Positions 1-49,578 of a stretch of 49,578 nt of DNA are shown here, piece after piece. The notes below the pieces were generated by a model. That model did not search any database and was not told where the DNA came from. It was given only the letters and a program-made list of their open reading frames with translations. The translations under genes and the position numbers were made by a program. The stretch covers positions 1 through 49,578 of the forward strand of contig CANRFC010000022.1 in the NCBI GenBank assembly GCA_947629795.1, given 5' to 3'. This DNA is from an uncultured Oscillospiraceae bacterium. GTDB taxonomy: Bacteria > Bacillota > Clostridia > Oscillospirales > Oscillospiraceae. Position 1 is the first letter of the stretch, and each line of letters opens with the position of its first letter.

Positions 1-686
1 CCCACGTTGTCGGCGATGGTGGCGGGGTTGCGGGGGTCGTCCTCGGGGATGCCGGCCTCCACCTTGCCCACCAGGTCGGCGCCCACGTCGGCGGCCTTGG
101 TGTAGATACCGCCGCCCACCCGGGCAAACAGGGCCATGAAGGAGGCGCCCATGCCGTTCATCACCATGATGTTGCCCAGCTGGACGGGGTCGTCAATGCC
201 GGCGCCGAAGTGGAGGATGCAGAACCACAGGAAGATGTCCAGCATGCCCAGGCCCACCACGGTGAAGCCCATGACGCTGCCGGCGGAGAAGGCCACCCGG
301 AGGCCCCGGTTCAGGCCCTCGGAGGCGGCGTTGGCGGTGCGGGCGTTGGAGTTGGTGGCGATCCTCATGCCGATGAAGCCGGAGAGCATGGAGAACACGC
401 CGCCGGTGACAAAGGCGAAGGGCGTGAACACCGAGAGCATCTGCCCGCCGGTGCCGAAGGCCACCGCCAGCAAAAGGACGAAGACAATGGCAAAGACCTT
501 GGCCACCGTCTTGTACTGGTGGCTGAGATAGGCGTAGGCACCCTCACGGATGGCGGCTGCGATCTTCTGCATTTTTTCGTTGCCCTCGGAGTAGGTCATG
601 ACCTTGCGGGCTTGGATCACCGCAAAGGCCAGGGCCAGAAGCGCTCCGACCAGGCCGATCCAGAACAGGTTTTCTACGTGTTGCAT
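1..686 (-). CDS. hppA: Membrane-bound ion-translocating pyrophosphatase, N-terminal part (runs off the window)
   Basis: The first 228 codons of an integral-membrane pyrophosphatase, which hydrolyses PPi to pump H+ or Na+. The ATG at 684-686 follows GGAGG in the leader. Seen: hydrophobic segments at residues ~5-25, ~58-80, ~83-105 and ~130-155, and near the window edge the family signature GGGIYTKAADVGADLVGK, which holds the PPi/Mg-binding DxxADLVGK motif. The usual length is about 650-700 residues, so two thirds lie outside. The residues that separate K+-dependent from K+-independent types, and Na+ from H+ pumps, are not in view. The 170 bases upstream hold no other gene, so it probably has its own promoter. 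Confidence 0.93.
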   Translation of the reverse strand, partial: MQHVENLFWIGLVGALLALAFAVIQARKVMTYSEGNEKMQKIAAAIREGAYAYLSHQYKTVAKVFAIVFVLLLAVAFGTGGQMLSVFTPFAFVTGGVFSMLSGFIGMRIATNSNARTANAASEGLNRGLRVAFSAGSVMGFTVVGLGMLDIFLWFCILHFGAGIDDPVQLGNIMVMNGMGASFMALFARVGGGIYTKAADVGADLVGKVEAGIPEDDPRNPATIADNV

Positions 687-856
687 TGTGTGGTGCCTCC
701 TTTTTATTTTTCGTGCTCTGCCGCTTTCTGCCTCCTAAAAAATGGCTCTTACCGGGGAAAAATGGGGGCAAAAATCCAACCTGGGGAGATATCTTCCAAA
801 ATCAGGAAAATTTCCTCTCCAAGTCTGTGGCTGTCGTCGGGGGGATCTCTACCCGC

Positions 857-1606
857 TCACATCCGGGTGCGATCCTGGGTGACGCTGATGGTATGGGGGT
901 CGCTGGTCAGGTCGGAGAAGAACTTCTGCATCCTCTCCCCGGCCGCCCGGCCTCCAAAATTGGCTTTGAAACAGATGTGGAAGGTGCCCTTCCCCTCGTC
1001 CTGCTCCACCTCGGTGCTGGTGACGGTGGCGTCGGCCGCCACGGCCAGGCGGTGGATGAGGTCCAGGGTGTAGACGATGTCCTCGCAGGTGACCGAGTAT
1101 GTATAGAGGGCGTAGTGGTTCTTCATCAGGAGATTCTGCAATTTCTCGAAGATGACCAGAGTCACCATCATACATCCCGCGCCCACAAGGCCCACGGCGT
1201 AGTAGCCTCCGCCTACGGCCACGCCCAGGCAGGCCACCGCCCAGATGCTGGCGGCGGTGGTCAGGCCCTTGATGGTGGGGCCCTCCTTCATGATGGTGCC
1301 GGCGCCCAGGAAGCCGATGCCGGTGATGACCTGGGCGCTGAGACGGGCCGGGTCAGGGGTGGCGCCGTAGGCACGGTACTGCCAGAAAATGAGCTGGCTG
1401 GTGATCATCACCGCGCAGGCGCCCACCGCCACCAGCATGTGGGTGCGCATGCCGGCGGGCCGGTGGGTGAACTCCCGCTCGGTGCCGATCATGGCTCCGA
1501 TGAGCATGGTGCACATCAGGCGAAGAAGGATGTCCCAGACGCTCAGCTCCAGGGCTGAGAGGTCCAGGGTGGCCGCGGCTGCGGCAGCAGTCGCCGCTGT
1601 TGGCAT
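857..1606 (-). CDS. MgtC/SapB family membrane protein
   Basis: A 249-residue protein with the MgtC-type N-terminal membrane domain at ~22-155. Family-like motifs seen are IGAMIGTEREFTHRPAGMRTH, GIGFLGAGTI and GLTTAASIWAVACLG. A C-terminal soluble region (~165-249) looks like the small ACT-like domain of longer MgtC homologues. MgtC proteins are linked to Mg2+ stress, membrane potential and acid adaptation; their chemistry is not settled. The N-terminus is unusually alanine-rich. The ATG follows GAGG by 8 bases. It starts 39 bases after the mutase-like gene ends and could be the last gene of that operon. Confidence 0.85.
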   Translation of the reverse strand: MPTAATAAAAAATLDLSALELSVWDILLRLMCTMLIGAMIGTEREFTHRPAGMRTHMLVAVGACAVMITSQLIFWQYRAYGATPDPARLSAQVITGIGFLGAGTIMKEGPTIKGLTTAASIWAVACLGVAVGGGYYAVGLVGAGCMMVTLVIFEKLQNLLMKNHYALYTYSVTCEDIVYTLDLIHRLAVAADATVTSTEVEQDEGKGTFHICFKANFGGRAAGERMQKFFSDLTSDPHTISVTQDRTRM

Positions 1607-1645
1607 AGCAATTACCTCACTTTTTATATCTGCGTTTTGTTCTCT

Positions 1646-3208
1646 TTACTGATACTGCTCGCCCTTGCCCAGGGTCATGCACTCGTAGGCCTTCTGGACC
1701 TTGGCGTAGTTGCCGTCCCGGTCCAGGGCGATGCCCCGGCCCACGCCGTCCACGATCTCGCCCCGGCCCAGGGCCTCCAGTTTCTCGTCCAGCGCCCGGA
1801 GCATGGCGGGGGCGCTGCCCGGCTCGGTGGAGCGGCCGTCGAAGATGATGTGGTAGTAGACGTGCTCCACACCCTCGGCCATCTCGGTGAGCATCAGGGG
1901 GTAGTCGATGCAGCCGTGGCTGGACTTCTCGGTGAGGTAGGCGATGAGGTGGAGGGCGCCGGTCTTCTTCGCCCCCTCGATGGCGTGGAGGAAGACGGGG
2001 TTGCGCTTGAAGTCGCCGCTCTGGATGGCGGCGTCCATGCGCACGTCGTCCTGGGCCACCACCCGGCCGGCACCCAGGTTGGAGTGGCCGGCCTCGGAGT
2101 TGCCGGGCTTGCCGGCCTGGAGACCCACATCCTCGCCAGAGGCGTGGAGCTTGCTGTTGGGATAGGTGGCCAGCAGCTTATCCCAGTCGGGGGTGTCGGC
2201 CAGGAAGATGCCGTCGCCGTCGTCGTGGGTGCCGTAGCCCCAGCCGTCCAGGATGATGAGCATCATCTTGCGGCTGGTGAAGTCAGCGGTGGTGATGAGG
2301 GTCTCGCCGGTCATCTCAGCGGGCTTCTCCAGGCCCAGCACCGACAGGACGGTGGGGGCCACATCCCCCAGGCGGCCGTCCCGGAGCTCCACCGGCCGAC
2401 CCTGGGGGTCCATGACGATGAAGGGCACCAGGTTGGTGGTGTGGGCCACATGGGGCTTGCCCTTGGCGTCGTAGAGGGCCTCGATGTTGCCGTGGTCGGC
2501 GGTGACCGCCACCACGTAGCCGTGGGCCTTGGCGTACTCCGAGACCTGGCTGACGTACTTGCTGATGGTGGCGGCAGCCACCAGCTTGGCGTCGGTGTTG
2601 GCGGTGTGGCCGATGACGTCGCCGTTGGCGAAGTTGGTGAGGATGAAGTCAAACCCCTCGTCCACGGCGCCCTTCACCTTCTCGGCCACCTGGGGCAGGC
2701 TCAGCTCGGGCTTCTGGTCAAAGGGGATGCCCTTGGGAGAGGGCACCCGGACGTCGGTCTCGCCGGGGAAGGGCTCGTTGCGCCCGCCGTTGAAGAAGAA
2801 GGTCACGTGGGCGTACTTCTCGCTCTCGGCGCAGTGGAACTGGGTCAGGCCGGCCTCGGAGAGGACCTGGGCCAGGGGCATCTTCACCTTCTCGGGGGCG
2901 AAGGCGATGGGCAGGTCCTTGAACTTGTCGTGGTACATGGTCATGATGACGAACTCCAGGTCCTTCATGTAGTCCCTGGGGAACTTGTCAAAGTCGGGCT
3001 GGGTAAAGGCCTCGGTGAGCTCGATCTCCCGCTCGCCCCGGCGGCAGCAGAAGACCACGTGGTCCCCGTCCCCGATCTTGCCCACGGGCTTGCCCTCGGC
3101 ATCCACCAGGGCCATGGGCTCCAGATAGTAGTCGGTCAGGCCCTTGGCGTAGGCGGCCTCCACGGCCTTGGCCAGGGCCTCGCCGCCACGGGAAAGTTTG
3201 TCGCTCAT
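1646..3208 (-). CDS. Circularly permuted iPGM-like (phosphoglycerate mutase) enzyme
   Basis: All blocks of cofactor-independent phosphoglycerate mutase are present but in rotated order. Residues 1-305 match the usual second half, from the loop before the AYxxGxTDxY segment to the EMTGxSLI end. A short linker (306-313) leads into the usual N-terminus (MLIILDGWG, ~316). The protein ends in KAYECMTLGKGE, which is normally mid-protein. Phosphatase-site residues are kept: D321, S371 (GNSEAGH), D197, H201, D238/H239, H256, K131. The substrate pocket has drifted: GRD is GRS (460) and the RYYxMDRDxRW block is RGIALDRDGNY (490-501). The length (520) is normal. It is fifth in the HAD operon, 12 bases after the previous gene. 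Activity as a true glycolytic mutase is uncertain. Confidence 0.85.
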   Translation of the reverse strand: MSDKLSRGGEALAKAVEAAYAKGLTDYYLEPMALVDAEGKPVGKIGDGDHVVFCCRRGEREIELTEAFTQPDFDKFPRDYMKDLEFVIMTMYHDKFKDLPIAFAPEKVKMPLAQVLSEAGLTQFHCAESEKYAHVTFFFNGGRNEPFPGETDVRVPSPKGIPFDQKPELSLPQVAEKVKGAVDEGFDFILTNFANGDVIGHTANTDAKLVAAATISKYVSQVSEYAKAHGYVVAVTADHGNIEALYDAKGKPHVAHTTNLVPFIVMDPQGRPVELRDGRLGDVAPTVLSVLGLEKPAEMTGETLITTADFTSRKMMLIILDGWGYGTHDDGDGIFLADTPDWDKLLATYPNSKLHASGEDVGLQAGKPGNSEAGHSNLGAGRVVAQDDVRMDAAIQSGDFKRNPVFLHAIEGAKKTGALHLIAYLTEKSSHGCIDYPLMLTEMAEGVEHVYYHIIFDGRSTEPGSAPAMLRALDEKLEALGRGEIVDGVGRGIALDRDGNYAKVQKAYECMTLGKGEQYQ

Positions 3209-3220
3209 ATTGCTTCCTCC

Positions 3221-3955
3221 TTACTTGTGGAGCGTTGGAAAGATGTCCAGCAGCTCGGAAAAATGGTGGATGAACACGTCGGGCTTGTTCTCCTCGGTGA
3301 CCTCCTGGGGCTTTTTGTTGGGGTACTGGACCCCCACGGTCATGCCCAGGCCGGCGGCCTTGGCCCCCACGATATCCCGGTTCAGGTTGTCCCCCACGTA
3401 GCAGGTGCGCGCGGGGTCGGAGCCGGTCTCGGCCAGGGCGTAGTAGTAAATGGCGGGGTGGGGCTTGCGGATGAGGCACACCGAGGACTGCTGCACGCTC
3501 TTGAAGTAGGGCCGCAGGTGGTCCCGGTCCAGCCAATCGTCCACCTCCTCGGTGCCCACCAGGTCGCTGACGATGGCCAGGGTGTAGCCCCGCCGATAGA
3601 GCTCCTTGACCGTCTCGATGCCCCCGTCGGTGACCACCCGCTCCCCCTTGGTCTTGCGGTAGGCCCAGGTCATCTCGGCGGCGTGGGCCTTCACCACATC
3701 CTGAGGGAAGTCGTAGGCCAGCCAGCGGGTCCACAGGACCTCCACCGGGGCCTCGCAGTAGTAGGTCAGGGCCCAGTCCCGGTACTTGTTGTACCGGGGC
3801 TCGATGACCCTCTCGTAGAAGGCGTCCGGGTCCTCGTCCACCCCCAGGCAGCGGGTGATGACCCCCCGGGCCTCCCGCTCGTAGGCCCGGTCCTTCCGGA
3901 TGACCCGGAAGGTGTCGCCCAGGTCGATAAAGATGGTGTCAATGTTCTTTTCCAT
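3221..3955 (-). CDS. HAD-superfamily hydrolase-like protein, copy 1 of 4
   Basis: A 244-residue Rossmann-type HAD protein with a helical cap. Motif I is IDLGDT, so the second catalytic Asp of the usual DxDxT is Gly. Motif II is IVSDL, the motif III lysine is in RKPHP, and motif IV is GDNLNRD. It shares long blocks with the next two genes (YRDWAL, a W/L-rich cap, RKPxPxIY, GAKAAG), so the three are paralogues. Gaps of 12-15 bases place it in one operon with its neighbours. The family mostly contains small-molecule phosphatases; the substrate here is unknown. Confidence 0.85.
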   Translation of the reverse strand: MEKNIDTIFIDLGDTFRVIRKDRAYEREARGVITRCLGVDEDPDAFYERVIEPRYNKYRDWALTYYCEAPVEVLWTRWLAYDFPQDVVKAHAAEMTWAYRKTKGERVVTDGGIETVKELYRRGYTLAIVSDLVGTEEVDDWLDRDHLRPYFKSVQQSSVCLIRKPHPAIYYYALAETGSDPARTCYVGDNLNRDIVGAKAAGLGMTVGVQYPNKKPQEVTEENKPDVFIHHFSELLDIFPTLHK

Positions 3956-3970
3956 GCTGTTCCCCCCCTG

Positions 3971-4693
3971 TTACTGCAAAATGGGCAGGTCCAAAATGTC
4001 CAGAAACCTGTGGACGATGTAGTCGGGCCGGTTGGCGTCGGTGATGGTCTTCTTGGCCAGCTTCTCGGGGCTGATGAAGAGGATGTTGGCCCCGATCTCC
4101 GCCGCCTTGGCCCCGGTGATGTCCCGGCTGAGGTTGTCGGCCACCGAGGCACACTCCCCCGGCTCCAGGCCCAGCTCCCGGCAGCCCATGCGGTACATCT
4201 CCGGGTCGGGCTTGCGGATGTGGCACACCGAGGAGAGGACCACGGTGTCGAAATACTGCTCCAGGCCGTCGTCCTTGAGCCAGTCGTAGATCTCGTACTC
4301 CCCGATGAGGTTGGAGATGATGCCCAGCTTGTAGCCCCGCGCCTTCAGGGTCCGGATGACCTCCACGCCCCCGTCCACCACGTGGCGCAGGCCCTTGGCC
4401 TGGCGGTACTGGAAGGTGATCTCGTGGCAGATCTCCCGCAGCTTCCCCTCGGGGAGTTCAGGCAGGAGCCACTTTGCCCAGAGGTCGTAGTCGCCGCACT
4501 CCTTGTTCTCGGACAGGGCCCAGTCCCGGTAGGGCGCGTAGCGCTCCTCCACCATGGCGTAAAAGCGCTCCACGTCCTCATACCCGGCCAGCTCGGCCAT
4601 CCGGGCCCGGGCCTTTGCCATGTGCTCGGGGATCTCCTCGGCGATGCGGAGGGTGCCCCCCAGGTCGAAAAAGACGCCCTTGATCTTCTCCAT
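3971..4693 (-). CDS. HAD-superfamily hydrolase-like protein, copy 2 of 4
   Basis: A 240-residue paralogue of the flanking HAD proteins. Motif I is FFDLGGT, keeping the nucleophile Asp but with Gly at the +2 general acid position. Motif II is IISN and the motif III lysine is in RKPDP. Motif IV reads ADNLSRD, so the usual GD is AD. Two departures from the catalytic set make ordinary phosphatase activity less sure than for a typical family member. It lies 15 bases upstream of copy 1 and only 4 bases downstream of copy 3, so translation is probably coupled. Confidence 0.85.
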   Translation of the reverse strand: MEKIKGVFFDLGGTLRIAEEIPEHMAKARARMAELAGYEDVERFYAMVEERYAPYRDWALSENKECGDYDLWAKWLLPELPEGKLREICHEITFQYRQAKGLRHVVDGGVEVIRTLKARGYKLGIISNLIGEYEIYDWLKDDGLEQYFDTVVLSSVCHIRKPDPEMYRMGCRELGLEPGECASVADNLSRDITGAKAAEIGANILFISPEKLAKKTITDANRPDYIVHRFLDILDLPILQ

Positions 4694-4697
4694 GGCC

Positions 4698-5429
4698 TTA
4701 CCCCCTGGCGGGAAACAGGTCCAGCAGCTCGGGGATGGACTTGATCTTGAAGTCGGGCTCCACCGTGGGGGCCTTGCCCTCCCGGTCGGCGGTGCCGGCG
4801 TCCTCGAAGAGGACCATGGCGCCGTAGCCGGCGTTCACTGCCCCCTCCACGTCCCGGACGGGGTTGTCGCCCACATAGGCGCAGTTCCGGGGCTGGGAGC
4901 CGATGCACCGGGCTGCCAGGAGATAAATGGCGGGGTCGGGCTTGCGCAGGCGGACCTTGGAGGAGAGGATCACCGTCTTGAAGCAGTCGGCCACGTGGTC
5001 CCGGCACATCCAGTCGGGGATCTCGGTCTCGGTGACGGTGTTGGCGATGATGCCCAGCTTATAGCCCCGCCTGGTGAGCTCCCGCAGGGTCTCCAGGGTG
5101 CCGTCGTGGACCACCCGGCGGCCGTCGTGGTCCCGCCACAGGCGGGTGAGCCGGGCGGCGTTGGGGGCCACCTTGTCGGCGGGGTAGTCGGGCAGCAGAT
5201 ACTGGAGCCACAGCTCCATCTCAGACACGTCCAGCAGGTCCTTCTTGGCCCACTTGCGGTAGGCGTTCCAGTTGGCGGTGAGCTTTTCAAAGAACAGGTC
5301 GTGGGGCTCGGTGGCCCCCACCAGCTCCATGAGCTCCTTCTCCGCCGCGGCGGCGAACTCCGGGTCCTCCACCACATAGCGCAGGGTGGCGCCCACATCA
5401 AAGAAGATAGTATCAATACTGCGATCCAT
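4698..5429 (-). CDS. HAD-superfamily hydrolase-like protein, copy 3 of 4
   Basis: A 243-residue paralogue. Motif I is FFDVGAT (Gly at the +2 position). The motif II serine/threonine position reads IIANT, so an Ala replaces the usual Ser. The motif III lysine is kept in RKPDP and motif IV is GDNPVRD. The cap region matches copies 1 and 2 (YRKWAK, RRVVHDG). The start follows AAAGGAGGAGACAGC. The loss of both the +2 Asp and the motif II Ser suggests divergence in chemistry or a binding role, which is inference. Confidence 0.83.
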   Translation of the reverse strand: MDRSIDTIFFDVGATLRYVVEDPEFAAAAEKELMELVGATEPHDLFFEKLTANWNAYRKWAKKDLLDVSEMELWLQYLLPDYPADKVAPNAARLTRLWRDHDGRRVVHDGTLETLRELTRRGYKLGIIANTVTETEIPDWMCRDHVADCFKTVILSSKVRLRKPDPAIYLLAARCIGSQPRNCAYVGDNPVRDVEGAVNAGYGAMVLFEDAGTADREGKAPTVEPDFKIKSIPELLDLFPARG

Positions 5430-5443
5430 TGCTGTCTCCTCCT

Positions 5444-6199
5444 TTATTTCTCGTTTTCCTTGGCGATGATGGCGGGGATCTCGGCGAGATCCTCAATGAG
5501 GTAGTCCGGGGGGAATTCGGCCTGAGACAGGCCCTTGTCCCGGTGGGCCACACCGGGGTTCTTGATCTGGATCATGGTCCGCCACCCGGCGCTGCGGGTC
5601 CCCCGCACGTCCCGGGAGATGGTGTCCCCCACGTAGGCCAGCTCCTCGGGCTTCAGGCCCAGGGCCGCCTCGGCCACCCGGAAGATGCCGGGGTCGGGCT
5701 TGCGGATGCCGGTCTCGCAGGAGGTGACGACGCACTCCATGTATCCGTCGATGCCGTATTCCCGCAGGAAGTGGGGCACCACCGAACGGGAGATGATGTT
5801 GCTGATCATACCCATGCGGATGCCCATTTCGTGGAGCCGGGCCAGGGTCTCGGCCAGGTGGGGCCGGCGCATGATCCTGGGCCGCTCGTAATCGTAGAGG
5901 AAGCTCAGCTCCTCCGACATGGGCTCCAGTTGGGCCGGGGTGAGACCGAAGTCCCGCAAGTACCAGTTGGCCCAGACCTCCGCCGTGGGATATTCCCGCA
6001 GGTCGGCCTCGGTCATGTGCTTGTAATCCTCGGCGTTCACCGCCAGGCGCCTGGCCAGGTCCTCGGGGGTGGTGTCCAGCCTGACGCCGTAGTCCCCCAG
6101 CCGGTCTATGACCCGCCGGGCAAACCAGACCTCCCGGCCGGGCGGAGAGTCGCTGACGTGGAGGGTCCCGCCCAGATCGAACAAAACCGCTTGGATCAT
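5444..6199 (-). CDS. HAD-superfamily hydrolase-like protein, copy 4 of 4, first gene of the operon
   Basis: The most divergent of the four HAD proteins, 251 residues from the ATG at 6197-6199, which has AAAGGAG upstream. An upstream in-frame start at 6229 would place coding sequence over the operator, so it is rejected. Motif I is LFDLGGT (Gly at +2), motif II MISN, motif III lysine in RKPDP, motif IV GDTISRD. As the first gene after the strong promoter at 6255-6283 it sets expression of the whole run. Its function is unknown beyond the fold. Confidence 0.84.
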   Translation of the reverse strand: MIQAVLFDLGGTLHVSDSPPGREVWFARRVIDRLGDYGVRLDTTPEDLARRLAVNAEDYKHMTEADLREYPTAEVWANWYLRDFGLTPAQLEPMSEELSFLYDYERPRIMRRPHLAETLARLHEMGIRMGMISNIISRSVVPHFLREYGIDGYMECVVTSCETGIRKPDPGIFRVAEAALGLKPEELAYVGDTISRDVRGTRSAGWRTMIQIKNPGVAHRDKGLSQAEFPPDYLIEDLAEIPAIIAKENEK

Positions 6200-6224
6200 C
6201 CCGCTCACTCCTTTCCCTTGGGGA

Positions 6225-6238
6225 AGCAAACGTTTTCA
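6225..6238. promoter_or_regulatory. LacI-type operator in front of the HAD/mutase operon
   Basis: The palindrome AAACGTTT at 6228-6235 is centred about 17 bases downstream of the expected transcription start of the minus-strand operon. The same 8-mer occurs near the start of the divergent LacI-family gene. LacI-family operators often have a central CG within A/T flanks. Repression by that LacI protein is inferred from position. Confidence 0.65.
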
Positions 6239-6254
6239 CTTCTTGGATAGTTGG

Positions 6255-6283
6255 ATTCTACCCCACTTCTTGTGATTTGTCAA
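6255..6283 (-). promoter_or_regulatory. Promoter of the HAD/mutase operon
   Basis: On the minus strand: consensus -35 TTGACA (6278-6283), a 17-base spacer and -10 TAGAAT (6255-6260). This is a near-ideal housekeeping promoter, so tight control probably depends on the operator just downstream. It sits in an AT-rich 387-base intergenic region (6200-6586) that has no other gene. Confidence 0.8.
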
Positions 6284-6510
6284 CAATTTTTGAAACTTTT
6301 TTCCTTGATTTTTTTGCAATTTTCTTTATTATCAAGTTTTCTTGCAATTTTTTCGGAAACTAAAACCCCTTTTTCGGAAATTTAGCGGACCCTTTCCTCA
6401 AAAATTGCGTCAAATTTCCGCGTTTCCAAAAAACCGCTCTCTTTTTTGGGCACATTCACAAGAGGGCTCCCCGCCTTTTCTGAACTTTCGAGGATTTTCA
6501 CAAATTCCTC

Positions 6511-6539
6511 TTGCATTTTGCTCCGAAACAATTTACAAT
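6511..6539 (+). promoter_or_regulatory. Promoter of the LacI-family gene
   Basis: -35 TTGCAT (6511-6516), 17-base spacer, -10 TACAAT (6534-6539). The expected start is near 6546, about 40 bases before the gene. Confidence 0.75.
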
Positions 6540-6546
6540 GGAGTTA

Positions 6547-6560
6547 CGAAAACGTTTCTG
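6547..6560. promoter_or_regulatory. LacI-type operator, autoregulatory copy
   Basis: A second AAACGTTT palindrome at 6550-6557, centred about +8 relative to the predicted start of the LacI-family gene. A repressor bound here would block its own transcription. It is the partner of the site at 6228-6235. Confidence 0.65.
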
Positions 6561-6586
6561 AATATTTGCGCTGAGGAGGGACAGAC

Positions 6587-7606
6587 ATGAAAAATGTGAC
6601 CATCAAGGATGTGGCCAAGGCCGCCGGCGTGTCCTACTCCACCGTCTCCCGCGCCCTGTCCGGCAGCCCCGAGATCAGCACGGACACCAGGGAACGCATC
6701 CTTCAGGTCTGCAAGGAGATGCACTACACCGCCAACACCGTGGCCCGGTCCATGGTCATGAGGTCCACCAAGCTGCTGGGGCTCATCCTCACCGGGGTGA
6801 ACAACCCCTTCATGTCCGAGCTGGCCTATCACATCGACCGCCAGGCCCGGGCCCGAGGATACAACATCATCCTGTGCAACTCCGGCCGGGACCTGGACCA
6901 GGAGAAGGAGCTCTTTGAGCTGATGATCGGCCGGCAGGTGGACGGCATCGTCCTGCTCCCCTCAGGGCCGGAGAGCTACGAGTCCCTCCACCCCTATCTG
7001 GAGTGCATCCCCACCGTCTTTGTGGGAGAAAACCTCCGGGACGCCCAGGAGAGCTACGTGTCAGTGGACAACTACCGGGGGGCCTACATCGGAGTGGAGT
7101 ACCTCCACCGCCTGGGCCACCGGAACATCCTCTACTTCGGCCGCCGCCGGGGGAGCACCACCCACCAGCTCCGGGCCGAGGGCTACGCCGCCGCCTGCCA
7201 GGACCTGGGCCTGGAGCCCCAGTACTGCAACAACACCTTCTCCTCCACCTCCATCAAGTACGGCTATCAGCTGGCCAAGCAGCTCTTTGCCCAGGAGCGG
7301 CACTACACCGCCATCTTCGCCGCCACCGACACCAACGCCCTGGGCATCCTCCAGGCCGCCGAGGAGATGAACATCCGCATCCCTGAGGACTTCTCCCTGC
7401 TGGGCTTTGACAACATCCAGTACAGCTCCCTGCCCCGCATCGAGCTGACCACCATCGAGCAGCCCATGAAGATGCTGGCCTCGGTGGCGGTGGACAGCCT
7501 GCTGGAGAAGGTGCAGAACGAGCTGGCGGGGTACTCCCACCGGGTGCTCATGCCCACCCTGGTGGAGCGCTCCTCCTGCCGGGCCCTCCCCCGCGCCGAG
7601 GGCTGA
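6587..7606 (+). CDS. LacI-family transcriptional regulator
   Basis: A 339-residue repressor of normal family length. The N-terminal helix-turn-helix is at residues 4-23 (TIKDVAKAAGVSYSTVSRAL), followed by the hinge (~45-58) and a type-I periplasmic-binding-like sensor domain (~60-330, with GLILTGVNNPFMSEL and FAATDTNALGILQAAEE). The ATG follows GAGGAGGG. It is read divergently from the HAD/mutase operon, and matching palindromes lie in both promoters, so it probably controls that operon and itself. The effector is unknown; the family usually senses sugars or nucleosides. No sugar transporter is nearby. Confidence 0.93.
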   Translation: MKNVTIKDVAKAAGVSYSTVSRALSGSPEISTDTRERILQVCKEMHYTANTVARSMVMRSTKLLGLILTGVNNPFMSELAYHIDRQARARGYNIILCNSGRDLDQEKELFELMIGRQVDGIVLLPSGPESYESLHPYLECIPTVFVGENLRDAQESYVSVDNYRGAYIGVEYLHRLGHRNILYFGRRRGSTTHQLRAEGYAAACQDLGLEPQYCNNTFSSTSIKYGYQLAKQLFAQERHYTAIFAATDTNALGILQAAEEMNIRIPEDFSLLGFDNIQYSSLPRIELTTIEQPMKMLASVAVDSLLEKVQNELAGYSHRVLMPTLVERSSCRALPRAEG

Positions 7607-7624
7607 CCTCTGTAAAAACAGGAT

Positions 7625-7664
7625 GCCCCAGCGGCCCATTTCGGGCCGCTGGGGCGGTTTTTTT
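7625..7664 (+). terminator. Rho-independent terminator of the LacI-family gene
   Basis: A perfect 13-bp GC stem (7625-7637 with 7643-7655), a 5-base loop, then GG and seven T. It lies between convergent genes. Confidence 0.9.
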
Positions 7665-7693
7665 GGTTTTTACCTCCGCCTTTTCTCTCTCTA

Positions 7694-8533
7694 TCAGTAT
7701 GCGATGACCACGCCGCCGTCGTTGGCGTAGACGGTGGTGACCCCCCGGGCGTCGGTGACAAAGGCGTCCCGGAACCGGCAGCGCTTCAGGGCCAGGTCCC
7801 GGACGTAGAAGGCCCGGTCCGGGGCGTTGACGTGGACGATGGACAGGGTCTTTCCCACGTGGCCGGGGTCATTGGCCACCAGGCTCATCATCTTGGACAG
7901 GGCCTGCTTCACACTGAGGGCCTGGCTGACCTTGCGGATCTGCCCCTCGGGGGTGGCCCCCATGAGGAGCTTGATGCGCAGGGTGTCTGTGACCAGGGCG
8001 GCAAGGCCGGTGAGCCGGCCGTTCTTCCGCAGGTGGTCCAGGTTCTCCAGCACGAAATAGGTCTGCATCTGGGCGATAAAGGCGTCGGTCTCGGCCACGA
8101 TGGCATCAAAGCCCAGCCCGGAGGTGGCCAGCTCCTCCAGCTTCAGGGCCAGGGCGGCCTCGCCGGCGGCGGCCGAGCAGGAGTTGAAGACGTGGATGTG
8201 GGCGCCGGGGTGTTCCTCCAGCCACAGGGCCTGGGCCTGCATGGCGGCGTTGTGGGAGCCCGAGAGCAGCGCCGACAGGGTCACCACGTAGATGTCCGCC
8301 TCCCCGCAGGCGGCAAAGGCGTCCATGTACTGGGCGGGCGAGGGGCAGGCGGTCTTGGGGGGCTGCTCCTCGCTGGCCATGAGGGCCACGAGATGGGCCT
8401 GGTCAAAGGTCTCGTCATCCACGATGTCCTCCCCGCCCAGGGAGATGGTGAGGGGGGCGCGGAGGAAGGGGCCCTGGCGGAACTGGATGGAGGTCAGGTC
8501 ACAGCAGCTGTCCACAACGATTTTAAAGGCCAT
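7694..8533 (-). CDS. DegV family fatty-acid-binding protein
   Basis: A 279-residue DegV (FakB-type) protein. It starts with KIVVDSCCDLT and has the central SALLSGSHNAA lipid-head loop and the ENLDHLRKNGRLTGLAALV block typical of the family. Known members bind a fatty acid in the cleft between two domains and hand it to the kinase FakA for phosphorylation; no FakA gene is in the window. The ATG at 8531-8533 is chosen because the upstream TTG adds only five residues outside the conserved fold; GGAG lies 9 bases upstream. It is a single gene facing the LacI terminator. Confidence 0.9.
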   Translation of the reverse strand: MAFKIVVDSCCDLTSIQFRQGPFLRAPLTISLGGEDIVDDETFDQAHLVALMASEEQPPKTACPSPAQYMDAFAACGEADIYVVTLSALLSGSHNAAMQAQALWLEEHPGAHIHVFNSCSAAAGEAALALKLEELATSGLGFDAIVAETDAFIAQMQTYFVLENLDHLRKNGRLTGLAALVTDTLRIKLLMGATPEGQIRKVSQALSVKQALSKMMSLVANDPGHVGKTLSIVHVNAPDRAFYVRDLALKRCRFRDAFVTDARGVTTVYANDGGVVIAY

Positions 8534-8617
8534 AGCAAAAATCTCCAAAAGTAGTTTTTGAAATTATATTTGAATTATAACACAGGCAAGAGAAAATGTA
8601 AAGGGAAAGAAGATGTT

Positions 8618-9292
8618 TCAAAAAAGAGCCTCAAAAACTGCTTGGGTCCCGGGGCTCATTTTCCGGGCAAAACCAGCCAAGGAGAGGGAGGTCAGTTCTC
8701 CCTTGGAATTGCGTTTCAAGGGCTTTTGCTTGGCCGGAGAGGGGCCGAAGAGAAGGGTGGGGATGAGAGAGGCGTCGATGGGCCGCAGTTCGATGGTGGA
8801 GCCGTGCGCGCCGCTGGCCGCTGTTTGGGAACAGCAGTTGAAAGGCAGCTGGTGACAGGAGCAGGGGATGGGCTCCGCCAGAGTGCGGACGATCTTCACT
8901 CCCCGGGGCAGGTCTTCCTCCTTGTCAATAAGCTGTACTCCATCCTCAGTGTGGAGATTGAAGCGGAATCTTTCCATGTCCCAGGGCCCGCCCCACTCCG
9001 GCCGTTCCCAACAGGCCACCCCCTCAGGGACAAGGGCAGCGTGACGGAGCCCGGTCTCCCGGATAAGGTAGTCGAAGGCGCTTTCTACCTTTTCCACCGG
9101 CAGCCGGGCAACCGCGCAGAGGGTCCCACTGCTGAGGGTGACAGGATAAATGATATCCCCCACCCTTACGCTTTTGATGGAGGGCATTTTCGTGTGGATA
9201 CTGCCCAAGACCACCTTGATCGGGCCATGGTCCCCAGCCTTTTCCAGCGCCCGTATCTGTTCTTTGGGCCAGTAGGTGATGTAGCCTGCCAT
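8618..9292 (-). CDS. Conserved protein of unknown function
   Basis: A 224-residue soluble protein that I do not recognise. Residues 1-75 (GYITYWPKEQIRALE, then GSIHTKMPSIKSVRVGDIIYPVTL) suggest a small beta-barrel of PUA/ASCH type, since GDxIYPVTxxxGxLxxxARLPVEK resembles the core strands of that fold. This is only a guess. The middle has several Cys (CSCHQLPFNCCSQ, ~143-155). The C-terminus is basic (FARKMSPGTQ). No signal peptide or membrane segment is seen. It starts 13 bases after trmD ends, so it may be the tail of the SRP/ribosome operon. Confidence 0.6.
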   Translation of the reverse strand: MAGYITYWPKEQIRALEKAGDHGPIKVVLGSIHTKMPSIKSVRVGDIIYPVTLSSGTLCAVARLPVEKVESAFDYLIRETGLRHAALVPEGVACWERPEWGGPWDMERFRFNLHTEDGVQLIDKEEDLPRGVKIVRTLAEPIPCSCHQLPFNCCSQTAASGAHGSTIELRPIDASLIPTLLFGPSPAKQKPLKRNSKGELTSLSLAGFARKMSPGTQAVFEALF

Positions 9293-9305
9293 AATGACCG
9301 CCCTT

Positions 9306-10067
9306 TCAGGAGGGAAAGTCCTCCGGATATTCCTCTTTCAGTTCCTTCATCAGCTTGATATCCTCCTTGGTGGAGGTCAGGTCCAGCTTTTCATACATAT
9401 CCGGCCGGCGGCGCTTGGTGCGCAGGATGGCCTGCTTCCGCCGCCACCTGGCGATGGCGGCATGGTTGCCCGAGAGGAGGATGGGCGGGACCTTCCTGCC
9501 GTGCCACTCCTCAGGCCGGGAGAACTGGGGATACTCCAGAAAGCCGTTCCAGTGGCTCTCGTTCTCGTAGCACTCGGGCCCCGGCAGCACCCCGGGCACC
9601 AGGCGGCTCACCGCGTCGGCCACCGCCATGGCGGGGATCTCCCCACCTGTGAGGACAAAGTCTCCCAGGGAGATCTCCTCGTCCACGCACTCGTCGATGA
9701 ACCGCTCGTCGATACCCTCGTAATGGCCGCACACCAGGATCAGATGGTCGTAGTCGGCGGCCAGGCGCTTGGCGTCGGCCTGCCGGAAGGTGGTCCCGGC
9801 GGGGGAAAAGTAGATGGTGTGGCCGGGGCCGTAGGTCTCCACCACGTGCTTCCAGCACTGGTAGAGGGGGTCGGCCTGCATCACCGCCCCCCGGCCGCCA
9901 CCGTAGGGGTAGTCGTCCACCTGCTTCTGCTTGTTAAGGGTGTAGTCCCGGATCTGGTGGGCCTCGATGCGCAGGAAGTCCCGCTCCTGGGCCCGGCCCA
10001 GCACTGACTCGTTCATCATGTCCCCCACGGTGAGGTCGAAGAGGGTGAGGATGTCGATCTGATACAT
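9306..10067 (-). CDS. trmD: tRNA (guanine-37-N1)-methyltransferase
   Basis: TrmD methylates G37 next to the anticodon using SAM, which prevents +1 frameshifts. The 253-residue length is normal. The SPOUT knot is visible: ILVCGHYEGIDERFID (~110-128), DFVLTGGEIPAMAVADAVSRLVPG (~135-160) and the SHWNGFLEYPQFSRP substrate loop. It follows rimM by 12 bases in the classic operon order. Confidence 0.97.
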   Translation of the reverse strand: MYQIDILTLFDLTVGDMMNESVLGRAQERDFLRIEAHQIRDYTLNKQKQVDDYPYGGGRGAVMQADPLYQCWKHVVETYGPGHTIYFSPAGTTFRQADAKRLAADYDHLILVCGHYEGIDERFIDECVDEEISLGDFVLTGGEIPAMAVADAVSRLVPGVLPGPECYENESHWNGFLEYPQFSRPEEWHGRKVPPILLSGNHAAIARWRRKQAILRTKRRRPDMYEKLDLTSTKEDIKLMKELKEEYPEDFPS

Positions 10068-10079
10068 GTCCTTCCCTCC

Positions 10080-10571
10080 TCACATACCCTCGATGAGGGT
10101 GACCCGGAGGATGCCCCCGTCGATGTCGGTCTCGGCGATGAAGGCGGGGACGGCGGGGATCAGGTACTCCCGCTCCCCTCCCGTCACCCGGTAGACCGGG
10201 TGGGCGGGGGGCGTGAGCACCTCGGTAAGCTTCCCCAGTTCCTCCCCCGTGGCGGCGTCCAACACCCGCAGGCCGATGAGGTCGGCCAGGAAGTGCCGGC
10301 CCGCGGGAAGGTAGGCGTCCTCCCTGTCAATGGAAACTACTTTCCCCTTCAGCTTCATGGCGCTCTCCACCGAGTCCACCCCCTCCAGAGCCGCAAGCAC
10401 CATATTCTTGTGGACTTTGGCGGAGTTGACCCGCACCCCTTTTCCGTCAATGTAAAGGGTTTTAAATTGACACAGAAAGTCGGGGGAATCGCTCCAGGGC
10501 AGGATCTTCACCTCGCCCCGCACCCCGTGGGTGTTCACGATCTCCCCGGTCTCCAGGTAGCGTTCTTTCAT
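10080..10571 (-). CDS. rimM: Ribosome maturation factor RimM
   Basis: A 163-residue 30S maturation factor. The N-terminal beta-barrel carries GEIVNTHGVRGEVKILPWSD (~8-27), and a C-terminal PRC-barrel region begins near LIGLRVLD (~98). It binds protein S19 and helps 16S rRNA processing. The arrangement with trmD behind it is the standard order. An intrinsic terminator lies between khpA and this gene, so rimM-trmD output may be lower than that of rpsP-khpA. Confidence 0.95.
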   Translation of the reverse strand: MKERYLETGEIVNTHGVRGEVKILPWSDSPDFLCQFKTLYIDGKGVRVNSAKVHKNMVLAALEGVDSVESAMKLKGKVVSIDREDAYLPAGRHFLADLIGLRVLDAATGEELGKLTEVLTPPAHPVYRVTGGEREYLIPAVPAFIAETDIDGGILRVTLIEGM

Positions 10572-10591
10572 GGTGTTCTCCTTTGAAGAAG

Positions 10592-10621
10592 AAAAAAACG
10601 GGCCAGGCGGCCCGCTTTTTT
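10592..10621 (-). terminator. Terminator inside the ribosome operon (khpA/rimM gap)
   Basis: Read on the minus strand: a 6-bp stem CGGGCC/GGCCCG (10609-10614 with 10599-10604), a 4-base loop and seven T (10592-10598). T residues on the other side would make it partly bidirectional. It would let only part of the transcripts read into rimM-trmD. Confidence 0.7.
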
Positions 10622-10851
10622 CAGTCGGTGATGTCCACGGAGACCCGCGTCCCCTGGCGCTGGCCTACGGAGCGCATCAGGACCCGGATCCATTTGGCGA
10701 TGCGGCCCTGACGACCGATCACCTTGCCCATGTCCTCAGAGGCGACCCGCAGCTCCAGCTCCACCTCGCCCGCCCCCTGGCGCTCGGTGACCTCCACCTG
10801 CTCGGGGTGGTCCACCAGGCTCTGGGCGATGTAGGTGAGAAGCTCTTTCAT
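10621..10851 (-). CDS. khpA: KH-domain RNA-binding protein KhpA
   Basis: A 76-residue single KH-domain protein (YlqC/KhpA). The GxxG loop is GRQG within MGKVIGRQGRIAKWIRVLM (~41-59). KhpA pairs with KhpB in other Firmicutes to bind RNA and influence cell elongation and division. The position between rpsP and rimM is the normal one. Its stop codon overlaps the T-run of the adjoining hairpin. Confidence 0.93.
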   Translation of the reverse strand: MKELLTYIAQSLVDHPEQVEVTERQGAGEVELELRVASEDMGKVIGRQGRIAKWIRVLMRSVGQRQGTRVSVDITD

Positions 10852-10864
10852 CGGTTCTCCTCCC

Positions 10865-11104
10865 TCAGATGGCTCCGGCCTTCTTGAGAAGGGCCTTGAC
10901 GGTCTCGGTGGGCTGGGCCCCGGTCTTGATCCAGGCCTGGGCGCGCTCGGCGTCCACCTTCAGCTGGGCGGGGTCGGCGGTGGGGTCATAGGTGCCGATC
11001 TCCTCGATGAACCGCCCGTCCCGGGGATACCGGGAGTCGGCCACCACGATACGGTAGAAAGGAGCCTTCTTAGCGCCCATCCGGCGCAGACGAATCTTTA
11101 CCAT
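10865..11104 (-). CDS. rpsP: 30S ribosomal protein S16
   Basis: A 79-residue S16 with the family start [25 protein letters not shown] and the GTYDP block. It is an essential early-assembly protein of the 30S subunit. The gap to ffh (11105-11173) holds a small perfect inverted repeat, AAACGTC/GACGTTT (11147-11163), with a three-base loop. It could be a processing hairpin and has no T-run, so it is not called a terminator. Confidence 0.97.
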
Positions 11105-11173
11105 TGTGATTTCACCTCCACAAATTTTTCAAGAAGTATATCTGGAAAACGTCTTGGACGTTTGCCAACAAAC

Positions 11174-12538
11174 TCAGAACGGGAACCCGCCGCCGGGCAT
11201 CCCCATGCCGGGGAAGCGGCCCTTCCGGGCCAGCTTTTTCATCCGGGGATTGTTCATCTGCCGGGTCATCTGGCGCATGGCGTCGAACTGCTTCAAAAGC
11301 CGGTTCACGTCCACCACCTGGACTCCCGCGCCGGCAGCGATGCGCTTTTTCCGGCTGTTGTTCAGGATGGAGGGGTCGTCCCGCTCCTTGGGGGTCATGG
11401 ACTGGATGATGGCCTCGGTCCGGGTGAGGGCCGAGTTGTCGTCCAGGTTGGCCCCCTCCAGCATCTTGGCGTCCACCCCGGGGAGCATCCCGGCGATGTC
11501 GCTGAGGGAACCCATGTTCTTGATCTGGGCGAGCTGATCGTAGAAGTCGGCCAGGGTGAAGCGGTTCTTGCGCAGCTTCTGCTCCAGCTCCTGGGCCTTT
11601 TTCAGATCCAGGTTCTGCTGGGCCTTTTCGATGAGGGAGAGCACGTCGCCCATGCCCAGGATGCGGGAGGCCATGCGGTCGGGGTGGAACACGTCCACCT
11701 GGTCCAGCTTCTCCCCCTGCCCCACGAACTTGATGGGCTTTCCGGTGACCGCCTTGATGGACAGGGCTGCGCCGCCCCGGGCGTCGCCGTCCAGCTTGGT
11801 GAGCATCACGCCGGTGAGGTCCAGGGCGTCGTCGAAGGCCTTAGCGGCATTCACCGCGTCCTGGCCGATCATGGCGTCCACCACCAGCAGGATCTCGTTG
11901 GGTGAGACCGCCGCCTTGATGTTCTGCAGCTCAGCCATGAGCTCTTCGTCGATGTGGAGCCGTCCGGCGGTGTCCAGGAAGACCATGTCGTTGCCGTGGG
12001 TCCTGGCGTGCTCCACGGCGGCCTTGGCGATGTCCACCGGGTCGATCTGCCCCATCTGGAACACCGGCACCTCCACCTGGGCGCCCACCACCTCCAGCTG
12101 CTCGATGGCGGCGGGGCGGTACACGTCACAGGCCGCCAGCAGCGGGCGCTTGCCCTGCTTCCGGAAGAATCCGGCCAGCTTGGCGGCGTTGGTGGTCTTG
12201 CCGGCGCCCTGGAGGCCCACCATCATGATGACGGTGGGGGGCTTGGAGGAGATGGTCAGCTTGGCGTCCTCGCCCCCCATGAGGGCGGTGAGCTCCTCGT
12301 TGACGATCTTCACGATCATCTGGGCGGGGGTCAGGCTCTCCAGCACGTCGCTGCCCACTGCCCGCTCCGAGACCTTGGCGACGAAGTCCTTGACCACCTT
12401 GTAGCTCACGTCGGCCTCCAGAAGGGCCATACGGATCTCCCGCATGGCCTCCTTCACGTCGGCCTCGGTGAGCCGGCCCTTGCCCCGGAGCTTCTTGAAG
12501 GCGTTGGAGAGCTTTTCGGTCAGTCCCTCAAAGGCCAT
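11174..12538 (-). CDS. ffh: Signal recognition particle GTPase Ffh
   Basis: The 454-residue SRP54 protein that binds signal peptides on ribosomes and docks with FtsY. The helical N domain (1-85) comes first, then the GTPase with P-loop GLQGAGKTTNAAKL (~108-121), DTAGR and TKLDGDARGG, and the M domain (~300-430). The C-terminal tail is Gly/Met-rich (FPGMGMPGGGFPF). It starts 3 bases after ylxM, so the two are translationally coupled. Confidence 0.97.
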   Translation of the reverse strand: MAFEGLTEKLSNAFKKLRGKGRLTEADVKEAMREIRMALLEADVSYKVVKDFVAKVSERAVGSDVLESLTPAQMIVKIVNEELTALMGGEDAKLTISSKPPTVIMMVGLQGAGKTTNAAKLAGFFRKQGKRPLLAACDVYRPAAIEQLEVVGAQVEVPVFQMGQIDPVDIAKAAVEHARTHGNDMVFLDTAGRLHIDEELMAELQNIKAAVSPNEILLVVDAMIGQDAVNAAKAFDDALDLTGVMLTKLDGDARGGAALSIKAVTGKPIKFVGQGEKLDQVDVFHPDRMASRILGMGDVLSLIEKAQQNLDLKKAQELEQKLRKNRFTLADFYDQLAQIKNMGSLSDIAGMLPGVDAKMLEGANLDDNSALTRTEAIIQSMTPKERDDPSILNNSRKKRIAAGAGVQVVDVNRLLKQFDAMRQMTRQMNNPRMKKLARKGRFPGMGMPGGGFPF

Positions 12539-12541
12539 CGC

Positions 12542-12904
12542 TCACTCCTGCTTGAGCTGGGAGAGCACCTGGGTGATGCGCTCCGCGGCGGCGGTAATCT
12601 CGGGGTCGGCACCGCCGTTGCGCTCCCGGATGGCGTCCACGTCGCTCTGGATGGACTTGATCTGGTCCTGCATCACGTGGAAACGGCGGATGATGCCGGT
12701 CTTGTCCTCCAGCTCGGTGAGGGCGGCCTCAGCCCGGACGATCACGTCCCGCACGCCCTGGCGGGAGATGCCGTAGTTCTCGGCGATCTCGCTGAGGGAC
12801 AGGTCCTCGTTGTAGTAGAGGTCGTAAAATTCCTTCTGCCTGTCGGTGAGGGTATCGCCGTAAAAGTCAAACAGCAGGGCCATGCGGTAAGCCTGGTTCT
12901 TCAT
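12542..12904 (-). CDS. ylxM: SRP-associated DNA-binding protein YlxM
   Basis: A 120-residue helix-turn-helix protein of the YlxM/p13 family, nearly always in front of ffh. It starts MALLFDFYGDTLTDRQKEFYDLYYNEDLSLSEIAE, and the sigma-4-like HTH reads ENYGISRQGVRDVIVRAEAAL (~43-63). In streptococci YlxM stimulates SRP function. It is the first gene of the operon, behind the promoter at 12957-12985. Confidence 0.95.
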   Translation of the reverse strand: MKNQAYRMALLFDFYGDTLTDRQKEFYDLYYNEDLSLSEIAENYGISRQGVRDVIVRAEAALTELEDKTGIIRRFHVMQDQIKSIQSDVDAIRERNGGADPEITAAAERITQVLSQLKQE

Positions 12905-12924
12905 CTTTACGCCTCCCTTTCTTC

Positions 12925-12948
12925 TTGTAAAGTTTTATAGCTTTACAA
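12925..12948. repeat. Inverted repeat in the leader of the ylxM operon
   Basis: TTGTAAAG (12925-12932) and CTTTACAA (12941-12948) are an exact 8-bp inverted repeat around 8 bases. It covers about +2 to +25 of the predicted transcript. It could be an operator or an mRNA 5' hairpin. Confidence 0.6.
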
Positions 12949-12956
12949 CGCTATCT

Positions 12957-12985
12957 ATAATACTATATTTGGTGGATGTTGTCAA
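12957..12985 (-). promoter_or_regulatory. Promoter of the ylxM-ffh-rpsP-khpA-rimM-trmD operon
   Basis: Minus strand: -35 TTGACA (12980-12985), 17-base spacer, -10 TATTAT (12957-12962). Near-consensus, as expected for a housekeeping operon. Confidence 0.85.
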
Positions 12986-13023
12986 GAGCAAATCGCAAGT
13001 GTGGGGCAAAAAAGAAAAAGGTC

Positions 13024-13052
13024 TTGCCAACGGGAAAAAAACAGGCTATAAT
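13024..13052 (+). promoter_or_regulatory. Promoter of tRNA-Leu
   Basis: -35 TTGCCA (13024-13029), 17-base spacer, -10 TATAAT (13047-13052), 16 bases before the mature tRNA start. Confidence 0.8.
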
Positions 13053-13068
13053 ACATATTCGCAAGCAT

Positions 13069-13156
13069 GCCGGTGTGTTGGAATTGGTAGACGAGGCGGA
13101 CTCAAAATCCGTTGGGCTAATCCCCCGTGTGGGTTCGAGTCCCACCACCGGCACCA
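13069..13156 (+). tRNA. tRNA-Leu (anticodon CAA)
   Basis: An 88-base class II tRNA with a long variable arm. Acceptor GCCGGTG pairs with CACCGGC, the discriminator is A and CCA is encoded (13154-13156). The anticodon loop CTCAAAA gives CAA at 13103-13105, reading UUG. The T-arm has GGTTCGAGTCC. It marks the left flank of the mobile element. Confidence 0.96.
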
Positions 13157-13165
13157 AACCAATAT

Positions 13166-13215
13166 AATCCGAACCTATTCCCCATTGGGGACGGGTTCGG
13201 ATTTATTGTTTTCTT
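13166..13215 (+). terminator. Terminator of tRNA-Leu, overlapping the element boundary
   Basis: The 10-bp stem AATCCGAACC (13166-13175) / GGTTCGGATT (13194-13203) is followed by a T-rich tail. The right arm is also the left copy of the direct repeat proposed as an attachment site. Confidence 0.65.
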
Positions 13216-13309
13216 TGACCGCTACGAAGCCACCCATTTCCGCAACGGATTGGAGCGCAAGCCGACCTCCAAGCCGAGAGGCCCAAGGAAAAAGAAGCAG
13301 ACCCCATAA
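13205..13309 (+). pseudogene. Possible C-terminal gene remnant at the element's left edge
   Basis: A 35-codon open stretch enters from the proposed left end and stops at 13307-13309. It encodes a basic tail (FFDRYEATHFRNGLERKP, then Lys/Arg-rich). It has no start or RBS of its own. It may be the 3' end of a gene cut at the attachment site, or chance. Confidence 0.25.
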
Positions 13310-13313
13310 ACGC

Positions 13314-13356
13314 AAAAAGGGCGGGCGCAGCCGTGTTCACGGTGCGCCCGCCCTTT
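13314..13356 (-). terminator. Terminator of the mobilization operon
   Basis: A 14-bp GC-rich stem (13316-13329 with 13343-13356), lengthened by an inner CCGTG/CACGG pair. The A-tract at 13314-13318 gives five T on the minus strand. It lies 6 bases after the small gene downstream of the relaxase. Confidence 0.8.
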
Positions 13357-13362
13357 CTGTCC

Positions 13363-13542
13363 TTATTTTGCTTTGACCTCCTGCTGTTCCGCTTCCCGCT
13401 GCTTCTTCCATTCGGCAAATTCCCGCTGGCCCTCCTCGCTCTCATAGAAAGCCAGAATATCCGGCATAATGCACCGGGCGATTGCCTCAATGCTGTGCTG
13501 GGGAATATCGGTGTTGTTGATCAGCTTTTTCTTTCTTCCCAA
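13363..13542 (-). CDS. Small mobilization-operon protein of unknown function
   Basis: A 59-residue charged protein (GRKKKLINNTDIPQHSIEAI near the start; the end is rich in Glu, Gln and Lys). I place the start at a TTG (13540-13542) because GGAGG lies 5 bases upstream and no ATG fits; this makes it short and easy to miss. It begins 35 bases after the relaxase gene, just before the operon terminator. Small acidic/basic ORFs of this kind commonly follow relaxase genes in Clostridia elements. The function is unknown. Confidence 0.65.
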   Translation of the reverse strand: MGRKKKLINNTDIPQHSIEAIARCIMPDILAFYESEEGQREFAEWKKQREAEQQEVKAK

Positions 13543-13577
13543 ATGTACCTCCGTATTTCTCCAAATTTGTGTCCTGC

Positions 13578-14528
13578 TTACCGCTGCTGCTCGTTGGGAC
13601 GGCGCTGCTGTTCCCGCAAAGTGCGAAGCAGCTCCGGTGGGATGCTCTGCACAAACCGCCGAAGCTGCTCATTTTCCTGTTTCAGTTTTGCGGCCTCAAG
13701 CTGTTTCTTGATCCCGCTCTCGTCCCGAACCTTTTCTTTCAGGCCCTCGTTCTCCTGCGTCAGATAGTCGATGGTGGCCTGATACTTTTTCACCTGCCCC
13801 AAATGTCCCTCCAACCGGGCGAAGTATGGCCCCACCAGCGCCAGAATCTCGTCCCGCTTCTTCCCGGCGTTCATCATGCCGATATCGGACACCGCCTTTT
13901 CAATGGCCCGCTGCTGCTTGATAAGATCTACCGACTGCTTGAACAGCCAAGTTGGGATGTGCTTGCGCCGGGTTACAAGGGCGCTCTCGCCCCGTTTGAG
14001 AATGGGAAACGCCTTTTTCATGTGGGCGTGGAACTCGTCCTGCCATTTGGAAAGCTGCGCCCGGTTGCCCAAAATCTCTTTGGCGGACAGCCGCCCGTCC
14101 TCCGTGATGGGGGTAAAACAGAGATGAAGGTGAGGCGTTTTCTCGTCCATGTGTACCACAGCGGAGAAGATATTGTCCTTACCGACCTTCTTTTCCATGA
14201 AGGCCGCCGCCTCGGTGAAGTAGGCTTGCACCTCCTGCTTGCTCCTGCCCGTGAAGAACTCCGGGCTGGCAGTGATGAGAGTGTCCACAAACATGGTGCT
14301 GTCCCTGCGGGTCTTGCACCCCGCCGCCTTGATGCGGCTGTCGATCTCCTTGCGGTATTTCTGCGTGGGTTGGACAATGTGAAAATTGTCCTTGCTTCTG
14401 CTCTTGTCAATGTCTGGATTGCTGGCGTACTGTTCCTTTGTCCGCTCATGGTGGGCTTCCAGCGCCCCGGCTGGCCCCGCCTTGTGCTTGGCGAAGCGTA
14501 AAATTGCGTGCTGTGCTTTTTGTGCCAT
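13578..14528 (-). CDS. MobV-family relaxase (plasmid recombination/mobilization protein)
   Basis: A 316-residue relaxase of the Pre/Mob (MOBV) family, which nicks oriT and pilots the strand in transfer. Seen: the N-terminal HAILRFAKHKAG segment and the metal-binding histidine motif HMDEKTPHLHL (~126-136), which is the family hallmark. From ~230 on there is a long coiled coil (KKYQATIDYLTQENEGLKEK). It is shorter than many MobV proteins but complete. A matching MobV nick site lies near 21.8 kb, well away from this gene. Typical elements keep oriT next to mob. Confidence 0.92.
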   Translation of the reverse strand: MAQKAQHAILRFAKHKAGPAGALEAHHERTKEQYASNPDIDKSRSKDNFHIVQPTQKYRKEIDSRIKAAGCKTRRDSTMFVDTLITASPEFFTGRSKQEVQAYFTEAAAFMEKKVGKDNIFSAVVHMDEKTPHLHLCFTPITEDGRLSAKEILGNRAQLSKWQDEFHAHMKKAFPILKRGESALVTRRKHIPTWLFKQSVDLIKQQRAIEKAVSDIGMMNAGKKRDEILALVGPYFARLEGHLGQVKKYQATIDYLTQENEGLKEKVRDESGIKKQLEAAKLKQENEQLRRFVQSIPPELLRTLREQQRRPNEQQR

Positions 14529-14621
14529 AAAACCTCCTGTGTAGAAAAATAGAACCCCGTTTCCGGGGGGGGTGAATGATAACGGATTGACTTGTCTGTT
14601 TGAGGGCTGAAAAGCCCTGAT

Positions 14622-15047
14622 TTACCAGCCTTTTTCAGCCTCTACTTTTCCACGCTCCGCCCGTTTGCGGCGGGCGTATGCGGCCTTTTGCTGCCGCTGA
14701 ACCGCCGCTTTGCAGTCCCCGCAGTATTTGGCACTGTTGGAGGTGGAGGAAAAGGGCTTGCCGCAGACGGCGCACCGTTTCAACGCCTCCCGCTGGAAAA
14801 TCCCAGCTTCCAATCCTTTCCCTTCCTGATCTTTCAGCAGCACATGGCGGAAGAACTTGCAGCAGACGGAATAAGAATTGCTCTGGGGGCAAGTGACCGC
14901 CTCGCCCCTGTCCAGATACAGGCAATTTCCATTGTCGTAGTAGCTGCACAGGCCCTTGATGAGCCGCACCGTCTCCCGCCGCTGCTTGCCGTCCATGCGG
15001 TACAGGGAGCCGTCCGCCCGCCGTTCCACAGGCGGTAAATTTTTCAT
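14622..15047 (-). CDS. Cysteine-rich VLP-domain protein
   Basis: A 141-residue protein starting MKNLPPVERRADGSLYRMDG (ATG 15045-15047). Cysteine clusters occur at ~34-60 (CSYYDNGNCLYLD, then CPQSNSYSVCCKFFR) and a zinc-ribbon-like CAVCGKPFSSTSNSAKYCGDCK at ~98-119. This matches the Cys-rich VLP family found almost only in Clostridia conjugative and mobilizable elements. The role is unknown; nucleic-acid binding is likely from the zinc-finger layout and basic C-terminus. A longer frame upstream has no family likeness and is left out. Confidence 0.85.
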   Translation of the reverse strand: MKNLPPVERRADGSLYRMDGKQRRETVRLIKGLCSYYDNGNCLYLDRGEAVTCPQSNSYSVCCKFFRHVLLKDQEGKGLEAGIFQREALKRCAVCGKPFSSTSNSAKYCGDCKAAVQRQQKAAYARRKRAERGKVEAEKGW

Positions 15048-15121
15048 GTTAAAGATAAACACCTCTTTCTTTTGATTTTTGAGCGCAAAAAAGCCACGCC
15101 CGTCATTTCTGACTGCGTGGC

Positions 15122-15967
15122 TTACGCTTTGCGCTGATAGTCCCGATACTTCTTTTTCACGGCCTCGATCCGTTTGATGACCCCGCTGTGGTTGCCGTAC
15201 CCCAGAGCGTCCGCAATTTCCACATAGGTATATCCGACCTGACGGAGCTGAACGATCTGCCTGTCCCGTTCCGGGAGGGTGGTAAGGAACCGCTCCACAA
15301 AGTCCTTGGCGATCACATAGTCCTCCACATTTTGGGATGGGTCGGGCAGATAGAAAATGCTGTCGTCCTCGCCGCTCTCCATTAGCTCTTCCAATGAAAC
15401 CGTCTGAACCTTTTTGGAGCGTGTGTGATACCACTTGCGGAGGAAATCTTTCCGGGCGTTGGTGTCCCACGGCTCAAAATCCTCGTCACAGGGCATTTCC
15501 CGCACCGCTTCCAGCATGGGCCGCCAGCCCTGTTCCTCGATGGCCTGTTTCACCACCGCTTCAAACAGCGCCCGCACATACTCCGGGTCAAAGAAGGGTA
15601 TTTCAAAGTCGGGCGGCAGACGGAACATCGCTTGCAGGCCCCAGCCTGTCTCCCGTTCCACGCCCTTTGCCCACAGGGGCAGCGAGTAGGACAAGCGCCA
15701 CACCGGGAAATAGCCCGTGTAATGCTCTTTCCAGCCGCCGAAGCCGAAGTGGGGAAAGGCCAGCGCAGCGGCGGCGTCCATGATCTCCTTTAGAAAGGCA
15801 TCGCTCTGAATGGCCTCGGCCCACTCAGGGGAAGCGTTCAGCCCGCCCATGCTGCGGGGCAGCTTGCGGAGGGTGGGACAGCCCGCAAGCAGATCGGGCG
15901 GCAGGAGATAGACAAGGGGCAGATAGCGGAGATTGGTGTCGTAGGGGAATTTGTAGACAGATGGCAT
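15122..15967 (-). CDS. Sigma-70-like helix-turn-helix protein of the mobile element
   Basis: A 281-residue protein. The first ~170 residues are of unknown fold and rich in aromatic residues (GFGGWKEHYTGYFPVWRLSY). The C-terminal part (~215-275) is a sigma region 4-like HTH: TLPERDRQIVQLRQVGYTYVEIADALGYGNHSGVI. Such proteins head mobilization modules in Clostridia elements and probably control their transcription. It is the first gene behind the promoter at 16017-16045. Confidence 0.82.
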   Translation of the reverse strand: MPSVYKFPYDTNLRYLPLVYLLPPDLLAGCPTLRKLPRSMGGLNASPEWAEAIQSDAFLKEIMDAAAALAFPHFGFGGWKEHYTGYFPVWRLSYSLPLWAKGVERETGWGLQAMFRLPPDFEIPFFDPEYVRALFEAVVKQAIEEQGWRPMLEAVREMPCDEDFEPWDTNARKDFLRKWYHTRSKKVQTVSLEELMESGEDDSIFYLPDPSQNVEDYVIAKDFVERFLTTLPERDRQIVQLRQVGYTYVEIADALGYGNHSGVIKRIEAVKKKYRDYQRKA

Positions 15968-16016
15968 TATGCAAAACCTCCTTTCAAAATCAATCCATCT
16001 AACTATTTACGACACA

Positions 16017-16045
16017 AGTATACACTGAATGTTCCTATAATTCAA
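16017..16045 (-). promoter_or_regulatory. Promoter of the mobilization operon
   Basis: Minus strand: -35 TTGAAT (16040-16045), 17-base spacer, -10 TATACT (16017-16022). It is divergent from the defence operon in an AT-rich 206-base gap. Confidence 0.7.
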
Positions 16046-16095
16046 AAATATTTTTAAAGGTGGAAAACAACTTTTCATATTTTGAAGAAAAGGAC

Positions 16096-16124
16096 TTGCC
16101 TAATTTCGCTTAAACGAATATACT
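16096..16124 (+). promoter_or_regulatory. Promoter of the defence operon
   Basis: -35 TTGCCT (16096-16101), 17-base spacer, -10 TATACT (16119-16124). The spacer holds a TTCG/CGAA inverted repeat (16105-16118), a possible operator. Confidence 0.65.
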
Positions 16125-16173
16125 ATTATTGGAGTTGTATAGACATATGAAATTATGCATGAGGTGTGACAGA

Positions 16174-16368
16174 GTGAACGGATATATAACGGTTCAAGAG
16201 GCCGCCGAAAAATGGGGTGTAACTGCCAGACAGGTTCAAATTCTATGTAAAGAAAATCGAATTGCAGGGGCGACACGCTTGAGCCGGATTTGGATTATAC
16301 CTGAAAATGCCAAAAAGCCGACAAAAGATAACACAGCAAAAGCGAGGGCAAGAGATGACAAACAATAA
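16174..16368 (+). CDS. Small helix-turn-helix protein, likely regulator of the defence operon
   Basis: A 64-residue protein with one MerR/excisionase-like HTH (YITVQEAAEKWGVTARQVQI), followed by a winged segment (RLSRIWIIPENAKKP). A GTG start at 16174 is chosen because GAGGTG precedes it by 7 bases; earlier in-frame ATGs lack a site. Its end overlaps the methyltransferase start by 14 bases. It resembles small controller proteins of restriction-modification systems by size and place; this role is inference. Confidence 0.7.
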   Translation: MNGYITVQEAAEKWGVTARQVQILCKENRIAGATRLSRIWIIPENAKKPTKDNTAKARARDDKQ

Positions 16369-17545
16369 TCTTACAATGATAGACCTATTTGCAGGTGCGG
16401 GTGGGCTTTCTGAAGGCTTATCAGAAGCTGGCTTTCACAGTCTATTCGCATCGGAAATCATGCCTGTCTATGCGCAAACATATAAAAAGAATCACTCATC
16501 AGCAAAAGTTCTGACTGCTGATATTCGTAGTCTTGATGCAAATGAAATACGAAAAGAGTTGGGAATTGAGCGAGAAGAATTGGATTTGCTTGCTGGTGGC
16601 CCGCCATGTCAAGGCTTTTCAATAAATGCACCTGTTCGCAGTGTTCTCGATCAGCGAAATCATCTGTTTAAGGAATATCTGCGCTTTGTGGATGCATTTG
16701 CTCCAAAGGCAATACTCATTGAGAATGTTCCGGGGCTTGTGTCCTTTGAACACGGCGCAACGCTTCACGCAATTTTAGATGCCTTGGCTGAATTGGGGTA
16801 CGGTGCCGATGTTCGTATTTTGGGTGCAGCCTATTATGGTGTTCCACAGATGCGTTGGAGGACAATCATTCTTGGGTTGCGCGGAAAAAACTTGCCTACT
16901 TTGGCATTTCCAGAACCTATTTTTCATGCTCCCATCAGGCCAAACTTCACTACAACTTTTGAAGGACAACCGCTTGTAAAGATGCCTACAGCTAAAGCCT
17001 CTGCCAAATTCACAACCGTACAAGAAGCGATTGGTGATTTGCCGCCACTAAAATGCGGAGAAAGAGGTGCAGCTATAAAGGAATATTTCTGTCCTCCTAC
17101 TTGTGATTATCAACGGAGAGCCAGAATTGGCAGCACAGGGATATATAATCATGAAGCTCCCCGTCTATCAAAAGAAAACCAAGCCAGGTTGAAGTATATT
17201 AAACCGGGTGGAAACTGGACAGATATTCCCGACGAACTACTCCCAACAGGCATGAAACGAGCAAGAAAATCAGATCATACCAAACGATATGGCCGTGTTA
17301 TGCCGGACGGTTTGGCCTCAACCATTTTAACAAAATGTGATCCTCATTGGGGAGCATATTTTCACTACAATCAAGATCGCTCTTTTACTGTTCGAGAAGC
17401 AGCGCGTATTCAGTCGTTTCCAGACCATTTTATTTTTACGGGAACGCAAGTACAGCAGTTTGCGCAAGTTGGTAATGCTGTACCACCCTTATTGGCTGAA
17501 GCAGTCGGTCTTGCTCTAAAATCAATTTTACAGGAGGGGAAGTAA
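16355..17545 (+). CDS. DNA (cytosine-5-)-methyltransferase
   Basis: A 396-residue C5 methyltransferase with the motifs in order: I DLFAGAGGLSEGL (~10), IV GGPPCQGFS with the catalytic Cys (~80), VI ENVPG (~123), VIII PQMRWRTII (~170), IX RVMPDGLASTI (~325) and X GNAVPP (~380). The target-recognition region is ~190-300. The start at 16355 overlaps the HTH gene. It abuts the endonuclease gene with no gap, so it is the protective half of a restriction-modification pair. The recognition site is not readable from sequence. Confidence 0.95.
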   Translation: MTNNNLTMIDLFAGAGGLSEGLSEAGFHSLFASEIMPVYAQTYKKNHSSAKVLTADIRSLDANEIRKELGIEREELDLLAGGPPCQGFSINAPVRSVLDQRNHLFKEYLRFVDAFAPKAILIENVPGLVSFEHGATLHAILDALAELGYGADVRILGAAYYGVPQMRWRTIILGLRGKNLPTLAFPEPIFHAPIRPNFTTTFEGQPLVKMPTAKASAKFTTVQEAIGDLPPLKCGERGAAIKEYFCPPTCDYQRRARIGSTGIYNHEAPRLSKENQARLKYIKPGGNWTDIPDELLPTGMKRARKSDHTKRYGRVMPDGLASTILTKCDPHWGAYFHYNQDRSFTVREAARIQSFPDHFIFTGTQVQQFAQVGNAVPPLLAEAVGLALKSILQEGK

Positions 17546-18466
17546 ATGGCAGGATATATTTCGGAATTCTTTGGCTATCGCGCAGAAGATCGTTCAGATG
17601 AAGCCATTGCTGCGGCAGAACGGCAAATATGCCCGTTCTTAGGCTCACAATGTACCAAAGTCTTATCTCGTGACCGTGTGATTTCTGGTGTTTGTTCTGT
17701 GCGGCAGAAAACCGCGGGCTCCCCTAATGTGATTTGTTGCCCAAACCGCATATATGCCGAGAACTACAAAATGCTTCATTTAGTGGCACAACAAGCCTTT
17801 GAAAATGAATTTGGATTGTATTCAGGACGCGCAGCAGTTGAAAAAGCGAAAATTGAAAATGGGGCAATCGCAGTATTTGGGCACGGATGGGGTGGAGAAT
17901 TACGCTTGCCCCAGAGGGCTGGAACAGGCTCCTACTTTGTGGATTGGGTACTTGCGCGTTTGGACAGTGAGGGTGAACTTGTCGAGTTTACTGCTATCGA
18001 GGTGCAAACGATAGATACAACGGGCAACTATCGTGAAGCTCGGTCAGCTCTCTTAGATGGACGCAGAATTACCGATGACACAGTAGGCTTAAATTGGGAA
18101 AATGTTTCAAAGCGGATTATTCCCCAGCTAATCTATAAGGGACAAGTCTTACAGCGTGAAGATTTGTGCAGGACAGGATTGTTTTTCGTGTGTCCCAAGC
18201 CAGTCTACGATCGTGTACTAAATAGATTGGGAGGGAAAGATCGCGTCCCCCGTTTTCCAACACAGCCAGCATCCATTCATTTTCTTGCCTACGATCATTT
18301 GAGCGGCACGCCTCGTGAAGATGGCACCATCACGCCCCTTGGCATTTTAGAAGAACACTGTACAACAGTTTACAAAGTACAAGAGGCGTTTTCTTCGATG
18401 AACCTGCCGGACGGCAATGTATATCGGGATGCCATTCGCCGATCTCTTTATGGCAATGACGCATAA
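17546..18466 (+). CDS. NotI-type restriction endonuclease
   Basis: A 306-residue protein that fits the NotI endonuclease family. It has an N-terminal FGYRAEDRSDEAIAAAERQICPF, then a cysteine set (CPFLGSQC at ~29-36, GVCSV ~50, ICCPNR ~65). In NotI four such Cys bind iron. A PD-(D/E)xK-like site is likely at VDWVLARLD followed by TAIEVQTID (~132-155). NotI itself cuts GCGGCCGC, but the specificity here is unknown; GCGGCCGC occurs in this window at 37273 and 40525. It starts immediately after the methyltransferase stop codon. Confidence 0.8.
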   Translation: MAGYISEFFGYRAEDRSDEAIAAAERQICPFLGSQCTKVLSRDRVISGVCSVRQKTAGSPNVICCPNRIYAENYKMLHLVAQQAFENEFGLYSGRAAVEKAKIENGAIAVFGHGWGGELRLPQRAGTGSYFVDWVLARLDSEGELVEFTAIEVQTIDTTGNYREARSALLDGRRITDDTVGLNWENVSKRIIPQLIYKGQVLQREDLCRTGLFFVCPKPVYDRVLNRLGGKDRVPRFPTQPASIHFLAYDHLSGTPREDGTITPLGILEEHCTTVYKVQEAFSSMNLPDGNVYRDAIRRSLYGNDA

Positions 18467-18485
18467 ATAGTAGAGGTGAAAGAAA

Positions 18486-19370
18486 ATGAGTGTACAAAAG
18501 AGAAAGCTGAGTTATTGGGGTATCGAGTTTGTTTCTGGGGATAATCATTTCTTTGATGCTCCACTGTTTTGTCGCTTTTTGAGTTATGTGCAGGGACTAC
18601 CTGCTGATGAAAAATTATTCAGAGATGAAAAAAACAACAAGGCAGTAGCGCTATCAAGTATAAGAGATGAAACCAAGCAAGGCTTACATTTGTTTAAGAT
18701 TGTTTTCAAGTCTTGCAAGTACAACCATTCCCCAGACTATATGTCAAGCACAGATGGGTCTGAGCGCCCTACAGACAAACAGCTTTATGAGGGTGATAAA
18801 GAATTGACTCATATGTGTATGCGTATTGATGGCAATGAGGCATTTACGATTTTTGAAGATCGCCGCAATGGAGTTACGATGGGTGGCGTAGTAAAATATT
18901 TCAACAAATTGCTTCACACTTTTTTGGCTCAGGAAGGGATAACCGACAACTTTTATCTGTGGGCGAGTATTATTCCCCCTGAAGATTTTTTAACAGCACT
19001 GGAGGCCGCTGATAGGGTTTCTGTTGCAGAATTGTTTGTGGAAAAGAAGGTTCTGGGCAGCAAGTACCTTGGCCTAATGGACGTTGATGCAAACTCTCAA
19101 GATGACTTGGTAATAACCTTGAAGTCAAAGCCAAGACAAAGCCTGCCTAAACGGGCGATAAAGCAAACATTCCTTTCTCTGACTACTGAAGGTTCAAAGG
19201 TAAGTAGGATTCGCCTCTATGGTAAGGACATCAACAAAATGAGTGTGATGATTGATTCGTTGAAAGGAAAACGAGTTGAGGAAGTCACTGTTGATCTAAC
19301 TCCTAATGGTATCGTGGATTCGTACTCTATTTTTGTAAAAATTGAAGAAGTAATGGGTGTTACCGAATGA
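18486..19370 (+). CDS. Unknown cytosolic protein, candidate sensor of an abortive-infection pair
   Basis: A 294-residue soluble protein without a family I can name. It starts KRKLSYWGIEFVSGDNHFFD; the last ~60 residues (RIRLYGKDINKMSVMID, then VTVDLTPNGIVDSYSIFVKIEE) look like a compact alpha/beta domain. No signal peptide. It overlaps the next membrane-protein gene by 4 bases, so the two are coupled. A cytosolic protein of this size with a four-TM partner, beside a restriction system, recalls RexA/RexB and Kiwa (KwaB/KwaA) in layout only. No homology is claimed. Confidence 0.55.
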   Translation: MSVQKRKLSYWGIEFVSGDNHFFDAPLFCRFLSYVQGLPADEKLFRDEKNNKAVALSSIRDETKQGLHLFKIVFKSCKYNHSPDYMSSTDGSERPTDKQLYEGDKELTHMCMRIDGNEAFTIFEDRRNGVTMGGVVKYFNKLLHTFLAQEGITDNFYLWASIIPPEDFLTALEAADRVSVAELFVEKKVLGSKYLGLMDVDANSQDDLVITLKSKPRQSLPKRAIKQTFLSLTTEGSKVSRIRLYGKDINKMSVMIDSLKGKRVEEVTVDLTPNGIVDSYSIFVKIEEVMGVTE

Positions 19371-19936
19371 AACGCAAATCGCAAGGCGGATTAGGGAAAT
19401 ACATATATATGGAATGGCTAATTCCAATAAAGGATTACTATTTTTCCATACGAAAAAACGAAGTGATTTTTGAGATTGCCGTTCCATTCTTGATTTCTGT
19501 GGTATGCTCATTTATGTATTTCAATAGTGGGAAAATTTTCATTGCTCTTGATGGTTTATCGGAACTGTTGCCAACTGCTATTTCAATTCTTATCGGCTTT
19601 ACAGTTATGCTCATAACTCTATTGCTCACAAGCAGTGGAGATAATGTTGAGTTACTAAAGACGATTGAGACAGACAAAGTCTTATATAAAAAGCCCGTTA
19701 CATTGTATCAAGGACTTCATATTCAGTTTTCACACTCTCTATTTTCGGAGATCTTTTTATTGTTGCTCATCTTTCTCTATCTTTTTTTGAAAGGGGTAGG
19801 TTTGCATATGGCAGTCGGTGTCGGGATGCTGGGTATTGAAATCTACCTTACATTGAATATCTTGCTTTCAATATTACGAGGGATTGCTAATCTTTATTTT
19901 TCTTTTTACAACTCCAAAAATGAAAAGAAAATGTAG
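19367..19936 (+). CDS. Four-TM membrane protein, candidate effector of an abortive-infection pair
   Basis: A 189-residue protein with four likely membrane helices: ~34-53 (EIAVPFLISVVCSFMYF), ~66-88 (LPTAISILIGFTVMLITLLL), ~125-146 and ~148-175. The N-terminus and C-terminal tail are basic (NSKNEKKM), so both ends are probably cytoplasmic. It overlaps the preceding gene (ATGA). It is AT-rich like the rest of the operon. In phage-defence pairs such proteins often depolarise the membrane; that is inference from architecture. Confidence 0.6.
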   Translation: MKRKSQGGLGKYIYMEWLIPIKDYYFSIRKNEVIFEIAVPFLISVVCSFMYFNSGKIFIALDGLSELLPTAISILIGFTVMLITLLLTSSGDNVELLKTIETDKVLYKKPVTLYQGLHIQFSHSLFSEIFLLLLIFLYLFLKGVGLHMAVGVGMLGIEIYLTLNILLSILRGIANLYFSFYNSKNEKKM

Positions 19937-20028
19937 CAAAGTCAGCCGAACCAGTCAACAATCAAGTTGAACAGCGCATTTTTTGAGCCGCTGTTGACAG
20001 CCCCGCCTGTCTTTGCTGATGGGCACCC

Positions 20029-20064
20029 AAGGCGGGCAAGCCCCAAGGGTGCTTGCCCGCCCTT
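20029..20064 (+). repeat. Strong hairpin at the end of the defence operon
   Basis: An 11-bp perfect stem GGCGGGCAAGC (20031-20041) / GCTTGCCCGCC (20051-20061), with A/T extension and CTTTT after it. It probably ends the defence operon transcript just left of the insertion sequence. Confidence 0.65.
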
Positions 20065-20098
20065 TTGGGCTTTGGGGAATGGCGTTCCGTAGCTTTGG

Positions 20099-21619
20099 GA
20101 CAACATGGGGCTGTTGACAAAGTGCCTGTTCATTTATTTCGAGCGGAAAAATGGCAGTAAAAAAGACGCCCATCGGCGTCATCCCATACATCTTATCATC
20201 CTTTTTAAGTTCAAAGCGGTCGCCGAGAGGAGGCAGTGGTCCTCCGCTGCCTCTAAACCTCGCCGCAAGACGCGTGTTAAGTTATGCCCCCACTTCTGAG
20301 CGGCAAACGTGTCCTCGCACCAGATCTGCCGCTTGCGCAGCGCTTCCAGATAGTCCGGCTCGTTTTGCCGGGCAAGATGCCGTCGAACCGTGGGACGGAA
20401 GTAGGTGTCCAGCAGCCTTCGCGCGCCGCGTTTATCATTTTCGCTCAAACATTTCTCCCGGAAAGGACAGCTCCGGCAGTCTCTGCGGTCCGCCCAATAC
20501 TCCCAGTACACACCGCTGGCGCTGCGGTACAGCCCCTTCACGCGAAGCTCTTTCCCATTGGGGCATTGATAAACATCTTTCTCCGCATCATAAGAAAAGG
20601 CATCCCGTTTGAATTCCGCCTTAGTCCTGTCAGCAGAAGGCTGCGGCCTGACATAAAAGGAGATTCCCTGCTCCTCCAGCACACGGTGAGCCAGAGGGAA
20701 ATCGTAAGCGGCGTCCGCTGTGGCTGCCTGGATAGGGAGAACATCCCGATGGATCTGCTCCAGATGGTCCAGGTATGGCACGGAATCATGCACATCACCC
20801 GGTGTTACTGTCACGCCCAGGATCACACCGTGGTCCGTGTCCAAGGTCTGGTGGCTCAGGTAGTACTGGCCCTCTGGTTTCCCCGGCCGTTTCATGTGGC
20901 CTGCCTCCGGATCCGTCCGGCTCACCCGCTTGTGGCTGCGGCGGCTGTCCCGCTTGATCTGCTTTGTCCGCTTCTTCCGGCGGTGTCCGGTCCGTTTCTC
21001 CAGTTCCTGCAGTCCTTCTTCCTCGTAGCTGTCCAACCGTTCCCAGTATACGCCCGGTTCCTCCGGAATTTCCACCAGATGCTCCGACGCCCGGGAGGCA
21101 TTGGCCTTTACATGGGTGGAGTCGGTGGCTGCCAGCCGCCCGCTGGCCAGACCTTTCCCGATGCACTGACGCACCACTTCCTCAAACAGCCGCCGGAATA
21201 TTTTGCGGAAAGAAGGCTTGCGACGGCGCAGTTGAGAGATGGTGCTGTGGTCCGGTACCCGGTCAAACAGATCCAGACCCAGATACCACCGCAGGGCCAC
21301 ATCCGTCTGGATACGCTGTTCGATCTGCCGTTCCGATGGGATCCCATACAGATATCCTACCAGCAGATATTTTACCAGCACAACAGGGGCGATGGGTGGG
21401 CGGCCGTATTTGCGGTTGTACAGATGGGCTGTTTCTTCATGGATGAAGGACAAGTCCAGCGTGGCTTCTAGTTTTCTCAAAAAATGTCCCTCTGGGACCA
21501 GATCTTCTATCGTTACCATGTGCAGTTTCAGTTGCATTCCCATCCCCCCACTGCTCTTTTTTCATTATTATATCATATTTCCAGTGATACATGGGATTTG
21601 TCAACAGCCCCACTTTGTC
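20099..21619 (-). mobile_element. IS1182-family insertion sequence
   Basis: About 1.5 kb with one transposase gene. The terminal inverted repeats match at 21 of 23 positions (20099-20121 and 21597-21619), sharing TGGGGCTGTTGACAAA. No clear flanking target duplication is seen. It lies inside the mobilizable element, between the defence genes and oriT. Confidence 0.85.
20179..21543 (-). CDS. IS1182-family transposase
   Basis: A 454-residue DDE transposase with no break. The N-terminal domain (LVPEGHFLRKLE, then YSxxYG-like YNRKYGRPPIAPVVLVKYLL) is typical of IS1182/IS5-like enzymes. Catalytic-region motifs are ATDSTHVKANAS (first Asp, ~140), TADAAYDFPLAH (second Asp, ~270) and the C-terminal WCEDTFAAQKWGHNLTR with the final Glu (~412). 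A basic linker lies at ~186-215. The protein appears intact, so the copy may still be active. Confidence 0.92.
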   Translation of the reverse strand: MGMQLKLHMVTIEDLVPEGHFLRKLEATLDLSFIHEETAHLYNRKYGRPPIAPVVLVKYLLVGYLYGIPSERQIEQRIQTDVALRWYLGLDLFDRVPDHSTISQLRRRKPSFRKIFRRLFEEVVRQCIGKGLASGRLAATDSTHVKANASRASEHLVEIPEEPGVYWERLDSYEEEGLQELEKRTGHRRKKRTKQIKRDSRRSHKRVSRTDPEAGHMKRPGKPEGQYYLSHQTLDTDHGVILGVTVTPGDVHDSVPYLDHLEQIHRDVLPIQAATADAAYDFPLAHRVLEEQGISFYVRPQPSADRTKAEFKRDAFSYDAEKDVYQCPNGKELRVKGLYRSASGVYWEYWADRRDCRSCPFREKCLSENDKRGARRLLDTYFRPTVRRHLARQNEPDYLEALRKRQIWCEDTFAAQKWGHNLTRVLRRGLEAAEDHCLLSATALNLKRMIRCMG

Positions 21620-21797
21620 TCAGCACTGCGGGAGACGAAAGACGAGGGACGGGGGCTTGTATACCTGCCGCCGCTCTCTGAAAACAGACGGGCTTTTTGT
21701 TCCCTCCCAGTCACAAAAAATCCGCCTGTTTTCCTGGCGATGGCAGCGGGGTGCATATCGCACCGCCCCCCGCTGCCCCCGCCAGCCGCGCCAGCAG

Positions 21798-21833
21798 GTA
21801 TAACACACTACACCTTGCAAGCAAGGTCGTGTG
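21798..21833 (-). other. oriT of MobV type
   Basis: The minus strand reads TAGTGTGTTATAC (21810 to 21798), the nick-site sequence of pMV158-type MobV plasmids, with cleavage expected between 21804 and 21803. Directly 5' of it lies an inverted repeat (CCTTGC/GCAAGG inside CACAC/GTGTG), as at known MobV origins. This matches the element's own relaxase. Confidence 0.75.
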
Positions 21834-21860
21834 CCAAAGGGGAGGAAGATTCCCCTTTGG
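21834..21860. repeat. Hairpin beside oriT
   Basis: CCAAAGGGG (21834-21842) / CCCCTTTGG (21852-21860) is an exact 9-bp inverted repeat with a 9-base loop. It may be a part of the transfer origin that binds accessory proteins. The rest of 21620-22040 shows further GC-rich palindromic stretches but no convincing gene. Confidence 0.6.
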
Positions 21861-22038
21861 AAACCCCTGGTTTTGTCGGAGTGTGGCCAAAGACCGCATT
21901 TCTGCGCCCACGTCCCCACCCCTCCGAAACCCAAAGAAGCGGCGCAGACCAGCCCACCCCACGGGCTGATCTACGCCGCTTCTTTACTCGGCCTGCGGGC
22001 CGGGACGGGAGAAAACGTATTGGGAAAAATCGTGTTTT

Positions 22039-22083
22039 CGGGTTGCAATTTTCGACAAACTGGGTTATAATAAAATCAACCCG
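22039..22083 (+). promoter_or_regulatory. Promoter of the XRE/recombinase operon with flanking inverted repeat
   Basis: -35 TTGCAA (22043-22048), 17-base spacer, -10 TATAAT (22066-22071). The promoter is bracketed by CGGGTTG (22039-22045) and CAACCCG (22077-22083), a possible operator for the XRE protein made from it. Confidence 0.7.
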
Positions 22084-22099
22084 AATAGGAGGTCGTAAT

Positions 22100-22453
22100 G
22101 TGAAAGAAGTGGGTAAACGGCTGAAAGCCCTACGGGAGAGTATCGGCATTTCACAGGTGAAAATGGCGGAGGCCATCGGTTCCACACAGTCCAGCATCAA
22201 CCGCTACGAAAACGGTCAGTCCACTCCGCCCGTGGAGTTGTTCCGCCGCTACGCCGACTATTTTGATGTGTCGCTGGATTATATCTTTGCCCGGACGGAC
22301 AAGCCTCAAGGGGTGACATACGAGTTTAAGCCCAAGGCCGCCCCGGAGCGTGAGGAAATGCGCCGCTTCATAGAAATGTGCTTTGACCCGCAGTCACCCA
22401 TGAATGAGAAGCTGAAAGAAACCCTGTTCCGCATGATGGAGGGCGAGGCATGA
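22100..22453 (+). CDS. XRE-family transcriptional regulator
   Basis: A 117-residue Cro/CI-type repressor. The HTH (residues ~4-60) reads VGKRLKALRESIGISQVKMAEAIGSTQSSINRYENGQ, then a linker and a C-terminal helix (EREEMRRFIEMCFDPQSPMNEKLKETL). The GTG start at 22100 follows GGAGG by 7 bases; the overlapping ATG is followed at once by a stop. It overlaps the next small gene by 4 bases and precedes the recombinase, so it probably controls excision. Confidence 0.88.
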   Translation: MKEVGKRLKALRESIGISQVKMAEAIGSTQSSINRYENGQSTPPVELFRRYADYFDVSLDYIFARTDKPQGVTYEFKPKAAPEREEMRRFIEMCFDPQSPMNEKLKETLFRMMEGEA

Positions 22454-22743
22454 AAGAAAAAAGCAACATGCTTGTATTACCCTGTGACTGCAAATGTTGT
22501 ATGCTCGTCATTGAAAAGACTGTTTGGGAAGATGGCGACATCAATTATAACATTTCGGTTCAAGATTCCAGATACGATCACAATTACAATACTCTTTGGG
22601 GCAGGATTAAGAGGGCCGCCAAGGTTTTATTTGGAAAGCCAATCTATTATAACGACCTCTATCTTGAAGGAGAAGAATCTTTCCATAAACTTATTAAAGA
22701 TATGGAGAGTTTGGCAGGTTTTGAATACTTTGAGGGGGAATAA
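22450..22743 (+). CDS. Small protein of unknown function between regulator and recombinase
   Basis: A 97-residue protein with a short Cys cluster (LPCDCKCCMLV, ~10-20) and an acidic C-terminus. It overlaps the XRE gene by 4 bases and ends 2 bases before the recombinase start, so it is clearly part of that operon. No family recognised. A role as a recombination directionality factor is possible by position and size but is not shown by any motif. Confidence 0.65.
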   Translation: MKEKSNMLVLPCDCKCCMLVIEKTVWEDGDINYNISVQDSRYDHNYNTLWGRIKRAAKVLFGKPIYYNDLYLEGEESFHKLIKDMESLAGFEYFEGE

Positions 22744-22745
22744 CA

Positions 22746-24248
22746 ATGAAAGCTGTTATCTATGCCCGCTATTCCTCCGATAATCAGCGGGAAGAAAGTA
22801 TCGAGGGCCAAATCCGGGAGTGTACTGCCTTTGCCAAGAAGAACGGTATCACCATTCTGCGCCACTACATAGATCGGGCCTTTTCCGCCAAGACCGACAA
22901 CCGCCCAGAATTTCAGAACATGATTAAGGACAGCGGCAAGCACCTGTTCGATATGATTATCGTCTGGAAACTGGACAGGTTTGCCCGCAACCGCTACGAC
23001 AGCGCCCGCTACAAGGCCGCCCTGAAAAAGAACGGGGTCAAGGTGGTGTCCGCCACCGAGGTCATTTCCGACGGGGCCGAGGGTATCATTTTGGAAAGCG
23101 TGTTGGAGGGCTACGCCGAATACTACTCCGCCGACCTGTCCGAGAAGGTTGTCCGGGGCATGACGGAGAACGCCCTAAAATCCAAGTACAACGGCGGTAC
23201 CCTGCCCATCGGCTATCAGATCGACAGCGACCAGTGCTTCCAGCTTGACCCACTCACCGCCCCCTTTGTTCGTGAGGCGTTCCAGCGTTACGACGAGGGG
23301 GCCACCATGACGGCTATCCGGGATTGGCTCAACGAGCAGGGCGTGAAGAACACACGGGGCCAGAAAATGACCTATAACAGCGTCCAGCACCTTCTGAACA
23401 ACCGACGCTATATCGGGGAGTACACCTACCGGGACATTGTGGTGCCAGACGGTATTCCCGCCATCGTCCCCCAAGACCTCTTTGACCGGGTGCAGGAGAA
23501 GCTGGCGAAGAATAAGAAAGCCCCGGCCCGCCACAAGGCCGAGGACGATTATCTGCTGACGACCAAGCTGTTCTGCGGCTACTGCGGGGCCTATCTCTGC
23601 GGCGAGAGCGGCACCAGTCACACAGGGAATGTTCACCATTACTACAAGTGTGTGTCCGTGAAAAAGAAGCGGACGGAGTGCCACAAGAAGTCTGTCAAGA
23701 AGGAATGGATTGAGGATTTAGTGGTAAACGAAACCATGAAAGTGGTGATGGACGATAAGGCGATAGAGGCCATTGTGTCCATGCTGATGGACTTGCAGGA
23801 CAGGGAGAATGTCAACCTGCCCTTGTATGAACAGCAGTTAAAGGAAGCGGACACGGCCATTCAAAACCTGCTGAACGCTATCCAACAGGGGATTTTAACC
23901 AAGTCCACGAAGGGCCGTCTGGAAAAACTGGAAGCCACAAAAGAGGAACTGGAAACCCGGATAGCCTGTGAAAAGCTGGCAAAGCCCAAGGTCAGCGCCG
24001 AGTTTATGACCTTCTGGCTCCACCGCTTCCGCAAGCTGGATGTGCGGCAGAAGTCCCACAGAAAGATGTTGATTGATACCTTTGTCAACGCCATTTTCCT
24101 TTATGATGACAAAATGGTGATTACCTTCAACTACAAGGAAGGGACAACGACTATCACTTTTGATGACCTGAAAGCGGCGCTGGACGGCAAAAATACAGGT
24201 TCGGATTTGGATTGCTTAACTGCACCAAAAATCGACAAACTTCGATAA
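22746..24248 (+). CDS. Large serine recombinase (site-specific integrase)
   Basis: A 500-residue large serine recombinase. The resolvase domain (1-150) has the nucleophile Ser in YARYSSDNQ (~10) and DRFARNRYDSARY (~79-91). The recombinase domain is ~165-265. The zinc ribbon is CGYCGAYLCGES, then YYKCVSVKKKRTEC (~277-315). The coiled coil is at ~355-425. It would integrate and excise the element. Its last codons hold the direct repeat GGTTCGGATTT, and its stop overlaps a terminator hairpin. Family members often integrate beside their own 3' end. Confidence 0.95.
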   Translation: MKAVIYARYSSDNQREESIEGQIRECTAFAKKNGITILRHYIDRAFSAKTDNRPEFQNMIKDSGKHLFDMIIVWKLDRFARNRYDSARYKAALKKNGVKVVSATEVISDGAEGIILESVLEGYAEYYSADLSEKVVRGMTENALKSKYNGGTLPIGYQIDSDQCFQLDPLTAPFVREAFQRYDEGATMTAIRDWLNEQGVKNTRGQKMTYNSVQHLLNNRRYIGEYTYRDIVVPDGIPAIVPQDLFDRVQEKLAKNKKAPARHKAEDDYLLTTKLFCGYCGAYLCGESGTSHTGNVHHYYKCVSVKKKRTECHKKSVKKEWIEDLVVNETMKVVMDDKAIEAIVSMLMDLQDRENVNLPLYEQQLKEADTAIQNLLNAIQQGILTKSTKGRLEKLEATKEELETRIACEKLAKPKVSAEFMTFWLHRFRKLDVRQKSHRKMLIDTFVNAIFLYDDKMVITFNYKEGTTTITFDDLKAALDGKNTGSDLDCLTAPKIDKLR

Positions 24249-24264
24249 GGGGTTTGTCGATTTT
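24228..24264 (+). repeat. Repeated hairpin unit, copy 1 (terminator of the recombinase)
   Basis: AAAATCGACAAAC (24228-24240) / GTTTGTCGATTTT (24252-24264), a perfect 13-bp stem overlapping the recombinase stop. It is followed after about 30 bases by TGCTATACT, a -10-like box that also follows copy 2. Confidence 0.8.
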
Positions 24265-24351
24265 GTTTTCCCTTTATTTCCTCTTGGCTGTGTGCTATAC
24301 TGGTTACAGGAAAGTGATAAATCGGCATTTGCAGCGAGAGAGGACGTAAAG

Positions 24352-24711
24352 ATGGTACTTGACCAACAAAAACTTGAAGTTCTCAAGATCCAACCGGTTG
24401 GAGATGGTCCGATTGATATTGATTTGATTTGCTCGCCCGCACAAGTTGATTCTTTTATCAACTTATGCAATGTTCAAGGAGTTTCAATTAGAGGCTTCAC
24501 ATGGTGGTGTCATGTAGTTGATGGTCATGAGCCTTGCGGGATGGGCGGTCCAAAATCAATATATTATGATGGATGGTTCAGCGAAATACCAATGTATGAC
24601 ATTATTCGCCTGTCAAATAATGAAGCATACAGAAATTATTTTAAGAATATATGGCCTACAGCAGTAGACTATCATAACTGTTATTGGCCTGGCTTCTGGC
24701 TTGAAGAATGA
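24352..24711 (+). CDS. Cassette ORF 1, unknown function
   Basis: A 119-residue soluble protein starting MVLDQQKLEVLKIQPVGDGP, with a striking Trp/Tyr-rich half (GFTWWCHVVDGHEPCGMGG, YYDGWFSEIP, CYWPGFWLEE). The ATG at 24352 follows GAGAGAGGA. I cannot assign a family. The size, aromatic content and position between repeated units would suit an immunity protein of a polymorphic toxin or a small antitoxin, but no motif proves it. Confidence 0.55.
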   Translation: MVLDQQKLEVLKIQPVGDGPIDIDLICSPAQVDSFINLCNVQGVSIRGFTWWCHVVDGHEPCGMGGPKSIYYDGWFSEIPMYDIIRLSNNEAYRNYFKNIWPTAVDYHNCYWPGFWLEE

Positions 24712-24765
24712 CAAATTCCAGTTTGCTGCTCGAATGTTTGAATTTATCACTGCATAACGGCTCTG

Positions 24766-24834
24766 AGCAAAAAAGCCTTTTTATAGCATGAAGCCAGAAA
24801 ATCGGCAAACTTCGGCAAGGGGTTTGTCGATTTT
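24766..24834 (+). repeat. Repeated boundary unit, copy 2
   Basis: Contains a 22-base A/T palindromic repeat (24766-24787, with AAAAAAGCCTTTTT), then AAAATCGGCAAAC (24798-24810) / GTTTGTCGATTTT (24822-24834). The hairpin lies 570 bases after copy 1. Downstream, TGCTATACT recurs near 24863. Confidence 0.75.
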
Positions 24835-24909
24835 CTATTTCTCTGTACTTTCTTCCAGCGAGATGCTATACTTGCCGTGAGGAAGCGAGAAAACAGGAGA
24901 GATCACACA

Positions 24910-25368
24910 ATGGAAGAGTTGTTTGTGTACGCCCTCTTATGCTGTGAAGGCTATGATATGTGGTCTATGTATTTGCAGGCGTTGGATAGGCTCTTTATGG
25001 AAGCTCCGGGAGATGAAGAGTATCTTTCCATGGAAGAAATGACCCCCAAGGAGGCTGTTTTACACAGCATCGCTGTTATGTATAGAACTGAATTTAATTC
25101 GGAACATTTCGGGAAAGTATTGATGAAGTCCTTACAGCAGTTATATCAAGATACTGCCCTTGAGACTTTCGCAGAAAAAGCGTATTCCTTATGGAAGAAA
25201 CTCCCTGAAATGATTGATAAAGAGGAACCCTTTTTTACACTATGCTATGCTGATGATTGCTTATCCTATGGTGATGAAAAGCAGTGCAGACAGCTATATG
25301 AGAAAGCAATGCATTATTACGATCAAGCGGCAGCAAAAAGCCTTTTTATTAGCACAGGAGGAAAAACT
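24910..25368 (+). pseudogene. Cassette ORF 2, lacking its own stop and running into the reductase
   Basis: About 153 residues from the ATG at 24910: MEELFVYALLCCEGYDMWSM, then helical acidic/aromatic sequence ending KAMHYYDQAAAKSLFIST. The frame stays open through the aldo/keto reductase to 26520, so as it stands it encodes a 536-residue fusion. The last codons lie in the A/T repeat at 25332-25354. I read it as a small gene whose stop was lost where two sequences were joined. The function is unknown; it resembles small helical immunity-type proteins only in size and character. Confidence 0.45.
25332..25354 (+). repeat. Repeated boundary unit, copy 3 (A/T part only)
   Basis: A 23-base near-copy of 24766-24787, differing by one base gained and one lost, without the hairpin that follows there. 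It sits just before the ribosome site of the reductase. Confidence 0.65.
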
Positions 25369-26520
25369 ATGAGATATCGCAGACTGGGCAAGACCGGACT
25401 GATGGTCAGCGAGATCGGCTTCGGTGCGGAATGGATGGAGCGTCACAACGCAGAGGAGTGCAAGGCTGTCCTGGACCGCGCGGAGGCGCTGGGCATCAAC
25501 ATTCTGGACTGCTGGATGTCGGAGCCCAACGTGCGCACCAGCCTGGGGCAGGCCCTGGCCGGACGGCGGGAGCGGTGGTACATCCAGGGACACATCGGCT
25601 CCACCTGGCAGGGCGGGCAGTACGTCCGGACCCGCGATGTAGAAAAATGCAGGGAGGCCTTTGAGGATCTGCTGACGCGGCTGGGGACGGACTACATCGA
25701 TTTGGGCATGATCCACTTCGTGGATACGGAGGGCGACTGGGACGCCGCCATGAACGGCCCCTACCTCTCGTATGTCAAGCAGCTCAAGGCCGAGGGCAAG
25801 ATCCGCCACATCGGCATGAGCACCCATAACCCCGCCATGGCCAAAAGGGCGGTGGAGAGCGGCCTTGTGGAGATGATGCTCTTCAGCGTCAACCCGGCCT
25901 TCGATATGCACCCCGGCGTGGACGATCTGGACGTCTACTTCGACTTGGAGAATTACACGGAGGCTCTGGGCGGCATCGACCCCCAGCGGGCGGAGTTGTA
26001 CAGGCTGTGCGAGCAGCATGACGTGGGCCTGACGGTGATGAAGCCCTTTGCGGGCGGACGGCTGTTCGATGCCAAACGCTCCCCCTTCGGCATCGCCCTC
26101 ACCCCCGTGCAGTGTATCCACTACTGTCTCACCCGGCCGGCGGTGGCCGCGGTAATGGCAGGCTATGACACGCCGGAGCATGTGGAACAGGCCGTGGCCT
26201 ATGAGACGGCCACCGAGGAAGAAAAGGACTACGCCAGCGTCCTGGCCCACGCTCCGAAGCACACCTTCGGTCAGGGGGAATGTACCTATTGCGGCCACTG
26301 CAAGCCCTGCCCCGTCCACATCGACATCGCCATGGTGAACAAATACTACGACCTGGCCTCCATGCAGCCGGATGTGCCCGCCACGGTGCAGGCCCATTAC
26401 CTGGCTCTGGAGCACCATGCGGACGAGTGCGTGGGCTGCAAAAGCTGTGAGAGCCGCTGCCCCTTTGGGGTAAAGATCGCCCAGCGGATGGTCAAAACGG
26501 CGGAGCTGTTTCAAAAATAA
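25369..26520 (+). CDS. Aldo/keto reductase with C-terminal ferredoxin domain
   Basis: A 383-residue protein from ATG 25369, which has AGGAGG upstream. The N-terminal TIM-barrel is of AKR type (RYRRLGKTGLMVSEIGFG, ~2-19; GKIRHIGMST, ~140). The C-terminal part has two iron-sulfur cysteine sets, CTYCGHCKPCP (~304-314) and CVGCKSCESRCPFG (~354-367). Such proteins reduce aldehydes or related substrates with electrons from iron-sulfur clusters. The base composition is GC-rich like the backbone, unlike the ORFs just before it. Confidence 0.88.
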   Translation: MRYRRLGKTGLMVSEIGFGAEWMERHNAEECKAVLDRAEALGINILDCWMSEPNVRTSLGQALAGRRERWYIQGHIGSTWQGGQYVRTRDVEKCREAFEDLLTRLGTDYIDLGMIHFVDTEGDWDAAMNGPYLSYVKQLKAEGKIRHIGMSTHNPAMAKRAVESGLVEMMLFSVNPAFDMHPGVDDLDVYFDLENYTEALGGIDPQRAELYRLCEQHDVGLTVMKPFAGGRLFDAKRSPFGIALTPVQCIHYCLTRPAVAAVMAGYDTPEHVEQAVAYETATEEEKDYASVLAHAPKHTFGQGECTYCGHCKPCPVHIDIAMVNKYYDLASMQPDVPATVQAHYLALEHHADECVGCKSCESRCPFGVKIAQRMVKTAELFQK

Positions 26521-26563
26521 TACGGCAGACACAAGCTCATCGCGGCGCAAAGACTTTGAGCCA

Positions 26564-26599
26564 AAAATCGGCAAACCTCTTTCAGGGTTTGCCGATTTT
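26564..26599 (+). repeat. Repeated hairpin unit, copy 4 (terminator of the reductase)
   Basis: AAAATCGGCAAAC (26564-26576) / GTTTGCCGATTTT (26587-26599), the same 13-bp stem as copies 1 and 2 with compensating changes. A degenerate form of the A/T repeat precedes it. Confidence 0.75.
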
Positions 26600-26626
26600 C
26601 TTTTGCCCTGTGCTTCAAAAAATGAG

Positions 26627-26654
26627 TTGACAAAGCTTCGAAAATGTGTATAAT
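26627..26654 (+). promoter_or_regulatory. Promoter of the T-box permease operon
   Basis: -35 TTGACA (26627-26632), 16-base spacer, -10 TATAAT (26649-26654). Confidence 0.85.
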
Positions 26655-26660
26655 GAATTT

Positions 26661-26931
26661 AACAATTTAATCTGATAAACCGTTGAGGCGGAGGTCAAAC
26701 CGTTAGCGCACACACAGAGAGCATGGGGCAGCTGAGAACCATGTTGGAAGCGGAACGGCAAATGGGCCGCTGAGGGGAAGACGAAAGTTCCATGATGAGT
26801 AGTCGGACCGTATGCCTGCGTTAAAGGCAGGGATGTGTTAGCATCCTGTAGAGTGCACAGTGAAACTGTGAAAAAAGGTGGCACCGCAGAACCAAGTTCT
26901 GTCCTTTTATAAGGACGGGGCTTGTTTTTTT
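26661..26931 (+). promoter_or_regulatory. T-box riboswitch leader
   Basis: A leader of about 270 bases with an AGAGAG element, a conserved T-box AGGTGGCACCGCAGA (26876-26890) and a 13-bp terminator stem (26894-26906 with 26911-26923) followed by seven T. Uncharged tRNA would favour antitermination. The specifier codon could not be fixed by eye; a UGG (Trp) in AAATGGG near 26760 is one candidate. Confidence 0.9.
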
Positions 26932-26968
26932 GCATTTAAAACAAAATTGAAAGGAGATCGTGGCAATT

Positions 26969-28378
26969 ATGGAAAAATCACGTGGAAGTGTGGTTGAAGA
27001 AAGGGGAAAGAAGCTAAATCTCTTCAACATTATAAGCCTTGGCGTGGGCGGAGGGATAGGTTCCGGGATTTTCGTGATGATGGGCTTCGGGATCGCTTAT
27101 ACCGGCCGGTCTATTGTGCTGGCTGTGTCGGTAGGCTGCATTTATATGCTGCTCGCCTATTTGTACCATCCCGTTATGGCCTCCATGTTTGTCACGCCGG
27201 GCGGCGATTATGATATGAAAGCAATGCTTATGGGCCCGCATATGACAGGAGTGTCAGCCCTGATGACATTTATCATGGGCCTTGGCATTTCTTCCTACAG
27301 CATTGCCTTCGCATCATATTTTGTTTCCGTCTTCACGGGTCTTGCGTCTTATCAACGGGCTATTTCCGTGATCTTGGTATTGGGCTTTTTTGCCTTGTCT
27401 GTCAAGGGCACCAAGGTAATGGCCACGATCACGTCCATTATCACTGTGGTGCTGCTGCTTTCTATCGGCATATTCATCGTTGTGGGGTTGCCTCAGGTAA
27501 AGCCAGGCTTTTTTGCATCGACCCCGGAAGCGCCGTTTTTCCTGAACGGATGGAGCGGATTTATCGGTGCCATTGCTATCATGTCCTTTGCCTGTCAGGG
27601 CTCTACGCATCCGCCTATCTCTGTTATGACCCGGACGAAAAATCCGAGAAAGACGGTCCCTGCCGGACTCCTTATCATCACGATCATCATCGGCATCGTA
27701 TACGGGCTCATGTCCATCGTGGCGGCTGGTGTTTTGCCTCTTGAACAAGTGATGGGGCAGAATCTGTCCCTTGTGGCTGGCGCCATTTTCACACCCGTAA
27801 CCTTTGTCGTATTCATACTTGGGGCTGCCTGCTGCGCGATTGCCTCCTCCCTATCCGCCGGTATGACAATGCTGCGCTATCCGCTCCTTTCCGTGGTTGA
27901 AGACGGGTGGCTTCCCAAGTGCTTAGGTAAAACCACCAAGGATGGCTATCCGTATGTGCTCATGGGAATCTTCCTGGCGATCACTTTACTGCCTATTTTT
28001 ACGCCTGTCACGGTGGACACCCTTGTTTCCCTGACGTTGGTGCCTCTGATGCTTACAAATGTATATATGAACATTAAGCTGATCGCTCTCCCCAAAAAAT
28101 ATCCGAAACAGTGGGAGAATGCAATATTTCGTATGCCGATGCCCCTGTTTTATGTGCTTTGCGTCCTGGGGGCGGTATGTGCGTTAGCTGTGGCCTACTA
28201 TCTGTTTGTCGACATGGATCTCATTTCAAGGATCCTCTGTGCTGTTATGGTAGCCGCTATGATCCTGATCACAGAGATCCGTATCCGTCAGGGTGCCGTC
28301 AATATAAAGGACCTGGATGCAAAACGCGAAAGGATCGCCACTGCTGCTATCGCTGCAACAGAGGCAGAAGATGCTTAA
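26969..28378 (+). CDS. APC-superfamily amino-acid permease
   Basis: A 469-residue membrane protein with about 12 helices. The signature helix 1 reads NIISLGVGGGIGSGIFVMMGFG (~20-41), with the unwound GGGIGSG substrate/ion site typical of APC transporters. Later helices are clear at ~90-120, ~145-170, ~195-215 and ~230-260. The ATG at 26969 is 12 bases from AAGGAG; a GTG at 26960 is too close to it. The T-box leader shows that its expression answers to lack of one charged tRNA, so the substrate is probably that amino acid. Confidence 0.88.
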   Translation: MEKSRGSVVEERGKKLNLFNIISLGVGGGIGSGIFVMMGFGIAYTGRSIVLAVSVGCIYMLLAYLYHPVMASMFVTPGGDYDMKAMLMGPHMTGVSALMTFIMGLGISSYSIAFASYFVSVFTGLASYQRAISVILVLGFFALSVKGTKVMATITSIITVVLLLSIGIFIVVGLPQVKPGFFASTPEAPFFLNGWSGFIGAIAIMSFACQGSTHPPISVMTRTKNPRKTVPAGLLIITIIIGIVYGLMSIVAAGVLPLEQVMGQNLSLVAGAIFTPVTFVVFILGAACCAIASSLSAGMTMLRYPLLSVVEDGWLPKCLGKTTKDGYPYVLMGIFLAITLLPIFTPVTVDTLVSLTLVPLMLTNVYMNIKLIALPKKYPKQWENAIFRMPMPLFYVLCVLGAVCALAVAYYLFVDMDLISRILCAVMVAAMILITEIRIRQGAVNIKDLDAKRERIATAAIAATEAEDA

Positions 28379-28403
28379 AGCTTATAAAATGGAGGAGAGC
28401 AGA

Positions 28404-29369
28404 ATGACAAAAGACACATATAAAATAGGTATTGTAAAATATACCGACCACGCCTCACTAAACCGCCTTGAAACCGGCATGAAACGGGGTCTGGATGAAC
28501 TCAGCAAAAAAACCGGGAAAAAGTTTGAATACGAAGGCTTGGTCTACGATGGGAAAGCGGACCCTGAAGAGATGGAGAGAGCAGCTGTCGAGCTTGTTGA
28601 AAAAGGAGTGGATCTCGTTCTTCCGATCGCAACTCCCACCACCGTCGCAGTGAAATCCATTTTAGAGAAAAACAAGATCCCCATGGTGTTTCAGGCTGTC
28701 TCAGATCCCATTACAGCAAATCTGATCGACTCCTATGAACATCCGGGCAAATATATTACAGGCACATCGGATGGCCTTGATGGCAGCCTGTTGGTGCAGA
28801 TGCTGCTTGCCGTACATCCAGAGGCCAAAAAAGTGGGCCTATTGTATGGAAAAAACGAGCTCTCTTCCAAGCTTCCCATCGCTGAGATGAAAACTGCTCT
28901 GACAGAGCGCGGCGTGGCTTTTACAGAGATCAGTGTGGAGCATAAGGCACAGGTAGTAAAGGCTGCAGAGAGTTTCGTATCCCAACAGGTTGACGCAGTC
29001 CTAACACCAACGGACAATACTGTCATGAGTGCGGAGCTTCTCATCAGCCCTGTTTTCACGGACGCGGGTATTCCTCAATTTACCGGATCGCATGCGTTTG
29101 TGATCAATGGCGCGTTCTTTGGATTGGGCGGAAGCTACCGGAGAAATGAAGCGCGGAGCATGCAAATGGTCGAGGAGATCCTGCTCCGTGGGAAAAGCCC
29201 CATGGAAATTCCGGTAGTCAGAGCTACCCATGATCTTGCAACGGTGAATAACCAGATCTGTGAACGGTTGGGCTATGATAGAGATCGGCTGGAGCAGATA
29301 TTTGCCGAACAAGGTCTGCAAACGGTCTTTTTGGACAGCCAGGAAGAATTTGATCCAGACAGCGAATAA
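28404..29369 (+). CDS. TrpX-like substrate-binding protein without signal peptide
   Basis: A 321-residue protein of the ABC-transporter substrate-binding family often linked with T-boxes (TrpX type). Seen: YKIGIVKYTDHASLN at the start, LVLPIATPTTVAVKSIL (~70-88), TGTSDGLDGSLLVQMLL (~118-134) and DAVLTPTDNTVM (~199-210). The mature fold starts at residue 6, and no upstream in-frame start adds a hydrophobic leader or lipobox. It therefore looks cytoplasmic. It is 25 bases after the permease gene; no ABC permease or ATPase gene follows. It may sense the amino acid rather than feed a transporter. Confidence 0.8.
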   Translation: MTKDTYKIGIVKYTDHASLNRLETGMKRGLDELSKKTGKKFEYEGLVYDGKADPEEMERAAVELVEKGVDLVLPIATPTTVAVKSILEKNKIPMVFQAVSDPITANLIDSYEHPGKYITGTSDGLDGSLLVQMLLAVHPEAKKVGLLYGKNELSSKLPIAEMKTALTERGVAFTEISVEHKAQVVKAAESFVSQQVDAVLTPTDNTVMSAELLISPVFTDAGIPQFTGSHAFVINGAFFGLGGSYRRNEARSMQMVEEILLRGKSPMEIPVVRATHDLATVNNQICERLGYDRDRLEQIFAEQGLQTVFLDSQEEFDPDSE

Positions 29370-29465
29370 TCGGTACGGACAGACTGGACAATATGCTGCG
29401 TACCGCAAAAGGTAGGACACGGTTTTCGGTGGCCCTTGCGCCCTCCTCCCTTCCCGAAGGCCGCA

Positions 29466-29531
29466 TTTCACGCAAAAAAAGTTACCTTTCACGCAAGGGT
29501 CGCACCGAAGGCCCCCTTTCCCCGTTATGAT
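29466..29531 (+). promoter_or_regulatory. LytTR-type direct repeats and promoter for histidine kinase 1
   Basis: TTTCACGCAA at 29466-29475 and again at 29487-29496, start to start 21 bp. A -10 box TATGAT (29526-29531) begins 39 bp after the second repeat; no good -35 is present. The layout is that of an activator site, and it recurs at 34708. Confidence 0.75.
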
Positions 29532-29609
29532 GTCAGTATCAGGAAGTATATCCGGCGCCCCGGAGGGGGCAGGAAGTGAGACTTTCCGTCCAGGAAGGGA
29601 GGGGTCGCC

Positions 29610-30890
29610 GTGGGCGAATTTGGAACGCTTCTGTTTCGTTTCTCCTTTGGTCTTTTGTTCCACTCGCTTATCCTCTATCTGATGACCGACCCCAAATACA
29701 GCCGCAGGGTGACCCTGGGTGCCTGGCTGGGGGCCTTCGTCCTCACTTCCCTGTCCATCATCCCCTTCATCCTTCGGATCCCCAACACCGGTGTCCTTTT
29801 CGTCATCGAGGCCTTTGCCTCCCTGTCCATCTATTGCGCGGTGTACCTGCTCCTCTCCCGGGGTCCCGTGTGGCGGAATGTGTTCATCTCCTTTACCTAC
29901 GACACCTTCTTCCTTTTCTCCCTGGCCCTGTCAAGCTGCCTGTCCCAGATGTTCTTCCAGGGCAGCCACTGGGCCACGGTGGGCGGGCGCACCCTGTTCC
30001 AGGGGGCCTTCATGCTCTGGCTCATCTTCCATCGGGACACCGTGGTCTCCCGGTCCCTTACCGATCACATGGAGAAGGGCTGGGCCAGTCTGGCCTTCTT
30101 CTCTGTCTTCTCCTGCCTTACCACCTATATCACCGTTCTGACCTTCCTCATCCTGCAGGTGGATGTCTCCATCCGCCTGGCGGTCTCGGCAGTGCTCTTC
30201 CTGCTCATCGGCTCGGCCTATCTGGTGGCCAGCCACACCATCGTGCTCCTCAACCGCTCCCACGAGGCCCAGGAGGCCGAGGCCCAGCGCAAGCTGTTGG
30301 AGAGCCAGCTGTCCGTAGAGCAGGAGTTTGTGGCCCAGGCCAAGGCCCACCGTCACGACCTGCACCACCACATCAATCTGATCTCCGACTATATCGAGCG
30401 CGAGGACCTGGAGGGCGCGAGAGCCTACCTCCGCCAGTACCGGGCCGAGCTGGACGCCGATACCCTGGCCGTCTACTGTGAAAACACCGTGGCCAACGCC
30501 CTGCTCCGCCACACCGCCCGGCGCTGCAGCGGCAGCTCCATCCCCTTCACCTGCCGCACCGTCATCCCCCAGACCCTCTCCCTCACCAGCCCCGAGCTGA
30601 CCACCGTTCTGGGCAATGTGCTGGAAAATGCCTGGGAGGCCAGCCGCCGCAGCGAGGCGCCCTGGATCTCAGTCACCGCCCGGACCCACGGAAATTCCCT
30701 GCTGGTGGAGGTAAAAAACGCCGTATCCGGGGAGACAAGATTTGAGGGCGACCTGCCTGTCAGCGCCAAGCCCGGCGGCGGCCTGGGGCTGAGGAGCGTG
30801 GGCCGGGTGCTGGAAAAGCACGGCGGGCTCCTGCGCTGCCTTCGGACAGGAGACACCTTTATCACCCAGGTGGTCATCCCCATTATCTGA
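29610..30890 (+). CDS. GHKL sensor histidine kinase (AgrC-like), kinase 1
   Basis: A 426-residue sensor. About six membrane helices cover 1-215 without a large outer loop. The dimerisation and phosphoacceptor segment HRHDLHHHINLISDYIE (~247-263, likely His249) follows, then the GHKL ATPase domain with N-box NVLENAWEAS and GGGLGLRSVGRVLEKHGG. This is the AgrC/NatK class that works with LytTR regulators. The GTG start follows GAGGGG by 5 bases. It has LytTR-type repeats in its own promoter. No AgrB or AgrD gene is nearby, so the signal is unknown. Confidence 0.9.
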   Translation: MGEFGTLLFRFSFGLLFHSLILYLMTDPKYSRRVTLGAWLGAFVLTSLSIIPFILRIPNTGVLFVIEAFASLSIYCAVYLLLSRGPVWRNVFISFTYDTFFLFSLALSSCLSQMFFQGSHWATVGGRTLFQGAFMLWLIFHRDTVVSRSLTDHMEKGWASLAFFSVFSCLTTYITVLTFLILQVDVSIRLAVSAVLFLLIGSAYLVASHTIVLLNRSHEAQEAEAQRKLLESQLSVEQEFVAQAKAHRHDLHHHINLISDYIEREDLEGARAYLRQYRAELDADTLAVYCENTVANALLRHTARRCSGSSIPFTCRTVIPQTLSLTSPELTTVLGNVLENAWEASRRSEAPWISVTARTHGNSLLVEVKNAVSGETRFEGDLPVSAKPGGGLGLRSVGRVLEKHGGLLRCLRTGDTFITQVVIPII

Positions 30891-30908
30891 CCACCGGGAC
30901 CGAACCAA

Positions 30909-30982
30909 AAAGCCCTCCGGAGTCTCCGGAGGGCTTTCCCTTTCTGCAAGGCCCGGCCTGCGCCTTGGCGCAGGCCGGGCCT
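30909..30982. terminator. Double terminator between convergent genes
   Basis: The first hairpin is a 13-bp stem (30909-30921 with 30925-30937). The second is a perfect 16-bp GC stem (30949-30964 with 30967-30982) whose arms leave only TT between them. It separates kinase 1 from the hydrolase read from the other strand. Confidence 0.8.
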
Positions 30983-31026
30983 CTCTGCGATCTGATGGTG
31001 CGGTTCCATGCCGCTTCCCTGGTCTG

Positions 31027-31644
31027 TCAAATATTCTGGGGCCTCAACACTGCCGTTTGCCTGTCCATCTGCGGCGTGACTTCCAATTCAGAGCCGGAAT
31101 AGGTGACCACATCCCCGCACAGAGAGGTGAATTCATCCAACGTTCCGATATCGCCGTAGCCAAAGCCGGCTCCCCGATAGTGCATGGGGATCACTACAAC
31201 GGGCTCCAGTTCATCGACCAGTTTCTTCGCCTGGACGGCGTTGATCGTGAAGAAACCGCCTACGGGGATCATCAGGGCGGTAAGGCCCCGCAGTTTATCC
31301 TTCTGCGCCTGCGTCAGGTCACAGCCCAGATCGCCCAGATGCGCGACACGGCACTGCCCGTCATCCAGGATATGAATGGTGTTGTTCCCGCGAAGACGGC
31401 CCTCTTTATCGTCGTGCCAGGAGGCGATCGTCTCTACCGAAAACGGAGAAGGCGTCCCCCGGCGCAGCGTAACAGACGCCACGCCGCAATGATCCCCATG
31501 CTCGTGGCTGCAAAGGACTTGATCGGCCTGCTCCCGAAGGGGGGTATAACCCGGCACCGAATCGTCCTCATAGGGGTCAAGGATGATTTCATATCCATGG
31601 GATCCGAGCTTAAAACAGGAGTGTCCCAGCCATGTGATCTTCAT
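31027..31644 (-). CDS. MBL-fold metal-dependent hydrolase (UlaG-like)
   Basis: A 205-residue metallo-beta-lactamase-fold protein. It starts MKITWLGHSCFKLG. Metal ligands are in SHEHGDHCGV (~46-55), AHLGDLG (~104) and near the end PMHYRG (~156). This short form is common and mostly of unknown substrate. The ATG at 31642-31644 follows GGAGG; an upstream start is possible but lies outside the fold. It has its own promoter. Confidence 0.88.
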   Translation of the reverse strand: MKITWLGHSCFKLGSHGYEIILDPYEDDSVPGYTPLREQADQVLCSHEHGDHCGVASVTLRRGTPSPFSVETIASWHDDKEGRLRGNNTIHILDDGQCRVAHLGDLGCDLTQAQKDKLRGLTALMIPVGGFFTINAVQAKKLVDELEPVVVIPMHYRGAGFGYGDIGTLDEFTSLCGDVVTYSGSELEVTPQMDRQTAVLRPQNI

Positions 31645-31727
31645 GTTTGTTTTGTCCTCCTTTGTATGCACCGCGCTCCCACGACGGACAGCGCCGAGCC
31701 ATCTTTTACGTTTCCCGATCTTTTTTC

Positions 31728-31756
31728 AGTATAGCAGATATTCTGCGGGAAAACAA
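31728..31756 (-). promoter_or_regulatory. Promoter of the MBL hydrolase gene with palindrome in the spacer
   Basis: Minus strand: -35 TTGTTT (31751-31756), 17-base spacer, -10 TATACT (31728-31733). The spacer holds a perfect palindrome GCAGATATTCTGC (31734-31746), a likely operator. Confidence 0.65.
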
Positions 31757-31833
31757 GGCAGAAAGCACCCGAAACGGAAAAACCGGAAAGATCTCCGCGG
31801 CTGTGCCCCACCGCTCCCCTTCCCGGTGCAGCG

Positions 31834-32550
31834 TCAGAAGAGGTAGTCCACATAGGCCCGTTTCAGCGCGGCGCAGCAGGTGCGGGCTACCGGGATCTGC
31901 TGCCCGGTGGCCATGAGGACATGGTTGTCATTCAGGGCGGCGATGTGCTCCATATTGATGATATAGGCCCGGTGAGGAGAAAAGAAGCGGGCGTCCTGAG
32001 ACAGGCGCTCCATCAGAGAGGTCAGCGTGTCGGCAGTGACCACCTTGGTACCGTCGATGAGGGTACACACCCGGTCATGGTTGAAGCTCTCCACCATCAC
32101 CAGTTCCCGGAAGAGGAGCTTCCGCATCCCATCCTTGGTCTTGAGGAGGAGGTAAGGATTCTCCGGCCGGGTCAGCCGGTAGGCCGCGGCGAGCACGCTC
32201 TTGTCAAACTTTTCCTTGTTCACCGGCTTGAGCAGATACCCGCAGGCCGCCACATTGAAGGCGTCCAGGGCGTATTCCGGAGAGGCGGTGAGGAACAGGA
32301 TCTCCGCGGCCTCATTGCGGGCGCGGATGTGCTCGGCCAGCTCCACCCCCTTCAGATGGGGCATGAGGATATCCAGCAGGTAGAGGTCAAAGCCCCCCTT
32401 CCCATTCAGATGCTCCAGCAGGTCAAAGGCCGAGGGAAAGGTCTGCAGCTTCATGGGAAATTCCGGGTGCTCCCCGGCAAAGCTCTCGGCCAGGGCCTGG
32501 ATCTGGGCCATGTCCCTGGGATCGTCGTCACAGATACACACATTCAGCAC
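31834..32550 (-). CDS. LytTR-family response regulator
   Basis: A 238-residue two-domain regulator. The receiver domain (1-120) has acidic residues CDDDP (~8-11), phosphoacceptor Asp in LYLLDILMPHLKG (~58) and Lys in YLLKPVNKEKF. The LytTR DNA-binding domain (~135-238) includes the FFSPHRAYIINMEHI block. LytTR proteins bind pairs of direct repeats about two helical turns apart, which fits the two repeat sites nearby. GTG start. It follows kinase 2 by 12 bases in one operon. Confidence 0.93.
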   Translation of the reverse strand: MLNVCICDDDPRDMAQIQALAESFAGEHPEFPMKLQTFPSAFDLLEHLNGKGGFDLYLLDILMPHLKGVELAEHIRARNEAAEILFLTASPEYALDAFNVAACGYLLKPVNKEKFDKSVLAAAYRLTRPENPYLLLKTKDGMRKLLFRELVMVESFNHDRVCTLIDGTKVVTADTLTSLMERLSQDARFFSPHRAYIINMEHIAALNDNHVLMATGQQIPVARTCCAALKRAYVDYLF

Positions 32551-32562
32551 AGGCTCACCCCC

Positions 32563-34617
32563 TCACTGCAAAACCGACGGCTGGGCCAGAAGGCCCTCCA
32601 GCACGTCCGTGGGAATGACGAACTCGGGGGAGCCCATGCTCCCCGGGGCCACCTCATACTCGGCAAAGGCGATGACCAGCCGTCCCTCCCCGTCGATATA
32701 GAACTCCTGGTCCTCCGCGATGGAGCGGAAGCACTCCTCCTCGGCCCAGATGCCGCCGGGAAGGAAGTAGCTCCCCGTCCCCGCCCTGACCTGCTCCTCC
32801 ATCTGGGCCCGGATCTCCCGGCTGATGGGGAAAATGTAGTTGGCCCCCGGCTGGAACAGGTCAGCCAGTTCCAGCACCTCTCCCCTCCCCTTGTCCAGGA
32901 CCAGGCAGCGGTGATAATCCACCGAGCCGCCGGCGTTGAGGGTGGCGGAAAAGCGGAGGATGAACAGTGTCTCATCGTCCCGGAGCACGTCATAGGTGAT
33001 GTCCTGGGCCACATAGCCCTGGTATTTCTGCCCGGCATACCAGAGGAACTTCTCCTCCATTCCGGCGAGGAAGGCGTCCTTCCGGGCATTGAGCTCATCC
33101 ACCGCCGGACCGTCCCCCTCCAGCACCGGGTCCCGGACCGAGATGCCCGTGTCCCCCCAGCCCAGGGCCCAGGTGCGCAGATCGGCCACCCGGACCACCT
33201 GCCCCAGCACCGGGACGCTCTCCAGCGCCTGGGCCAGGGAGGGCGGCATGCAGTTGAGGAGGAACAGGCACAAAAGTACCCCCACACAAGCCGCCGGCGC
33301 CCGGTGGACCCGGCCGGGCCCCGGGTCCGGTCCGCCATGGAGCAGCACCACCCGGAGGATGAATTTCCCGTCCTTCCAGTCGCATTGGAACAGGCCATGG
33401 TACTTCTCCGCCACCGCCGCGATGCTCCGCAGGCCCTGTCCGTGGCCCTCCCGGCGGGGAACTATGGGGTACCCGGCCCCGTCAAATTCCATCTCCCTGC
33501 CGCAGGAGTTCTCCACGCAAATGGTCAGCCGCCGCCCCTCGGCCAGAGCCAGGTCCAGCCTGATCTCCCGGGGCTGCCCCTCAGGCTCGGCCTCACAGGC
33601 GTGAACGGCATTTTCCAGGGCGTTGGAGAGCGCCACGCACAGGTCCACCTCCTCAAAGGGGAACTCCTCGGGAAGAGATACATTGGCCTCCACCTCACAC
33701 CCCGCCTGCCTGGCCCGGGACAGATAGTCGGAAAGCACCGCGTTGACGGCGGCGCTGCGGCACCAGGTCCCGGTCTCGGTCCGGGTGAGCTGCCCCTGCC
33801 AGTCGGCCACGTACCGCTGGGCCTCCCGGCAGTCCCCCGCCTGAAGCAGGGTACTCAGGGTGGCCATGTGATGGCGCATATCGTGACGATATATGCGCCC
33901 AAGCTCCAGTTTTTTCTCCAAAACGGCATAATTCTGTCGCAAAGCGGACATTTGAAGGCGGGCGTCACGGGCGCGGCGCTCCTCCGCCAGGGAGCGCATA
34001 AGCCGAAGCAGGGCAAAAAGTGACGACAATGCGGTAAAAAAGAGCAAAATCAGCACAATTGCATCGGTCGTGCTGGCAAGGAAGTAGGAGTAGAGGGCCA
34101 GGAGCATGGCGGGAAGGGCGAGGAGAGGGAGCCAGCCGGCATCCGCCTCCTTCATGCAGGAGCGAAAGGGCTCTTTCAGCCGGAAATGTACTAAAATCAA
34201 AAGAAAAACGGCAGATATCAGCTCTATCCCGCAGAAAATATACGGCCAAAAAGGACCGCCGCGTCCGGCGAGAAAGTAGGTCAGCAGCTTCTCCAGGGCC
34301 ATTAGAAGGTGGGCGGAGAGGAGGGAAAAGAGGCAGACAACGGTCTTGGCAAAAATCGGGCTTTTTGAGAACAAAAGCAGGAACAAAATTCCGGGAAGAT
34401 ACCATGTAAGAGGAAAAATGGTAACGATCCTCTCGAAATCGAACCCCCAGACAGCGAGCAAAATTTGGAGTGCGGTCACCCCCAAAAAGAGCGCCATCCG
34501 CCCTGTTTCAGGTCTCCAGCGGGCGTCTTCCGGCTCCATAGAGTCCCCCATGATCAGCAGAAAGGTAACGGGAGGGATCAGCGCCTCCAGCCATCTCAAG
34601 ACCACAATGCTGTCCAA
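32563..34617 (-). CDS. GHKL histidine kinase fused to an RsiV-like (DUF3298) outer domain, kinase 2
   Basis: A 684-residue single ORF. It has about seven membrane helices (~9-25, 41-59, 64-84, 88-112, 125-145, 161-180, 185-206). The phosphoacceptor segment is YRHDMRHHMATL (His245) and the ATPase domain has N-box SNALENAVHA (~331-340) and GHGQGLRSI. Unusually the protein then continues: an eighth helix (~441-460, ACVGVLLCLFLLNCM) and an extracytoplasmic region ending in a DUF3298-type domain (~535-684; LELADLFQPGANY, FYIDGEGRLVIAFAEYEVAPG). In RsiV this kind of domain binds lysozyme. A TTG start is used, with GGAGGG upstream. Confidence 0.88.
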   Translation of the reverse strand: MDSIVVLRWLEALIPPVTFLLIMGDSMEPEDARWRPETGRMALFLGVTALQILLAVWGFDFERIVTIFPLTWYLPGILFLLLFSKSPIFAKTVVCLFSLLSAHLLMALEKLLTYFLAGRGGPFWPYIFCGIELISAVFLLILVHFRLKEPFRSCMKEADAGWLPLLALPAMLLALYSYFLASTTDAIVLILLFFTALSSLFALLRLMRSLAEERRARDARLQMSALRQNYAVLEKKLELGRIYRHDMRHHMATLSTLLQAGDCREAQRYVADWQGQLTRTETGTWCRSAAVNAVLSDYLSRARQAGCEVEANVSLPEEFPFEEVDLCVALSNALENAVHACEAEPEGQPREIRLDLALAEGRRLTICVENSCGREMEFDGAGYPIVPRREGHGQGLRSIAAVAEKYHGLFQCDWKDGKFILRVVLLHGGPDPGPGRVHRAPAACVGVLLCLFLLNCMPPSLAQALESVPVLGQVVRVADLRTWALGWGDTGISVRDPVLEGDGPAVDELNARKDAFLAGMEEKFLWYAGQKYQGYVAQDITYDVLRDDETLFILRFSATLNAGGSVDYHRCLVLDKGRGEVLELADLFQPGANYIFPISREIRAQMEEQVRAGTGSYFLPGGIWAEEECFRSIAEDQEFYIDGEGRLVIAFAEYEVAPGSMGSPEFVIPTDVLEGLLAQPSVLQ

Positions 34618-34707
34618 AAAATGTCCCTCCCTTCGCCGGGTGTCACAGAAAAGCTCCCATTATGTCAAGTTTATCATACCACAACCGCCACCCGGGTGCA
34701 AAGGACA

Positions 34708-34773
34708 TTTCACGCAGAATAATCTACCATTCACGCAGCTCCTGTTCCCCGCCGGGGGCTCTTATACTATGAT
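34708..34773 (+). promoter_or_regulatory. LytTR-type direct repeats and promoter for the SLH surface protein
   Basis: TTTCACGCAG at 34708-34717 and ATTCACGCAG at 34729-34738, 21 bp apart. A -10 TATGAT (34768-34773) begins 39 bp after the second repeat, exactly as at 29466. The site lies between kinase 2 (leftward) and the surface protein (rightward), so it may act on both. Confidence 0.75.
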
Positions 34774-34914
34774 AGGGATGGAAAACAGGCGGCCATGTCC
34801 CGGATGCCGGACCCTGCGGCGTTTCCGGGAGTCCCGGAAGCTGCTCCACTTCCCTTGAGACGCGCCGTCTTTCCTCTGGATACGCCCCTTTGGGCCTGAA
34901 AGGAGATAATCTCA

Positions 34915-37857
34915 ATGAAGAGGTCAGTGATTCGCGCGCTGTTGAGCTTATGTCTGCTTTTGTGCCTGCTGCCCACAGGGGCGCTGGGGACGGAGGAGCC
35001 CCCCTCCCCCGCCGGGACGGCCTGCACCGTCACTGAGGGGTGCTCCCTGGAAGCGGGGCATGAGGGGGCGTGCGTGCTCCACGAGGCCCGCTACCAGACG
35101 GTGGAAGGCGGCGAATGGCTTTACGACGACCTGGCCGACGCCTGCGCAAGCGTATACGAGGGCGGCACGGTGGAGGTGCTGCGGGATCTGGAGCAGCCCG
35201 CTCCCGTGACCCTCACAAAAGATATGACCCTCACCAGCGCCGACCCGGAGAGGCCCTGTAAGATCACCTACACCGCCGGAAAACGGAGCAACTATTTCCT
35301 GACCGTTTCCGCCGGCGTGACCCTGGCGGATCTCATCCTGGACGGCGGGTGGGAAGCGGGCCTTGCCACAAAGGCCGAACTGGTGGGGGTGAAGGGCGGC
35401 CAGCTTACTCTGGACAGTGGGGCCATTCTCCAGAATAACAACAATGTGAACAAAAACAGCGGCACCTCCCAGGACGCCGGAGGATTGAGAGTGGTGGACG
35501 GCGCCGTGGTGATGCGGGAGGGCTCCTTCATCCGCAGCTGCCGGGGGGTGACCGGGGGCGGCGCGGCGATGGTGGGAGAGAAGAGCTCCTTCCGCCTGGA
35601 GGGCGGCGTCATTGAGGACTGCGAAGCCATCGTGGGCGGCGGAATTTTCATTCAAGGCGGCGGGGTCTTTGCCGGGCCCGGTCCCTATGAGGATGACGCG
35701 CATGAGGACAAGCATGAGCTCCACCTTTACAGCGGCGCCATCCGCAGGAACCGGGCCAGCAAGACCCTGGACGGCATAACCGACTGCCACACCGGCGCCA
35801 TCGAGGGAGGCGGCGGCGGGGTCTGCGTCGAGGCCGCCTATCAGGGCTCCTGCCAGGTCTACCTGTACGGCGCTTCCATCGAGGAAAACACCGCGCAGTA
35901 CGGCGGCGGGATGTATATCTACAGCGGCAAGGTCCATCTTCAGGGGGGCGCGATCACCGGGAACCACGCCGAGGGCATGGGCGGAGGGATCTATGTGATG
36001 CTTGAGATGCCCATGTATCCTTTCCTGAAAGAGCTGGTGACCGAGGGCGACATCATCCTGAGCAGCGGGGCGGTCGTGGACGGCAATACCTGCACAGATA
36101 AAGAAGGCTCCGAGACGTGGAAGTGCTTTTACAACGTCTGCCTGGATGGGAATGATGATGCTCCGCCGCCGTACCATTATCTCACCCACCCCATGACCGT
36201 GGCAGGGCCCCTGACAGAGGGCACATCCATCGGCGTTTCCGGCTGGAGCCGGCCCGATGAGACCCACCCCTACCGGGTGGTGGCAAGGCCCGGGGAGGGG
36301 TATACCATCACCACCGACGATCTGGACAGATTTTACAGCGATGACCCCAGGTACGTGACCTTGCTCCACAACGATTTGGAACACCTCGACGACCCGGACA
36401 ACGGCACCGTCGTCCTCACCCACGCCGACGTGGCCTTTGACAACCAGGGCCACGGCAAGCGCCCCCCCAGCCAGTTGATCGACGCCGACAAGCTGGTGAC
36501 AAAGCCCCAGGACCCTGTCGAGCCGGGGTACACCTTTGAGAGCTGGTATGTGGAGCCGGAGTGCGAGACGGAATGGAAATTTGAGGAAGATAAGGTGGAG
36601 ACGGACGAAAAGCCCCAGGTGCTGTACGCCAAGTGGGAACTGAACCACTACAAGATCGAGTACGAGCTGGAGGGCGGCAGCGCTCCCACCACAGCAAACC
36701 CCGACGATTATACCATAGAGAGCCCGGATATCACCCTGAACGAGCCCACACGGGAGGGGTATGCCTTTATGGGCTGGAAGCTGGTCGCGGTGGATGCCCA
36801 GGCGGTGGACCATACGACCCCGCTGACCTACTCGGCCCGCTCGGCCGCTCCCGACATCCCCGCCGGGTCTATCGGGAAGCGGACCTTTGAGGCCCAGTGG
36901 AGGAAGCTGCCGCCCTATACCGTGACTTACACCGACGGCGTGGAGGACGTCCAGGTCTTTCCCGACCAGGTGACGGTGATCACAGAGGAAAACGCGGCCA
37001 CTCCCGCCTTTGACGGCACCCCTGCCAGGGCGGGCTACACCTTTGCCGGGTGGGAACCGGAGGTGGCCGGGACCGTCACCGATGACGCGGTGTACGTAGC
37101 CCAGTGGGTGAAAGACCCGCCGGCTCCCTCCGACAATGATGACAACGATGACGACCCGCCGGTCAAGCCCCCGGCAGTGCCCCCAGCCCTGGAGAGCGCG
37201 GAGCATTTCGCCTATGTGGTGGGCTATCCCGACGGCAGGGTCCGGCCCGAGGGGAACATCACCCGGGCCGAGGCGGCCGCCATCTTCTTCCGGCTGATGA
37301 CCGAGGAGTTCCGGGAGGAGAACCGGGCGGAGAGCTGTCCCTTCCCCGATGTGGGCCGGGGGAGCTGGTACAGCAGTGCGGTGTCCACCTGCGTCCGGGC
37401 GGGGCTGATCCGGGGACTGCCCGACGGCACTTTCGGCGGAGACAGGCCCATCGCCCGGGCGGAGTTCGCCGCCATGGCCGCCCGGTTCCTCAGTGAGGAG
37501 ACCGCCCCAGAGAGCGGCTTTGCCGATCTGGCCGGCCACTGGGCTCAGGACGAGGTGGACCGGGCGGTGGCCGCGGGGTGGCTCAAGGGTTATCCCGACG
37601 GGAATTTCCACCCGGAGGAGTACATCACCCGGGCCCAGGTGATGGCTCTGGTGAACCGGATGCTGGGCCGGACGCCTGACACGGAGGGGATGCGCCCGGA
37701 GATGGTCCGCTGGCCGGACTGCCCGGAGGGGGCCTGGTACTACGCCGACGTGCAGGAGGCCACCAACAGCCACACCTATGAGCGGGAGGGCGAGAGCGGC
37801 CCCGAGACCTGGACCGGGCTGACCCCGGGCCGGGACTGGACCGGGCCGGAAGGGTAA
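34915..37857 (+). CDS. SLH-domain cell-surface protein with beta-helix and InlB-like repeats
   Basis: A 980-residue exported protein. The signal peptide is MKRSVIRALLSLCLLLCLLP, with cleavage after ALG (~25). Residues ~80-420 form a Gly-rich parallel beta-helix-like region (GGGAAMVGE, GGGIFIQGGG, YGGGMYIYSG repeats). Three InlB/Flg_new-type repeats follow (GYTFESWY ~537, GYAFMGWK ~612, GYTFAGWE ~705). After an Asp/Pro linker come three SLH domains (~764-915; YPDGxxxPxxxITRAE motifs) and a partial fourth. SLH domains bind pyruvylated wall polymers. It is probably an adhesin or wall protein under LytTR control. AAAGGAG lies 8 bases before the ATG. Confidence 0.9.
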   Translation: MKRSVIRALLSLCLLLCLLPTGALGTEEPPSPAGTACTVTEGCSLEAGHEGACVLHEARYQTVEGGEWLYDDLADACASVYEGGTVEVLRDLEQPAPVTLTKDMTLTSADPERPCKITYTAGKRSNYFLTVSAGVTLADLILDGGWEAGLATKAELVGVKGGQLTLDSGAILQNNNNVNKNSGTSQDAGGLRVVDGAVVMREGSFIRSCRGVTGGGAAMVGEKSSFRLEGGVIEDCEAIVGGGIFIQGGGVFAGPGPYEDDAHEDKHELHLYSGAIRRNRASKTLDGITDCHTGAIEGGGGGVCVEAAYQGSCQVYLYGASIEENTAQYGGGMYIYSGKVHLQGGAITGNHAEGMGGGIYVMLEMPMYPFLKELVTEGDIILSSGAVVDGNTCTDKEGSETWKCFYNVCLDGNDDAPPPYHYLTHPMTVAGPLTEGTSIGVSGWSRPDETHPYRVVARPGEGYTITTDDLDRFYSDDPRYVTLLHNDLEHLDDPDNGTVVLTHADVAFDNQGHGKRPPSQLIDADKLVTKPQDPVEPGYTFESWYVEPECETEWKFEEDKVETDEKPQVLYAKWELNHYKIEYELEGGSAPTTANPDDYTIESPDITLNEPTREGYAFMGWKLVAVDAQAVDHTTPLTYSARSAAPDIPAGSIGKRTFEAQWRKLPPYTVTYTDGVEDVQVFPDQVTVITEENAATPAFDGTPARAGYTFAGWEPEVAGTVTDDAVYVAQWVKDPPAPSDNDDNDDDPPVKPPAVPPALESAEHFAYVVGYPDGRVRPEGNITRAEAAAIFFRLMTEEFREENRAESCPFPDVGRGSWYSSAVSTCVRAGLIRGLPDGTFGGDRPIARAEFAAMAARFLSEETAPESGFADLAGHWAQDEVDRAVAAGWLKGYPDGNFHPEEYITRAQVMALVNRMLGRTPDTEGMRPEMVRWPDCPEGAWYYADVQEATNSHTYEREGESGPETWTGLTPGRDWTGPEG

Positions 37858-37872
37858 AACCGCGCAGAGATG

Positions 37873-37906
37873 AAAAACGGCCCCGGGAGCAGAGCTCCCG
37901 GGGCCG
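37873..37906 (-). terminator. Terminator of the flavoprotein/hyp operon
   Basis: A 13-bp GC stem (37878-37890 with 37894-37906), a 3-base loop, and five T on the minus strand (37873-37877). It also separates this operon from the convergent surface-protein gene. Confidence 0.85.
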
Positions 37907-37915
37907 CTTGCGTAC

Positions 37916-38587
37916 TCACCTTTCGTTCCAGCTCCTGACCTGCTCCCGGAGCCAGTCGCACCAGGCGTCCACCCCCTCGCCGGTCTTGGCGCAGATGGGG
38001 AAGATCTTTAACTTGGGGTTGCGCATGTGGGCGTACTCCACCACCTTGTCCATGTCGAAGTCAAAGTAGGGCAGCACGTCGATCTTGTTGATGATGAGGG
38101 CATCGCAAACGGTGAAGATCAGAGGGTACTTCAGGGGCTTGTCGTGGCCCTCGGGCACCGAGAGGATCATGGCGTTCCTGGCCGCCCCGGTGTCGAACTC
38201 GGCGGGACAGACCAGGTTGCCCACATTCTCCAGCACCACCAGGTCCAGGTCGTCCACCCCGATCTCCTTGAGGCCCTGCTCGGTCATGCCGGCGTCCAGG
38301 TGGCACATGCCCCCGGTGTGGAGCTGGATGGAGCGCACACCGGTCTTTGCCATCTTCTCGGCGTCCACCGAGGAGTCGATGTCGGCCTCCATGACGCCGA
38401 TCTTCATCTCGTCCTTCAAACGGGCCACGGTCTGCTGGAGGGTGGTGGTCTTGCCGCTGCCCGGGGAGGACATGAGGTTCAGAAGGAAGGTCCTCTTCCC
38501 TTTCAGCTCACTGCGGAGACGGTCGGCCTCCCGGTCGTTGTCGGCGAAGACCGACTGCTTGATCTCGATGATGCGCACATCAGACAT
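37916..38587 (-). CDS. hypB: Nickel-insertion GTPase HypB
   Basis: A 223-residue SIMIBI GTPase that helps load Ni into [NiFe] hydrogenase or a similar enzyme. P-loop SSPGSGKTTTLQ (~39-50), EADIDSSVDAEKM (~68), ENVGNLVCPAEFD (~118-130) with the metal-site Cys, and NKIDVLPYFDFD (~165). The N-terminal His-rich and CxxCGC metal stores of some HypBs are absent. The ATG at 38585-38587 is preferred to a longer frame. It overlaps hypA by 8 bases. No hydrogenase or urease gene is in the window. Confidence 0.94.
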   Translation of the reverse strand: MSDVRIIEIKQSVFADNDREADRLRSELKGKRTFLLNLMSSPGSGKTTTLQQTVARLKDEMKIGVMEADIDSSVDAEKMAKTGVRSIQLHTGGMCHLDAGMTEQGLKEIGVDDLDLVVLENVGNLVCPAEFDTGAARNAMILSVPEGHDKPLKYPLIFTVCDALIINKIDVLPYFDFDMDKVVEYAHMRNPKLKIFPICAKTGEGVDAWCDWLREQVRSWNER

Positions 38588-38969
38588 GGTTTTCCTCTTT
38601 CCTTTCGGGTTGGGATGGGGCCGGATCAGCCACCTCGATGTCCCGGATGTTGATCTCGCTGCCTGTAATGAGGTAGGTGTTGTCACTGCCGCAGTAGGGG
38701 CATTTTTTGGCGAACTCGGTGGTCTTGTAGGTGCCCTTGCAGTCCTGGCAGTAGGAGACCCCCTCCAGGATGATGAGCTCCAGCTCAGCCTCCCGGAGGT
38801 GCTTGGTCTTCTTCTTGGCCCAGTGGAAGCAGTCGGTGAACAGGTCGGGGACCACTGAGGAGACCTCGCCGATCTCCATGTTGATCTTCGCCACCTGGTC
38901 CACCCCGTTCTCCTCGGCCACCCGCTCCACCTGGCCGATCATGTGCATGACGATGCCAAGCTCGTGCAT
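38580..38969 (-). CDS. hypA: Nickel metallochaperone HypA
   Basis: A 129-residue HypA. The N-terminus MHELGIV carries the Ni-binding His2, and the zinc site is CQDCKGTYKTTEFAKKCPYCG (~74-94). The C-terminal tail is extended by about 15 residues compared with typical HypA. It starts 1 base after the large flavoprotein gene ends and overlaps hypB, so all are cotranscribed. Confidence 0.93.
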   Translation of the reverse strand: MHELGIVMHMIGQVERVAEENGVDQVAKINMEIGEVSSVVPDLFTDCFHWAKKKTKHLREAELELIILEGVSYCQDCKGTYKTTEFAKKCPYCGSDNTYLITGSEINIRDIEVADPAPSQPERKEENHV

Positions 38970-38970
38970 A

Positions 38971-41823
38971 TCAGCCCTTCTCTGCCTTTTTGGCCTTTTT
39001 GTACGCCTTGCGCTTCTTGGCCATCTCCCGGGCCTCGGGGGAGCCGCTGTTGAGAACGATCTTCACCGCCCGCTTGGCGGCGTAGGCCGCCAGGCCGGCG
39101 ATCTTGTCCTCACCGGCGCGCATGTCGGTGCACTCAGGGTGGTCCCGGACCAGGTGGATGGCGTCAAACTGGCAGCGGGTGGTGCAGATGCCGCAGCCGA
39201 TGCACTTGTTGGGGTCCACATAGGACGCGCCGCAGGACAGGCAGCGGGCGGTCTCGGTCTTGATCTGCTCCTCGGTGAGGGTGCCGTGGAGGTCCCGGAA
39301 GGAGGGGCGGGGCTCGGTGCCGTCCCGGGGCTCCTGGCGGCCGGCGTGGTCGTAGGAGGGATAGGTCAGGTCGGCCTTGTTCAGGGGGATGTACTGCCGG
39401 CGGTCCCGGCCGATGGTCATGTGGGCCTTGGGGCGGACGTGACGGTGAAGGCTCTCGGCGGCCTCATGGCCGGCGGCGATGGCGTCAATGACGAACCGGG
39501 GGCCGGTGTACACATCGCCACCCACGAAGATGTCCGGGTCGGCGGTCTGGTAGGTGAGCTTGTCGGCCACGGGGTAGTCCCCATGCCAGAACTCCACCTT
39601 GCTGCCCTCCAGCAGGCTGCCCCACTGGATGGCCTGGCCGATGGCGAAGACGATCTTGTCGGCGGGGACCTCCACGGTCTCACTCTCGTCGTAGGCGGGG
39701 GAGAACTTCCCGGTGTCCGGGTCGATGGTCCGGGTGCAGCGCTTGAAGACGATGCCGGTGACCTCTCCCCTGTCGTTGACCTTGACCTCCCTGGGACCCC
39801 AGGAGGGCTGGATCTCCACCCCGTCGGCCTCGGCCTCGGTGACCTCGGAGACGCTGGCGGGCATGGTGTCCCGGGACTCCAGGCAGAACATCTTCACCGA
39901 CCCGGCCCCCAAGCGGGCGGCGGTGCAGGCGCAGTCCACGGCCACGTTGCCGCCGCCTACCACCACCACATCGCCGGTGAACTCCTCCTTCTTCTCGAAG
40001 GCGGCGCGCAGGTAGGAAACGGCGATGTCGGTACCGGCGGCGGTGTCATTGGCCACGCCGGGACGCTTGCCGCCCTGGCAGCCGATGGCCACGTAGAAAG
40101 CCTTGTAGCCCTGGTCCTTGAGCTGCTGGATGGTGACGTCCTTACCCACCTCCACGCCGCACTTGATCTCGGCGCCCAGCTGACGGATGACGTCGATCTC
40201 GGCGTCGATGACGTCCTTTTCCAGCTTATAGCTGGGGATGCCGTAGGTCATCATGCCGCCGGGGCGGGCGTTCTTCTCAAACACGGTGGGATGATACCCC
40301 ATGGTGGCCAGGTAGAAGGCGGCGCTGAGGCCGGCGGGGCCGGCGCCGATGATGGCGATCTTGTCGTCGTACTCCCCGTGGACTGAGGGGATGATCTTCT
40401 CGGGGATGTAGCGGTGCTCCTCACTGCGCTCCAGGTCGGCCACGAATTTCTTCACCGCGTCGATGGACACAGGGGCATCGATCTGGCCCCGGGTGCACTC
40501 CTGCTCGCAGCGCTTGTTGCAGATGCGGCCGCACACCGCCGGGAAGGGATTCTCGGTCTTGATCATGGCCAGGGACTCCCGGTATTTGCCGTCCCGGGCC
40601 AGCTTCAGATAGGCCTGGACGGGCACGTGGGCCGGACAGGCGGCCTTACAGGGAGCAGAGCCCGACTGGTAGGTGTTGAACATCCGGGCGGTGTCCCGGT
40701 ACTCCTCGTCCCAGGCGTACTCCCCCCAGCGGATCTTGTCGGGAAGGATGGCGTGGGGATAGGTCACGGGCTCGCCGTCGCCCTTGCACAGCTTCTGTCC
40801 CAGCTTTACCGCCCCGGCGGGGCAGGACTCCACGCACTTGCCGCAGGCCACGCAGTTCTCCTTGGTGACCTGGGCGGTGTAGGCGCTGCGGGACAGGTTG
40901 GGAGTGTTGAAGAGGAGCGAGGTGCGCAGGGCGTTGCAGATCTTCACATCGCAGTTGCAGATGTCGAAGATCTTCTCCGAGCCGTCGATGTTGGTGATCT
41001 GGTGGACGAAGCCGCATTTCTCGGCCAGCTCCAGGATCTCCAGGGCCCGCTCCTTGGTGATGTAGTGGGCCCGGCCGGTCTCCACGGTGTAATCGGCCAT
41101 GTCCCCCACCTGGATGCACCAGTCGTCCACGTCGTCGGCGCAGCCGTCTCCCAGCACGGCCCGGGATGCCCGGCAGGAGCAGATACCCGCCGAGATGTGT
41201 CCCTCGTACTTGTCCAGCCAGTAGGAGATGTGCTCCAGGTCCATGGAGGTGTTCTCGGCCTGGATGGCCTGCTCCACCGGGATGACGTGCATGCCGATGC
41301 CGTCTCCGCCGGGGGGCACCATCTGGGTGATGCCCGCCAGGGGGATGAAGGTCATGCGCTCGAAGAAGGAGGTCACCGCCGGGTTCTTCTCAATGCGGTC
41401 GATGGAAGAGTTGAAGAGCTCGGCCGAGCCGGGGACATAGAAGGGCAGGCGGTAGCGCTTGATGCGGGGACGGTCCTTGAGCTCGTGGGTGTGGTCGTAG
41501 TTGTCGCCGTAGTCATACTCGATGATGCCGATCCAGGACATCTCCTCCATGAGCTTCTGGAGCTCGGCGGGCTCTGTCTCAGGGTTCATTTTGATGAGCT
41601 CGTCGATGGTGTAGAACTTCCGGAGCTTCATCTTGTTGCACACGTCGCACATCTGGGGGGTAAGCATTTCCTTGAGGCCCCAGTACTCCGGGTCGTCGGA
41701 GGTGACGCCCAGGATCTTGTGGGCGGCCACGTCGGTGATCTTCCGTCCCAGCTTCAGATAGCGCTTATCGGGGTCTTTCTCCCCCTGGTACTTGCTGATG
41801 ATCTGGTCGTTCTGCTTGGGCAT
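38971..41823 (-). CDS. Large iron-sulfur flavoprotein oxidoreductase (GltD/NfnB-like core)
   Basis: A 950-residue multidomain redox protein. The N-terminal ~300 residues are of uncertain fold with Cys groups (ICSCRASRAVLGDGC ~216, ICNCDVKIC ~289). A ferredoxin motif CVACGKCVESCPAG follows (~324). A GltD-like segment (CKAACPAHVPVQAYL ~393, CGRICNKRCEQEC ~425) precedes two dinucleotide folds, IIGAGPAGLSAA (~489, FAD) and VVVGGGNVAVDCA (~619, NAD(P)). The C-terminal ferredoxin reads CLSCG, then CIGCGICTTRCQ (~861-885). It probably passes electrons between NAD(P)H and ferredoxin-like partners. Its stop is 1 base from hypA. Confidence 0.85.
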   Translation of the reverse strand: MPKQNDQIISKYQGEKDPDKRYLKLGRKITDVAAHKILGVTSDDPEYWGLKEMLTPQMCDVCNKMKLRKFYTIDELIKMNPETEPAELQKLMEEMSWIGIIEYDYGDNYDHTHELKDRPRIKRYRLPFYVPGSAELFNSSIDRIEKNPAVTSFFERMTFIPLAGITQMVPPGGDGIGMHVIPVEQAIQAENTSMDLEHISYWLDKYEGHISAGICSCRASRAVLGDGCADDVDDWCIQVGDMADYTVETGRAHYITKERALEILELAEKCGFVHQITNIDGSEKIFDICNCDVKICNALRTSLLFNTPNLSRSAYTAQVTKENCVACGKCVESCPAGAVKLGQKLCKGDGEPVTYPHAILPDKIRWGEYAWDEEYRDTARMFNTYQSGSAPCKAACPAHVPVQAYLKLARDGKYRESLAMIKTENPFPAVCGRICNKRCEQECTRGQIDAPVSIDAVKKFVADLERSEEHRYIPEKIIPSVHGEYDDKIAIIGAGPAGLSAAFYLATMGYHPTVFEKNARPGGMMTYGIPSYKLEKDVIDAEIDVIRQLGAEIKCGVEVGKDVTIQQLKDQGYKAFYVAIGCQGGKRPGVANDTAAGTDIAVSYLRAAFEKKEEFTGDVVVVGGGNVAVDCACTAARLGAGSVKMFCLESRDTMPASVSEVTEAEADGVEIQPSWGPREVKVNDRGEVTGIVFKRCTRTIDPDTGKFSPAYDESETVEVPADKIVFAIGQAIQWGSLLEGSKVEFWHGDYPVADKLTYQTADPDIFVGGDVYTGPRFVIDAIAAGHEAAESLHRHVRPKAHMTIGRDRRQYIPLNKADLTYPSYDHAGRQEPRDGTEPRPSFRDLHGTLTEEQIKTETARCLSCGASYVDPNKCIGCGICTTRCQFDAIHLVRDHPECTDMRAGEDKIAGLAAYAAKRAVKIVLNSGSPEAREMAKKRKAYKKAKKAEKG

Positions 41824-43211
41824 TACTTCTCCCCCTCGTCAGAAAAGAATCTGCGGATCAGATCCCGGCTGTACTCCACGGTCTCTTCCATGTCGCCGAA
41901 GGACATGACCTCGCCGGCGTAGAAGGTGCCGTCCCGGCCCTGCATGGCCTCCACCTTCTCGTACCAGCCGGCGGCATAGTCCTTGGAGGAGACGTGGGGG
42001 AAGTAGTACCAGTCGTCGATGCGCTCGATCTGGTCCACCTTCTTGCCGCATTTCTCCATATCCTTGAGGGTGGTCTCCTTGGCCACCTCGAAGGGTACGT
42101 CCTCCATACCCTCGTGGTTGCGGAGGGTGAAGGTGACCAGGGGCTGGTCGGTGGCATCGGGCCAGCGGTGGTAGAAGACCATCAGGTGGCCCCGGGTCTC
42201 GTTGGTCATGTTCTCGAAGAAGTAGTAGGAGATATCGGGATAGTTGCCCTCCTCCGGCCGGACAGCCATGGTGAAGTACTCCTTGTGGACGATCTTGGAG
42301 AAGAGCTCGGTCTCCTCGGGGCGGGGGTCGCCGTAGTTCAGGAACAGCTCCAAAGGCGTGCAGATGATGAGCTTGTCAAATTCCTCCACCTGGCCGTTGA
42401 CGGTGACGTAGACCTTGCCGTTCTCCCGCTTGACGCTGGTGACTTCGCTGTTCAGCAGGGCGGGATGCTTCAGATGACTGTTGACCCCTTCCCAGATGGA
42501 CTGGGTGCCGTTCTTCCAGGTCCACAGCTTGCCGGTGGACAGGAACTGCCGGACGGTGAAGGCGTCCAGATACTTGAGGACGTAGGCGGCGGGGATCTCG
42601 TCAAAGTAGCCGTAGCCAAAGGAGGTGAAGGGGCCCTTCCACACCAGGGTGGCGTCCTCGCACTTGTTGAGCTTCAGGAACTCCGAGAAGGGCATACACA
42701 GGTCCTTCAGGTTGGGGTTCTCCCCCTCGATGTGCTTGAGCTTCAGCTCGGGAGAGGGACAGGGGCCCTCATACCGGCCCTGGGACACGCCCCGGTGGCC
42801 GTTGACGTCATAGCCCTTGTACTTGGTCTCCAGGAGTTTTGAAAGCTTATTGAGCTTCATCAGCTTCTTCAGCAGGGCCAGCTTGGAGGACTTCTGGGGG
42901 GTGCCGTCGGTCATCATGAAGCGCCGGCCCATGGGAGGGCCATCCAGGTGGCTGGTACCGCCGAACTGTTCGCACTCCGCCACGGCGAAGTAGGTCTCGC
43001 AGCCCATGACGGCGCCCATCTCGATGGTGCGGTCTTCCCAGGTGCCGTCGGGGTTCTTCACCTTCATCATGGGAGAGAAAGCCTTGCCGCCCACCCGGTC
43101 GGTCTTTTCATAAATCACGTAATTGTCAAATCCGGCCTTTTCCAGGTACATGGCTGTGCTGGTACCGGCGGGTCCGCCGCCGATGATGCAGATGCGTGCG
43201 TTTTTGTCCAT
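41823..43211 (-). CDS. FAD-dependent oxidoreductase (flavin amine oxidase-like)
   Basis: A 462-residue flavoprotein. The N-terminal FAD fold reads ICIIGGGPAGTSTAMYLEKAGF (~6-27), then YEKTDRVGGKAFS. The C-terminal FAD-binding block is DGTFYAGEVMSFGDMEETVEYSRDL (~430-453). The overall plan is that of flavin amine oxidases/phytoene desaturase-like enzymes; the substrate is unknown. The ATG at 43209-43211 has GGAGGAGG in front, so longer frames are rejected. Its stop codon shares bases with the start of the next gene, giving tight coupling. Confidence 0.85.
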   Translation of the reverse strand: MDKNARICIIGGGPAGTSTAMYLEKAGFDNYVIYEKTDRVGGKAFSPMMKVKNPDGTWEDRTIEMGAVMGCETYFAVAECEQFGGTSHLDGPPMGRRFMMTDGTPQKSSKLALLKKLMKLNKLSKLLETKYKGYDVNGHRGVSQGRYEGPCPSPELKLKHIEGENPNLKDLCMPFSEFLKLNKCEDATLVWKGPFTSFGYGYFDEIPAAYVLKYLDAFTVRQFLSTGKLWTWKNGTQSIWEGVNSHLKHPALLNSEVTSVKRENGKVYVTVNGQVEEFDKLIICTPLELFLNYGDPRPEETELFSKIVHKEYFTMAVRPEEGNYPDISYYFFENMTNETRGHLMVFYHRWPDATDQPLVTFTLRNHEGMEDVPFEVAKETTLKDMEKCGKKVDQIERIDDWYYFPHVSSKDYAAGWYEKVEAMQGRDGTFYAGEVMSFGDMEETVEYSRDLIRRFFSDEGEK

Positions 43212-43299
43212 AGTGATCCTCCTCCTGCTCTCATTAAGAATATCCGGTCCCCGCCGGGTCATGACCGTTTCCATCCAGGAGACAATACAGTTCGGCACG

Positions 43300-43328
43300 A
43301 TTATACCATATTGTCGATTTTTTGACAA
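43300..43328 (-). promoter_or_regulatory. Promoter of the flavoprotein/hyp operon with Rex-like palindrome
   Basis: Minus strand: -35 TTGTCA (43323-43328), 17-base spacer, -10 TATAAT (43300-43305). An 18-bp inverted repeat TTGTC..GACAA (43311-43328) overlaps the -35 box; its length and ends resemble Rex operators, which sense NADH/NAD+. Confidence 0.7.
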
Positions 43329-43366
43329 TTGAAAGTTCCAATTTTTCCCGGGAAAATGGTAAGCAG

Positions 43367-43403
43367 AAAACCGGCAGGCCACAGTTTGTGGCCTGCCGGT
43401 TTT
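43367..43403 (-). terminator. Terminator of tRNA-Pro
   Basis: A 17-bp stem (43367-43383 with 43387-43403) with a three-base loop, directly next to the tRNA 3' end. The outer pairs are A/T and provide the U-run. Confidence 0.85.
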
Positions 43404-43479
43404 TGGTCCGAGTAGTGCGACTCGAACGCACGATCTCCACATCCCAAATGTGGCGCGGTACCAACTCCGCTATACCCGG
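43404..43479 (-). tRNA. tRNA-Pro (anticodon TGG)
   Basis: A 76-base tRNA. Acceptor CCGGGTA pairs with TACTCGG, the discriminator is A and CCA is encoded (43404-43406). The anticodon loop TTTGGGA gives TGG at 43444-43446. The T-arm is GTGCG-TTCGAGT-CGCAC. It is read divergently from trmB. Confidence 0.95.
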
Positions 43480-43490
43480 ATAACGGTACG

Positions 43491-43542
43491 ATTATATAAT
43501 AAAAACTCCGGGATTGCAAGAATTTGTTGGGTGTGGTATGCT
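43491..43542. promoter_or_regulatory. Overlapping divergent promoters for tRNA-Pro and trmB sharing one -35 hexamer
   Basis: The self-complementary TTGCAA (43514-43519) serves leftward with -10 TATAAT (43491-43496) for tRNA-Pro, and rightward with -10 TATGCT (43537-43542) for trmB. Both spacers are exactly 17 bases. Confidence 0.75.
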
Positions 43543-43573
43543 GTGGAAAACAGGAAAAAGCGAGGAACTGTCT

Positions 43574-44236
43574 ATGCGTATGCGAAAGAAGCCCAACCTC
43601 ATCCCCCGGCTGGCGGCCTGCGGGGAGTTGATCATTGCCGACCCCAAGGCCCACCGGGGTCATTGGCAGGAGCTGATGCCCCAGGCCCGGGAGGTCCGGC
43701 TGGAGCTGGGCTGCGGCAAGGGCCGCTTCACCGTGGGCACCGCCCAGGCTGAGCCCGATGTGCTCCTCATCGCCATCGAGCGGGTGCCCGACGCCATGGT
43801 CATCGCCGCCGAGCGGGCCCGGGACCTGGGACTGAAAAACGTTTTCTTCATCGACGCCGACGCCGCCAACCTGGAGGAGTACTTCGCCCCCGGTGAGGTG
43901 GGGCGGGTCTATATCAACTTCTGCGACCCCTGGCCGGGGGCCCGGTACGCCAAGCGGCGGCTGACCCACCCGGACTTTCTCCTGCGGGACCGGAAGGTCC
44001 TCTCCCCCGGCGGCCAGATCCACTTTAAGACCGACAACCACGACCTGTTCGAGTGGTCCCTGTTCCAGTTCCCCAAGGCGGGCTTTGAGCTCTCTGCGGT
44101 CACCCGGGACCTCCACGGGGCCGGACCGGTGGGGGTGATGACCGACTATGAGGAGAAATTCTATCTGGAGGGCAAGCCCATCCACCGCTGTGTGGGCACC
44201 ATGACCGACCTGCCGGAAAAGCCCGCCCAGGACTGA
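43574..44236 (+). CDS. trmB: tRNA (guanosine-46-N7)-methyltransferase
   Basis: TrmB makes m7G46 in the variable loop of tRNAs using SAM. A 220-residue protein with the SAM motif LELGCGKGRFTVG (~43-55), INFCDPWPGARYAKRRLTHPDFL (~115-137) and C-terminal MTDYEEKFYLEGKPIHR (~188-204). The ATG at 43574 is the one with AGGA at proper distance; an earlier ATG lies too near the promoter and outside the family's fold. It is divergent from tRNA-Pro. Confidence 0.95.
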   Translation: MRMRKKPNLIPRLAACGELIIADPKAHRGHWQELMPQAREVRLELGCGKGRFTVGTAQAEPDVLLIAIERVPDAMVIAAERARDLGLKNVFFIDADAANLEEYFAPGEVGRVYINFCDPWPGARYAKRRLTHPDFLLRDRKVLSPGGQIHFKTDNHDLFEWSLFQFPKAGFELSAVTRDLHGAGPVGVMTDYEEKFYLEGKPIHRCVGTMTDLPEKPAQD

Positions 44237-44330
44237 CGCACCACTCTGCCGCCCCCGCATAAGATATAGCAGGGCCGGGCACGGGGAGACCCGCCGGACC
44301 CAATTCTCTTATCACGGGAGGTACTTCTGT

Positions 44331-44501
44331 ATGGGGTGCTGCAATAACGGCTGCGGCGGCTGGGGCGGCGGTGGCTGCCTGTGGATCATCCTGATCCTCA
44401 TCATCATTTGCTGCTGCTGCGGCGGGAGCTGGGGCGGCTGCGGGTGCGGCTGTGGCTGCAACAACGGCTGTGGCTGCGGGTGCGGCAACGGCTGCTGCTG
44501 A
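44331..44501 (+). CDS. Cysteine/glycine-rich microprotein with one membrane segment
   Basis: A 56-residue protein: start MGCCNNGCGGWGGGGC, a hydrophobic stretch LWIILILIII (17-26), a CCCC run and a Cys/Gly repeat tail (GCGCGCGCNNGCGCGCG). Seventeen of 56 residues are Cys. GGGAGG lies 9 bases before the ATG and a terminator follows at once, so it looks like a real monocistronic gene. It recalls small Gly-rich sporulation or coat proteins and Cys-rich metal binders, but no family is certain. A long alanine-rich frame on the other strand is its mirror image. Confidence 0.75.
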   Translation: MGCCNNGCGGWGGGGCLWIILILIIICCCCGGSWGGCGCGCGCNNGCGCGCGNGCC

Positions 44502-44514
44502 AGGCATAAATAAC

Positions 44515-44551
44515 GGGAGGGGACCCGCTTGGGTCCCCTCCCCTGCTTTTT
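44515..44551 (+). terminator. Terminator of the microprotein gene
   Basis: A 12-bp stem GGGAGGGGACCC (44515-44526) / GGGTCCCCTCCC (44531-44542), a GCTT loop, then CTGC and five T. Confidence 0.88.
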
Positions 44552-44563
44552 GTCCTATTCCGT

Positions 44564-46297
44564 TCAGCCCTTGATGGTCAGGGTGTAGCCGGTGAGGATC
44601 TCAGAGGGAGCCGCCTCGTCGGCGGGAGCGTGCTCGACGATGACCTTGTCCCCCACGTTGAGGATGACGGCGGCGTTATTCTCCACGGCGGAGATGGAGT
44701 AGAAGACCTTCTCCCCCTTCAGGCGCACGAAGTAGTAAGTGTTCCCGTCCAGAACGGCGGAGCGGATCTCCTCCACCACGCCCTCGGCGGAGGTCTGGGG
44801 CAGCTCGGCGGGAGTGGTGATACCCCGGTCACCCAGCAGCCGCAGGTACTCCTTCTCGGCGGCGGTGACGGTGGAACCGGTGGCCACCACCTGATATTGG
44901 GCCACATTGACCATGGCGTAGCTCTTCACCAGGTTGGTGGCGTCCTTCAGGGGGATGAAGTAGGTGGGCTCCCCGGCGATGTTCAGAAGGATGGGGAAGG
45001 TGGCGATATACCCCAGGTCCTGGACCATGCCCTGAGCCGAGAGCTTGGCGGCCTCCTCGGTGGCGCCGGGGGCGGTGTAGAACTTGGTGTCCTTGGTGCG
45101 CAGGTTGCACAGCAGGAAGCCCAGGTTGGACTGGTCGGCGTTCACCGAGGTGACGCCGGTGTACATATACACATCGTCGTTCATGGCGATGTAGTTATAC
45201 CCGCTGGTGGAGACCTTCACGTCCTTCTGCCCCAGAAGGGAGTTGATGAAGCCGTGAATGAGGGTGCCGTAATAGTCATACTGCTCCATGATAAGGTCGG
45301 GGTCATAGAGGTTGTCCACCCAGGTGGGGACATCGGCGCTGTCATAGTAGGTGCACGCGCCGGTGATGGCGTCCACCATCACCGCCCCCTTGATGTCCCG
45401 GCCGCCGAACAGGCCGATGGTCTTGACGATGCGGGGGGCGATCCAGTAGGGATGGCCGGTCTCGTCGATCTCGAACTCAGGCTCGGCGAACATATAGGTG
45501 GGATAGTGGAAGCGCAGATGGCGCATGATGTTGCGGTTGAGAGGCTCGGAGAAGGAGTACTTCATGCCCTCCTGGAGCCGGACCACGTTGGCCTCCTGAC
45601 TCACCATGTCCACGATGACATAGGCGGGCAGGCCGCTTCCCCGGTTGGTGAACCACTTGATGAGGTCGGCATAGCCGATGGGGGCCACCCGGACGGGGCT
45701 GCCCTGGTAGTTGATCTGGGTGGAGTCTCCGGAGTACTCAAACTGAGAGACCATGTCGGAGAGGGTGCCCATCTGCCGGTCCCCCAGGTACTCGGCGGAG
45801 GAGCGGTCCAGAGTGGGGATCTCGTTGAAGGAGATCTGGGTCACCTCCTCGGTGAAGTTGCCCTCCTGGACCTGGAGCAGCTCCCGGTAGGCCGAGGCCC
45901 GGAAAATGGGGGCGGAGATGACCTCCCCCACCACCGCGATGAGCAGCAGGGCCACCAGCAGGATGCCGATGGGCAGGCACTGCTGCTTGACGAAGTGGAT
46001 ATACTCCTTGAATCCCCCGTGGCGGGTGGTCTTCACGCTGCCGTCAGGTCCCGCCGTCTTGGAGACCGAGGGGCCGCTGGGCTTCCAGCCCGAGATCACC
46101 AGGGCGCAGAGGATATACACGATGCACAGCAGGAACACGAAGGAGTAGAAGTCCCCCGAGCGCAGGTTGATGGCGGGCAGGGACACATAGAAGTACACCA
46201 GGCCCACCACCAGGGTGATGAGCAGGCACAGGGCGATCTTCCCCGCTTTTCCCTTGGGACCCCGGGGTTTTTTCGTGACAGCTCCGTTGTTGTCCAT
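44564..46297 (-). CDS. Membrane-anchored protein with large outer domain, unknown function
   Basis: A 577-residue protein. The basic N-terminus (KKPRGPKGKAGK) is followed by membrane helices at ~21-40, ~50-69 and ~108-128, then about 450 residues probably outside the cell. The outer part is rich in Tyr and Asp (YIAMNDDVYMYTGVTSVNADQSNLGF, ~365-390) and ends in a small beta domain (GDKVIVEHAPADE). I do not recognise the family; it resembles hypothetical surface-exposed proteins of Clostridia. No enzyme motif is seen. GGAGG precedes the ATG. It is a single gene, convergent with the microprotein gene. Confidence 0.75.
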   Translation of the reverse strand: MDNNGAVTKKPRGPKGKAGKIALCLLITLVVGLVYFYVSLPAINLRSGDFYSFVFLLCIVYILCALVISGWKPSGPSVSKTAGPDGSVKTTRHGGFKEYIHFVKQQCLPIGILLVALLLIAVVGEVISAPIFRASAYRELLQVQEGNFTEEVTQISFNEIPTLDRSSAEYLGDRQMGTLSDMVSQFEYSGDSTQINYQGSPVRVAPIGYADLIKWFTNRGSGLPAYVIVDMVSQEANVVRLQEGMKYSFSEPLNRNIMRHLRFHYPTYMFAEPEFEIDETGHPYWIAPRIVKTIGLFGGRDIKGAVMVDAITGACTYYDSADVPTWVDNLYDPDLIMEQYDYYGTLIHGFINSLLGQKDVKVSTSGYNYIAMNDDVYMYTGVTSVNADQSNLGFLLCNLRTKDTKFYTAPGATEEAAKLSAQGMVQDLGYIATFPILLNIAGEPTYFIPLKDATNLVKSYAMVNVAQYQVVATGSTVTAAEKEYLRLLGDRGITTPAELPQTSAEGVVEEIRSAVLDGNTYYFVRLKGEKVFYSISAVENNAAVILNVGDKVIVEHAPADEAAPSEILTGYTLTIKG

Positions 46298-46457
46298 AGG
46301 ACAGCCTCCTTTTTACGGCGCTTCCTGCCGGTTTCGGCCTCCCCTTTGCTTGGCGGGGTCCGGCAGATTGGCGGGAGTTTCATAGCTTGGCCGCTTTGGG
46401 GCCATTATATTCCTTTTCTGAAAAAAAGGATGGATGAACCGTGAACAAACCGTGAAC

Positions 46458-47840
46458 TCAGGCCTTTCCCTCCGCCTTTTCCCCTGCTTCCAGGACGGAG
46501 AGCTTCCGCAAAAAGCCGTTGGAGAGCGGAATGGCCAGGATCAGAGAGCACACATCGGCCACGGGCTGGGACAGGGCCACGCCGGTGAACCCCCAGATCC
46601 GGGGCAGGATGAGGATGGCGGGGATAAAGAACAGTCCCTGCCGGGCCAGGGCCAGCACCGAGGCCCGCCCGGTCTCTCCCACGGTCTGGAGGGTCATGTT
46701 GTTGATGACCACATAGGCCATGGTGGGCATGGTTGCCAGGTGGCAGCGCAGGGCAAAGGTCCCCAGCCGGACCACCTCGGGGGACTCCTTCTGGAAGGCC
46801 TGGACCACCCAGGGGGCGGCAACGATGCCCACAACGGCGATGCCCACCAGGACCGTCGTGCCCACCTTGACGCAGAACCAGAAGCCCTTGCGCACCCGCT
46901 CGTAGTATCCTCCGCCGTAGTTGAAACCGCACACCGGCTGGAAGCCCTGGCCGAAGCCGATCATGGCCGAACCAGCGAACATGGAGACCTTGGTGGTGAC
47001 CGCCATGGCGGCGATGGCCGCGTCCCCGAAGGGCTTGGCCGCCCAGTTCAGGAGGATGGAGGCCACGCTGGCAAGGCCCTGGCGGTACATGGAGGGCAGG
47101 CCGTTGCGGATGATGGTGAACAGCATCCCGTCTCCGGGATGGAACCGCTTGGGGATGAGCTTCAGGGTACCGCCCCGGCCGGTGTTGAACAGGAGAATAA
47201 GGAAACTCACCGCCTGGCTGATGATAGTGGCCTGGGCGGCGCCGGCGGTGCCCTGCTTCAGCCCGAAGATGAAGATGGGGTCCAGGATCATGTTCAGGAT
47301 GCCGCCGGTGGTGATGCCGAACATGGCGTAGGTGGCGCTGCCCTGGAAGCGCAGCAGGTTATTGAGCACGATGGAGCCGATCATCCAGGGCGCGCCGATG
47401 AGGATGTAACGGGCATAATCCCTGGCGTAGGGGAAGATGGTGTCGGTGGCTCCCAGCAGGTGGATGAGGGGATCCAGGAAGAGAAGCCCCAGCACGGTCA
47501 GGATAACGCCCATGCCCACTCCGCTGAAGAAGCCGGTGGCGGCCACCTGTTCGGCCTTTTCCTGCTCCTTCTGCCCCAGCAGCCGGGAGACGAAATTGCC
47601 CGAGCCGTTGCCGAAGGTGAAGCCGATGGCCTGGATGATGGCCATGAGGGAGAAGACCACTCCCACCGCTCCCTGGGCGCTCTCTCCCAGGTTGCCCACG
47701 AAGTAAGTGTCGGCCATGTTGTAGATGGAGGTGATGAGCATGGAGATGATGGTGGGCACCGCCAGCTTCCCCACCAGGCTGGGGATGGGAGTGGTGGTCA
47801 TCCATTGATGCTTTTCCTCCGGTGAATTGAACTTGCGCAT
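46458..47840 (-). CDS. MATE-family efflux transporter
   Basis: A 460-residue exporter with 12 predicted helices and the DinF/NorM-like start LVGKLAVPTIISMLITSIYNMADTYFVGNLG (~22-52). The two-fold internal repeat shows at GAPWMIGSIVLNNLLRFQG (~150-170) and SAMIGFGQGFQPVCGFNYGGG (~290-312). MATE proteins export drugs or metabolites with Na+ or H+. It has its own promoter and is divergent from the methyltransferase gene. Confidence 0.94.
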   Translation of the reverse strand: MRKFNSPEEKHQWMTTTPIPSLVGKLAVPTIISMLITSIYNMADTYFVGNLGESAQGAVGVVFSLMAIIQAIGFTFGNGSGNFVSRLLGQKEQEKAEQVAATGFFSGVGMGVILTVLGLLFLDPLIHLLGATDTIFPYARDYARYILIGAPWMIGSIVLNNLLRFQGSATYAMFGITTGGILNMILDPIFIFGLKQGTAGAAQATIISQAVSFLILLFNTGRGGTLKLIPKRFHPGDGMLFTIIRNGLPSMYRQGLASVASILLNWAAKPFGDAAIAAMAVTTKVSMFAGSAMIGFGQGFQPVCGFNYGGGYYERVRKGFWFCVKVGTTVLVGIAVVGIVAAPWVVQAFQKESPEVVRLGTFALRCHLATMPTMAYVVINNMTLQTVGETGRASVLALARQGLFFIPAILILPRIWGFTGVALSQPVADVCSLILAIPLSNGFLRKLSVLEAGEKAEGKA

Positions 47841-47885
47841 AAGTGGCCCTCTTTCTCATCACGGGATCCCGCTGTATTTTTAGTT

Positions 47886-47914
47886 AGTATACCACCAATT
47901 TCTTTTCTACGCAA
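47886..47914 (-). promoter_or_regulatory. Promoter of the MATE gene
   Basis: Minus strand: -35 TTGCGT (47909-47914), 17-base spacer, -10 TATACT (47886-47891). Confidence 0.7.
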
Positions 47915-47952
47915 GACTCCCGGCAAAAGGCTGTTCAAAGGCCCGGTTTTCA

Positions 47953-47981
47953 TTGACTTTCCAGACCTTGGATGGTACAAT
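47953..47981 (+). promoter_or_regulatory. Promoter of the methyltransferase/mmcQ/ecfA run
   Basis: -35 TTGACT (47953-47958), 17-base spacer, -10 TACAAT (47976-47981), 36 bases before the first gene. Confidence 0.75.
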
Positions 47982-48016
47982 AATATGAATTTTTATGGGG
48001 TGAGGAGGGAGAGCCT

Positions 48017-48880
48017 GTGTGGCGCTCTGAGGACTGGAAGGACTACGAGCTGCTGGACTGCTCCGGCGGCGAAAAGCTGGAGCGTTGGGGCAAGTATCTC
48101 CTGGTGCGCCCCGACCCCCAGGCCATCTGGCTCACCCCCCGCACCGACAAGCGCTGGCAGCACCCCGACGCCCGGTACGCCCGGTCCTCCTCCGGGGGCG
48201 GGGCCTGGGAGTTCAAGCATGTCCCACAGCGGTGGACGGTGGGCTATAGGGACCTGACCTTCAACGTCAAGCCCATGAACTTCAAGCACACCGGTCTCTT
48301 CCCCGAGCAGGCCGCCAACTGGGACTTCTGCATGGACGCCATCCGGAGCGCCGGCCGGCCCATTTCCGTTTTGAACCTCTTTGCCTACACCGGCGGTGCC
48401 ACCGTGGCCTGCGCCGCCGCCGGAGCCAGCGTGTGCCACGTGGACGCCGCCAAGGGCATGGTCCAGTGGGCCAAGGAGAATGCCCAGTCCTCCGGTGTCT
48501 CGGACAAGCCCATCCGGTGGATCGTGGACGACTGCGGCAAGTTCGCCCAGCGGGAAATTCGGAGAGGCCGCAGGTACGACGGCATCATCATGGACCCGCC
48601 CAGCTACGGCCGGGGCCCCTCCGGGGAGATCTGGAAGCTGGAGGAAAACCTGTGGCCCTTTGTGGAGCTGGTGGCTCAGCTCTTGTCGGACCAGCCCCTC
48701 TTCTTCCTCATCAACTCCTACACCACCGGCCTGGCCCCCTCGGTGCTGACCTATATTTTAGAGACCCTGGTGACCAAAAAATACGGCGGCCACACCGAAT
48801 CCCAGGAGCTGGGCCTGCCGGTGACCGGCTCCGGCCTGTCCCTTCCCTGCGGGGCCACAGGCCGTTGGATGGCGGGGTGA
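48017..48880 (+). CDS. SAM-dependent methyltransferase, RlmI/RlmK-like
   Basis: A 287-residue class I methyltransferase. SAM motif LNLFAYTGGATVACAAAGA (~119-137), the DAAKGMVQWAKENAQ ribose-binding strand (~143), and catalytic/motif IV MDPPSYGRGPSGE (~194-206). This DPPxxxR-type motif is typical of the rRNA cytosine-C5 methyltransferases RlmI/RlmK. The N-terminal PUA domain of RlmI is missing or strongly reduced. The GTG start is preceded by GAGGAGGGAG. It is followed 4 bases later by the next gene. Confidence 0.85.
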   Translation: MWRSEDWKDYELLDCSGGEKLERWGKYLLVRPDPQAIWLTPRTDKRWQHPDARYARSSSGGGAWEFKHVPQRWTVGYRDLTFNVKPMNFKHTGLFPEQAANWDFCMDAIRSAGRPISVLNLFAYTGGATVACAAAGASVCHVDAAKGMVQWAKENAQSSGVSDKPIRWIVDDCGKFAQREIRRGRRYDGIIMDPPSYGRGPSGEIWKLEENLWPFVELVAQLLSDQPLFFLINSYTTGLAPSVLTYILETLVTKKYGGHTESQELGLPVTGSGLSLPCGATGRWMAG

Positions 48881-48884
48881 GGAT

Positions 48885-49247
48885 ATGCGCATGACTCTTC
48901 GGGAGCAGATCCTCCGATACGCCATGGAGCAGCAGGCCGCCCAGCCCGAGCACCTGTGGGCCAAGTACCCGAACTTTACGGTCCTCCGCCACACCAACAA
49001 CCGGAAGTGGTACGCCCTTTTTATGGACGTGGAGCGGAAAAAGCTGGGGCTTCCCGGCGAGGGGACCGTGGAGGTCCTGGACCTCAAGTGCGACCCCTTG
49101 CTCCGGGGCTCCCTTCTGGAGACCAAGGGCTTCCTCCCCGCCTATCACATGAACAAGGACAAGTGGATCACCGTCCTGCTGGACGGCTCGGTCCCCAAGG
49201 ACGAGATCATCACCCTTCTGAACATGAGCTACGATCTGACGAGATAA
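48885..49247 (+). CDS. MmcQ/YjbR family protein
   Basis: A 120-residue protein of the YjbR fold (CyaY-like double wing). It has RYAMEQQAAQPEHLWAKYPNFTVLRHTNNRKWYALFMDV and the C-terminal KDKWITVLLDGSVPKDEIITLLNMSYDL. The family is widespread in Firmicutes and is suspected of DNA binding, but its role is unproven. It is closely packed with its neighbours. Confidence 0.9.
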   Translation: MRMTLREQILRYAMEQQAAQPEHLWAKYPNFTVLRHTNNRKWYALFMDVERKKLGLPGEGTVEVLDLKCDPLLRGSLLETKGFLPAYHMNKDKWITVLLDGSVPKDEIITLLNMSYDLTR

Positions 49248-49262
49248 CAGCGAGGTCTTTTC

Positions 49263-49578
49263 ATGGAAAATCCCATCCTGAAAACCGAATCCCTCACCTT
49301 CTCCTACCCCGCCGAGGAGGGCAAGGAGCCCAAGGTGGTCCTGGACGGCCTGGATCTGGAGATCGAGGCCGGCTCCTTTGTGGCCGTCCTGGGCCATAAC
49401 GGCAGCGGCAAGTCCACCCTGGCCAAGCACTTCAACGCCATCCTCCTCCCCGCCGGGGGCAAGGTGTACGTCTCCGGCATGGACACCGCCGACGAGGAGC
49501 GGCTGCTGGACATCCGCCGCACCGTGGGCATGGTCTTCCAGAACCCGGACAACCAGATCGTGGCCAACGTGGTGGAGG
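49263..49578 (+). CDS. ecfA: Energy-coupling-factor transporter ATPase EcfA-type, N-terminal part (runs off the window)
   Basis: The first 105 codons of an ABC ATPase. It starts MENPILKTESLTFSYPAEEG, with Walker A GHNGSGKSTLAKHFNA (~44-59) and the Q-loop FQNPDNQIVANVVE (~92-105), which is characteristic of ECF ATPases for vitamins and metals. It is probably EcfA1 of an ecfA1-ecfA2-ecfT set lying beyond the window. It starts 15 bases after the mmcQ gene. Confidence 0.9.
   Translation, partial: MENPILKTESLTFSYPAEEGKEPKVVLDGLDLEIEAGSFVAVLGHNGSGKSTLAKHFNAILLPAGGKVYVSGMDTADEERLLDIRRTVGMVFQNPDNQIVANVVE

Follow-up and report, generated by a model that had tools for sequence, protein, structure and literature searches.

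The gene at positions 1646-3208 of the window, the term used here for the whole stretch of 49,578 nucleotides analysed, raises the question of whether a central glycolytic enzyme can exist in nature with its two halves in exchanged order, and what reaction such an enzyme would catalyze. The gene is a reverse-strand ORF of 520 amino acids, complete from ATG to stop, which a preliminary sequence-only reading had interpreted as a circularly permuted form of the cofactor-independent phosphoglycerate mutase (iPGM), with an altered pocket and possibly a new substrate.

The exchanged order was recovered by Pfam, NCBIfam, and phmmer, which bears out the first part of this interpretation. The Metalloenzyme family of Pfam matches residues 104-295 and iPGM_N matches residues 392-518, that is, the C-terminal part of the iPGM comes first. 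Against the canonical enzyme of B. stearothermophilus (1ejj), phmmer pairs residues 15-306 of the protein with 219-510, and residues 313-519 with 4-213, which means that the halves are swapped and that both are nearly complete. The linker between the old ends was overestimated at eight residues, given that the alignment leaves about six (residues 307-312). With the NCBIfam model TIGR01307 (iPGM), whose cut-off is 330.65 bits, the protein reaches 467.6 bits, a sum over two out-of-order stretches, the better of which places residues 12-305 on model positions 213-504; the single stretches of the permuted proteins score under the cut-off. As the summed score exceeds the cut-off, automatic annotation can count this protein as glycolytic. 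The linear order (N-terminal part of the phosphatase domain, transferase domain, C-terminal part of the phosphatase domain) is absent, and the protein has instead what defines a circular permutant, with both halves complete, in swapped order, and a short linker joining the old ends (Table 1).

Table 1. Features of the window and of one distant locus. Positions refer to the window unless a locus is named; cp-iPGM is the circularly permuted iPGM homologue.
Feature	Positions	Strand	Basis or remark
Membrane-pyrophosphatase-like protein, N-terminal part	1..686	-	Presumptive family label; contig C33 of this genome ends with a homologous C-terminal part
MgtC-like membrane protein, next gene downstream of cp-iPGM	857..1606	-	Presumptive family label
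cp-iPGM, 520 amino acids	1646..3208	-	Pfam, NCBIfam, phmmer
cp-iPGM residues 313-519 (B. stearothermophilus iPGM 4-213): old N-terminus, nucleophile Ser, first part of the transferase domain	1652..2272	-	Pfam, phmmer
Ser371 codon (Ser62 in the B. stearothermophilus enzyme), phosphoserine nucleophile as judged by homology	2096..2098	-	Residue alignment
cp-iPGM linker, residues 307-312, old C-terminus to old N-terminus	2273..2290	-	phmmer alignment
cp-iPGM residues 8-306 (B. stearothermophilus iPGM 212-510): second part of the transferase domain and C-terminal part of the phosphatase domain	2291..3187	-	
HAD-1, DLGDT motif, 12 bp upstream of cp-iPGM	3221..3955	-	
HAD-2, DLGGT motif	3971..4693	-	
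HAD-3, DVGAT motif	4698..5429	-	
HAD-4, DLGGT motif	5444..6229	-	True start may lie further downstream
LacI-family regulator, divergent	6587..7606	+	Pfam and NCBIfam on its orthologue in L032
cDPG synthetase homologue, PhnSUT2-like ABC transporter, cp-iPGM	L118:3143-9990		

In the canonical iPGM, the transferase domain is an insertion within the phosphatase domain. The new ends of the cp-iPGM are located inside the transferase domain, and the nesting is therefore inverted. Superposition of a predicted structure, which had been suggested as a check, covers one of the halves: in the AlphaFold2 model (64 sequences, pLDDT 86.3, pTM 0.78), residues 8-306 match residues 212-510 of 1ejj when order-bound aligners are used. 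A match over one half is what a permutation predicts for aligners of this type. Beyond the iPGMs, the fold search recovered phosphopentomutases and sulfatases, which match mainly the phosphatase part.

The permutation is not peculiar to the window. In a scan of genome contigs, from which the best 80 of 111 relatives were kept, all 80 kept loci cross the permuted junction, and the same junction is found in at least 94 sequences, comprising the window, genomes G089 and G817, these 80 loci, and 11 distant genomes. Genome G089 is the only permuted case other than the window genome among 394 genomes of the order, and G817 is the only other genome matched through both halves in a sample of the class (n = 391). 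The distant group (group 2) was recovered, with identities of 40-44%, from 11 of 398 genomes sampled from the phylum. None of 59 relatives of the window genome carries the permuted enzyme (three incomplete genomes have no match of any kind), and the cp-iPGM may thus have been acquired, or else lost by these relatives. An assembly artefact joining two gene copies, the outcome that was to overturn the reading, is vanishingly improbable and was discarded, given that no point was found in its favor and that the same order, junction, and substitutions recur in independent genomes and in a second deep group.

Six cut or broken sequences (L073, L080, L087, L088, and L091 among the 80 kept loci, and L109 of group 2) were left out of the alignments, and the residues of 88 permuted sequences (78 of group 1 and 10 of group 2) were compared with those of 22 canonical ones. 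In FastTree phylogenies of 31 of these 88 sequences (21 of the 78 in group 1, all 10 in group 2) and the 22 canonical enzymes, rooted on one canonical sequence, the permuted clade is recovered with a support of 1.0 in the full tree, 0.991 for the N-terminal half, and 0.997 for the C-terminal half. Group 1 is supported at 0.387 in the full tree, and at 0.891 and 0.877 in the half trees. As judged from the sequences, the permuted enzymes are one clade by either half, and the two halves have a common history. The circular permutation, apparently a single ancient event, would have moved the ends of the iPGM into the transferase domain, leaving the phosphatase domain nested inside it, rather than the reverse.

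The catalytic machinery is conserved. The metal ligands and the nucleophile of the iPGMs, which we take to be D12, S62, D403, H407, D444, H445, and H462, are kept in all 88 permuted sequences, in agreement with the claim that Ser371 and the ligands had been retained. Nine residues (S62, H123, R153, D154, R185, R191, R261, R264, and K336) are given as substrate contacts in the part of PMC3886921 available here, and eight of these are invariant in the 88 sequences. The exception is position 154, which is Ser in 88/88 permuted sequences and Asp in 22/22 canonical ones. Position 260 is Arg in every permuted sequence, and Phe (21) or Tyr (1) in the canonical set. In the window protein, positions 154 and 260 correspond to Ser460 and Arg56. 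The changes V122 to S, S124 to G, M189 to L, A265 to E, and T334 to S are also fixed in the 88 permuted sequences. Ser at positions 122 and 154, Gly at 124, Leu at 189, and Arg at 260 are universal in the permuted set, and not one of these residues occurs at its position in the 22 canonical sequences. Position 186 is non-aromatic throughout the permuted set, and position 195 is Tyr in 87 of the 88, with further changes in group 2 (N447L in 10/10; D192 to S in nine and to G in one of the ten). The alteration of the pocket noticed in the window protein (GRD to GRS, and RYYxMDRD to RGIALDRD) was confirmed, and the pocket change, in the form of 154 Ser and 260 Arg, is fixed in the 88 sequences.

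The net effect, as read from the alignment, is a gain of about two positive charges within or close to the pocket, together with reduced bulk at position 186. The two-metal, phosphoserine machinery is intact, but the pocket has one acid fewer (D154 to S) and one arginine more (F260 to R), a change that would suit a bulkier or more anionic substrate. The likeness to GpmI (TIGR01307; 1ejj, 1o98, 5vpu) extends to both domains, the two-metal site, the nucleophile Ser, and eight of the nine contacts, and in BLAST pieces the identity to the canonical enzymes of relatives is mostly 34-48% in the C-terminal half and 30-44% in the N-terminal half. The differences are the swapped halves and the residues at positions 122, 124, 154, 186, 189, 195, and 260. 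Whether the order or the pocket changed first could be read from an enzyme that combines the linear order with the altered pocket, and none was found among the 22 canonical sequences checked at position 154.

A normal linear gpmI is present on contig C4 of the window genome, which answers the question of whether the bacterium has a second mutase. A canonical iPGM scores over the cut-off in 20 of the 28 other genomes with the permuted enzyme, one of these copies being broken (G446). Among the remaining eight, G439 and G445 have fragments and G450 has a dPGM over the cut-off, and five have neither iPGM nor dPGM over the cut-off, although these genomes may be incomplete and an archaeal-type iPGM would fall outside the search.

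The surroundings of the gene were surveyed at 82 cp-iPGM loci, with genes called by codon usage in these G+C-rich genomes, and with many loci cut by contig ends. HADs occur at 77 of these loci, LacI regulators at 68, PfkB kinases at 61, PHP proteins at 31, and MgtC-like and membrane-pyrophosphatase-like proteins (both family labels are presumptive) at 28 each. In the window, four co-directional HAD genes precede the cp-iPGM (3221-6229), and HAD neighbors had already been remarked upon in the sequence-only reading. A HAD gene lies directly upstream of the cp-iPGM at 68 loci (median distance 20 bp), and the gene directly downstream encodes a PfkB protein at 23 loci (median 53 bp) or an MgtC-like protein at 22 (33 bp). 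The HADs form five main groups, which track gene position. Of 304 HADs at the 77 loci, 258 have a DxGxT motif, one has another string, and 45 have no recognized motif; the second Asp of DxD was found in none of the recognized motifs, and the HADs may for this reason not be ordinary phosphatases. For the PHP neighbor, no informative solved relative was found.

Among solved structures, the closest to the PfkB neighbor of L032 is TM0415 (E 5.8e-37), which is described, in the part of PMC5931981 available here, as a PPi-dependent myo-inositol kinase of Thermotoga maritima with the key residues K171, F221, R229, R232, and M266, and the PPi-kinase motif RxGRGD. The motif, in the form RTGRGD (R229/R232), is present in 61/61 PfkB neighbors, and the L032 protein keeps K171 and M266 and replaces F221 with Val. 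A PPi-kinase-like protein is found in all 30 genomes with the permuted enzyme, versus nine of the 293 others of the order sample, and these nine lack a permuted match. The T. maritima myo-inositol cluster resembles the loci studied here in its TM0415-like PfkB protein, its RxGRGD motif, and its inositol context, and it differs in the residue at position 221, which is Val in L032, and in that the available part of PMC5931981 mentions no iPGM-like or tandem HAD genes.

A link to inositol also emerges at the edge of the window, which begins inside the pyrophosphatase-like gene. Its positions 1-86 overlap the terminal stretch of another contig of this genome, C33 (86 bp, 2 mismatches), which suggests that C33 and C22, the contig of the window, are neighbors. 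After the pyrophosphatase-like gene, C33 encodes a PfkB kinase and a TIM barrel, then a PHP protein and a regulator on the opposite strand, and further on a type II GAPDH, a PGK-like protein (334 bits, under the model cut-off of 883), a split transketolase, a malate racemase, IolE, an IolB-like protein, IolD, an IolG-like protein, and an ABC transporter. IolD (864 versus 715 bits) and IolE (411 versus 290) exceed their cut-offs, and IolB (91.7 versus 205) and IolG (366 versus 540) fall under theirs. By likeness, the same cluster shares a contig with the cp-iPGM in G429 and G451. The cp-iPGM contig of G447 carries Iol genes and the transporter, with no GAPDH, PGK, or transketolase in the examined part, and that of G428 carries the transporter, with no Iol genes in the examined part. 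Genes for IolG, IolE, and IolD, recognized by likeness, lie within about 20 kb of the cp-iPGM on one contig in G429, G447, and G451.

Across genomes, IolE is found over the cut-off in 26 of the 30 genomes with the permuted enzyme (not in G427, G439, G450, or G817), and the binding protein of the transporter is also found in 26 (not in G439, G440, G443, or G446), versus none of 30 chosen relatives for either protein, a comparison confounded by kinship, as 29 of these relatives, picked by hand, come from the family of the window genome and one from another family, and most of the positives belong to other lineages. Weak IolE-like matches, none over the cut-off, occur in 11 of the 30 negatives. 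Proximity is less general: only four of the 26 genomes (G429, G447, G448, and G451) have IolE and the cp-iPGM within 20 kb of each other on a shared contig, the distance is about 440 kb in G442, and in the other 21, including the window genome, IolE is on a different contig, which may be a neighboring one. In the window genome, IolE probably also lies near the cp-iPGM, across the contig overlap. Of the 26 genomes that have the binding protein, 15 encode it on the contig of the cp-iPGM, within 20 kb of this gene. At 81 loci, transketolase was found at 17, Fe-ADH at 16, IolG at six, IolD at one, and IolE at none.

Given this, a new substrate, as originally proposed, is likely, since a canonical iPGM coexists with the permuted enzyme in the window genome and in 20 of the 28 others, and since inositol genes are associated with the group to which the window belongs; the eight unchanged contacts and the five genomes with neither iPGM nor dPGM weigh on the other side. 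We tentatively prefer, at slightly less than an even chance, a serine-phosphate mutase or phosphatase acting on a non-glycolytic phosphate, perhaps an inositol phosphate, in inositol metabolism. The cp-iPGM would still form phospho-Ser371 and then move or release the phosphate, its substrate would not be simply phosphoglycerate, and its role would be non-glycolytic, which in group 1 would mean the use of inositol or inositol phosphates; the exact substrate is a guess. In the proposed sequence of events, Ser371 would accept the phosphoryl group of a phosphorylated compound of inositol metabolism, for which an inositol phosphate is the most likely candidate, and pass it to an adjacent hydroxyl (mutase) or to water (phosphatase). 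The HADs that accompany the enzyme may act as phosphatases and so supply IolG with free inositol. In the lineage of the window, the gene follows the four HADs and is tied to inositol use through the ABC transporter, IolG/E/B/D, and the PPi-kinase-like protein. A number of points count against this reading, including the eight unchanged contacts, by which activity on phosphoglycerate is possible, the absence of DxD from the HADs, the Val at position 221 of the L032 kinase, and group 2, which has the same pocket, lacks IolE over the cut-off in 11/11 genomes (weak matches in all 11), and partly adjoins a cDPG synthetase homologue. The proximity of IolE in only 4/26 genomes lowers the weight of the preferred reading and raises that of the isozyme considered next.

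A second, regulated phosphoglycerate mutase isozyme, which would perform the 3-PG/2-PG reaction during inositol use, together with the PGK-like protein and type II GAPDH of the cluster, is unlikely, but is the alternative that best survives the evidence. It accords with the retention of eight of the nine contacts and all the metal ligands, with the clusters of G000 (the window genome) and G451, in which type II GAPDH and the PGK-like protein represent the two steps before the mutase (G429 also has the PGK-like protein), and with the five of 28 genomes that have no iPGM or dPGM over the cut-off. These genomes may, however, simply be incomplete, or have an archaeal-type iPGM, and an isozyme would not account for the five residues fixed in 88/88 permuted and 0/22 canonical sequences, nor for the canonical iPGM of the window genome and 20 of the 28 others.

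A rather unlikely candidate is a mutase or phosphatase for a sugar-acid phosphate of the inositol pathway, such as the product of the PfkB kinase, with its carboxylate held by the conserved arginines. R261, R264, R185, and R191 are kept and R260 is added, the PfkB gene follows the cp-iPGM closely at the 23 loci mentioned above, and the IolD and IolB-like proteins of the cluster would, by chemistry that we presume, yield a sugar acid. Yet TM0415, the solved structure that the kinase most resembles, phosphorylates myo-inositol rather than an acid, according to the available part of PMC5931981. Nor are we aware of a step in the pathway that would require such a mutase.

A bolder form of the inositol reading is very unlikely as it stands. 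The cp-iPGM might be a new kind of enzyme, a vicinal inositol-phosphate mutase that moves the axial 2-phosphate left by phytases to a neighboring equatorial hydroxyl through the phosphoserine, which would let the HADs remove the phosphate, with the inositol then converted to D-/L-malate by way of transketolase, and the same scaffold acting on a bisphosphoglycerate in group 2.

An enzyme for 2,3-bisphosphoglycerate or cyclic 2,3-diphosphoglycerate (cDPG), in which the added positive charge holds the second phosphate, is an outside chance, suggested by the charge change at positions 154 and 260, and by the distant loci. In five of the latter (L118, L119, L120, L122, and L125), a cDPG synthetase homologue and a PhnSUT2-like ABC transporter precede the cp-iPGM on the same strand, with a GntR-like regulator at three of the five; the labels derive from family scans of L118, and from the likeness of protein starts at the other loci. 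The L118 homologue matches 9sxb at E 3.9e-130. The cDPG synthetase of Methanothermus fervidus is described in the available part of PMC10690619, and its homologue beside the cp-iPGM differs in being bacterial and in its ABC transporter and cp-iPGM neighbors. Against this, no such gene was noticed in the general survey of the group-1 neighborhoods, and the homologue was not seen at the group-2 loci L121, L123, L126, and L127. A presumably RapZ-like gene lies upstream of the cp-iPGM in L123, L126, and L127, an alpha-phosphohexomutase-like gene lies downstream in L121, L123, and L127, and the contig of L124 begins within the ATPase gene. A PPi-kinase-like protein is found in one of the four group-2 genomes examined (G945).

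Among the matches listed in the PMC open literature, no title or abstract opening reports a permuted iPGM or this inositol cluster, and the string "permut" is absent from the main text of PMC2964296. The cp-iPGM is carried by some gut and rumen bacteria, among them the cultured Oscillibacter valericigenes An860 (L074), with swapped halves and the same pocket change in every copy examined. A natural permutation of a central glycolytic enzyme, with a pocket change fixed across a deep split, provides a clean test of whether domain nesting can open the way to a new specificity.

The gene context also suggests that gut and rumen bacteria have a route for degrading inositol in which transketolase, malate racemase, type II GAPDH, and a PGK-like protein take part, a route of relevance to what becomes of dietary inositol and phytate. 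In L139, L140 (contig C33 of the window genome), L149, and L151, type II GAPDH, PGK-like, split transketolase, and malate racemase (LarAH6) genes accompany IolE/B/D/G. When read from C6, 2-deoxy-5-keto-gluconate, the product of IolB, is a D-threo ketose, the stereochemistry that is accepted by transketolase. On chemical grounds, the removal of a two-carbon unit by transketolase would leave D-malate semialdehyde, which type II GAPDH and the PGK-like protein could convert to D-malate and ATP, and the racemase would then turn D-malate into L-malate. This route would explain why IolC, IolJ, and IolA were not noticed in a general reading of the cluster. A separate observation concerns the RTGRGD PfkB kinases (L032:12550-13434 and 60 orthologues), some of which adjoin the membrane-pyrophosphatase-like gene, a pairing for which a PPi-linked phosphorylation of inositol is possible.
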